From positions 1 through 34,856 of the forward strand of contig JAJYUU010000046.1 of NCBI GenBank assembly GCA_021792405.1: 34,856 nt of DNA, written 5' to 3'. The first letter of the stretch is position 1. Every line of letters starts with the position of its first letter. The notes under the pieces are model-generated. The model saw nothing but the letters and a program-made list of their open reading frames with translations, was not told the origin of the DNA and did not search any database. Positions 1 to 34,856 of the stretch are shown one piece after another. This stretch comes from Actinomycetes bacterium. GTDB lineage: Bacteria; Actinomycetota; Actinomycetes; Streptosporangiales; Streptosporangiaceae. The position numbers and the translations under genes were made by a program.

Positions 1-831
1 GGGGAACGCCAGGCTGTTCAGCCCGGCCCAGTCGCCCGCTTTCAAGTGCATGGCGCCGAAGTTGATCGCACCGTTGACCGCCAGGCTCTCCAGCGCGTAA
101 ATGACCATGGTGATGAAAAGGGTGATGAAGACGGCCTTGGGGATGACCTTTCCGGGATCGCGGACTTCCTCGGCGTAGTCGATCGGCTGGCGGAATCCGC
201 CGTAGCCGTAGATCGTGGCCGAGATGGCCAGGAACACTCCGCTGTATCCCATCGGCGCGAAGCCGCCGAAATGCGAGAAGTTATGCGGCTGGAACTGGGT
301 CAGCAGCGCCAGGATCAACACGACGAGGCCGACGATCGTGGCGATCGTCAGCACGTTGTTGATCTGCCCCATGTACCTGATCCGCAGCCAGTTGATGATC
401 GCGACAGCCACCAGGATGAGCAGCGTGGTGAGGATGCCGGCGGTCGTCAGCTTGGTGCCCGTATACAGGCCGGGGAACCAGTAAGCGAGGTACTCGGTGA
501 ACGCGACGCAGATGGACGGCACTGCCAGCGCGTATCCGATGAACGATCCCCAGGCGTTCAGCACACCGACGATGGGGCCACTGCTACGCGCCGGGTAGTA
601 GGCGACCCCGCCGGCCCGCGGCCACATGGTGCCGAGTTCGACGTAGGCCATCGCCACCGCCAGGATCAGCAGCAGGGCGATCACCCACGAGATGATTCCC
701 GCCGGCCCGGCGAGCGCGAGAACCGAGACAGGGGTGAAGCCGACCGCAGGGCCGAGAATCGCCCCGGTAGCCAGGAACACGACGCTCCACAGGCCGAGTT
801 CGCGCCGGTACTGATGAGTGGTAGATGACAT
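1..831 (-). CDS. APC-family amino acid/amine permease, C-terminus cut by window edge
   Basis: This is an integral membrane permease of the amino acid-polyamine-organocation superfamily, and 277 codons are visible. It opens MSSTTHQYRRELGLWSVVFL, followed by a glycine-rich first helix (ATGAILGPAVGFTP) and the family hallmark GTMWPRAGGVAYYPAR after the second helix. Further hydrophobic helices follow (ILTTLLILVAVAIINWL, TIVGLVVLILALL), then the cytoplasmic FRQPIDYAEEVRDPGKVIPK motif typical of APC transporters. The ATG is preceded by AAGGAGG at ideal spacing, so the start is secure. It lies 70 bases downstream of the glutamine-synthetase-like gene on the same strand and is probably co-transcribed, which suggests it imports the substrate of that ligase. 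Which amine or amino acid it carries cannot be read from sequence. The stop codon lies outside the window. Confidence 0.9.
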   Translation of the reverse strand, partial: MSSTTHQYRRELGLWSVVFLATGAILGPAVGFTPVSVLALAGPAGIISWVIALLLILAVAMAYVELGTMWPRAGGVAYYPARSSGPIVGVLNAWGSFIGYALAVPSICVAFTEYLAYWFPGLYTGTKLTTAGILTTLLILVAVAIINWLRIRYMGQINNVLTIATIVGLVVLILALLTQFQPHNFSHFGGFAPMGYSGVFLAISATIYGYGGFRQPIDYAEEVRDPGKVIPKAVFITLFITMVIYALESLAVNGAINFGAMHLKAGDWAGLNSLAFP

Positions 832-901
832 ACTGGCCTCCTTCGAAAGGCCCGGGCGGTCACCATGGAAAGCCGGACGGGCCGGCCTGCCGGGCTTGTG
901 T

Positions 902-2452
902 TCAGAAGAACTCGAAGTACTCGCGCATCTCCCAGTCGCTGATGTTCTGTCCTTCGGGTGGCGGGTTCTGCGCGACGGCCGCGTTGTAGCGGGCCACCTC
1001 GGCGCGCTTCATCTGCAGCAGGTAGTCGACCAGGATGTCGCCGAACGCCTTGCGGAAGAACTCGTCGTGATCGAGCACGCCAACCGCGTCTTCGAGGGAC
1101 GCCGGAAGGCGGGTGTTGTCGGTGGCGTACGGGTCGGCCTCGACCGGCGGCGGCGGGTCGAGCGCGCGGCGGATGCCGTCGAGCCCGGCGGCGATGTTCG
1201 CCGCCATGTACAAGTAGGGGTTAGCGGCCGGCTCGCCGATCCGCATCTCTACGTGGCTGTTCGCGTCGCCGGGCGCACCCTGAACGCGGACCAGTGCCCC
1301 TCGGTTCTCCAGCGCCCAGCACACCCGGTCGGGCGCGAAGGAGTACGGGCGGAAGCGCTTGTAGCCATTGACCGTCGGTGTCGCGAACACGCTCATCGGC
1401 AGCGCGTGCTCCAGCAACCCGGCGACGAACTGCCGTCCGGTCAGCGACAGGTAGTCGTCGTCGCTGGCGAACTCGTTCCGCCCGTCCTGCCGCGAGATCA
1501 GCGATTCGTGCAGGTGCCAGCCCGACGGGAAGAAGTTCGGCAGCGCAGGCACGCACATGAATGTCGCCAGCAGCCCGCGGCGCTGGCAGATCTGCTTGAC
1601 GGCGGACCTGAACAACACCACGGCGTCGGCTGCCGCCAGCCCGCCGATCGGGCTGAAGCTGAACTCGATCTGGCCCGGTCCCCACTCGTCCTCCATCGAG
1701 CGGGGCGGGAGTCCGACGGCCGCGAGGCCATCGCGGATCACTTCCAGCGTGCTCGCCACGCTGTCCAGCCGCACCTCCGACAGGTACTGGTAGCCGCGCT
1801 CGAAGACGCTGACCGCAGGCGGCGGCGCGGCGAAGCCGGCGTCCTGCGGTGCGATGTGCTCGGAGTCGAGCTTGACGATGTAATACTCGATCTCGATCCC
1901 GGCCAGGTAGTCGAATCCGGCGTCGCCGAGTTCGGACAGCAGGCGCCGCATCAGCCCGCGGCCATCCAGCGGCACTGGCTGGCCATTGGAGAAGTACGTG
2001 TCGCACAGCATCCACCCGGTCCGGTCGGCCCAGGGCAGCACACGGAACGTGGCCGGATCGGGTACGAGGACGACATCCGGGAAACCGGTGAACTCAGCGA
2101 TGCCGAACCCGCCGCCGGCGGCGAAGGCCGGCACGAACACCTGGTTGCCAGTGTCAAGGCTGTAGATCGCACCGGAGAAGTCCAGGCCATTGGACATCGC
2201 GGCGATGGCCACCTCGGGCGACAACGACTTAGCACGGGGCATGCCGTGCTGATCCACGACCACCAGCCGGACGGTGCGGAGGTCTAGCGCACGGATCTGG
2301 CCGGAGACCTCAGCCGCCATGGCGGCCTGCTCCGGCGTGTACAGGCCGTTGCGCGCGACGAATCCTGGCTGGCCAACGCCGTGCGCGTCAGTACGCCCCG
2401 GGGGGACTCCGGACCCCGATGGCCGACCCGCGGCCGGGCTGCTGCTAGTCAC
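902..2452 (-). CDS. Glutamine synthetase-like gamma-glutamyl-amine ligase
   Basis: A 516-residue member of the glutamine synthetase fold, which joins glutamate's gamma-carboxyl to an amine using ATP. Catalytic landmarks are GIEIEYY (E187, E189), EWGPGQIEF (E263), GWHLHESL (H313), NRGALVRV and EMRIGEPAANPYLY (E402, R404). The C-terminus ISDWEMREYFEFF resembles GlnA-like amine ligases rather than housekeeping GlnA. The position equivalent to the latch Glu of bacterial GSI (GYEAP motif) reads YSFAP, so Phe372 replaces it, and no NLYDLPPEE adenylylation loop is present. Both argue for an organic amine rather than ammonium as acceptor. The GTG start was chosen because GGAGG lies 8 bases upstream; a TTG 54 bases earlier would add 18 poorly conserved residues. 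The first 35 residues are low-complexity. The neighbouring permease, aminotransferase and amidohydrolase support a catabolic role. A role in ordinary ammonium assimilation is unlikely. Confidence 0.88.
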   Translation of the reverse strand: MTSSSPAAGRPSGSGVPPGRTDAHGVGQPGFVARNGLYTPEQAAMAAEVSGQIRALDLRTVRLVVVDQHGMPRAKSLSPEVAIAAMSNGLDFSGAIYSLDTGNQVFVPAFAAGGGFGIAEFTGFPDVVLVPDPATFRVLPWADRTGWMLCDTYFSNGQPVPLDGRGLMRRLLSELGDAGFDYLAGIEIEYYIVKLDSEHIAPQDAGFAAPPPAVSVFERGYQYLSEVRLDSVASTLEVIRDGLAAVGLPPRSMEDEWGPGQIEFSFSPIGGLAAADAVVLFRSAVKQICQRRGLLATFMCVPALPNFFPSGWHLHESLISRQDGRNEFASDDDYLSLTGRQFVAGLLEHALPMSVFATPTVNGYKRFRPYSFAPDRVCWALENRGALVRVQGAPGDANSHVEMRIGEPAANPYLYMAANIAAGLDGIRRALDPPPPVEADPYATDNTRLPASLEDAVGVLDHDEFFRKAFGDILVDYLLQMKRAEVARYNAAVAQNPPPEGQNISDWEMREYFEFF

Positions 2453-2529
2453 GTGGCTGTCCTCCGATGCAGTTGTGTCTGAGTCGGCCGGACACCGGGA
2501 GGCCAAGGCTTCCGGCGCCCGGCACCGGA

Positions 2530-3090
2530 TCAGGTCTTCTCGGGGGCACCGCGACGCTGGCTCATCTGTGCCAGCATCGCGGCGGTGAAGTTGGCGGGCT
2601 CGACGTCAGCAAGGGACAGGTACGTCTCGGTCCGCTGTACGCCGCTGATCTGGAAGATCTCGGCGAGCAGCAGTTCACGCAGGTGCACGTGATCCCGGAC
2701 GCGCAGCCGGACGAGCAGGTCAAGGCCGCCGGTCACCACGCTCATGTCCTCGGCCTCTGGCAGTGCCCGGATCGCTTGGATGATCTCGCTGAGATCCATG
2801 CCGGGGCCGGCCGTGACCGCGATGTAGACGACGACCGGGTATCCAAGGGCCGCCCAGTCGACCTCGACCCGGTAGCCCCTGATCGCGCCCAGGCGCTCCA
2901 ATCGGGCAATCCGGTCAGCCACTGCGGGAGGCGACATCTCGACTTGCCTGGCCAGCGCACGCTGTGACTGGCGGGCGTCGCTCGCCAGTGCGCGTAGCAG
3001 GGCTAGGTCGAGGTCGTCTACCTCGACCTCCGGGCGGGCCGCCGAGGTAACTTCGGCCAGCCTCGCGAAGGGCGCTGAGACGGTTGCCAT
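2530..3090 (-). CDS. Lrp/AsnC-family transcriptional regulator
   Basis: A 186-residue DNA-binding regulator. After about 25 variable residues comes a classical AsnC helix-turn-helix (LDLALLRALASDARQSQRAL, then PPAVADRIARLERLGAIRGY), followed by a RAM/Lrp ligand-binding domain (VVVYIAVTAGPGMDLSEI, MSVVTGGLDLLVRLRVRD, ISGVQRTETYLSL). Proteins of this family form dimers to octamers that bind amino acids and wrap DNA. It is the first gene of the leftward transcript, 77 bases ahead of the ligase gene, and divergent from the aminotransferase operon. The natural inference is that it controls both transcripts from the shared 129-base interval, where two matching palindromes lie. The ATG has no strong ribosome-binding site. 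Confidence 0.93.
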   Translation of the reverse strand: MATVSAPFARLAEVTSAARPEVEVDDLDLALLRALASDARQSQRALARQVEMSPPAVADRIARLERLGAIRGYRVEVDWAALGYPVVVYIAVTAGPGMDLSEIIQAIRALPEAEDMSVVTGGLDLLVRLRVRDHVHLRELLLAEIFQISGVQRTETYLSLADVEPANFTAAMLAQMSQRRGAPEKT

Positions 3091-3118
3091 ATGCCAGCCG
3101 ACCGTTCGTGATGCCGAG

Positions 3119-3191
3119 TAACTTGAGTTATGCTAGCTGCCATAGCCGTTGCTTCTGTAAAGCATGCGGTGAGAAATTCTTACATTTGTAA
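3119..3191. promoter_or_regulatory. Divergent control region with two 5+2+5 palindromes, candidate Lrp-family sites
   Basis: The interval between the regulator and aminotransferase genes is far richer in A+T than its surroundings. It holds two perfect interrupted palindromes of the same architecture: TAACT-tg-AGTTA at 3119-3130 and TTACA-tt-TGTAA at 3180-3191. Their centres are 61 bp apart, close to six helical turns. A further half-site TGTAA lies at 3156-3160. Spaced short dyads of this kind suit the Lrp/AsnC protein encoded next door. Binding is inferred. Confidence 0.5.
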
Positions 3192-3219
3192 AATCGACTG
3201 TCAAGATACGGAAGCGCCA

Positions 3220-4446
3220 ATGACCGCAGCAATGGACCAGAGCCGTATGAGCGGCTGGGACGCCGCTTTGGCCAGGCGCACGAAGTCACTAGGGGGCGGC
3301 GAGATCACCGCGATTCTCGCGCTCGCCGGGGCGTCCGACGTGATTACGTTCTCCGGCGGGTTCCCCGATCCGGCCACGTTTCCGACGCCAGTGCTCGCGG
3401 ACATTGCGGCTCGCCTGATCACGCAGGACCCCGGCGTCGCCCTGCAGTACTCGGCGACCGAGGGCATCGCGGGCGTGCGTGACTACGTAGCCGGCCGGCT
3501 CGCTGCGCTCCAGGGCCGCATGCCGGGCCCGCCGGAGTTGATGGTGACCAGCGGCGGCATCGACTGCATGGAGCTGGTCGCCAAGAGCTACCTGGATGCC
3601 GGGGACACAGTGGTAGTCGAGTCGCCGACGTACCTGGGCGCGATCATGGCGTTCCGCGGCTATGAGGCTAACGTGCGGGGCGTGCCGGTCGACGGCGACG
3701 GGTTGCGGACCGACGTGCTCGCCGATCTGCTGGCTGCGGGCCTGCGACCGAAGATCTTGTACACGATCCCGGATTTCCAGAATCCGACCGGGCTGACGAT
3801 GAGCGCGTCTCGCCGGAGTGAGCTGATCGCGCTGGCCCGGCGGTACGGGTTCCTGATCCTCGAGGACGTCGCGTACCGGGACCTCCACTTCGAGCAGCCG
3901 CCGCCAGACAGCCTGTGGTCGATGGCGCCGGATGTCGTGCTGCAGGCCGGGACGTTCTCCAAGATCTTCTGCCCGGGCTTCCGGATGGGCTGGGCGGCAG
4001 GGCCGGCCGAGATCATCAGCCGGCTGGTGGTGGCCAAGCAGAACTCCGATCAGTGCGCGGGCGCTCTTGGCCAGCGGATGCTGGAGGAGTACGGCCGCGG
4101 CGGGCACATGGAGCGCCAGATCGTCGCCTCTCGTGCCCTGTATGCGCGCCGCGCCGCCCTGATGGGCCAGGCGCTGACCGCGCACATGCCGGAGGGAACG
4201 ACATGGACTGCACCGCAGGGCGGCTTCTACATCTGGGTCACCGCTCCCGAGGGCGTGGATACCGTGGCGCTGTCCGCCGCGGCGCGAGCGCGGAAAGTGG
4301 CCTACGTACCGGGCCGGCCCTTCTACCCGGCTGACGACGGCGCGGCGAAGATCCGCCTCGCGTACAGCCGGGTGGCCGACGAACTCATCGACGAAGGCAT
4401 CCACCGGATCGGCGGGGTGCTCAGAACTGCACTGGAGGAGCTGTGA
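3220..4446 (+). CDS. PLP-dependent class I/II aminotransferase (LysN/Aro8-like)
   Basis: A 408-residue fold-type I aminotransferase of the group shared by 2-aminoadipate and aromatic aminotransferases and by MocR catalytic domains; no regulatory wHTH domain is attached. Landmarks are SGGFPDPATFP near residue 45, QYSATEGIAGVRDYV, ESPTYLGAI (Tyr137 region), NPTG at 188-191, EDVAYRDL with Asp216, and the cofactor-lysine motif GTFSKIFCPGFRMGW with Lys248. The C-terminal KIRLAYSR holds the carboxylate-binding Arg. The ATG at 3220 is preferred for its GGAAG five bases upstream and because homologues start near here; an upstream in-frame ATG at 3130 would run through the operator region. It is the first gene of a four-gene rightward operon and would deaminate or transaminate an amino acid or a gamma-glutamylated diamine. 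The substrate is undetermined. Confidence 0.9.
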   Translation: MTAAMDQSRMSGWDAALARRTKSLGGGEITAILALAGASDVITFSGGFPDPATFPTPVLADIAARLITQDPGVALQYSATEGIAGVRDYVAGRLAALQGRMPGPPELMVTSGGIDCMELVAKSYLDAGDTVVVESPTYLGAIMAFRGYEANVRGVPVDGDGLRTDVLADLLAAGLRPKILYTIPDFQNPTGLTMSASRRSELIALARRYGFLILEDVAYRDLHFEQPPPDSLWSMAPDVVLQAGTFSKIFCPGFRMGWAAGPAEIISRLVVAKQNSDQCAGALGQRMLEEYGRGGHMERQIVASRALYARRAALMGQALTAHMPEGTTWTAPQGGFYIWVTAPEGVDTVALSAAARARKVAYVPGRPFYPADDGAAKIRLAYSRVADELIDEGIHRIGGVLRTALEEL

Positions 4447-4916
4447 GCGACGAATCGCTGGGTGACGCGGCGAGCCACTTCACCACGGAGGCACACGGCG
4501 AGCCGGCCGGTCCCGGCCGGTACGTCAACGTGGACTCGATCAGTCCGGTCGAGTTCCTCCCTGGGCTCGGGTTCCGGCCGGTCAGCGGGCAGCGCGGGAT
4601 GACTAACTTCGTCAGCTTCGAGCCAGGCGCGAAAGCGCCGCGGCATGTGCACGAGGAGGAGCAGATCGTCATCGTTATCGATGGCGAGTTCACCTTCGAC
4701 CTGGACGGCGACGTACGCGTCATGCGCAAGGGGGACGTCGCGGTCGTGCCGGCGTGGGTCCCGCACGGGGCATGGACTACTGACAGCCACTGCCTGGAGA
4801 TCGACGTGTTCTGCCCGCCCCGGCAGAGCCTGCTGAAGCTCGCCGCCGCGCAGGCCGCGCAGGCCGAGCAGTCCGCGCAGGCCGGGCAGGCCGGGCAGCC
4901 GGGGAGCGAGTCCTAG
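4443..4916 (+). CDS. Single-domain cupin protein with Gln/Ala-rich tail
   Basis: A 157-residue protein with one conserved cupin barrel. Motif 1 is FEPGAKAPRHVHEEEQ with candidate metal ligands His68 and His70, and motif 2 is VPAWVPHGAW with His108. The usual motif-1 acidic ligand falls in a run EEEQ (71-74), so its exact position is uncertain. Cupins of this kind are metal-dependent dioxygenases, isomerases or simple sensors; nothing here separates these. The GTG start overlaps the aminotransferase stop in a GTGA arrangement and has a strong GGAGGAG just upstream, so translation is coupled. The last 25 residues are a low-complexity tail of Q-A and Q-S units encoded by 9-base repeats. The stop codon abuts the next start directly. 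Confidence 0.82.
   Translation: MSDESLGDAASHFTTEAHGEPAGPGRYVNVDSISPVEFLPGLGFRPVSGQRGMTNFVSFEPGAKAPRHVHEEEQIVIVIDGEFTFDLDGDVRVMRKGDVAVVPAWVPHGAWTTDSHCLEIDVFCPPRQSLLKLAAAQAAQAEQSAQAGQAGQPGSES
4848..4901 (+). repeat. Six in-frame 9-bp units at the cupin 3' end
   Basis: Six consecutive 9-base units related to GCGCAGGCC (GCGCAGGCC, GCGCAGGCC, GAGCAGTCC, GCGCAGGCC, GGGCAGGCC, GGGCAGCCG) encode a tail of the form [A/E/G]-Q-[A/S/P]. The repeat is in frame with the cupin gene and can change length by slippage without disrupting it. Confidence 0.85.
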
Positions 4917-5726
4917 GTGGACCTCGGGCTGGTCGGCCGCAAGGCGATTGTCACCGGCGGCTCGAAGGGACTGGGCAAGGCCATCACCGCCGATCTGATG
5001 GCCGAGGGCGCATCGGTCGTCATCTGCTCTCGGCATGTCGCCGAACTCGAGTCGACGGCAGCGGAACTGACGAAGGGCGCATCCGGCGGTGCCGGATCCA
5101 GCGTGGCCGGAACCGTGTATGCCCTGCCGTGCGATGTGACAGACGCGGGCCAGGTCATCAGCTTCATCGATGACGCGACGGCCGCCCTTGGCGGGCTGGA
5201 CATCCTGGTCAACAATGCCGGCGGGGCCAGGGCCGGGCAGTTCGGCACCCTGACCGATGACGACTGGCATGCTGACATCGAGCTCAAGCTGCTCGCCCAG
5301 ATCCGGTGCACGAGGGCGGCGCTGCCGCTGCTACGGCAGAGCCAGGCGCCCCGGGTAATCAACATCAACGCCGTGTACGCCCGTTACCCCGATCCTGCCT
5401 TCCTCGCCTCGTCCGTTAACAGGGCATCCTGCCTTAGCCTGTCGAAGGCGCTGTCCATCGAACTTGGCCGGGAGGGGATCCTGGTCAACAGTGTCAACAT
5501 CGGCCTGGTCGAGACCCCGCAGTGGCAGAACATCCACCGCCGGCGGGCACCCGGCATGCCGGCCGGGCAGTTCTTCGGGAAGCTGGCCGAAGCCGAGGTC
5601 CCGCTCGGCCGGTTCGGCCGCCCTGACGAGGTCGCTGGGCTGGTGACGTTCCTGGCCAGCGACCGGGCTAGCTATATCGCCGGCGCGTCCATCGACGTTG
5701 CCGGCGGTATGGGCAAATTCTTGTAG
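4917..5726 (+). CDS. SDR-fold protein lacking the canonical YxxxK catalytic pair
   Basis: A 269-residue Rossmann-fold protein of the short-chain dehydrogenase family. The cofactor loop is intact (VTGGSKGLG at 12-20), as are DVTDAG (acidic residue near 73), NNAGGA at 99-104 and the C-terminal ASYIAGASIDVAGG. The catalytic section is not canonical. Where YxxxK is expected the sequence is ASSVNRASCLSLSKAL, placing Ser165 and Arg169 at the Tyr and Lys positions. The Ser strand reads VININAVYARYPD, and the helix that normally supplies Asn reads DIELKLLAQI. It may use other residues, act as a lyase or isomerase, or bind nucleotide without redox chemistry. Tyr154 and Tyr157 could be substitutes. The GTG start follows the cupin stop with no gap. 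The downstream amidohydrolase starts 14 bases after its stop. Confidence 0.85.
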   Translation: MDLGLVGRKAIVTGGSKGLGKAITADLMAEGASVVICSRHVAELESTAAELTKGASGGAGSSVAGTVYALPCDVTDAGQVISFIDDATAALGGLDILVNNAGGARAGQFGTLTDDDWHADIELKLLAQIRCTRAALPLLRQSQAPRVININAVYARYPDPAFLASSVNRASCLSLSKALSIELGREGILVNSVNIGLVETPQWQNIHRRRAPGMPAGQFFGKLAEAEVPLGRFGRPDEVAGLVTFLASDRASYIAGASIDVAGGMGKFL

Positions 5727-5740
5727 GGAACGGGGATTGC

Positions 5741-6523
5741 ATGTGCCGGCTGCTTGGTTACTGCTCGGATCACGAGGCGTCGCTGGAGGACCTGATCGGC
5801 GCCGATGGGCTCCGCGAGTTCACCGGTCTGTGCGCACTGCACGGCGACGGGTGGGGGATGGCCTGGTACGACGGCACCGAGCCAGTTATCCGCAAATCGC
5901 CGCTCCGCGCCGACAGCGAGCCGGAATATGACAAGCTGGCCCGCGAACCGCTGGCCGACCTCGGGCTCGTGCACCTGCGCTGGGCAACCCCCGGCCTTGG
6001 CGTGACCGAGCGCAACAATCACCCGTTCCGGTACGGCCAGTACGTGTTCGCGCACAATGGCGCCATCCATCCGCAGAACAGGCTGCCCGAGATGCTGCCG
6101 CCGCAGTGGGAGAGCAAGCTGGCCGGCACGACCGACAGCGAACGGTACTTCCTGCTCATCATGTCGCGGCTGGCCAGCAACGGCGGGGACATGGTCGCCG
6201 CGATCGCGGCGGCGGCCGCCGACATCGACGCCCGGTTCGAGCCGAACAGCCTGAACGCGATCCTGGCGTCTCCGGACGAGCTGTACGCGGTCAGCTGGTA
6301 CCACCGCGACCTCGCGCCCGAGGCTAAGCTGCGGGCCCGCGGTTACCAGCCGGACGAGATCGCGGCCTACTTCGACCTGGCCTATCGCGCGACCGGCAGT
6401 GCCGTGGTTGTCGCGAGTTCAGGCTGGCCGCAGCCCGGCTGGACACCGCTGGCGAACCGCCATGTCCTGGTGACGGACCGGCGAACTCTCAAGACCGGGG
6501 TGCTACCGCTGACGGCGGTCTAG
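5741..6523 (+). CDS. Class II glutamine amidotransferase-fold (Ntn) hydrolase, EgtC/YafJ-like
   Basis: A 260-residue Ntn hydrolase that begins MCRLLGY; Cys2 becomes the N-terminal nucleophile after removal of Met1. Family motifs are HGDGWGMAWY (34-43), HLRWATPG with Arg80, NNHPF (92-96), AHNGAIH (104-110) and TTDSERYFL. It is a stand-alone domain with no synthase partner, like YafJ and EgtC. EgtC removes a gamma-glutamyl group from an ergothioneine precursor, so the fold is suited to hydrolysing gamma-glutamyl amides. In this operon, opposite a gamma-glutamyl ligase, release of glutamate from a pathway intermediate is the obvious inference. No egtB or egtD neighbour is present, so ergothioneine synthesis itself is unlikely. 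Its stop overlaps the convergent hypothetical gene by a few bases. Confidence 0.88.
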   Translation: MCRLLGYCSDHEASLEDLIGADGLREFTGLCALHGDGWGMAWYDGTEPVIRKSPLRADSEPEYDKLAREPLADLGLVHLRWATPGLGVTERNNHPFRYGQYVFAHNGAIHPQNRLPEMLPPQWESKLAGTTDSERYFLLIMSRLASNGGDMVAAIAAAAADIDARFEPNSLNAILASPDELYAVSWYHRDLAPEAKLRARGYQPDEIAAYFDLAYRATGSAVVVASSGWPQPGWTPLANRHVLVTDRRTLKTGVLPLTAV

Positions 6524-6948
6524 CCGAGCGCCAGCGCGCCCGCGTCGACGTGCTCAGGTGCGGCGCTGGTCAGGTCGAGGTACATCTGATCGGCCGGCTC
6601 AGGCAGTGCGACCGCGCTGGCACTAGGCACCGGACGCGGCCGCCGCGGCTGGCCGGCCGCCGAGGTTCCGCCGCGGCCGCGGTAGATGAGCAGGCCGTTG
6701 ACCGGGTCGGGGACCGCGTCCAGGGCGGCGCGAACCACCGGCAGGTCGCGGAAGGCCAGCCAGTCAGCCTCGGTGGTGAAGCAGACCTCGAAGGCTACTC
6801 CCCAGGTACCCGCATGCCAGGTCCCGTCGAGCGCGCCGTTAGTAAGCGCCGCCTCGATCAGTTCGGAGTCGTGCGCCTGCTGCCACTGGAAGGCCGAGAA
6901 CTCGGAGAACTCCGAGTGCAAGACCTCGATGGACCACCATTCAGCCAT
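6520..6948 (-). CDS. Conserved actinobacterial hypothetical protein
   Basis: A 142-residue soluble protein resembling hypothetical proteins seen in many actinomycetes; no function is known to me. The conserved part is the N-terminal 95 residues (MAEWWSIEVLHSEFSEF, ELIEAALTNGALDGTWH, WGVAFEVCF, VRAALDAVPDPVNGLLIYRG), ending in RGRGG. A Pro/Arg/Ala-rich tail follows. The ATG at 6948 was preferred over a GTG at 7026 because residues before MAEWW belong in style to a different, membrane-type reading (see the relic just upstream). It is convergent with the amidohydrolase gene, overlapping its stop. Confidence 0.7.
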   Translation of the reverse strand: MAEWWSIEVLHSEFSEFSAFQWQQAHDSELIEAALTNGALDGTWHAGTWGVAFEVCFTTEADWLAFRDLPVVRAALDAVPDPVNGLLIYRGRGGTSAAGQPRRPRPVPSASAVALPEPADQMYLDLTSAAPEHVDAGALALG

Positions 6949-6983
6949 TACCTGGATGGTACGGCCGGGCAACTGGATCGCGG

Positions 6984-7349
6984 AAGGGAGCTGAGCGATC
7001 CGGACCAGGCAGTTGAAGGTCACCACGGCGATTCTCCAGGTGCATGACCATCAGCACCCCGACCGCCTTGCCAGGCTGGCCCCGGTAGAGAATGTACAGG
7101 TCAGGCAGCCACAGGACGAGCGTGACCAAGATGGCCGAGACGAGGTACACCCGGCGTGGCCGCGAGCTGACCCTGGTCACGGCCGGCCAGCCTGGACGGG
7201 GACATCGCCTGGCCGATGACCACCAACAGTTGACCCTGGCCCGGCCGCAGCGGGCCGCAGGAGAGCAGGGAGAGAGGTCCGGCCATCCGCACTGCACGTG
7301 CACCAGTGACCGCGAGCAGCGGTGCCGGCGGCGAGCCAGCCGCGGTCAT
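6984..7349 (-). pseudogene. Frameshifted relic of a small membrane protein
   Basis: No intact gene is seen between 6949 and 7305, but the minus strand carries pieces of a hydrophobic protein in different frames. One frame gives RRVYLVSAILVTLVLWLPDL, then a second segment GVLMVMHL (7153 down to about 7037). The continuation expected of such a helix, IAVVTFNCLVRIAQL, is found directly afterwards in another frame (7032 to about 6984). An upstream third frame is open from 7349 to 7101. The MHL-then-hydrophobic ending recalls the DUF6069 style of actinobacterial membrane proteins, but that assignment is weak. At least one indel near 7036 is needed. The 5' end overlaps the start of the divergent ABC gene. 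Confidence 0.45.
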
Positions 7350-8283
7350 TCACACCGAGGACCTGACCAAGATCTACCCCGGCGCGGATTTCGCCGCCGT
7401 CGACAAGCTGAACCTCGATGTCCGGGCCGGGGAGATCTTCGGCCTGCTCGGTCCCAACGGAGCGGGAAAGACCACGACGGCCGGGATGCTCACGACCAGG
7501 GTGGTGCCGACCTCGGGGACGGCCCTGCTTGCGGGCATCGACGTCGCCGCCCATCCGGCGCTGGCCAAGCAGCTCAGCGGGATCGTCTCTCAGCAGAACA
7601 CCCTCGACAGGCAGCTCACCGTCTGGGAAAACCTGTACTTCCACGGGCGGCTGTTCGGCATCGGGGCGCGCGAGTCCCGGCGGATCTCGGACGAGTTGCT
7701 GGCGCAGTTCCAGCTGTCCCGGTGGGCGAAGGCCTCGGTCTACGCGCTGTCCGGCGGGATGGCGCAGCGGCTGATGGTGGCGCGCGCTATCTTTCACCGT
7801 CCCTCCGTGCTGTTCCTGGACGAGCCGACCGCGGGCCTTGACCCGCAGAGCAGGCTGGCGCTGTGGGACCTGCTCGGGGAACTGCACCGGGCCGGCCAGA
7901 CGATCTTGCTCACCACGCACTACATGGAAGAAGCCGACCAGCTCTGCGATCGCGTGGCGATCATGGATCACGGCAAGATCCTGGCCCTGGACACCCCTGC
8001 CGCGCTGAAGCAGAGCATCGGCGCCGATAACGTCGTTTCCATCAGGACGGCCGGAGACGCCGCGCGGCTCGCCGAACTGCTCGCCGCGGACGTCGCCGGC
8101 GTGACCCGAACCCGTCTCGTCGACGGTGGCCTCGAACTGCACGTCAAGGGCAGGGAACGGCTGATACCACGGATCGTGCTTGCCGCCGAGCGCGGCGGTT
8201 ATGACCTGATCGACTTGTCGGTTGCCGAGCCCAGCTTGGAGACGGTGTTCATCAGCCTGACGGGTAAGGAGCTGAGGGACTAA
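7306..8283 (+). CDS. DrrA-type ABC exporter ATP-binding protein
   Basis: A 325-residue ABC ATPase. It contains Walker A GPNGAGKT (49-56), a Q-loop at VSQQNTLDRQLT, signature LSGGMAQR (148-155), Walker B VLFLDEP (168-174), D-loop AGLDP and an H-loop in LLTTHYMEEADQLCDR. The extra 100-residue C-terminal domain, with a conserved end of the LSVAEPSLETVFISLTG type, is characteristic of the daunorubicin-resistance (DrrA/CcmA) exporter class. The GTG start has no good ribosome-binding site; no better in-frame start was found. Its stop overlaps the permease start by one base, so the two subunits are coupled. The exported compound is unknown; antibiotics and lipids are both known for this class. Confidence 0.92.
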   Translation: MTASSGAGGEPAAVIHTEDLTKIYPGADFAAVDKLNLDVRAGEIFGLLGPNGAGKTTTAGMLTTRVVPTSGTALLAGIDVAAHPALAKQLSGIVSQQNTLDRQLTVWENLYFHGRLFGIGARESRRISDELLAQFQLSRWAKASVYALSGGMAQRLMVARAIFHRPSVLFLDEPTAGLDPQSRLALWDLLGELHRAGQTILLTTHYMEEADQLCDRVAIMDHGKILALDTPAALKQSIGADNVVSIRTAGDAARLAELLAADVAGVTRTRLVDGGLELHVKGRERLIPRIVLAAERGGYDLIDLSVAEPSLETVFISLTGKELRD

Positions 8284-9167
8284 TGGCCACCTCCGTAACT
8301 CAGCAGCAGGTGTTGGCCAGGACGATCGGCGGCGGGCCGACCCGCTCGGTTGCCGCGGCGAGCTGGACCGCGCTCGGCGCGCTGATGCTGCGTGACCTGG
8401 TTGTACTCCGCAAGCATCTCTGGGAGTTCGTGCTGCGGACGATAATCCAGCCGTTCCTGCTCTGCTTTGTGTTCTTGTACGTCTTCCCCAAGATCGGCCA
8501 GGGGATCGGTGGTCAAGGAGCCGCGGCTGAGTCGGCGTTCGCGACCGTTCTGGTGCCCGGAGTCGTGGGCATCTCGGTGATGTTCCAGGGCGTTCAGTCG
8601 ATCGCGCTGGCGATGGCACAGGAGTTCGGGTTCACCAGGGAGATCGAGGACCGGGTGCAGGCGCCATGCCCGATCTGGTTGGTAGCCATCGCGAAGGTGC
8701 TGTCCGGCGCGGCTCAGGGCGTGCTCTCCGCAATCATCGTGCTGCCGATCGCATCGGTGGTGCACGCGCCAGGAGTGCACGCGCATCTGACGCTGGACTG
8801 GCTGCTGATCCTGACTCTCGTGCCGCTGTCCTGCGTCGCGATGGCCGGACTCGGCCTGGTGCTCGGCACCAGCTTCGAGCCGCGGAACATCGGCCTGATG
8901 TTCGGCTTCATCATCCTGCCGATCACGTTCCTCGGCGGCACGTACTACCCATGGACCAAACTTGCGCCGGTCACCGTCGGCGGCTGGCACTGGCTGCAGA
9001 CGATCGTGCTGATCAACCCGCTGATCTACGTCAACGAGGGCATGCGCGCCGCGTTCACTACAGCGCCGCATATGCACTTGTACGTGATTTATCCGGTGAT
9101 CGCCGGGTTCGGCGTCCTATTCCTGACCCTCGGCCTGCGCAATTTCCGCCGCCGTGTGCTGTCCTGA
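8283..9167 (+). CDS. DrrB-type ABC-2 membrane permease
   Basis: A 294-residue ABC-2 permease forming the membrane half of the exporter whose ATPase gene precedes it. After a 35-residue cytoplasmic start it shows roughly six hydrophobic segments, for example FLLCFVFLYVFP near 55-70, TVLVPGVVGISVMFQGVQSI near 88-107, and IGLMFGFIILPITFLGGTYY near 204-223. The conserved REIEDRVQAPCP amphipathic loop lies near 119. The ATG overlaps the ATPase stop (TAATG). The stop codon lies inside a perfect 14-base tandem duplication. Confidence 0.92.
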   Translation: MATSVTQQQVLARTIGGGPTRSVAAASWTALGALMLRDLVVLRKHLWEFVLRTIIQPFLLCFVFLYVFPKIGQGIGGQGAAAESAFATVLVPGVVGISVMFQGVQSIALAMAQEFGFTREIEDRVQAPCPIWLVAIAKVLSGAAQGVLSAIIVLPIASVVHAPGVHAHLTLDWLLILTLVPLSCVAMAGLGLVLGTSFEPRNIGLMFGFIILPITFLGGTYYPWTKLAPVTVGGWHWLQTIVLINPLIYVNEGMRAAFTTAPHMHLYVIYPVIAGFGVLFLTLGLRNFRRRVLS

Positions 9168-9182
9168 TTGTGCTGTCCTGAT
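9155..9182 (+). repeat. Perfect 14-bp tandem duplication spanning the drrB-like stop codon
   Basis: TGTGCTGTCCTGAT occurs twice head-to-tail (9155-9168 and 9169-9182). The stop codon TGA of the permease lies in the first copy. The second copy is outside the gene and leaves the encoded protein unchanged. It looks like a recent slippage event. Confidence 0.85.
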
Positions 9183-9353
9183 TGCGCCGCGGCGTCAGTT
9201 CGCGACAGCGATGTGCTTGCGCATGGCTGGCTCTCGCCGCGCTTGCGAGTGCGGCAACGCTGAGCGTGGCGATCAGCGCCGCCCTGCGCCCCCTGAACGG
9301 CGACTAGCACCCGCGGGGGAGTGTGCAGCGAAACGCGTAGTATGTCCACGGTG

Positions 9354-9459
9354 ATGCCTGACTGACTGGCTGGCGCTGCCGCCGCTCCCGGTGCTGCGCG
9401 GTGAGAGCGTCCTGCTGCGCGGGCGGCGCGAGTCCGACATCGACACCGTCGGTTGCTAA
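9354..9459 (+). pseudogene. Short N-terminal relic of a GNAT-type acetyltransferase
   Basis: Within the 302-base gap 9168-9469 one frame reads WLALPPLPVLRGESVLLRGR followed by RESDIDTVGC and a stop. This matches the usual opening of GNAT acetyltransferases (a proline-leucine strand, then LRGExVxLRxxRESD). Only about 30 codons remain. The likely original ATG at 9354 is followed after two codons by a stop in its own frame, so a frameshift also separates it from the fragment. The rest of the gap shows nothing recognisable. Confidence 0.4.
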
Positions 9460-9469
9460 CCTCGCCCGC

Positions 9470-10435
9470 ATGACCGACTCTGGCCCGGTGATCGGCTGGC
9501 TTCTGCGTTCCGATCCGTCGATCCGCTGGCAGGTGCTGCGCGACCTGCTCGATGTCCCGGAGTCGCGCTGGATGGCGGAGCGGGCCAGGGTGGCGACGGA
9601 AGGCTGGGGAGCGCGGCTGCTGTCGCACGAGGACGCGGACGGGCAGTGGGCGGGCGGCGCCTTCGTGCCGCGTGATTTCGATGTCCGTGAGTGGCAGGAC
9701 GTCGGGCAGCCGTGGACGGCCACGGCGTTCTCGTTGTCGCAACTGCGGGAGTTCGGTCTGGATCCGTCGTCGGACCAAGCCAGGCGGGCCGTGGAACTGA
9801 TCGGCGTCAACTCGCGGTGGGACCATGCCGGTGAGCCTTACTGGGAGGGCGAGGTCGAGGAGTGCATCAACGGCCGGACTGTTGCTGACGGCGCCTATTT
9901 CGGGGTCGACGTTTCGCCCATTGCCGGCAGGCTGGTCGGTGAGCGGCTTGACGACGGCGGCTGGAACTGCGAGCGGGCAAATGGCTCGGTGCGCTCGTCC
10001 TTCGCCACCACCATCAACGTGCTCGAAGGGCTGCTGGAATACGAGAGAGCGACCGGCGGCACGCCCGGATCGCGGCAGGCGCGCAGGTCGGGCGAGGAGT
10101 ATCTGCTGGAGCGCAGCCTCTTCCGCCGTCTCAGTACCGGCGAGCCGGCCGATGAGGACTTCCTGTCTTTCCTGCATCCCAGCCGCTGGCGCTACGACGT
10201 CCTGCGTGCGCTGGACTACTTCCGGTCCGCTGCCACGCTGACCGGCGCGGCGCCCGACCCGCGGCTTGCCGAAGCGGTCGGCCAGGTTCGTGCCCGGCGG
10301 CAGGAGGACGGCACCTGGCTGCTCGACCGGAGCCTGCCCGGCCGGGTGTGGTTCGACGTCAATGATGGCGTCGGCAAGCCGTCGCGCTGGGTGACGCTGC
10401 GGGCGATGCGCGTGCTGAGGTGGTGGCATCAGTAA
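9470..10435 (+). CDS. Squalene-cyclase-like alpha/alpha-toroid protein
   Basis: A 321-residue soluble protein with the repeated helical pattern of terpenoid cyclase/prenyltransferase toroids. Repeats of the form DADGQWAGGAF, RLDDGGWNCE and RQEDGTWLLDR near residues 55, 160 and 285 are the short glycine/tryptophan turns of such repeats. It lacks the DCTAE-type aspartate motif of true squalene-hopene cyclases and is half their length, so cyclase activity is not supported. Related actinobacterial proteins are annotated only as hypothetical or cyclase-like. The ATG at 9470 is chosen over an upstream start at 9401 because the extra residues are unconserved in style and overlap the GNAT relic. It is convergent with the MFS gene. 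Confidence 0.75.
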   Translation: MTDSGPVIGWLLRSDPSIRWQVLRDLLDVPESRWMAERARVATEGWGARLLSHEDADGQWAGGAFVPRDFDVREWQDVGQPWTATAFSLSQLREFGLDPSSDQARRAVELIGVNSRWDHAGEPYWEGEVEECINGRTVADGAYFGVDVSPIAGRLVGERLDDGGWNCERANGSVRSSFATTINVLEGLLEYERATGGTPGSRQARRSGEEYLLERSLFRRLSTGEPADEDFLSFLHPSRWRYDVLRALDYFRSAATLTGAAPDPRLAEAVGQVRARRQEDGTWLLDRSLPGRVWFDVNDGVGKPSRWVTLRAMRVLRWWHQ

Positions 10436-10470
10436 CGGCGCGAGGTGACAGGCAACTCCGGGTGCCGGAA

Positions 10471-11739
10471 TCAGGCCGAAGCGGGAACCGTGTCGGCGCC
10501 AGCCAGGACAGCAGCCTCCTGGTTCAGATATCGCCGGAATGCCGGGACTCTCAGCCCGATCACCAGGGCGCCGGCCACCGTCAGCAGGCCGCCGATCAGT
10601 GCGCTTACCTCCGCTGAGCTCACCGCCCCGACAAGCCCGGACTCCAGCGACCCCAGTTGGCCGCCGCCGGCTCCGACCACGTAGTCAGCGGCGTTCACGC
10701 GGCCCAGAAGCTCTGGTGGCGTCACTCGCTGCACGATGAGCCCGCGGAACAGCACCGTGATCGAATCCGCCGCCCCCGCGATGCCCAGCGCGAGCAGGGT
10801 TAGCCATAGTGACGGCGCGATCGCGAAGATGGCGAAGGCCAGCCCCCAAACCGTCACCGCCGCTAGCATCCCGATCCCCTGCCGCGTTACCTTCGCGAAC
10901 GGCCCGGACAGCAGGGCGGTGACCATGCCGCCGAGGCCGATTGCCGAGGTGAACAGGCCGAGGGTCCGGGGGTCACCGCCGAACCGCGCCGCGTTGATCG
11001 CCGGGAACAGCGACAGCGGAAGCGCGAAGAATGTCGCGTTCAGGTCCGCGAAGAAGGCGCCGGCCAGCACGCGGTTCCGCCAGATGCAGGCCAGCCCTTC
11101 GGCGGACAGGGCTAGCTGGGATCGGCCTGAGCGCGCGGGGGTGGCACCGGCACCGGCGGGCAACCGGAATACGCCGTACAGCGAGCCGGCAAAGCTGACC
11201 GTATCGACGAGGTAGCAGCCCTTGAAGCCGGCCGCGGCAGTCACCAGGCCGGCCAGGGCGGAACCGCCGATCAGCGTCGTCTGGAAGGAGATCCTGTTCA
11301 GCGCCAGCGCGGCCGGCAGTTGATCGCTGCTCACGACCGACCGGATAAGCGTGCGCCGGGTCGGTGCATTGACTGCGCCGATGGCGCTGGCGATCGCGAC
11401 CAGCGCGTACACCAGCCACAACCAGTCAAGGCCGGCCAGTGCCTGCAGGAAGAGCGCGCCGGAGGCGACCGCCGAGCACGCGGTCATGACCAAGGCGAGC
11501 TTGCGCCGGTCGACCGCGTCGGCGATCGACCCGCCGGGCAGCGCGATGAGCAGCATCGGTACCAGGGTCACCACCCCCAGCGCTCCCGTCGCTGCCGTCG
11601 AATGCGTCGCGTTCCATATCTGCAAGGTGACGGCGTAGGTCGTCATCGACCCCCCGACCTGGGACAGGGTGCTGCCAATCCACAGCCGCCTGAAGACGGG
11701 GTTGGAGCGCACCGGGGCAACGTCGGTGAGAAGCTTCAC
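10471..11739 (-). CDS. MFS drug/siderophore-type exporter (EntS-like)
   Basis: A 422-residue major facilitator with twelve predicted helices. It opens with FRRLWIGSTLSQVGGSMTTY and has the loop 2-3 signature PGGSIADAVDRRKLALV. RTLIRSVVSSDQLPAALALN after helix 4 is typical of the enterobactin-exporter-like MFS group, and a second-half counterpart VQRVTPPELLGRVNAADYVV lies near residue 345. The GTG start lies only six bases beyond a candidate -10 hexamer, so the message is probably leaderless. The gene is divergent from a MarR-type regulator whose likely operator overlaps both promoters, consistent with ligand-induced efflux. The substrate is unknown. Confidence 0.9.
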   Translation of the reverse strand: MKLLTDVAPVRSNPVFRRLWIGSTLSQVGGSMTTYAVTLQIWNATHSTAATGALGVVTLVPMLLIALPGGSIADAVDRRKLALVMTACSAVASGALFLQALAGLDWLWLVYALVAIASAIGAVNAPTRRTLIRSVVSSDQLPAALALNRISFQTTLIGGSALAGLVTAAAGFKGCYLVDTVSFAGSLYGVFRLPAGAGATPARSGRSQLALSAEGLACIWRNRVLAGAFFADLNATFFALPLSLFPAINAARFGGDPRTLGLFTSAIGLGGMVTALLSGPFAKVTRQGIGMLAAVTVWGLAFAIFAIAPSLWLTLLALGIAGAADSITVLFRGLIVQRVTPPELLGRVNAADYVVGAGGGQLGSLESGLVGAVSSAEVSALIGGLLTVAGALVIGLRVPAFRRYLNQEAAVLAGADTVPASA

Positions 11740-11745
11740 GGCATG

Positions 11746-11779
11746 AATATAACAGTCCTTGTGTAAGTGCTGTCATATT
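11746..11779. promoter_or_regulatory. Symmetric MarR operator with two leaderless divergent promoters
   Basis: An interrupted palindrome ACAG-N2-CTT-N4-AAG-N2-CTGT occupies 11752-11773 and is extended by ATAT on each side (11747-11750 and 11775-11778). Candidate -10 hexamers, TATATT on the minus strand (11751-11746) and CATATT on the plus strand (11774-11779), lie in the outer arms. Each is followed by exactly six bases and then the start codon (GTG at 11739, ATG at 11786). All elements share the centre 11762.5. Binding by the adjacent MarR protein would block both promoters. Confidence 0.65.
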
Positions 11780-11785
11780 TATAGA

Positions 11786-12295
11786 ATGCCCATCGTGAGC
11801 GGCGACCCGACGGAGCGCAGTCTGTGGCGGCCGGTGTTCCGCCTGCTGCACGACATGGACGAGGAGATCGCCGGCGTTTACGCGGATAACGGCATTGCGG
11901 ATCTGCGGGCAAACTGGGTGCCAGTGATACTCAAGCTGCACGCGCGCGGCCCGATGACGATCGCCGAGCTCGCCCGTGGTCTGGACCTGACGCACTCGGC
12001 GCTGAGCCAGAAGGTCGCCGTCATGCGCGGTAAGGGGTGGCTGATCACCGAACCCGGACCGGACGCACGCAGCAAGAAGGTGCGACTCACGGCCAAAGCC
12101 GAGCAGGTCGCGGACAAGCTCGCGGCCGAGTGGAACGCCACCGAGACGGCCCTGGCCGAACTCGAGACGCAGCTGCCCTACCCGCTCACCCGCGTCGCAG
12201 CCGACGTCCGGCAGGCGCTGGCCAGCAAGAGCTTCGGCGAACGCATCGCGGAGCAACTCGCTCGCGATCCACGCTGGCGAAGACCGGTGTCCTGA
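11786..12295 (+). CDS. MarR-family transcriptional regulator
   Basis: A 169-residue winged-helix regulator. The DNA-binding core runs WVPVILKLHARGPMTIAELA, then LTHSALSQKVAVMRGKGWLI as the recognition helix, and the wing PGPDARSKKVRLTAKAEQVA (about residues 45-115). The flanking helices supply dimerisation. The ATG at 11786 is preferred: the upstream TTG at 11759 would place coding sequence inside the operator, and a -10 hexamer sits six bases before the ATG, giving a leaderless message. It probably represses itself and the divergent exporter and is released by a ligand that the exporter removes. The inducer is not deducible. Confidence 0.9.
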   Translation: MPIVSGDPTERSLWRPVFRLLHDMDEEIAGVYADNGIADLRANWVPVILKLHARGPMTIAELARGLDLTHSALSQKVAVMRGKGWLITEPGPDARSKKVRLTAKAEQVADKLAAEWNATETALAELETQLPYPLTRVAADVRQALASKSFGERIAEQLARDPRWRRPVS

Positions 12296-12364
12296 CCGAC
12301 GAGGAGGTCAAGGTCGCGCAGCACGCCGCTACGTCGCGCGACACCGGCCCGTAGCACGGACACA

Positions 12365-13033
12365 ATGGGTTCGATGGACATCACCATGCGGCGCGAGCTT
12401 GCCAGCAGGTTGCTGAGCGGATACGTGCATGGCCCGGAGGCCGCGACGCAGGCCACGGCAAGGGCGCTGACGAAGGCGGCGGACGCAAACGCGGTCATGC
12501 TGGTCGAGGGCGTCAGTGATCAGATGGCGGTCGAGACGATTGCCGCGCGTCGCGGCCAGGACTTCGGTGCGCAGCACGTGGTGGTCGTGCCTATCGGCGG
12601 TGCGCACGCGTTTACCCGCTACTTAAAGCAGTTTGGCCCTGCCGGAGCTGGCCTCCGACTTACCGGCCTGTGCGATGTCGGCGAGGAGAACGCCGTCCGG
12701 CGCGGTCTGGCCGGCGCCGGAATCGGCTCGCCCGTAGGGCGGGCCGACATGGAGCGACTGGGCTTCTACGTCTGCGTCGAGGATCTGGAGGACGAGCTGA
12801 TCCGTGCGGTCGGCACCGCGCGGGTTGCCGAGCTCATCGACTCGCAGGGAGACCTAGGCTCGTTCCGCAGCTTGCAAAGACAGCCCGAGTGGCGTGGTCA
12901 GCCCGCCGGGGCACAGCTACGGCGGTTTCTGGGCAGCGGCGCGGGCCGCAAGCTCCGGTACGCGCGCCTGCTCGCCGGAGAGGTGGGCCTGGATCGGCTG
13001 CCGCATCCGCTCGAGGCAGTTACCCGCGCATGA
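12365..13033 (+). CDS. Orphan OLD-type TOPRIM domain protein
   Basis: A 222-residue protein whose middle matches the TOPRIM nuclease fold of OLD-family ATP-dependent endonucleases. VMLVEGVSDQMAVETIAARR carries the metal-binding Glu48, GLCDVGEENA the acidic pair region (Asp104, Glu107), and FYVCVEDLEDELIRAVG the conserved LED-type helix. The ABC-type ATPase half normally fused ahead of this domain is absent, and no ATPase or UvrD-like helicase (as in Gabija) is adjacent. It could be a free-standing nuclease, or partner an ATPase encoded elsewhere. The start ATG at 12365 lacks a clear ribosome-binding site; ATG 12374 is an alternative. The gene lies between a MarR regulator and a convergent SRPBCC gene. 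Confidence 0.8.
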   Translation: MGSMDITMRRELASRLLSGYVHGPEAATQATARALTKAADANAVMLVEGVSDQMAVETIAARRGQDFGAQHVVVVPIGGAHAFTRYLKQFGPAGAGLRLTGLCDVGEENAVRRGLAGAGIGSPVGRADMERLGFYVCVEDLEDELIRAVGTARVAELIDSQGDLGSFRSLQRQPEWRGQPAGAQLRRFLGSGAGRKLRYARLLAGEVGLDRLPHPLEAVTRA

Positions 13034-13072
13034 TCCACCATCAAAGCTCCAAGAGCGGCGCGAGCTGACCGT

Positions 13073-13098
13073 CGAAGCCGAAGCTGGCCCTGGCTTCG
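13073..13098. terminator. Candidate hairpin terminator between convergent genes
   Basis: CGAAGCC (13073-13079) pairs perfectly with GGCTTCG (13092-13098) across a 12-base loop. It lies in the 77-base gap between the converging TOPRIM and SRPBCC genes. There is no T-tract, as is usual in actinobacteria. Confidence 0.45.
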
Positions 13099-13110
13099 TG
13101 CTGGGCCTGG

Positions 13111-13602
13111 TCAGTGAGCGGCTGGATCGGCCTGAGCACCCGCAACGGTCCTGGCCAGGATGCCGAGGGTAGCCCGTAGTGCGGCTTCGGATATGACCGG
13201 GAAGATGCCGGCCTCGCGCCATTGCGGATGTATCTGCGACCAGTCGTAGTACGAGGTGACCAACGTGCCGCCGGGTACTGGTTCAAGCCGGTAGCCGTAG
13301 ACGTGCCCGATCTGCGGGCGGATCTGGCCGATTATGGTCCAGGCGATCTCCCGGTCGGGCTGGTAGGCCGAGATCGAGACGGTCACGTCGTAGCGGCCAA
13401 GCTCGGGATAGTCGTTCAGCGACTCGCGGTCCATGTGCACGACGAAGCTGTCGCCGACGGCGGTGACTGGCGCTCCGTCGGCCGATTGCAGCATGCCAGA
13501 GCTGTCGATCACGACGTGGCCCCGCGGATCCCTGAGAATGGCGAAGATCGCTGCGGGGTCAGCCTGGATAGTGCGCTGTACTTCGATCCGCTCGCTTGTC
13601 AT
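13111..13602 (-). CDS. SRPBCC (START/polyketide-cyclase-like) family protein
   Basis: A 163-residue helix-grip protein with the SRPBCC pattern. The first strand and helix are RIEVQRTIQADPAAIFAIL, followed by DPRGHVVIDSSGML, then alternating strands (VTAVGDSFVVHMDR, YDVTVSISAYQPDREIAWTI, GYRLEPVPGGTLVTSYYDWS) and the long C-terminal helix. The family binds hydrophobic ligands in a cavity; some members are aromatase/cyclases, others have no known catalysis. The ATG at 13602 is preferred because the domain begins there; an ATG at 13647 would add an unrelated-looking stretch. No biosynthetic partners are adjacent, so the ligand is unknown. Confidence 0.82.
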   Translation of the reverse strand: MTSERIEVQRTIQADPAAIFAILRDPRGHVVIDSSGMLQSADGAPVTAVGDSFVVHMDRESLNDYPELGRYDVTVSISAYQPDREIAWTIIGQIRPQIGHVYGYRLEPVPGGTLVTSYYDWSQIHPQWREAGIFPVISEAALRATLGILARTVAGAQADPAAH

Positions 13603-13825
13603 GACCTGCATTCTGGCAGCGCGCCACGGCAATGACAGCCATTCCACCGGCCTCGCGTCCGGCGCTCATGCCTCGTTGGGCGGCTCGCCGGTGGCGGCTC
13701 GCCGGCGCCGCTCTCGTAGGGTACCGCGGAATTGTCAGTGGCCCTCGATACTATGAGCGAAAGCTTGTCAGGAACAGGTAACCGGCGATAGCAGACCATG
13801 ACGGGACGCGGTTAGCTGAGGGGCG

Positions 13826-15808
13826 GTGACACTGGTGGGCGAGTTCGAGGTGGTTGGCTCGGGCGAACTGGATCTGGGAATCCCGGAGAGCGCGTTTGAG
13901 CCGCCGGCGGGGCAGCGGCGCGCCGGGCTGATGCCGGATGATGACGCTGCGCCGGCTAGCGCCGAGGCAGGCGCCGGCCAGGGGCTGTCGGCTGGCGAGC
14001 CGGGGTGGCGGTGCGAAGACTGGGTCGATGCGGGCTGGGACCCGTGCGACTGGGGCGATCCGGAGACCGACCCCGACGATGAGCAGGCGTGGCTTGCAAG
14101 CTTGCCTGCCGAGGTGCGGGAAGAGTTCCTGGCTGGTGCGTGGACTGGTGATGGCGAGCTGGTACCGGCCGGGTTCTTGCATCACATGCGCACCGGTCCT
14201 GGTGGAGCCGGGTTCGCGGCTGGCGGAGCGCTGGACAGGCTGGCGCCTGGGCCGTGGCTGGCCGATGCGGTCGCTGCCGCCGCAGCGGACGGGCACGATC
14301 AGCTTGGTGAATCGGAACTGATCGGAGTGCTGTGCGGGTGGCGGCGGATGAGCTCATGGGCGGCGGCGGGGGAAGCCGCCGCAGTGCTGGCGCTGAGCCG
14401 CCGCCGGGCTGCCCAGTCGGAGGGCATCGGCACCGAGCACCTCAGCGAGCACGTCAGCGACGAGCTAGCGGCGGCGCTCACGCTCACCGGGCGTTCGGCA
14501 GGTCGGCTGCTATCGCTGTCGCGCGGGCTGGCGCGGCTGCCGGCAGTGCATGCCGCCCTGGAGCGAGGTGAGATCGACTGGGCGAAGACGTGCGTGTTCG
14601 TCGATGAACTGGGTGTGCTGGAGAGCGACGAGGCTGCGCGGGAAATCGCGAGCCGGATGATCGGCCGCGCCGGGGCCGGCGGGTGGACGACCGGGCAGTT
14701 GCGGGCGCGGCTGCGCCAGGCGGTGCTGGCCGCCGACCCAGGCGCCGCGGTGCGCCGCCGCCGGGAAGCGCGAGCAGACGCCGACGTGGAGTCGTGGGAT
14801 GAGCCGTCGGGTAACGCAGCGCTGGCCGGGCGGGAGCTCCCGCCGGCGCAAGTGATCGCCGCGATGGCCCGGCTTACCGCGCTGGCCCGATGGCTGCACG
14901 ACCATGGCGCGGCAGGCACCATGGGGCAGCTGCGCGCCGCAGCCTACGCCGCGCTGCTGGCTGGCCGTCCGGTCGAGTCATTGCTGCCAGGGTTAACCCG
15001 TCGCAGCGGGTCGGCTGGCGCCGCCGCCGATCCCGGCAGCGCAGCTGAGTCCGCCCAGAACGTGCCGGGCGGAGCCAGCACGTCAGCCGGCGCCAGCACG
15101 TCAGCCGATGAGACCGGCTCGGCCGCCGCCAGCCCACTGGGGACGGGACTGGTTGGTGCTGGCGCGACGGATGCCGGGCCGCCACTGACCGGAAGCGAGC
15201 ATTGCTGGCCGGCGCTGTCGGGGACCGTGCACCTGACGATGCCGCTGTCGGCGTGGATTGGCGGCGGGCAGCCCGGCGAGGTGGCCGGCCACGGACCGGT
15301 TGACGCAACGGTGAGCCGGGAGCTGGCCGCCATGCTCGCGGCCGACCCGGCTACCCGGTGGTGCCTGACTGTGACCGGTGCGGACGGCCGGGCGGTGGCT
15401 CACGCATGCGCCCGCAGCGGCCCCGCAGCCGGCGAGCCGGCGTTGCGATGGGCGGCCGGGCTGCGCGCTCGCCTGGGTCTGCTCGAGGATACCGCGTGCA
15501 GCCACGCAGCCCAGTCGGCCAGCTACCGGCCGCCCGCGGCGCTGCGGCATCTGGTCTGCGTGCGGCAGCGCACCTGCTGCTATCCCGGCTGCCGCCGCCC
15601 CGCGGCGCGCTGTGATCTCGACCACACCGTGCCATTCGACAAGGGCGGCCCGACCTGCCTCTGCAATCTGGCGCCGTGCTGCAGGCGTCATCATCGCGCC
15701 AAGCAGGCACCCGGCTGGTGCCTGGAGCAACGCCGGCCAGGGCAAATGACCTGGCAAACACCCAGCGGCCGCAGATACGAAACGGCTGGTGACCCCTACC
15801 CGGCCTGA
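13826..15808 (+). CDS. DUF222 plus HNH endonuclease (13E12-repeat family)
   Basis: A 660-residue protein with an acidic N-terminal region, a DUF222 helical domain (about 165-390) and a C-terminal HNH nuclease domain. The HNH core is CYPGCRRPAARCDLDHTVPF with the catalytic DH pair, followed by LCNLAPCCRRHHRAKQAPGW; the paired cysteines (CYPGC, CLCN, CC) bind structural zinc. This is the architecture of the mycobacterial 13E12 repeat proteins, which are often multicopy and of uncertain role. A low-complexity Ser/Ala/Thr/Gly linker (about 390-440) separates the domains and includes a short tandem repeat. Two GTG starts (13826 and 13835) are possible, neither with ideal ribosome-binding spacing. 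The long uninterrupted frame suggests it is maintained. No inteins or flanking repeats were seen. Confidence 0.88.
   Translation: MTLVGEFEVVGSGELDLGIPESAFEPPAGQRRAGLMPDDDAAPASAEAGAGQGLSAGEPGWRCEDWVDAGWDPCDWGDPETDPDDEQAWLASLPAEVREEFLAGAWTGDGELVPAGFLHHMRTGPGGAGFAAGGALDRLAPGPWLADAVAAAAADGHDQLGESELIGVLCGWRRMSSWAAAGEAAAVLALSRRRAAQSEGIGTEHLSEHVSDELAAALTLTGRSAGRLLSLSRGLARLPAVHAALERGEIDWAKTCVFVDELGVLESDEAAREIASRMIGRAGAGGWTTGQLRARLRQAVLAADPGAAVRRRREARADADVESWDEPSGNAALAGRELPPAQVIAAMARLTALARWLHDHGAAGTMGQLRAAAYAALLAGRPVESLLPGLTRRSGSAGAAADPGSAAESAQNVPGGASTSAGASTSADETGSAAASPLGTGLVGAGATDAGPPLTGSEHCWPALSGTVHLTMPLSAWIGGGQPGEVAGHGPVDATVSRELAAMLAADPATRWCLTVTGADGRAVAHACARSGPAAGEPALRWAAGLRARLGLLEDTACSHAAQSASYRPPAALRHLVCVRQRTCCYPGCRRPAARCDLDHTVPFDKGGPTCLCNLAPCCRRHHRAKQAPGWCLEQRRPGQMTWQTPSGRRYETAGDPYPA
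15071..15106 (+). repeat. 18-bp tandem duplication in the DUF222-HNH linker
   Basis: Two 18-base units, 15071-15088 and 15089-15106, match at 17 of 18 positions and encode the repeated GASTSA motif of the interdomain linker. It is in frame and typical of slippage in a disordered linker. Confidence 0.8.
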
Positions 15809-15827
15809 GCCTCCACCGGCCTGAAGC

Positions 15828-15849
15828 CTAGCGATCGACGGATCGCTAG
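15828..15849. terminator. Bidirectional hairpin between convergent genes
   Basis: CTAGCGATC (15828-15836) and GATCGCTAG (15841-15849) form a perfect 9-bp stem with the tetraloop GACG. It fills the 37-base gap between the HNH and acyl-CoA ligase genes, and its right arm contains the ligase stop codon. No T-tract is present. A bidirectional terminator is the simplest reading. Confidence 0.65.
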
Positions 15850-17363
15850 CTGCCGCGCAGCTCCGTCTTGAGGATCTTGCCTGACGGCCCTTTGGGCAGT
15901 TCCGGCAGGAACCTGACTTCGCGCGGGTACTTGTAGGCGGCGAGCCGATCGCGACAGTAGGAGATGATCTCTGCCGCGCTGAGGCTGGCGCCATCCTCGA
16001 GCACTACCACGGCGACCACCTCCTCGCCGAGCCGCGAGTCTGGTTTGCCGATGACCGCGGCTTCGCGGATTCCGGGGTGCGCGTACAGCACCTCTTCGAT
16101 CTCGCGCGGGTAGACGTTGTAGCCACCGCGGATGACCAGGTCCTTGGTGCGGTCCACGATGAAGTAGAAACCGTCGGAGTCGACGTAGCCCAGGTCGCCG
16201 GTATGCAGCCAGCCGCCCTTGAGCGCTGCGGCGGTCGCCTCCGGCCGATTGCGGTATCCCTTCATCACGTTGTGCCCGCGGATCAGGATTTCCCCGATGT
16301 GGTCAGGCCCGGCATCAAGCGGCCGGTCATCGCTGTCCGCGACGCGCATCTGCACGCCCCAGATCGGCTTGCCCACCGACAGCGGCCGCCGGTCGCCTGG
16401 CCGGTTGAACGATGTCGTGCTGCCTGTCTCGGACAGGCCGTAACCCTCGAGCACCTCGATGCCGTATTTAGCTTCGAATGTCTTCATGACGTCTTCGGGC
16501 AGCGAGGCACCGCCGGAGACGGCTACCCGCAGCGCGCCCAGGTCACGGCCGCTGACGTCCAGCTGGGCCAGTGCGTGCAGCATCGTGGGCACGCCGGCGA
16601 TCACCGTGCAGCGGTCCGCTTCGATCGCGGCGAGCACGGCGCCGGGCTCGAACCGCGGCACGATCGACAGGCAGCCGCCGTGGCGGACGCTCACGTTGAT
16701 GACTGACGACAACCCGAAGACGTGGAAGAACGGCAGCACCGCCAGCGTGACGTCGTCTGGCCGGGCGCCGAACAGCTGGCCGGACACCGAGCAGTTCATG
16801 TACAGCAGGAAGTGGGTGAGCTCGGCGCCCTTTGGCTTGCCGGTCGTGCCGCTGGTATAGATGAGGACAGCGGTGTCATCGGAGTTGCCGGGCCAGATCT
16901 CGCCGCCCGGCTCGGTGAGCGGTCCGCTAGCCATCAGCTCGCTCGCCGGGCGCGCCGCTACGCCGGGGGCCGGCTCACCGATGAGGTACAGCGGGACGCC
17001 GGCCAGCCCGCACGCCTTGACTGCGTCCCCGTGCAGCCCGGCAAAGCCGAGCATGATGCTGGCGCCGGAGTCGGCCAGCTGGTACTCGATCTCCGGTGCC
17101 TTGAGCAGCGGGTTCATGGGCAGCACCGTCATCCCGGCCTTGAGCGCGCCGAAGTACGCGGTAAGGAACTCCGGCACGTTCGGGAGCTGGACGGCAACAA
17201 CCTGGCCCGGCCTCAGGCCGGAGCGGGCAAGACCTGCCGCGAACTTGCCGGACTCCTCGTCAAGCTCGCCGTAGGTCGCGGTGACGCCGGCCGCACGGTA
17301 AGCGGGTGCATCGGGGAACGAGGCTGCTGTCTCCCGAAGGATCGCCGCCAGGTTGAAGCTCAT
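15846..17363 (-). CDS. AMP-forming long-chain acyl-CoA ligase
   Basis: A 505-residue member of the ANL adenylating superfamily, which activates a carboxylic acid to the acyl-AMP and then the CoA thioester. Motifs are complete: P-loop YTSGTTGKPKG (169-179), A5 GYGLSETG (307-314), A7 HTGDLG (387-392), A8 DRTKDLVIRGGYNVYP (404-419), and the catalytic C-terminal lysine in PKGPSGKILK (Lys496). Length and the RGGYNVYP hinge fit fatty-acyl-CoA ligases rather than NRPS domains; no carrier domain is attached. The ATG is preceded by GAGG. It is divergent from a lipase-like hydrolase and a wax-ester/triacylglycerol synthase, so supplying acyl-CoA for lipid storage or recycling freed fatty acids is a fair inference. 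Chain-length preference is unknown. Confidence 0.92.
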   Translation of the reverse strand: MSFNLAAILRETAASFPDAPAYRAAGVTATYGELDEESGKFAAGLARSGLRPGQVVAVQLPNVPEFLTAYFGALKAGMTVLPMNPLLKAPEIEYQLADSGASIMLGFAGLHGDAVKACGLAGVPLYLIGEPAPGVAARPASELMASGPLTEPGGEIWPGNSDDTAVLIYTSGTTGKPKGAELTHFLLYMNCSVSGQLFGARPDDVTLAVLPFFHVFGLSSVINVSVRHGGCLSIVPRFEPGAVLAAIEADRCTVIAGVPTMLHALAQLDVSGRDLGALRVAVSGGASLPEDVMKTFEAKYGIEVLEGYGLSETGSTTSFNRPGDRRPLSVGKPIWGVQMRVADSDDRPLDAGPDHIGEILIRGHNVMKGYRNRPEATAAALKGGWLHTGDLGYVDSDGFYFIVDRTKDLVIRGGYNVYPREIEEVLYAHPGIREAAVIGKPDSRLGEEVVAVVVLEDGASLSAAEIISYCRDRLAAYKYPREVRFLPELPKGPSGKILKTELRGS

Positions 17364-17385
17364 TCAGACCTCGGGGAAGCTTTCG

Positions 17386-17413
17386 TTGCGGCACAGAATG
17401 TGAGACATATAAT
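17386..17413 (+). promoter_or_regulatory. Sigma-70-like promoter for the lipase/WS-DGAT transcript
   Basis: A consensus -10 TATAAT sits at 17408-17413, 16 bases after TTGCGG (17386-17391). Initiation near 17420 would leave a leader of about 60 bases before the hydrolase ATG. Such an A+T-rich patch stands out here. On the opposite strand the same patch gives TATTAT (17414-17409), which could serve the divergent ligase gene. Confidence 0.55.
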
Positions 17414-17480
17414 AGAGGTGTATCAGCGGGCTGCCTAGCGGCCGTCGGTAACAGGGCAGTCTGCGTGACGGGAGCGAGCA

Positions 17481-18290
17481 ATGGCGCACGCAGTCCGTGA
17501 GACTCGGCCAGCCGGTGACGGTACTCCCGCTGGTAGCCCGTCCCTGGGGCTGCTGCTCACCGAGCCGGCCAGAGGGCTCGCCGACCTCGTCACGCTGCCG
17601 CTAGTTGCGCCGTGGCTGTCAATCGCACCGCGCGGCGATGGCCACGGAGTGCTGGTGCTGCCTGGCTTGCTGGCCTCAGACTCCAGCACCACGGTGCTCC
17701 GCCGGTTCCTGCGCCTGCTCGGTTACCAGGTCCGGGGCTGGGCCCTTGGCCGCAACAACGGTCCGACCGATCATGTGCTCGATGGCCTCCCGGTCATGCT
17801 GGCGGACTTCGCCGGCCAGACCGGGCGGCCAGTGTCGCTGGTCGGCTGGAGCCTCGGCGGCATCTACGCCAGGGAAATGGCTCGCCAGCACGCTGAGCAG
17901 GTCCGTCAGGTAATCACGCTCGGGAGCCCGTTCGCGATGACCGACATCCGGCAAAGCTACGCTGACCGGGCTTACCGGCGCCGCGCGAGCACGCACGCAA
18001 GCGGTCGGGTGCCGGACCTCAAGCAGATCAGCCAGCCGATCACCGTGCCGTCGACGGCGGTCTACTCGCGACGGGACGGGATCGTGTCGTGGCAGGCCTG
18101 CATCGAACCGGAAACCGAGCTTCACACGAACGTAGAAGTTCGCTGTGCGCACCTGGGCTTCGGCGTCGACCCGGCCACGCTCTGGCTGATTGCCGACCGG
18201 CTCGCAGTGCCGCCCGGTGAGCGGCGCGAGTTCCGGCCGCCGACCGCGCTCCGCCCGCTGTACCCCGGCCGCGACGCACGTCCGGAATAG
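17481..18290 (+). CDS. Alpha/beta-hydrolase, lipase-like
   Basis: A 269-residue alpha/beta-hydrolase. The oxyanion and first-strand region is GVLVLPGLLASDSST (56-70), and the nucleophile elbow is GWSLGG with Ser124. Plausible remaining triad residues are Asp199 in YSRRDGIVSW and His224 in CAHLGFGVDP. The arrangement resembles PGAP1/LipA-type esterases that act on lipids. There is no signal peptide; the N-terminus has only a modest hydrophobic stretch (LADLVTLPLVAPWLSI), so it is probably cytoplasmic or membrane-associated. It starts at an ATG with GGGAG upstream. Six bases separate it from the acyltransferase gene, indicating an operon and a role in acyl-lipid turnover or synthesis. Confidence 0.85.
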   Translation: MAHAVRETRPAGDGTPAGSPSLGLLLTEPARGLADLVTLPLVAPWLSIAPRGDGHGVLVLPGLLASDSSTTVLRRFLRLLGYQVRGWALGRNNGPTDHVLDGLPVMLADFAGQTGRPVSLVGWSLGGIYAREMARQHAEQVRQVITLGSPFAMTDIRQSYADRAYRRRASTHASGRVPDLKQISQPITVPSTAVYSRRDGIVSWQACIEPETELHTNVEVRCAHLGFGVDPATLWLIADRLAVPPGERREFRPPTALRPLYPGRDARPE

Positions 18291-18296
18291 CTCGCG

Positions 18297-19721
18297 ATGC
18301 AGCAGCTCACCGGACTGGACGCCGCGTTCCTGGCGCTGGAGACCGCCAACTCGACCGGGCACGTCGGCGGCGTCTGCATTGTCGAGGAGTCCCGTGCCTC
18401 GGCTCCGTTGACGCTGGCACGGCTTACCGAGGTAGTCGGCGCCCGCTTGCCGCTGGTCCCGGTGCTGCGCCGCAAGCTGCTGAACGTGCCGCTCGGTTTA
18501 GACCAGCCGTACTGGGTTGACGACCCTAGCTTCGACATCGAGTACCACATCAGGGAACTCGCGCTGCCCCGGCCGGGCTCCGAAGCCCAGCTCACCGAGC
18601 AGGTCGCCCGCCTGCATGCCCGGCCGCTTGACCGCAGCAAGCCGCTGTGGGAGATCTACCTGATCACCGGACTCGCCCGGCGGCGCGCCGCGGTCTACAC
18701 CAAGATTCATCACGCGGCGATCGACGGCGTGTCCGGCGTTGAACTGCTGACCATACTGCTCGATCTGCATCCCGACGGCCGTGAGCTCCCCGCTGTGAGA
18801 CCGTTCGTGCCCGCCAGGCCACCCGGCTACGCCGCGCTCACGGCACTGGCGGCCGCCCGGCTCGCCTGGCGGCCGGTGCAGGCCGTGCGCTTCACCAATG
18901 AGCTGGTCAGAGTGCTGCCAACGCTGGCGCCGGCGCTCGGCAACCTGGTCGGCGGCCTGCTGGGGCTGAACCGGGGAGACGGCGAAGTCATCCCGACCAC
19001 GCCGGGCCGGGCCCCGGCTACCCCGTTCAACCGGCCGATCACCGCGCACCGGCGACTTGCGTTTCGCAGCGTGGACCTCGACAGCGTGAAGGCGGTCAAG
19101 AACGCGTTCGGCGTGTCCGTGAACGATGTGGTGATGGCCATGTGCGCGGGCGCCCTGCGGCACTGGCTCGCCGACCGCAGCGCACTGCCCGATCTGCCGC
19201 TGATCGCGATGATCCCGGTGTCCGTCCGCGATCCGGCTGGCAAGACCGGGATGGGAAACAAGGTCTCGGCGATGCTGGCGGTCCTGCCGACTAACGTCGA
19301 GGACCCGGCAGAGCGCGTCGCGGTCGCGCATGCCGCCACGAAGATGGCCAAGGCGCAGCACGCGGTGATCCCCCAGGGACTCGTCGACCAGGTCAGTGAT
19401 TTTGCCCTGCCGGCGCTGACCGCGCGGGCCGCGCGGGTGGTGTTCGCTACCGGCGTGCTGCACCGGCTGCCGCCGTTCAACCTGTGCATCTCGAATGTGC
19501 CGGGCCCGAACATCCCGGTGTACCTGTGCGGGGCCAAGCTGCTGGCGCACTATCCGGTGTCGGTGATCACCGATGGTCAGGGACTGAACATCACCGTGGT
19601 CGGCTACCTAGGCCGGCTGCACTTCGGGCTGGTGTCCTGCCGCGAACTCATTCCCGACCTCGACGCGCTTGCTGACTACCTGGTGGAGGAACTGGCCCAC
19701 CTGGTGAAGGCGGCGAGCTAG
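18297..19721 (+). CDS. Wax ester synthase/diacylglycerol acyltransferase (WS/DGAT)
   Basis: A 474-residue acyl-CoA-dependent acyltransferase that esterifies diacylglycerol or long-chain alcohols. The catalytic motif HHxxxDG is intact as HHAAIDG (138-144). The N-terminus QQLTGLDAAFLALETANSTG is the standard WS/DGAT opening, and the C-terminal NVPGPNIPVYLCGAKL and GQGLNITVVGYLGRLHFGLV are the conserved DUF1298 half. Full length for the family. Lying in one operon with a lipase-like protein and a TetR regulator, and opposite an acyl-CoA ligase, it points to triacylglycerol or wax-ester storage. Actinobacteria often carry several paralogues, so this one may be specialised. Confidence 0.95.
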   Translation: MQQLTGLDAAFLALETANSTGHVGGVCIVEESRASAPLTLARLTEVVGARLPLVPVLRRKLLNVPLGLDQPYWVDDPSFDIEYHIRELALPRPGSEAQLTEQVARLHARPLDRSKPLWEIYLITGLARRRAAVYTKIHHAAIDGVSGVELLTILLDLHPDGRELPAVRPFVPARPPGYAALTALAAARLAWRPVQAVRFTNELVRVLPTLAPALGNLVGGLLGLNRGDGEVIPTTPGRAPATPFNRPITAHRRLAFRSVDLDSVKAVKNAFGVSVNDVVMAMCAGALRHWLADRSALPDLPLIAMIPVSVRDPAGKTGMGNKVSAMLAVLPTNVEDPAERVAVAHAATKMAKAQHAVIPQGLVDQVSDFALPALTARAARVVFATGVLHRLPPFNLCISNVPGPNIPVYLCGAKLLAHYPVSVITDGQGLNITVVGYLGRLHFGLVSCRELIPDLDALADYLVEELAHLVKAAS

Positions 19722-19723
19722 GG

Positions 19724-20368
19724 ATGCCGATGCCAGATCTTCGCGCGCGGCCGCGCATCGGCGACGACGTGCAGGCCGTATTGCCGGACGGGACGGCGCC
19801 GCCTGCGGCGGTGCCGCCGCGGATGTTCGCTGCTGCTGCGGCCGCCTACGATTCCGGTCGGCGGCTCGACATGCAGTCGCTGGCAAGGCATCTGGGCGTC
19901 GGCCGCGCGACGCTTTACCGCCGGGCTGGCAATCGCGAGGACTTGCTCGACGAGGTGATCTGGTGGCGGACCCGGCGCCTGGTCACGCTCCAGCTGCTGA
20001 TGTCACATCGCCTGTCGGGCGCGGACCGGATCGCCGCGGTGGTCGGTGGCGTGCTCCGCGGCGTCGAGGCGGACTTGCCGTTGCGAGCCTTCATCGAGTC
20101 CGATCCCGAGACCGCTCTGCGGATTCTCACCGGCCGCCGCAGCGTCACCGCGACCGGCCTGACCGCCGCGCTGGAGCGGCTCATCGATCTGGAGCGCAGC
20201 CGGGGCTGCTTCGATGCCGAACTGGACACCGGCGCGCTCGCCTATGCCATTATGCGCATCAGCGAAGGTTTCCTCTACGCAGACGTGCTCGCGAACCGGG
20301 CCGCCGGCAGCGGCCGTGCCGTGACGGTCATCCGGGCGCTGCTGGCCGGACTGGACCGGACACGCTGA
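19724..20368 (+). CDS. TetR-family transcriptional regulator (QsdR-like)
   Basis: A 214-residue regulator. A helix-turn-helix at about residues 42-80 (FAAAAAAYDSGRRLDMQSLA, then HLGVGRATLYRRAGNREDLL) is followed by an all-helical ligand domain resembling the QsdR-type C-terminal domain (ESDPETALRILTGRRSVTAT, ERSRGCFDAELDTGALAYAI). The ATG lies two bases after the WS/DGAT stop, so it is translated with that operon and probably senses an acyl compound to adjust it. A 30-residue Pro/Ala-rich extension precedes the DNA-binding domain. Confidence 0.88.
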   Translation: MPMPDLRARPRIGDDVQAVLPDGTAPPAAVPPRMFAAAAAAYDSGRRLDMQSLARHLGVGRATLYRRAGNREDLLDEVIWWRTRRLVTLQLLMSHRLSGADRIAAVVGGVLRGVEADLPLRAFIESDPETALRILTGRRSVTATGLTAALERLIDLERSRGCFDAELDTGALAYAIMRISEGFLYADVLANRAAGSGRAVTVIRALLAGLDRTR

Positions 20369-20386
20369 CACCCCGGCGGATGAGCG

Positions 20387-21562
20387 TCAGGTCTCAGCCG
20401 CCAGGCCGAGCTCAGCCATTATCGCGGCGGTGTGATCGCCGACCGAGGGGACCTTGCCCATCGCGGGCTCGCGGCCGGGCACCGTCACCGGTGGCAGCAG
20501 CGCGCGCACCGGGCCGGCCGGCGTCGCCACATCCCGCCAGCGATCGCGGGCGGCAAGCTGGGGGTGCGCGGCGAACTCGGCCGGCGTCCGCAGCCGCGCA
20601 TTCGCGATGCCGGCCGCGTCCAGCAGCCGCTCGGCCTGCGCAGTGGCCAGCCCGCCGAGCGCTGCCTCGATGATCGGCGTCAGCTCGGCGTCGTGCGCGA
20701 CCCGGTCGGGGTTGGTGGCGAAGCGCGGGTCCTCGATCAGCTCGGGCCGGCCGAGGATCTCCCGGCACAGCACTGCCCATTCGCGCTCGTTCTGCACCCC
20801 GATGAAGACCTTGCCGTCAGCCGCCGCGTACGGGCCGTACGGCGAGATCGACGCGTGCCTGGCACCGCTGCGCCGTGGCGGCTCACCGCCGTACACCGCG
20901 TAGAGGTAGGGCTGGGTCATCCACTCGCCGAGCGCATCGAGCATCGCCACATCGACGATCGAGCCCGCGCCGGTTCGCTCCCGCTCGTAGAGCGCTGTCA
21001 GCACGCCGCTGAACGCGTACATGCCAGCGGCGATGTCGGCCACCGAGATCCCTGCCTTGGCCGGCGAGTCGGCGGTCCCGGTGACCGACAGCAACCCGGC
21101 TTCGCACTGCACCAGCAAGTCATAGGCCTTCTTCCGGGCATGCGGGCCGGACGCGCCGTAGCCGGAGACCGAGCAGCAGATCAGCCGCGGATGCCGGGCG
21201 TGCAGGTCGTCAGCCGCGAGGCCGAGCCGCGCCGCGGCACCTGGGGCGAGGTTCTGCACGAAGACGTCCGCCCTCGCCAGCAGGGCGGCCAGGACGTCGC
21301 GGCCGCGCTCGCTTTTCACGTCCAGCGCGATGGACTCCTTGCCGCGGTTGAGCCAGACGAAATAGCTCGACTGCCCGAGCACGGTGGTGTCGTAGTCGCG
21401 GGCGAAGTCCCCGCGGCCAGGCCGCTCCACCTTGATCACCCTGGCGCCCAAGTCGGCTAGCTGGCGGGTGGCGAACGGCGCCGCTACCGCCTGCTCGAGC
21501 GAGACGACCATGATGCCGTCCAGCGGCAGCGCCCCTTGCGGCACCGGGCGAGCGGGCGTCAC
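20387..21562 (-). CDS. CaiB/BaiF class III CoA-transferase
   Basis: A 391-residue formyl-CoA-transferase-like enzyme that moves CoA between carboxylic acids by a ping-pong route through an aspartyl-CoA thioester. The conserved opening LPLDGIMVVSLEQAVAAPFA, LADLGARVIKVERPGRGDFA and the RGKESIALDVK strand are present. The catalytic aspartate is in KAYDLLVQCEAGL (Asp148 from this start). The GTG at 21562 was selected because it forms a GTGA overlap with the stop of the preceding MmgE/PrpD gene and gives normal family length; a start at 21640 would overlap 26 codons of that gene. Acceptor and donor acids are not determinable. Coupling to an MmgE/PrpD enzyme suggests a di- or tricarboxylate. Confidence 0.9.
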   Translation of the reverse strand: MTPARPVPQGALPLDGIMVVSLEQAVAAPFATRQLADLGARVIKVERPGRGDFARDYDTTVLGQSSYFVWLNRGKESIALDVKSERGRDVLAALLARADVFVQNLAPGAAARLGLAADDLHARHPRLICCSVSGYGASGPHARKKAYDLLVQCEAGLLSVTGTADSPAKAGISVADIAAGMYAFSGVLTALYERERTGAGSIVDVAMLDALGEWMTQPYLYAVYGGEPPRRSGARHASISPYGPYAAADGKVFIGVQNEREWAVLCREILGRPELIEDPRFATNPDRVAHDAELTPIIEAALGGLATAQAERLLDAAGIANARLRTPAEFAAHPQLAARDRWRDVATPAGPVRALLPPVTVPGREPAMGKVPSVGDHTAAIMAELGLAAET

Positions 21563-22764
21563 GGCACGAACCGGCGGAGCACGCCGACCACGTTCTGCCA
21601 GGTCCAGGCTGACCAGTCGGTGTCCAGCCCGGCCAGGCAATCGGCCAGCTTGCCGGACAGCTGCGCCGCTGTGGGCGGTCGCGCCGGGGAACCGGGGGGG
21701 AAGGCAAGCGCCGCGGTGTGCACAGCGCCGTTCCCGGTATGAACGCGTGCCTGAAGTTCTCCGTCGAGCAGCCCGTCGCCGCCGGGCAGCAGCGTCGTCT
21801 CGACCAGGGCGGTCAGCCTGCGGGCCGGGGCGCGGCGGACGGCATCGTCAGTGAAGCTGGCGAAGCCCGGGTAGCGGTCAAGCACGGCAGCGGCGGCCGC
21901 GTACTCCAGGCTGAATTTGCCCTGCAGACCGGTCTGCGGCCGGTGATGGATCAGCGGCACGACGGTCGCCTCGGGTGTACGCAGTTCGATACGCCGCACG
22001 TCAGCGGGGTCGAGCGCGGCTTCCGCAGCGAGTTCGGCCAGCGCGCTGATAGGGCGCTGGAGCGCATAACAGCACGGGTAGAGCTTCACGGCGAGCCCGT
22101 CCGGGACCGCCGGCCCCGCCAGGTCGGCGGAGCGCGGGTCCACCGGCTGCGCGCCGACCAGCGGCAACCACTCATCGAGCACGGTCTCATCCGCGCTAGC
22201 ACCGTCGGCGGCCAGCGTCGCGGCCCGGAGGCCGGCCTCCACGGCGAAGCCGACTTGCAGCGATTTAGCGTCGGTGCCAAAAGCCCGCTGCAGGCCTCCG
22301 GCAGCCGGCACCGAGAGCGCGATTGCGGTGGCGATCTGGCTGGCCTCCAGGCCAAGTGCCACGGCCGCGCCAGCGGCGGCCGCTGGCGCGCCGGCCGTGC
22401 AGGTCGCGTGCCAGCCGGCCGAGTAATGCGGCCAGCCGAGCGCGGTGCCGAGCCGTGCCATGACGCCGGCCGCGGCGAGGTAGGCGCGCGCGCCGCCGCC
22501 GGCCGTCAGCACGACCGGCACGCAAACGGCGCTGACGTGGGTGGTAGAGGGCATGTGCAGGTCATCGAAATCGAGCACGTGCGCCGCGGTTGCCCAGCGG
22601 CCCGCCTCGCTCAGGCTAGCCGCGACCTTCATCACCGGGTGCTCACGCGCGGCCAGCGCGACCGCCACTGTGTCCACCAAGGACCGGTCGGCGAGCGCAA
22701 GGTCTGCCGCCGTCGGCTCGATGTCTTGTGCCCACTGGGCGAGCACGCGGGCTGTCGATGTCAT
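21559..22764 (-). CDS. MmgE/PrpD-family enzyme (2-methylcitrate dehydratase / cis-aconitate decarboxylase fold)
   Basis: A 401-residue protein of the MmgE/PrpD family, which includes 2-methylcitrate dehydratase, cis-aconitate decarboxylase and iminodisuccinate epimerase. Visible family features are AHVLDFDDLHMPSTTHVSA near 60-80, GWPHYSAGWHATCTAGAPAA, the KLYPCCYALQRPISAL lysine-cysteine motif, and GLQGKFSLEYAAAAAVLDRY. It is about 50 residues shorter than typical PrpD. No prpC or prpB neighbour is present, so a methylcitrate cycle is not indicated. Overlap with a CoA-transferase suggests its product is then activated with CoA; itaconate or another unsaturated acid is one possibility, but this is conjecture. 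Confidence 0.87.
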   Translation of the reverse strand: MTSTARVLAQWAQDIEPTAADLALADRSLVDTVAVALAAREHPVMKVAASLSEAGRWATAAHVLDFDDLHMPSTTHVSAVCVPVVLTAGGGARAYLAAAGVMARLGTALGWPHYSAGWHATCTAGAPAAAAGAAVALGLEASQIATAIALSVPAAGGLQRAFGTDAKSLQVGFAVEAGLRAATLAADGASADETVLDEWLPLVGAQPVDPRSADLAGPAVPDGLAVKLYPCCYALQRPISALAELAAEAALDPADVRRIELRTPEATVVPLIHHRPQTGLQGKFSLEYAAAAAVLDRYPGFASFTDDAVRRAPARRLTALVETTLLPGGDGLLDGELQARVHTGNGAVHTAALAFPPGSPARPPTAAQLSGKLADCLAGLDTDWSAWTWQNVVGVLRRFVP

Positions 22765-22813
22765 CGTCGTCTCCGGCGGGGCAGCGGCCGCGACCAGATG
22801 CGACCGGCTGGGA

Positions 22814-23368
22814 TCACCCTATGTTCACGCCGCACCGCGGCGGCTCGTCGGCCAGCCGGTCCACGGCCTTGGCCAGAGCGTCGAGCGCGGGGATCGCGGC
22901 CGCCAGCGCACGCCGCTGGTGAGCGGGCAACGTGGACAGGGCCAGGTGCAGCACGTCCGCGTTGGTGGCCTGCCAGGCATGCACGGCAGCCTGGCCAGCC
23001 TCGGTGGCGGTCAGCTCGATCGCCCGCCGGTCACCGTCCGCGCCCGACCGGTTCACCATCCCGTGCGCCACTAGGGCGTTAACAATCGTGGTCACCGTAT
23101 TCGGCCGCATGTGCAGCAGCTGGGCAAGCTGGCCAGGCCTGCTGCGCGGGTTCTCCGCCAGCGCGGAAAGCAGCTCCAGCTGGGCGACCGCAAGCGGATT
23201 GTCCGGATCGGCGACGCGAGCTCCCCGGCGCAGCGCACGGCGGAGCCCGGCTATGCCGTCGGCCAGCCCATCGGGCTGGGCGCGGCCGTCGGCCGTAGCC
23301 TCCGGAGCTTCAGCGCTGGTAGCTCGCAATCCCGCAACCTCCTGGTCAAACATATTGGCTATGCGCAT
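22814..23368 (-). CDS. MarR-family transcriptional regulator
   Basis: A 184-residue winged-helix regulator with a 45-residue N-terminal extension. The core contains PLAVAQLELLSALAENPRSR, GQLAQLLHMRPNTVTTIVNA as recognition helix, GMVNRSGADGDRRAIELTAT as wing, then a long dimerisation helix. Two in-frame ATGs compete: 23368, inside a perfect 12-bp palindrome, and 23353, which lies 13 bases past a TACTAT (23372-23367) that could serve as -10. Neither has a Shine-Dalgarno sequence. It is the third-last gene on the leftward strand, 49 bases ahead of the MmgE/PrpD gene, and presumably controls that enzyme and the CoA-transferase. Confidence 0.88.
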   Translation of the reverse strand: MRIANMFDQEVAGLRATSAEAPEATADGRAQPDGLADGIAGLRRALRRGARVADPDNPLAVAQLELLSALAENPRSRPGQLAQLLHMRPNTVTTIVNALVAHGMVNRSGADGDRRAIELTATEAGQAAVHAWQATNADVLHLALSTLPAHQRRALAAAIPALDALAKAVDRLADEPPRCGVNIG

Positions 23369-23370
23369 AG
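23359..23370. promoter_or_regulatory. Perfect 12-bp palindrome over the MarR start, candidate autoregulatory site
   Basis: CTATGCGCATAG is self-complementary and overlaps both a candidate -10 (TACTAT) and the first possible start codon of the MarR gene. The position suits autorepression. A 12-bp palindrome alone is short, so chance is not excluded. Confidence 0.4.
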
Positions 23371-23401
23371 TAGGGAAGCGAGGCGCACCCTTGGTCGCGC
23401 T

Positions 23402-23665
23402 TCAGACATAGGTTTCATCGACATAACACCAGCGCCAGTCCTCGCCTGGCTCGAAGGACTGGACGATCGGATGCCCGATCGCGTGCGCGTGGCCGCGCGC
23501 GTGACGAAGTGGCGAGGAGTCGCAGCATCCGACATGACCGCAGGTGAGGCACAGCCGCAAGTGCACCCAGGGAGTACCTAGCCGCAGGCACTCCTCGCAG
23601 CCCTCCGGAGTTCGAGGTACCACCGGCCGCACCAGGAGCAAGTGCGGGTCGTGGACTGTCGTCAC
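23402..23665 (-). CDS. Small UBP-type zinc-finger protein
   Basis: An 87-residue protein that is almost entirely a ubiquitin-protease-type (UBP) zinc finger. Ligand residues are visible in EGCEECLRLG (Cys23, Cys26), LCLTCGHVGCCDSS (Cys39, Cys42, Cys47/48) and HARGHAHAIGHP (His55, His59, His65), followed by the conserved FEPGEDWRWCYVDE. Bacteria lack ubiquitin; stand-alone bacterial UBP fingers are common in actinomycetes and their ligand is unknown. The GTG start has GGAGG upstream. It precedes the MarR gene by 33 bases on the same strand. Confidence 0.88.
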   Translation of the reverse strand: MTTVHDPHLLLVRPVVPRTPEGCEECLRLGTPWVHLRLCLTCGHVGCCDSSPLRHARGHAHAIGHPIVQSFEPGEDWRWCYVDETYV

Positions 23666-23866
23666 GGCCGCCTCCGCTTCTCGCCGGTGCGCGCAGTCAT
23701 GTCCGATGAGGTCAAGGCTCTCGCTGACGGCCGGTGCCGCACATCATCAGGGCAGCTAGTTTGATGGCGGCTGCCGCCTAGCCGATTGGGGGATGCCCGG
23801 CCGGCCATGAGTCGCCATGCTGGCGCGAGATGGGTGAGGCTGCCGGGAAGGCGTGCGCGTGAGACC

Positions 23867-25191
23867 ATGCGGCTGAGCTCGCGGCCGTTGCGGCGGCCCA
23901 AGCCGGGCCAGCTGGGCGGTGCTGCCCGCGCAGTTGCGCAGCGCGCGCCCGAGACCCTCATGGTCGCCCGGTATCGCGCGCAGCCGACGGTGGTAACGAT
24001 CTTCAGGCTCGCCAGTACTGCCATGCTGGCGTACCTGCTCGCATTGCTGCTGCCGGTCGTGACTCCCCGGCCGGTGCTCGCGCCGCTGACGGCGCTGCTG
24101 GTGGCTCAGGTCACCCTCTACCACACCGTGCGCAGCGCGATCCAGCGCGTAGTCGCCGTGGTGGCCGGCGTGCTGGTTGCGCTGGGCCTGTCGGCCTGGC
24201 TCGGCTTCACCTGGTGGAGCCTCACGATCACCATCGCGATCGCACTCGCCATCGGCTATGCGCTGCGTCTGGGCGATACCGTGCTCGAAGTACCCATCAG
24301 CGCAATGCTGATCTTGTCAGTGACCACCGAGCGCTCGGCCGCATACGGGCGGGTCGTAGAGACGATGGTAGGTGCTGCTGCGGGGCTGCTCGCGGGGCTG
24401 ATATTCGCCCGGCCGAAAGTGCAGCCCGCTGCCGATGCCCTGGACGAACTGTGCAAAAAGCTGGCTAGCTTGCTCACCGAGATGTCCACTGGCCTCCGCG
24501 AGGGATCTATATCTCAGCACGCGCACGGCTGGCTAGCGCAGGCCCGGTCGCTGGACGGCGAGATCCACCGGGTGGACGAGGCACTCCGGCACGCCGAGGA
24601 GAGCGTGCGGCTCAATCCGCGGCGGGTGCTGCTCCCCGAGGTCGGGACCGACCTGCCGGGCGGCCTGGAAACCCTGGAGCACGCGGCGATGACCGTGCGG
24701 TTGCTGGCCCGGCTGCTGGCGGACAGCGTCCGGATTCCGGGTGGTCAAGGCCCCGCGCACGACGAGCAGATACGCCTGAGGCTTGCGACTGTGCTCACGG
24801 AGCTTGCGGCCGCGGTGCGGGTGTATGGTCGCCTGGCCCTTGAGCATGATCCATCCCGGCGGCATGTGTTCGAGACGGACTTGCAGCGCCATCTCAGCGA
24901 TGCGGAGGCGCGGCAGGATCAGCTCAACGAGTTGCTGAGCATCGATCCGGCCGCCGATCCGGCTGGCTGGCCACTGCGCGGAGAGCTGGTTAGTCACCTG
25001 GACCGGCTGCGTACCGAGGTCAAGGTCGGGATCAGGACCAGTAATCAATACCGCAAACGCCCGCGATCGGGGCGATCCAGACGGGCCGGACGACGGCCGG
25101 GCCGACCGGCGAAGAGGTCGTTACAGCGGCTGCAGCCGCGGCTGCACGGTCACGCGAGCCCGACGCCCCGAAGCCGGAGGACTACAATTAG
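23867..25191 (+). CDS. FUSC/aromatic-acid-exporter family membrane protein, 3' end frameshifted
   Basis: A membrane protein of the FUSC/ArAE type. After a basic N-terminus and the segment ARAVAQRAPETLMVARYRAQ come about six hydrophobic helices (for example IFRLASTAMLAYLLALLLPV, VVAVVAGVLVALGLSAWLGF, VVETMVGAAAGLLAGLIFAR), then a long helical cytoplasmic domain. The frame used up to about 25050 continues without a stop into the PucR gene. From about 25050 that frame becomes Arg-rich with poor G/C third-position use. The -1 frame then looks coding (AIGAIQTGRTTAGPTGEEVV, then PDAPKPEDYN) and stops at TAG 25189-25191. A single-base deletion near 25050-25065 would explain this. Start is uncertain: ATG 23867 is chosen, ATG 23807 and TTG 23786 are alternatives. 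The transported compound is unknown. Confidence 0.72.
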
Positions 25192-25240
25192 TGACCGATT
25201 AGCGCGAGGGAAGTTCTGGTCTCGTCAGGAGTCCGTCACG

Positions 25241-26893
25241 ATGACCCATCCCGGCGATGCAGGAAACGTCCAGCCCAGAGCGCTCCGCAAGCTGCTGATG
25301 CTCTCGCTGCTGCTCAGCCAGCAGGACGACCAGGGCCGCATTCTGCAACTGGCGGCCAAGGCGACGCAGGTGCTGGCCGCGTGCCGGACCGAAGGCATCC
25401 TCATTGACCGCGTGTGGCAGGATATCGGCCGCCGTGACGACCGAGGCCGGATTCTGGCGGCTGACGTGCGATGCGCGGCGCTGCCCGCTCATGGCGCCCC
25501 GGTTGACTGCGCCGGGCGCGCGTGGGCGTGGGCCTACCCCGTTCCGGCTGCCTGCGGCATGGCGGGCTGCCTCGTCGTCAGCGCGGACCGCGAGCCAGCG
25601 CACAGAGAGCGCTTCCTGCTACAGTCCCTGGCCGAGCATGTCGGCGTCGCCCTGGCCAGCGCGCGACTGCTTGCCCGGGAGCGGGCTCAGGCTGCTGAGT
25701 TGCGTGCGGCAAATCTGGCGATGCGCCGCAGCATGGACGTTCACGACCGGCTGACCCAGGTGGCGCTGCGCGGCGAGGGGGAGGAGGGAATCGCCAGGGC
25801 GCTGTACGAGCTGACCGAACACCCGGCCGGCATCGAGGACTCGTTCGGCAACCTCATCGCGTGGGCTGGCCCTGGCCAGCCCGGTTCGTGCGGGCAAGGC
25901 AGCGCGGAGAGCCGGAATCGGCTGCTGGGGCAGGCGATGGACGCCTCGGGTCCGGTCAGGGACGGTGACCTGCTGATCTCGGTGGCCCGGCTGGCGGACA
26001 CCCCGGTGGGCGTGCTGGTCCTGGCGGATCCCGACCGGACTGCCGGGGAGGCGGAGCAGGTGGCGATCGCGCATGCCACGACTGTGCTCGCCATGGAGGT
26101 CGCGCGGCTGCAGGCGGTGAGCGAGTCACGCGCCAGGGCGCGCAGCAGCCTGGTGCTTGAGCTCATTATCGGTGAGGAGGGGCCAGGCGTCGTCAACCGG
26201 GCTCAGGCGCTCGGCTATGACCTTGGCCGGCCGCACCGTGTCGTTGCTCTTGAAACCTGCCCCGGCGCGGGCGAGATGCCGGAGACCGAGCTCTTCCTGG
26301 ACGCTGTCAGGAGAGCAGCGACCGTGCACCGGGCGGGTTCGCTGCTTGCCGCCCGGCCGAACGATGTGATCTTGCTGGCCGACGCGGAGCCGAGCTGGCA
26401 GGGCTTCCAGGCCGCCGTCGTTACCGAGGCGCACGGCGCGCACTGCCGCATCGGGGTGGGCGGGCGCTGCCATGAGTTGGCCGACTTCCCCCGCTCCTAC
26501 CGGGAAGCGCAGCTTGCGCTACGTATTCAGAAGGCCGTCGGCGGCGCGGGCCAGGTAACGCTCTTTGACGATCTCGGTGTCTACCAGGTGCTGGCTACTG
26601 GCACCGACGCCGCCGCGATGGAGTCGTTCGCTCGCGGCTGGCTCGGCGCCCTGCTGGATTACGACGGCCTGCACGGTGCGCAACTCGTCCGGACGCTGAG
26701 CGAGTACCTAGACCGGGGCGGCAGCTATGAGTCGACTTCCACCGCGTTGTCGGTGCATCGCAGCACGCTCAAGTACCGGCTAAGGCGCATTCGCGAGGTA
26801 TCGGGGTACGACCTCAGCAGTCCAGATACCCAGTTCAACCTGCAGCTGGCGACTCGGGCATGGCGGACGCTGGAGGCGCTGCGCAGTGCCTGA
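25241..26893 (+). CDS. PucR/CdaR-family transcriptional regulator
   Basis: A 550-residue regulator. The first half is GAF-like (LAEHVGVALASARLLARERA near 130), followed by a PucR-type sensor segment (ALYELTEHPAGIEDSFGNLI). The central GGDEF-like CdaR domain includes YDLGRPHRVVALE, HCRIGVGGRCHELADFPRSY and AQLALRIQKA. The C-terminal PucR helix-turn-helix reads LVRTLSEYLDRGGSYESTST, then LSVHRSTLKYRLRRIREVSG. The ATG has its own AGGAG nine bases upstream, which supports a separate gene even though the upstream FUSC frame reads into it to give 1035 codons. PucR-type proteins commonly act as activators responding to small metabolites; control of the FUSC transporter is likely but unproven. Confidence 0.85.
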   Translation: MTHPGDAGNVQPRALRKLLMLSLLLSQQDDQGRILQLAAKATQVLAACRTEGILIDRVWQDIGRRDDRGRILAADVRCAALPAHGAPVDCAGRAWAWAYPVPAACGMAGCLVVSADREPAHRERFLLQSLAEHVGVALASARLLARERAQAAELRAANLAMRRSMDVHDRLTQVALRGEGEEGIARALYELTEHPAGIEDSFGNLIAWAGPGQPGSCGQGSAESRNRLLGQAMDASGPVRDGDLLISVARLADTPVGVLVLADPDRTAGEAEQVAIAHATTVLAMEVARLQAVSESRARARSSLVLELIIGEEGPGVVNRAQALGYDLGRPHRVVALETCPGAGEMPETELFLDAVRRAATVHRAGSLLAARPNDVILLADAEPSWQGFQAAVVTEAHGAHCRIGVGGRCHELADFPRSYREAQLALRIQKAVGGAGQVTLFDDLGVYQVLATGTDAAAMESFARGWLGALLDYDGLHGAQLVRTLSEYLDRGGSYESTSTALSVHRSTLKYRLRRIREVSGYDLSSPDTQFNLQLATRAWRTLEALRSA

Positions 26894-26908
26894 CCAGGCC
26901 TGTTCCGA

Positions 26909-26950
26909 GGCTAGTCCGGCCAGGACAGCAGGTTAGCCCGGACAGGACGG
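26909..26950. promoter_or_regulatory. 22-bp-period direct repeat upstream of the luxR-dnaK genes
   Basis: Two 20-base direct repeats, 26909-26928 and 26931-26950, agree at 16 of 20 positions with the consensus GGYTAGYCCGGMCAGGACRG and are offset by 22 bp, about two helical turns. They lie in the 120-base interval before the LuxR-type gene. A regulator binding one face of the helix is possible. No HAIR element (CTTGAGT-N7-ACTCAAG) was seen here or directly before dnaK. Confidence 0.4.
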
Positions 26951-27013
26951 TGCGCGCCGGCGCCGGGATCGCCAATGCTGAGGCGATCACTGCTACGAAG
27001 CGAGGTGCATGCG

Positions 27014-27814
27014 ATGAGCTTCAGCTTTGACTCGCAGACCTACGTGCGTGATCTGGAAGAGCAACTGAGGCTGATCTTGTTCGGTCCTGGCGGCGCGGGC
27101 GGTGGCGGCGGGGGAGGCGGTGGCGGCGGGGGAGGCGGTGGCGGCACACCCGAAGCGCCCGACGCGGAGGCAGCTGTGCTGCTGGTGCGGGGTGCGCTGG
27201 CCGACGGGGATCGACCGAGGGCCGCTTCGCTGGCCCGGTCCACACAGCAGCTAGCCGAGGCCAGGCCGGGTCACCGCGACATGGCGGCCGCCGCCGCTCA
27301 TGCCCGCGGCCTGATTGACCGGGACTCGGCCTGCCTGGAAGAGGCCGCCAGCACCTACGCGGCTCCGCTGGCACGGGCGAAGGCGGCCGAGGACGCCGGA
27401 GTCGCCTGGGCCGGCCAGGGCAACCGGGACAACGCGGTGACCTGGCTGCGTGAGGCCTATGCGCTGTATGAGCAACTGGGCACGGCTGGCGGGATGGCCC
27501 GGGTCAGGTCACAGCTTCGAGCGGCCGGGGTAAGGCAGAACCACTGGAAACGCGCCGACAAGCCTGCCTACGGCTGGGAGAGCCTGACCGAGACCGAGCA
27601 GCGAATCGCGGACCTGGTTGCCCGAGGGCTCAGCAACCGGCAGGTAGCGGGCCGGCTGTTCCTGAGCACGCACACCGTCGCGTTCCATCTCCGGCATATC
27701 TACTGGAAGCTCGACGTCAACTCACGCGTCCAGCTGGCCAGGCTGGCAGCCGAGCAAGCACAGATGGAGTCAGCGTTAACCACCCCGCCAGGGGAATGTA
27801 TGCCCGGTGGATGA
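27014..27814 (+). CDS. Truncated LAL-type LuxR regulator with poly-glycine linker
   Basis: A 266-residue protein. The first 26 residues (MSFSFDSQTYVRDLEEQLRL, then ILFGPG) are unrelated to LuxR proteins and are followed by a 16-glycine run. From EAAVLLVRGALADGDRPRAA onward it matches the C-terminal TPR-like portion of large ATP-binding LuxR (LAL) regulators (NAVTWLREAYALYEQLG). It ends in a LuxR helix-turn-helix with SLTETEQRIADLVARGLSNR and LSTHTVAFHLRHIYWKLDVN. The AAA/NACHT-type ATPase half is missing, so nucleotide-gated control is lost. The ATG at 27014 has GAGG upstream and is preferred over 26975. It lies 44 bases before dnaK on the same strand and may be co-transcribed with, or regulate, the chaperone operon. 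Confidence 0.8.
   Translation: MSFSFDSQTYVRDLEEQLRLILFGPGGAGGGGGGGGGGGGGGGGTPEAPDAEAAVLLVRGALADGDRPRAASLARSTQQLAEARPGHRDMAAAAAHARGLIDRDSACLEEAASTYAAPLARAKAAEDAGVAWAGQGNRDNAVTWLREAYALYEQLGTAGGMARVRSQLRAAGVRQNHWKRADKPAYGWESLTETEQRIADLVARGLSNRQVAGRLFLSTHTVAFHLRHIYWKLDVNSRVQLARLAAEQAQMESALTTPPGECMPGG
27101..27145 (+). repeat. 2.5 copies of a perfect 18-bp repeat encoding poly-Gly
   Basis: GGTGGCGGCGGGGGAGGC occurs at 27101-27118 and 27119-27136, with a half copy at 27137-27145. All units are in frame and encode only glycine. Perfect identity implies recent expansion; length variation by slippage would not break the frame. Confidence 0.88.
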
Positions 27815-27858
27815 GCCTACTTCGGCCGCTCAGGAGCTAGGACGCTCAGGAGGTAGGA

Positions 27859-29727
27859 ATGGCAAGGGCAGTCGGCATCGATCTCGGTACCACCAACTCA
27901 GTGATCGCGGCAACGGAGGACGGGAAGCCGACGGTCATCCCGAATGCGGAAGGATCGCGGACAACGCCCTCGGTGGTGGCATTCACGCCGCAGGGAGAGC
28001 GGCTGGTGGGGCAGCTGGCGCGACGGCAGGCGATCCTGAATCCGAAGGGAACGATCTATTCGGCCAAGCGATTCATCGGACGGCGCTTCAGTGAAGTCCA
28101 TAGCGAGCTCACTGCGGTCTCCTACGATGTCGTGGCCAGCTCCGACGACATGGCCCGGTTCAAGATCGGTGACAAGCTCTACGCGCCGGAGGAGATTTCT
28201 GCCCGCGTGCTGCGCAAGCTCGCAGAGGACGCCGCGAAGTTCCTCGGAGAGAAGGTCACGGAGGCAGTTATCACCGTTCCTGCCTACTTCAACGACGCAC
28301 AGCGCCAGGCGACCAAGGATGCCGGCCGGATCGCCGGGCTCGAGGTGCTGCGGATCATCAACGAGCCGACCGCTGCCGCTCTTGCCTACGGTCTGGACAA
28401 GAAGGGCAACGAAACCGTCCTGGTCTTCGACCTCGGCGGCGGAACCTTCGATGTGAGCATCCTCGATATCGGCGAGGGTGTCGTGGAGGTACGCGCCACG
28501 GCCGGCGACACGCACCTCGGCGGCGACGACTTCGACCGCAGGCTCGTCGACCACCTTGCCGACGAATTTCAGCGCGACAACGGCATCGACCTGCGAGCGG
28601 ACCCGCAGGCGCTGCAACGCCTCTTCGAAGCAGCCGAGAAGGCTAAAGTCGAGCTGTCCGCAGTCACCCAGACAACGGTCAGCCTGCCCTTCATCACCGC
28701 GGACGCATCCGGGCCGAAGCACCTGAACACCACGATCATGCGCTCGACATTCGAGCAGATGACCGCTGACCTGGTGGAGCGCACCATCGGGCCGGTCAAG
28801 CAGGCACTCGGCGATGCCAAGCTCAGCGCCAGCGACATCGACGAAGTCATCCTCGTCGGCGGCGCCACGAGGATGCCGGCCGTGCAGGACCAGGTGCGCC
28901 GGCTGACCGGCGGCAAAGATCCGAACATGACCGTCAACCCGGATGAGGTGGTGGCACTCGGCGCGGCCGTCCAGGCCGCCGTGCTCAAGGGCGAGGTCAA
29001 GGACGTCCTGCTGCTCGATGTCACGCCGCTGTCGCTTGGCATCGAGACTCTCGGCGGCGTCCTGACGAAGATCATCGAACGCAACACCACCATCCCCGCC
29101 CGACGGACCGAGGTGTTCAGCACGGCCGAGGACAACCAGTCGGCGGTCGACGTCGTCGTCCTGCAAGGCGAGCGGGAACGGGCCGCGGACAACCGGTCTC
29201 TCGGCCGCTTCAGGCTCGAGAACATCCGGCCTGCCCCGCGGGGAACGCCGCATATCGAGGTCACCTTCGACATCGACGCCAACGGCATTCTCAACGTCTC
29301 GGCACGGGATAAGGACACCGGGGCTGAGCAGCGCATCACCATCAGCGAGAGCTCCAACCTGGACCAGGCAGAGGTCGAGCGCATGGTCAGCGATGCCGAA
29401 CAGCACCGTGAGGAGGACCGGCGGCTGCGCGAGCTGACCGATGCTCGGAATGAGCTGGACACCCTTACGCACCGGATCCAGACCGTGCTCGCAGGTCGCG
29501 CCGACACGCTGCCTGCGCACGAGAAGGCCAGGGCGGAGGGCATGGTCGAGCAAGCACGGCAGGCGCTGAAGCAGGACACCCCGATCGAGCGAGTCCGGGT
29601 CCTGAACGCCGAACTGGCGCAACTGTTCCAGAGCCTCAGCGCGCAGCCTGCGCCCAACGTCGAGGAAACGCCGCCGCTGTCCAGCGACGAGGAAGTCATC
29701 GACGCCGAGTACAGCACCGATGAGTGA
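27859..29727 (+). CDS. dnaK: Hsp70 chaperone DnaK
   Basis: A 622-residue Hsp70. The nucleotide-binding domain begins [17 protein letters not shown] and contains the phosphate-2 motif [16 protein letters not shown], the helix [16 protein letters not shown] and [14 protein letters not shown]. The linker [20 protein letters not shown] leads to the substrate-binding beta-domain ([16 protein letters not shown]) and the helical lid. The end, [15 protein letters not shown], keeps the usual EEVIDAE motif. It starts at an ATG with AGGAGG. It folds and refolds proteins with the GrpE, DnaJ-type and ClpB partners encoded immediately downstream. Since the operon holds CbpM and no hspR gene, this may be a second, differently regulated dnaK copy; that cannot be checked from this window. 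Confidence 0.97.
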
Positions 29728-30274
29728 GAGCGGTAACGGTTCAGGGCCCGGCCCGCAAGCCCGGTCGTCGCCGCCCGAGCAGCCGGCCGCGGGAGAGCCT
29801 GCCGCGGGAGAGCCGGCCGCCCCGGAAGCGCTCGCGGCTGCCGAGGCGAGAATCGCCGAGCTTGAGGACCTGCGGCTGCGCGCGCTGGCCGATCTGGACA
29901 ATACGCGTAAGAAAAGTGCAAGCATGGTCAGCCGGGCGGAGGCCGAGACCCGGGCCAGGGTAGCGCTGCAATGGTTGCCCGTCGTCGACAACCTCGAGCG
30001 GGCCCTCGCGCACGCCGACGCCGATCCCGGCTCCATCGTGGACGGGATCAACGCGATCCGGAATCAGGCCGTCGGCGTGCTCGCGCAGCTCGGCTACCCG
30101 CGCCGCGACGATGACCTCGGGGCGGAGTTCGACCCGGCGCGGCACGAGGCCATCGCGTCGCGTGAGGATCCGTCCGCACCCGAGGGCTCAATCATCGAAG
30201 TCGTCGCACCCGCCTACGGAGAGGGAGACCGCCAGCTCCGGCCCGCCCAAGTAGTTGTCGCCAGGTCGGGCTGA
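29720..30274 (+). CDS. grpE: Nucleotide exchange factor GrpE
   Basis: A 184-residue GrpE that releases ADP from DnaK. A Pro/Ala/Glu-rich N-terminus with the repeated [13 protein letters not shown] precedes the dimerising helix ([20 protein letters not shown]). The conserved four-helix and beta domain follows, with [43 protein letters not shown] and [20 protein letters not shown]. The leading coiled coil is short for the family. Its ATG lies inside the 3' end of dnaK, overlapping by 8 bases, and its stop overlaps the DnaJ-type gene start by one base, so translation is coupled through all three genes. Confidence 0.95.
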
Positions 30275-31230
30275 TGCCGGCCAGCCGGGACTTCTACCAG
30301 ATCCTGGGCGTGCCGCGCGATGCCAGCCAGGACGAGATCCGGCGCGCCTACCGCAAGCTGGCTCGCTCGCACCACCCGGACATCAACGCAGACCCGGCCG
30401 CAGAAGAGCGGTTCAAGGACATCTCAGAGGCCTACGACATTCTGTCCGACCCGCAGACCCGGCGCCGCTACGACGCGTTCGGGCCGGACTTCCGGCAGGT
30501 GCCGCCGGAGGTCGACGCCGACGCTTGGCGCGGGGCTCAGGCTGGTGCGCGGGCCAGAGCCGGCGCGGGCGCCCGAGCGGGCCGCAGCGGCGCGCCCGGC
30601 TTCGGTGCTGGGGAAGAGATGGACATCGAGGATCTGCTCGGCGGGCTGTTCGGCGGGCGTGGCGGCCGGGCGGGGCGCGGCTTTGGCCCCGTTCCCGGCG
30701 CTGACCAGAGCGCCGAGATAGAGATCTCGCTCGAGGACGCCTACCATGGCGCGCGCAAAACCATCTCGCTGGCCGGGCCGGGCGGCACGCGGAATCTGCA
30801 GGTCACTATCCCGCCCGGTGTGACGGACGGGCAGCGGATCCGGCTGGCGGGCCAGGGCGGCCGCGGCACCGACGGGGCCCGGCCGGGTGACCTCTACCTG
30901 GTGACCCGGATAGCGCCGCACCGGCAATACCGGCTGGACGGCCGCGACCTGCACGTGGATCTCAGGCTGGCACCGTGGGAGGCTGCGCTGGGTACCCGCG
31001 TAGCGGTTCCGACGCCTGGTGGCGAAGCCACCGTGGAGGTGCCGCCGGCCACCTCGTGCGGTCGCCGGCTCCGGCTCGCGGGCCGTGGCCTGCCCAATCC
31101 GAAGGGCAAACCCGGCGATCTGCTCGCCGAGGCGCGGATCGTCGTCCCGGCGAAGCTGTCACAGGCAGAGCGGGAACTGTTCGAGCAACTGGCATCCGTC
31201 TCTGACTTTGACCCGAGGAGAGGCCGATGA
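30274..31230 (+). CDS. cbpA: DnaJ-type co-chaperone without zinc finger (CbpA-like, class II)
   Basis: A 318-residue J-protein. The J-domain is complete ([20 protein letters not shown], with the HPD triad in [10 protein letters not shown] and the [20 protein letters not shown] helix). A Gly/Arg/Ala-rich linker follows (to about residue 145), then two beta-barrel substrate domains ([70 protein letters not shown]). No CxxCxGxG zinc repeats are present, so it is class II, like CbpA, rather than canonical DnaJ. The gene that follows encodes a CbpM-type partner, supporting the CbpA assignment. It stimulates DnaK ATPase and delivers clients. Its stop overlaps the next start (ATGA). Confidence 0.93.
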
Positions 31231-31523
31231 CATACGCGCTGGTCCGGCCGAACCTGCTCGACCTGCGAACTTTCGCCGCAGCAGCCGGCCTGCACCCGGA
31301 CCTGGCGCGCAGGCTAGTTGCACTCGGCATCCTCGAGGCGTCCTGCGATGCCTACGGTGACTGGTGGTTTGCTCCCGGCCAGCTCGCGGTCGCGGCCCGG
31401 ATCCAGCGGCTGCGCGCGGGCCTCGGCCTCAACTACGCGGCCGTCGGTCTCGTGCTTGACCTGCTGGACCGGATAACGGAGCTAGAGGCTGCGCTGCGGC
31501 GCGCCCAGCGGGCGGGAGGGTGA
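31227..31523 (+). CDS. cbpM: CbpM-like MerR-type chaperone modulator
   Basis: A 98-residue protein with an N-terminal MerR-like helix-turn-helix ([40 protein letters not shown]) and a C-terminal helix ([29 protein letters not shown]). This resembles CbpM, which in E. coli binds the J-domain of CbpA and restrains it. Position straight after the CbpA-type gene with a 4-base overlap fits that pairing. HspR, the MerR-type repressor of many actinobacterial dnaK operons, is the alternative. The motifs read closer to CbpM, the protein lacks HspR's C-terminal extension, and no HAIR operator was found. Confidence 0.82.
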
Positions 31524-31528
31524 TCGCG

Positions 31529-34150
31529 GTGACCATGGACCCGAACAAGCTGACCGAGAAGTCATCGCAGGCCCTGCACGACGCCCAGGCCAAGGCACTG
31601 CGCTTCGGCCATACCGAGGCTGACGCCGAGCATCTGCTGCTGGCGCTGCTCGAGCAGCCGGAGGGCATCGTGCCGCGCCTGCTGACCCAGACCGGCGCGG
31701 ATCCAGGCAGGCTGGCCAAGAACCTGGAGGCCGAACTCGAGCGGCGGCCCAGAGTTAGCGGCCCCGGTGTCACCCCCGGCCAGATCGCCGTGACACAGCG
31801 GCTAGCGCGGCTGCTCGGCGACGCTCAGCGGGAAGCCGACCGCTTGAAGGACGATTACGTATCGGTAGAGCATCTGGTGCTGGCGATGCTGGCGGAAGGC
31901 CCGCCGACTGGCGCAGGCAGGCTGCTGTCCGAGGAAGGGGTGACCAGAGCGGCATTCCTGGATGCGCTGGCGAAGATACGTGGTCATCAGCGGGTCACGT
32001 CGGCGACGCCCGAGGGGGCATACGAGGCACTCGCTAAATACGGCCAGGATCTGGTGGCGGACGCCGCTGCTGGCCGTCTCGATCCGGTCATCGGCCGGGA
32101 CGCTGAGATCAGGCGGGTTATCCAGATCCTGTCCAGGAAGACCAAGAACAACCCCGTGCTGATCGGCGATCCCGGAGTCGGCAAGACCGCGATCGTCGAG
32201 GGACTTGCTCAGCGCATCACTCGCGGCGACGTGCCCGAGGGGCTGCGGGACAAGACCGTATTCAGCCTGGATCTTGGCTCCCTGGTGGCGGGCGCGAAGT
32301 ACCGCGGCGAGTTCGAGGAACGGCTCAAGGCCGTCCTCGGCGAAGTCAGGGCGGCGCAGGGACGCATCCTGCTGTTCGTCGACGAACTGCACACGGTCGT
32401 CGGCGCGGGCGCGGCCGAGGGCGCCATGGACGCGGGGAACATGCTCAAGCCGATGCTGGCCAGGGGCGAGCTGCACCTGATCGGCGCGACGACGCTGGAC
32501 GAGTACCGCAAGCGCATCGAGAAGGACGCCGCCCTGGAGCGCCGGTTCCAGCCCGTCATGGTTGACGAGCCATCGGTCGAGGATGCGGTGTCGATCCTGC
32601 GCGGGCTGCGTGAGCGGCTGGAGGTATTCCACGGCGTGAAGATCGCCGACAGCGCACTAGTCGCGGCGGTCACCATGAGCCACCGCTACATCAGCGACCG
32701 CTTCCTGCCGGACAAGGCAATTGACCTGGTGGACGAGGCGTGCGCGATCATCCGCACGGAGATCGACTCCATGCCGGCCGAACTCGACGAGCTGACCCGC
32801 AGGGTGATGCGGCTGGAGATCGAGGACGCTGCCCTCGCCAAGGAGAACGATCCAGGCAGCGTCGCGCGGCTGGCCGGCCTCCGCAAGGAACTCGCTGACC
32901 TGCGTGCCGAGGCGGACGCATTGCGGGCCCAGTGGGAGGCCGAGCGCCATGCGCTGCGGCGGGTCCAGGTGCTGCGGGAGGAGATGGAGCACCTGCGGCA
33001 GGAGGCCGAGCGGGCCGAGCGCGACTACAACCTGAACAGGGCCGCCGAGCTCAGGCTCGGCAGGCTGCCGGACCTGCAGCGCCGGCTCGCGGCGGAGGAG
33101 GAGAGCCTGGCCGGCAAGCACGGCGGCCACCGGCTGCTGCGCGAGGTGGTTACCGAGGACGAGATCGCCTCGGTGGTGGCCCGGTGGACCGGCATTCCGG
33201 TGAGCCGGCTGCAGGAGAGCGAGCGCGAGAAACTGCTCGGGCTTGACCAGATCCTGCACGAGCGGGTTGTGGGGCAGGACGAGGCCGTCCAGCTCGTGAC
33301 CGATGCCATCGTGCGGGCGCGCTCGGGGATCCACGATCCGCGGCGGCCGATCGGCTCGTTCATCTTCCTCGGCCCTACCGGAGTAGGGAAAACAGAGCTC
33401 GCCAAGTCGCTGGCCGCTGCCCTGTTCGACACCGAGGACAACATCGTCCGCATCGACATGAGCGAGTACCAGGAACGCCACACCGTCAGCCGGCTGGTCG
33501 GCGCGCCGCCCGGATATGTCGGCTACGAGGAAGGCGGGCAGCTCACCGAGGCGATCCGGCGGCGGCCTTATTCCGTGGTGCTGTTTGACGAGGTCGAGAA
33601 GGCGCATCCGGACGTGTTCAACACGCTGCTGCAGGTCCTCGACGACGGCCGGCTGACCGATGGCCAGGGGCGCACCGTCGGCTTCCGTAACACGGTCATC
33701 ATCATGACGTCTAACGTCGGCTCGGAGTACCTGCTGGAGGGTGCGACATCGGCCGGGGAGATCGAGCCGGAGGCGCGCGAGCGCGTGCTGGCCGAGATGC
33801 GAAACCGCTTCCGGCCGGAGTTCCTCAACCGCCTCGACGACATCGTGCTGTTCAAGCCGCTGACTGAGGCAGAGATCGAGCAGATCGTCGAGCTGATGCT
33901 GGCCGGCCTGCGGGCCCGGCTGGCCGAGCGGCAGATGACGCTGGAGGTCACCGGCGAGGCCCGTCGCCACATCGCAACGCAGGGCTTCGACTCCGTCTAC
34001 GGGGCGCGGCCGCTGCGCCGGTTCATCGCCAGACAGGTCGAGACTCCCGTTGCGCGCGCGCTGATCGCGGGCAGCGTCCACGACGGTGCGGTGATCCGGA
34101 TCGATTACGCTGAGCCGGAGCTGATCGTCAGCTACGACGGCCGGTCCTGA
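31529..34150 (+). CDS. clpB: AAA+ disaggregase ClpB
   Basis: An 873-residue Hsp100 disaggregase. The N-domain has two Clp repeats ([37 protein letters not shown]). The first AAA+ module contains Walker A GDPGVGKT (about 213-220), the pore loop [12 protein letters not shown] and [15 protein letters not shown]. The coiled-coil middle domain (about 405-520), which distinguishes ClpB from ClpC and ClpA, is present. The second AAA+ module has [20 protein letters not shown], the pore loop [14 protein letters not shown] and [16 protein letters not shown]. The GTG at 31529 was chosen because GGGAGGG lies 8 bases upstream; ATG 31535 is the alternative. It is the last gene of the chaperone operon, five bases after cbpM, so disaggregase and Hsp70 system are made together. 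Confidence 0.96.
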
Positions 34151-34194
34151 TCGCCGGCAGACACCCGATGTCAGCGGTGGTCGGCCCGGCTAAC

Positions 34195-34856
34195 TCAGCT
34201 CTCGGCCGACGGCAGCGCCCGCCCGCGGCCGCCGCCGAGGAAGGAATCGACGAACTCGGGACTTCCGGCCAGCTCTGCTGGCGTTCCGGCCATCCGCAGC
34301 TCGCCACCGCCGAGTACGTAGGTCCGGTCGGAGATGGCGAGGACGGCCCTGGCGCGCTGCTCTACGATCAGCACCGCGGCGCCGTGTTCGGCTAGCTGGC
34401 GGACATGCTCGGAGAGCAGCGCCGTGGCGATCGCCGGCGCCAGGTTCGCGGTGGGTTCGTCGAGCAGGAAGACGCTGGGTTCGAGCATGAGCACCCGCCC
34501 CATCGCCAGCATCTTGCGCTCGCCGCCGCTGAGCTTGCCCGCCGGGCGGCGCGCCATGGTCGCCAGCCGCGGGAACACGTTCAGCACATGCTCGATCCGG
34601 CGTGCGATCTCGGCTCTGGCGAGCAAATAGCCGCCCATCTCGAGGTTCTCCGTCACGGTGAGCGGCGGGAATACGTCGTCCACCTGCGGCACGTAGCCAA
34701 CGCCAGCTCGCGCGATTTCCTCCGGCGCAAGGTTCGTGATGACCCGCTCGCCGAGCAAGACACGGCCAGCGGACACCCGTACGACTCCGACCAGGCTCTT
34801 GAGCAGCGTGCTCTTGCCTGAGCCGTTCGGGCCGACGATCGAGGTGACCTTGCCGG
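34195..34856 (-). CDS. LivF-type ABC transporter ATPase, N-terminus outside window
   Basis: The visible 220 codons are a small ABC ATPase of the branched-chain amino acid (LivF) type. Walker A GPNGSGKST is present close to the right edge, followed by the LivF-characteristic VGYVPQVDDVFPPLTVTENL, signature LSGGERKMLAMGR, Walker B PSVFLLDEPTANLAP and VLIVEQRARAVLAISDRTYV. The C-terminus AGSPEFVDSFLGG matches LivF. The LivG, LivH, LivM and LivK partners are presumably beyond the edge. It is convergent with clpB across a 44-base gap in which no clear terminator was seen. Substrate could be branched-chain amino acids, urea or another solute handled by this transporter class. Confidence 0.92.
   Translation of the reverse strand, partial: GKVTSIVGPNGSGKSTLLKSLVGVVRVSAGRVLLGERVITNLAPEEIARAGVGYVPQVDDVFPPLTVTENLEMGGYLLARAEIARRIEHVLNVFPRLATMARRPAGKLSGGERKMLAMGRVLMLEPSVFLLDEPTANLAPAIATALLSEHVRQLAEHGAAVLIVEQRARAVLAISDRTYVLGGGELRMAGTPAELAGSPEFVDSFLGGGRGRALPSAES

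Follow-up and report, generated by a model that had tools for sequence, protein, structure and literature searches.

The closest described relatives of the locus analysed here are systems in which an amine is glutamylated by a ligase of the glutamine synthetase (GS) kind. For the degradation of aniline, PMC11335346 and PMC4539516 report, in the available text, that the hydrolase undoes the work of the ligase and so serves as a safety valve, and PMC11335346 describes the ligase features as a pair of Glu residues in the amine pocket, the motif-15 loop and a lost Glu flap. The Puu pathway of E. coli and GlnA3/GlnA4 of Streptomyces, as far as the accessible parts of PMC5403932 and PMC6529630 describe them, share with our locus the logic of amine glutamylation, a permease and a predicted hydrolase. 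No published report of the conserved multi-gene pathway presented below was found in our literature searches.

A conserved locus for probable amine glutamylation

The window, that is, the whole stretch of 34,856 nucleotides analysed, carries a seven-gene locus at positions 1-6523. The first-pass annotation had described a ligase, a permease and an Lrp regulator divergent from an aminotransferase-cupin-SDR-class II operon, and all seven genes are as stated there; the class II Ntn enzyme is called GAT2 throughout. The features are:

1-831, minus strand: APC-family amine/amino-acid permease (PF13520, 133.5 bits), 277 aa, cut at the contig end
902-2506, minus strand: GS-like ligase of the organic-amine group (PF00120, 266.5 bits)
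2530-3090, minus strand: Lrp/AsnC-family regulator (PF01037, PF13404)
3081-3100, no strand assigned: palindrome that spans the start codon of Lrp and may be an operator (identical in L037, shorter form in L036)
3180-3191, no strand assigned: TTACATTTGTAA dyad, a candidate operator or promoter element that lies upstream of the aminotransferase gene (exact in L036, L037 and L049; one change in L035)
3220-4446, plus strand: class I aminotransferase of the 2-aminoadipate/kynurenine-type group (PF00155)
4443-4916, plus strand: single-domain cupin with an HxH...Q...H pattern (PF07883)
4917-5726, plus strand: SDR-fold protein without the catalytic Tyr and Lys (PF13561)
5741-6523, plus strand: GAT2 (260 aa), a stand-alone hydrolase with the fold of class II (N-terminal Cys) amidotransferases (PF13230, 59.5 bits)

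Contig C19 and the window share their first base, which truncates the permease; in L036, L037, L051, L053 and L079 a full-length ortholog flanks the block on the side where the ligase is. Two start codons call for caution: the ligase ORF begins with a doubtful TTG (its relatives, by eye, start about 18 codons later), and the longest aminotransferase ORF spans 3130-4446 on the plus strand, the ATG at 3220 being the likelier start. The aminotransferase and cupin genes overlap by 4 bp, the cupin and SDR-like genes abut, and 14 bp separate the latter from GAT2. The TTACATTTGTAA dyad matches once in the window and in 0 of 100 shuffles. A reading of the rest of the window by eye found no other biosynthetic genes near the block.

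The order ligase-Lrp, divergent from aminotransferase-cupin-SDR, recurs in other genera, in genomes assigned to further families (f37 and f78) and in one MAG whose title reads Candidatus Dormiibacterota; in a genome of f43 some 6 kb separate the ligase from the rest. A gene order that recurs across genera and families makes the locus more than a chance assembly, and the two divergent transcripts do co-occur in relatives. Against one to three same-genus relatives, dN/dS is 0.09-0.26 for six of the genes (the permease being left out). An eighth gene, encoding a Dabb protein (PF07876), is present in 13 of the searched loci with the block or parts of it, and was not found at four others of that set (L037, L040, L041 and L051). 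L035, the nearest relative, has it on the far side of the permease, and the window's own copy could accordingly fall past the contig end.

Family placement of the ligase and the accompanying enzymes

The best PDB match of the ligase is the arylamine ligase NpaA1 (8WWU, 437.5 bits; the next PDB sequence scores 174.8), whose hallmarks E232, E234, W235 and the motif-15 loop are kept. The GS catalytic domain, the motif-15 loop and the amine-site Glu pair expected of GoaS are all present, and the Glu-flap Glu of true GS, retained in the genome's own GlnA-like L101, is lost, as in GoaS, being replaced by Phe; the alignment shows an ammonium-site position replaced as well. The tree puts the ligase in a clade with the Dormiibacterota and G019 sequences (support 99/99), within the same large group as the NpaA1/AtdA1 kind; the PuuA-like and GlnA-like paralogs of the genome fall elsewhere. 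This placement supports its assignment to the enzymes that glutamylate organic amines, with that activity predicted from sequence. The earlier comparison with Puu/GlnA3/GlnA4-type enzymes holds for the organic-amine group and needs correcting within it, the enzyme being nearer to the arylamine group (NpaA1 and plasmid aniline-type ligases) than to PuuA or the genome's PuuA-like paralog. A PuuA-like identity is ruled out by the PuuA equivalog model (256 bits, cut-off 650), the PDB match and the tree. The same genome has three further GS-family genes, of which two look GlnA-like on inspection by eye, and a separate class I arrangement of a ligase, an aldehyde dehydrogenase and a PuuD-like hydrolase; its PuuD-type gene (PF07722) is on contig C62, not in the block.

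The aminotransferase matches PH0207 and 1X0M best in the PDB (292.5 bits each), followed by other broad-specificity aminotransferases and 2-aminoadipate transaminase. The cupin keeps in 11/11 aligned sequences the HxH...Q...H pattern, whose residues we take to be metal ligands. The SDR-like protein is not a classical SDR oxidoreductase: at the catalytic positions, all 13 aligned sequences carry Ser/Thr for Tyr and Arg for Lys, with R169 invariant, and the nucleotide-binding motif is kept (dN/dS 0.13-0.16). Relatives of this protein on two proteobacterial plasmids adjoin Rieske and VOC genes, which gives no clear lead to a substrate. A cupin-SDR pair in Gemmatirosa (L061; 37-38% identity) was set aside, with no ligase match in its stretch, and in L040 an AurF-type enzyme lies convergent beside the ligase, a single case.

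GAT2 and its linkage to the ligase

Cys2, Arg80, Gly107 and Asp132 are invariant in an alignment of 14 GAT2 sequences, and Asn106 is conserved in at least 90% (it reads His in G019), so that all the class II Ntn glutamine-site residues (Cys2, Arg, HNG, Asp) are present; their roles are presumably those of the GlmS counterparts from which we assigned them. The AF2 model (pLDDT 92.9) has EgtC as its best fold match (Z 25.1 over 217 residues, rmsd 2.3). Within the window's genome, nothing but GAT2 matches the EgtC equivalog model at E <= 0.001. A true EgtC is ruled out by its score (67.5-70.4 bits, cut-off 218.65) and by gene place, the egtA-B-D operon being on contig C228 and GAT2 on C19. The evidence supports GAT2 as a predicted gamma-glutamyl amide hydrolase with a complete gamma-glutamyl site. 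PF13230 also includes proteins of other or unknown function, and no GAT2 relatives were found in the viral contigs searched.

Where GAT2 is at least 53% identical, the ligase is present in 9/11 loci, and the contigs of the other two (G002, G048) end first. At L053 GAT2 is 45% identical and the whole block is present, and the next nearest loci, L058 (42%) and L054 (40%), have no ligase. In G019 the ligase and GAT2 alone are retained, side by side. A survey starting from the cupin gave 11 blocks with the ligase, 9 of them with a class II enzyme (7 with the window-type GAT2, defined as 45% identity and up by a line set after the loci had been seen, and 2 with a second, distant type); of the remaining two, one has a class I enzyme nearby and one has neither. 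Five of the 7 window-type blocks belong to a single genus, and the genome contig scan, queried with one protein, under-samples distant relatives. As for the second type of class II enzyme, it occurs in 3/27 genomes of its class, namely those of the two known blocks and G482, where it is divergent from the SDR ortholog. GAT2 is truncated in G048 and absent from the seemingly complete block of G010, and the stretch read in G350 holds neither a class I nor a class II hydrolase. A replacement of GAT2 by a class I enzyme in G010 is only suggestive, because the candidate lies 1.5 kb off on the opposite strand and is matched at 1e-25 in 33/120 relatives, among them seven with no cupin match (G003, G005, G006, G018, G021, G025 and G027).

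The egtC gap

Among genomes with both egtA and egtB, egtC is missing from the egtA-B-D operon in 6/10 of those with GAT2, versus 0/25 of those lacking it (Fisher p 1.3e-4, phylogeny ignored); four GAT2-bearing genomes keep it (G022, G043, G145 and G048). From a group of 41 genomes, ten without EgtB over the cut-off were left out (G002, G005, G018, G023, G080, G081, G083, G084, G085 and G086), and G087, which lacks GAT2 and has EgtB without an EgtC over the cut-off, is not counted either, for want of an EgtA match. On the tree there are four egtC changes, with the sister pair G001/G003 swapped. The pattern is confounded by kinship, as four changes are too few for a test: with four independent pairs, a phylogenetic sign test has a median p of 0.25 and cannot reach 0.05. 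Several GAT2-bearing lineages appear to have lost their dedicated EgtC, and GAT2 may carry out the same ergothioneine step; the gap is evidence, apart from linkage, that GAT2 can cleave gamma-glutamyl amides and replace EgtC. Six genomes outside the family that have the block or parts of it (G386, G350, G471, G482, G558 and G685) gave no EgtB match, from which it follows that the block itself is not for ergothioneine.

Proposed pathway and alternatives

What we observe is which genes the block contains, how they are conserved and linked, the families and active-site residues of their products, and the egtC pattern; from these we infer the reactions, the amine, the step order and the replacement of EgtC as follows. 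An organic amine, more likely bulky or aromatic than a polyamine, would be imported and joined to the gamma-carboxyl of glutamate by the ATP-dependent ligase. The carbon skeleton would be processed, in one order or another, by the aminotransferase, the cupin and the cofactor-binding SDR-like protein, and the Lrp protein would sense the amine or a metabolite. GAT2 would hydrolyse gamma-glutamyl amides through its N-terminal Cys, either freeing the processed product or limiting the build-up of these amides as reported for AtdA2; with such a hydrolase already in the cell, a dedicated EgtC could have been lost in several lineages. We consider this combination of uptake, glutamylation, hydrolysis by GAT2, carbon-skeleton steps and a secondary role in place of EgtC the best explanation, with a probability of roughly 0.6. 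The proposal in the first-pass annotation that an EgtC/YafJ-like enzyme serves as deglutamylase gains genomic support from the complete site, the ligase linkage and the egtC gap, and is narrowed by the blocks that have no class II enzyme; productive removal of the mask remains putative, given the reversal of the ligase reported for the aniline hydrolase. A broader reading, tentative and at somewhat short of even odds, starts from an undescribed amine-glutamylation pathway that is found in at least one Dormiibacterota MAG and in several lineages of Actinomycetota. Its class II Ntn hydrolase would also serve as EgtC, and egtC would have become dispensable through it on about four occasions, with two distant class II lineages, and perhaps a class I enzyme, filling the same hydrolase slot.

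GAT2 might instead only reverse the ligase against a toxic gamma-glutamyl amide, the productive pathway never deglutamylating by hydrolysis. The nearest solved relative of the ligase is of the AtdA1/NpaA1 kind, in the same large tree group; a review and the NpaA1 paper, in their available text, give a GAT-like enzyme this role; and the hydrolase type differs between blocks, as might be expected for an auxiliary. Nevertheless, no ring dioxygenase was found among the block genes (the rest of the window being checked by eye), so the aniline logic, in which an oxygenase consumes the amide, is not available, and we judge this reading rather unlikely. It is improbable that GAT2 is a functional EgtC moved out of the egt operon and incidentally placed in the amine block. 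Such a move would fit the restriction of egtC absence, among genomes with egtA and egtB, to GAT2-bearing ones, and GAT2 as the only EgtC-model match and its fold; yet 67.5 bits are far from 218.65, the L053 block is in a genome without an EgtB match, G022, G043 and G145 carry both genes, and GAT2 stays with a GS-like ligase through rearrangement.

Bacilysin is made by an unusual amino acid pathway with an aminotransferase, cupin and SDR mix, and butirosin uses gamma-glutamate protection, so one could suppose that the block builds a compound instead of degrading one and that glutamate protects it for a time; the importer-type permease and the Lrp regulator within the block, and the lack of other biosynthetic genes nearby on reading by eye, leave this idea with little probability. 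Ordinary glutamine metabolism, in which the ligase makes glutamine and GAT2 is a glutaminase or ammonia donor, is compatible with both folds, but the replaced Glu flap and ammonium-site position, the three other GS-family genes and the absence of a synthase domain in GAT2 make it very improbable.

Under the preferred amine-glutamylation pathway, a stand-alone class II amidotransferase receives a testable function, and the natural egtC-less genomes offer a place to ask which enzyme performs EgtC's step. If GAT2 serves both, a single enzyme is reused by a cluster for amine use and by a pathway to an antioxidant, and gene-by-gene annotation would be misled.

Comparison with known systems

As far as the available text of PMC11335346 describes them, NpaA1, AtdA1 and TdnQ share with the block the ligase group, the amine-pocket Glu pair, the motif-15 loop and a neighbouring GATase-type hydrolase; their hydrolase is class I, in contrast to the class II enzyme of the block, which has instead an aminotransferase, cupin, SDR-like protein, permease, Lrp and often Dabb. 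Without a Rieske dioxygenase among its genes, the block is no atdA/tdn cluster of the aniline type. From Puu it differs in a ligase far below the PuuA model and in the lack of PuuB-, PuuC- and PuuD-type genes, its hydrolase being class II where Puu has a class I PuuD-type one. A PF04909-kind amidohydrolase beside some blocks can be likened to FluG/SCO6961, going by the descriptions in the accessible parts of PMC5403932 and PMC6529630. Dug3 of fungi, judged by partial descriptions alone, is also a class II enzyme tied to the breakdown of glutathione, a gamma-glutamyl compound, but it is fungal and partnered by Dug1 and Dug2. EgtC (4ZFJ-4ZFL) resembles GAT2 in fold, N-terminal Cys and probable gamma-glutamyl amide hydrolysis, while differing in sequence (24% identity by structural alignment), in its model cut-off, which GAT2 does not reach, and in gene cluster; in six genomes GAT2 is its possible stand-in.

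Genes of the block

Gene calling and family models bore out the positions and families that the first-pass annotation had given for the seven genes, i.e., a permease, a GS-like ligase and an Lrp regulator on one side, and an aminotransferase, a cupin, an SDR-like protein and a class II amidotransferase-fold hydrolase (GAT2) on the other. Base 1 of the window is also the first base of contig C19 in its genome (G000; 5.39 Mb, 314 contigs), and the permease gene is cut off at that contig end. The start of the aminotransferase gene is most likely 3220, judging from the start common to same-genus relatives and from the conserved dyad that precedes it.

3180-3191: dyad TTACATTTGTAA, conserved, upstream of the aminotransferase start
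5741-6523 (+): GAT2
6520-7026 (-): 168-aa protein, convergent, conserved behind the block in loci L035 and L037, without a match in Pfam (1e-4) or NCBIfam (1e-5)

Conservation of the block

The co-occurrence of these families, for which the first-pass annotation had suggested a search, was found in relatives. The order ligase-Lrp, then divergently aminotransferase-cupin-SDR-GAT2, is unchanged in four genomes of the window's genus, in L051 (genome G145, which carries the title Nocardiopsaceae yet is assigned to the window's family), in G043 and in L053, a MAG titled Candidatus Dormiibacterota with a complete block and a 45% identical GAT2; the permease lies on the ligase side wherever the contig extends far enough. 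The ligase is present in 9 of the 11 loci with a GAT2 at least 53% identical; the two remaining contigs (G002, G048) stop short of its position. Rearranged versions occur in G022 (permease, GS-like ligase of 50% identity, PNPOx, GAT2, SDR and the PF07876 protein Dabb, with the cupin on contigs other than that of GAT2) and in G019, where only the ligase and GAT2 are found, divergent, within 19.5 kb. Dabb occurs together with all or some of the block genes at L035, L036, L038, L039, L053, L079, L120-L124, L127 and L128, and was not found at L037, L040, L041 and L051. GAT2-like genes of 32-42% identity (L043, L044, L045, L054, L058) have no such block around them, and we placed the boundary of the window type between L053 (45%) and L058 (42%). 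Two further arrangements were seen: a YbdK/glutamate-cysteine-ligase-type gene divergent from the GAT2-like gene of Nocardioides phosphati (L054 8817-10804), and, in G048, a GAT2 without its N-terminal half immediately behind the SDR gene (L042 2206-2547).

The ligase and its likely substrate

The best PDB match of the window ligase is the arylamine ligase NpaA1 (437.5 bits; next best 174.8). Both the amine-site Glu and Trp235 of NpaA1 are kept and the motif-15 loop is present (features as given in PMC11335346), a Phe stands at the position of the GlnA Glu-flap Glu, and the V201 position carries a Tyr, as reported for AtdA1. In the ligase tree, the window clade (nine sequences, support 99/99) is set apart from the naphthylamine/aniline clade and from the Rieske-linked plasmid sequences, and the PuuA-like and GlnA-like paralogs of the same genome are distant from it, on long branches. 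Residues, NpaA1 match and tree placement together point to an organic amine as the likely substrate.

In nine annotated regions, out of 676 matching records, the plasmid relatives of the ligase have a class I hydrolase, an amidase or a Rieske oxygenase as neighbour. On the Novosphingobium plasmid pSA3, a GS-like ligase has an annotated glutaminase (L086 14231-15142) a few kb away, which is possibly an additional kind of deglutamylase. In G019, an AurF-type diiron N-oxygenase (PF11583; L040 7227-8219) is convergent with the ligase.

GAT2 and the hydrolase slot

Cys2, Arg80, Gly107, Thr131 and Asp132, among others, are invariant across 14 aligned GAT2 sequences, and Asn106 is His in one of them. 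The AlphaFold2 model (13 sequences; pLDDT 92.9) has EgtC as its best structural match (Z 25.1, rmsd 2.3 over 217 residues; Foldseek E 3.8e-14), and the sequence scores below the cut-off of the EgtC equivalog model (67.5 bits; cut-off 218.65). Contig C62 of the same genome encodes a GS-like ligase, an aldehyde dehydrogenase and a PuuD-like class I hydrolase (PF07722 212.4 bits, under the PuuD equivalog cut-off); the presence of GAT2 is therefore not explained by want of a class I enzyme.

Is this slot always filled by GAT2? The cupin was used as query so that the hydrolase itself does not select the loci. At 1e-15, matches were obtained in 13/250 family genomes and 16/396 phylum genomes (28 distinct genomes, the window's own included), and a GS-like ligase lies in the stretch examined in 11 of the 28 (G000, G001, G004, G007, G008, G010, G043, G145, G350, G386, at 47% identity and ~6 kb off the Lrp gene, and G471). 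The other 17 have no ligase there, with contig ends in some and partial blocks in others, and neither aminotransferase nor SDR was seen beside the cupin in 5/15 phylum loci added by this search. Window-type GAT2 fills the slot in seven of the 11 ligase-holding blocks, five of them from the window's genus, and a second class II enzyme (PF13230) in two, G386 and G471 (51-52% identical to each other, and 30% to GAT2 over 112 residues). A type-1 GATase lies 1.5 kb from the G010 block, and none of these three was seen in the stretch examined of G350.

A PF04909 amidohydrolase near the L121 block, with relatives at L038 (30%), L039, L053 and L120, is a further candidate, since SCO6961, the predicted hydrolase beside glnA3 in the Streptomyces polyamine pathway (PMC5403932), and a domain of FluG (PMC6478659) are of the same broad kind, likened here by their descriptions only. 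The second class II enzyme is present in three of 27 genomes of its class (G386, G471, G482); on the 5.6 kb G482 contig it is divergent from an SDR ortholog, and no ligase, cupin or Lrp was seen there. In G558, a degenerate relic of it (L118 ~4978-5600; 29% match, by eye) adjoins a type-1 GATase upstream of cupin-SDR, an arrangement that suggests hydrolase replacement.

The egtC gap

EgtA makes gamma-glutamylcysteine and the glutamate is later removed by EgtC, according to PMC4621440 and PMC9103826, so genomes lacking egtC would need some gamma-glutamyl hydrolase if ergothioneine is made in this way. In G000, egtA-egtB-egtD are consecutive without egtC, 96 bp separating egtB from egtD (contig C228; L098 2996-6437), and GAT2 is the sole match to the EgtC model. 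In 30 of 41 genomes surveyed, EgtB exceeds its cut-off and EgtA is matched at 240 bits or more, and in 24 of these EgtC exceeds its own cut-off; the remaining six (G000, G001, G004, G007, G008, G019), all with the egtA-egtB-egtD operon, carry window-type GAT2 without exception. Their egtB-egtD gaps measure 95-131 bp, compared with 759-907 bp in five measured egtC-bearing genomes, so the absence of egtC is not an assembly gap. Another five genomes that carry the block, complete or in part (G043, G145, G048, G042, G036), all have an egtC match next to egtB, which in G145 and G048 is truncated where the contig stops.

Overall, among genomes that have both egtA and egtB, egtC is missing in 6/10 with GAT2 versus 0/25 without it (Fisher p 1.3e-4, kinship ignored). 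This table excludes ten genomes in which no EgtB hit reaches the cut-off, as well as G087, which has EgtB but neither GAT2 nor an EgtA match, and in which no EgtC hit reaches the cut-off; G048, with its truncated GAT2, is counted as positive here and as negative in the sign test. On an egt-protein tree of 14 genomes, the minimum number of changes is four for egtC and four for GAT2, and G001 (GAT2, no egtC) is sister to G003 (egtC, no GAT2; support 100/100, and 98/100 in a second analysis); only four independent pairs enter the sign test (median p 0.25), too few for it to decide. The block as such does not serve ergothioneine synthesis, since six genomes outside the family with all or part of it, not all of them complete, gave no EgtB match.

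The middle section

Purifying selection acts on the SDR, which retains the nucleotide motif, with Ser/Thr and Arg at the positions that we take to be the catalytic Tyr and Lys; given this replacement, the usual dehydrogenase role would be unlikely. In the cupin alignment, what is presumably the metal-ligand pattern is retained. Genes resembling branched-chain aminotransferases were seen near the L053 block (1292-2383, family-model match), beside the cupin at L083 (1513; a 53% relative), next to block genes at L122 (1-510; a 29% relative) and adjoining the SDR at L133 (5355-5636, by eye). As speculation, their recurrence in four loci hints at a hydrophobic, amino-acid-derived amine.

Comparison with known systems

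Neither this gene combination nor a GS-like amine pathway that employs a class II hydrolase was found described in the accessible text of open-licence papers, a set from which older subscription work may be missing. GS-like amine pathways, EgtC and Dug3 are already known from that literature; next to them, we regard this system as a form of amine glutamylation whose hydrolase is unusual and whose middle section is without assigned chemistry.
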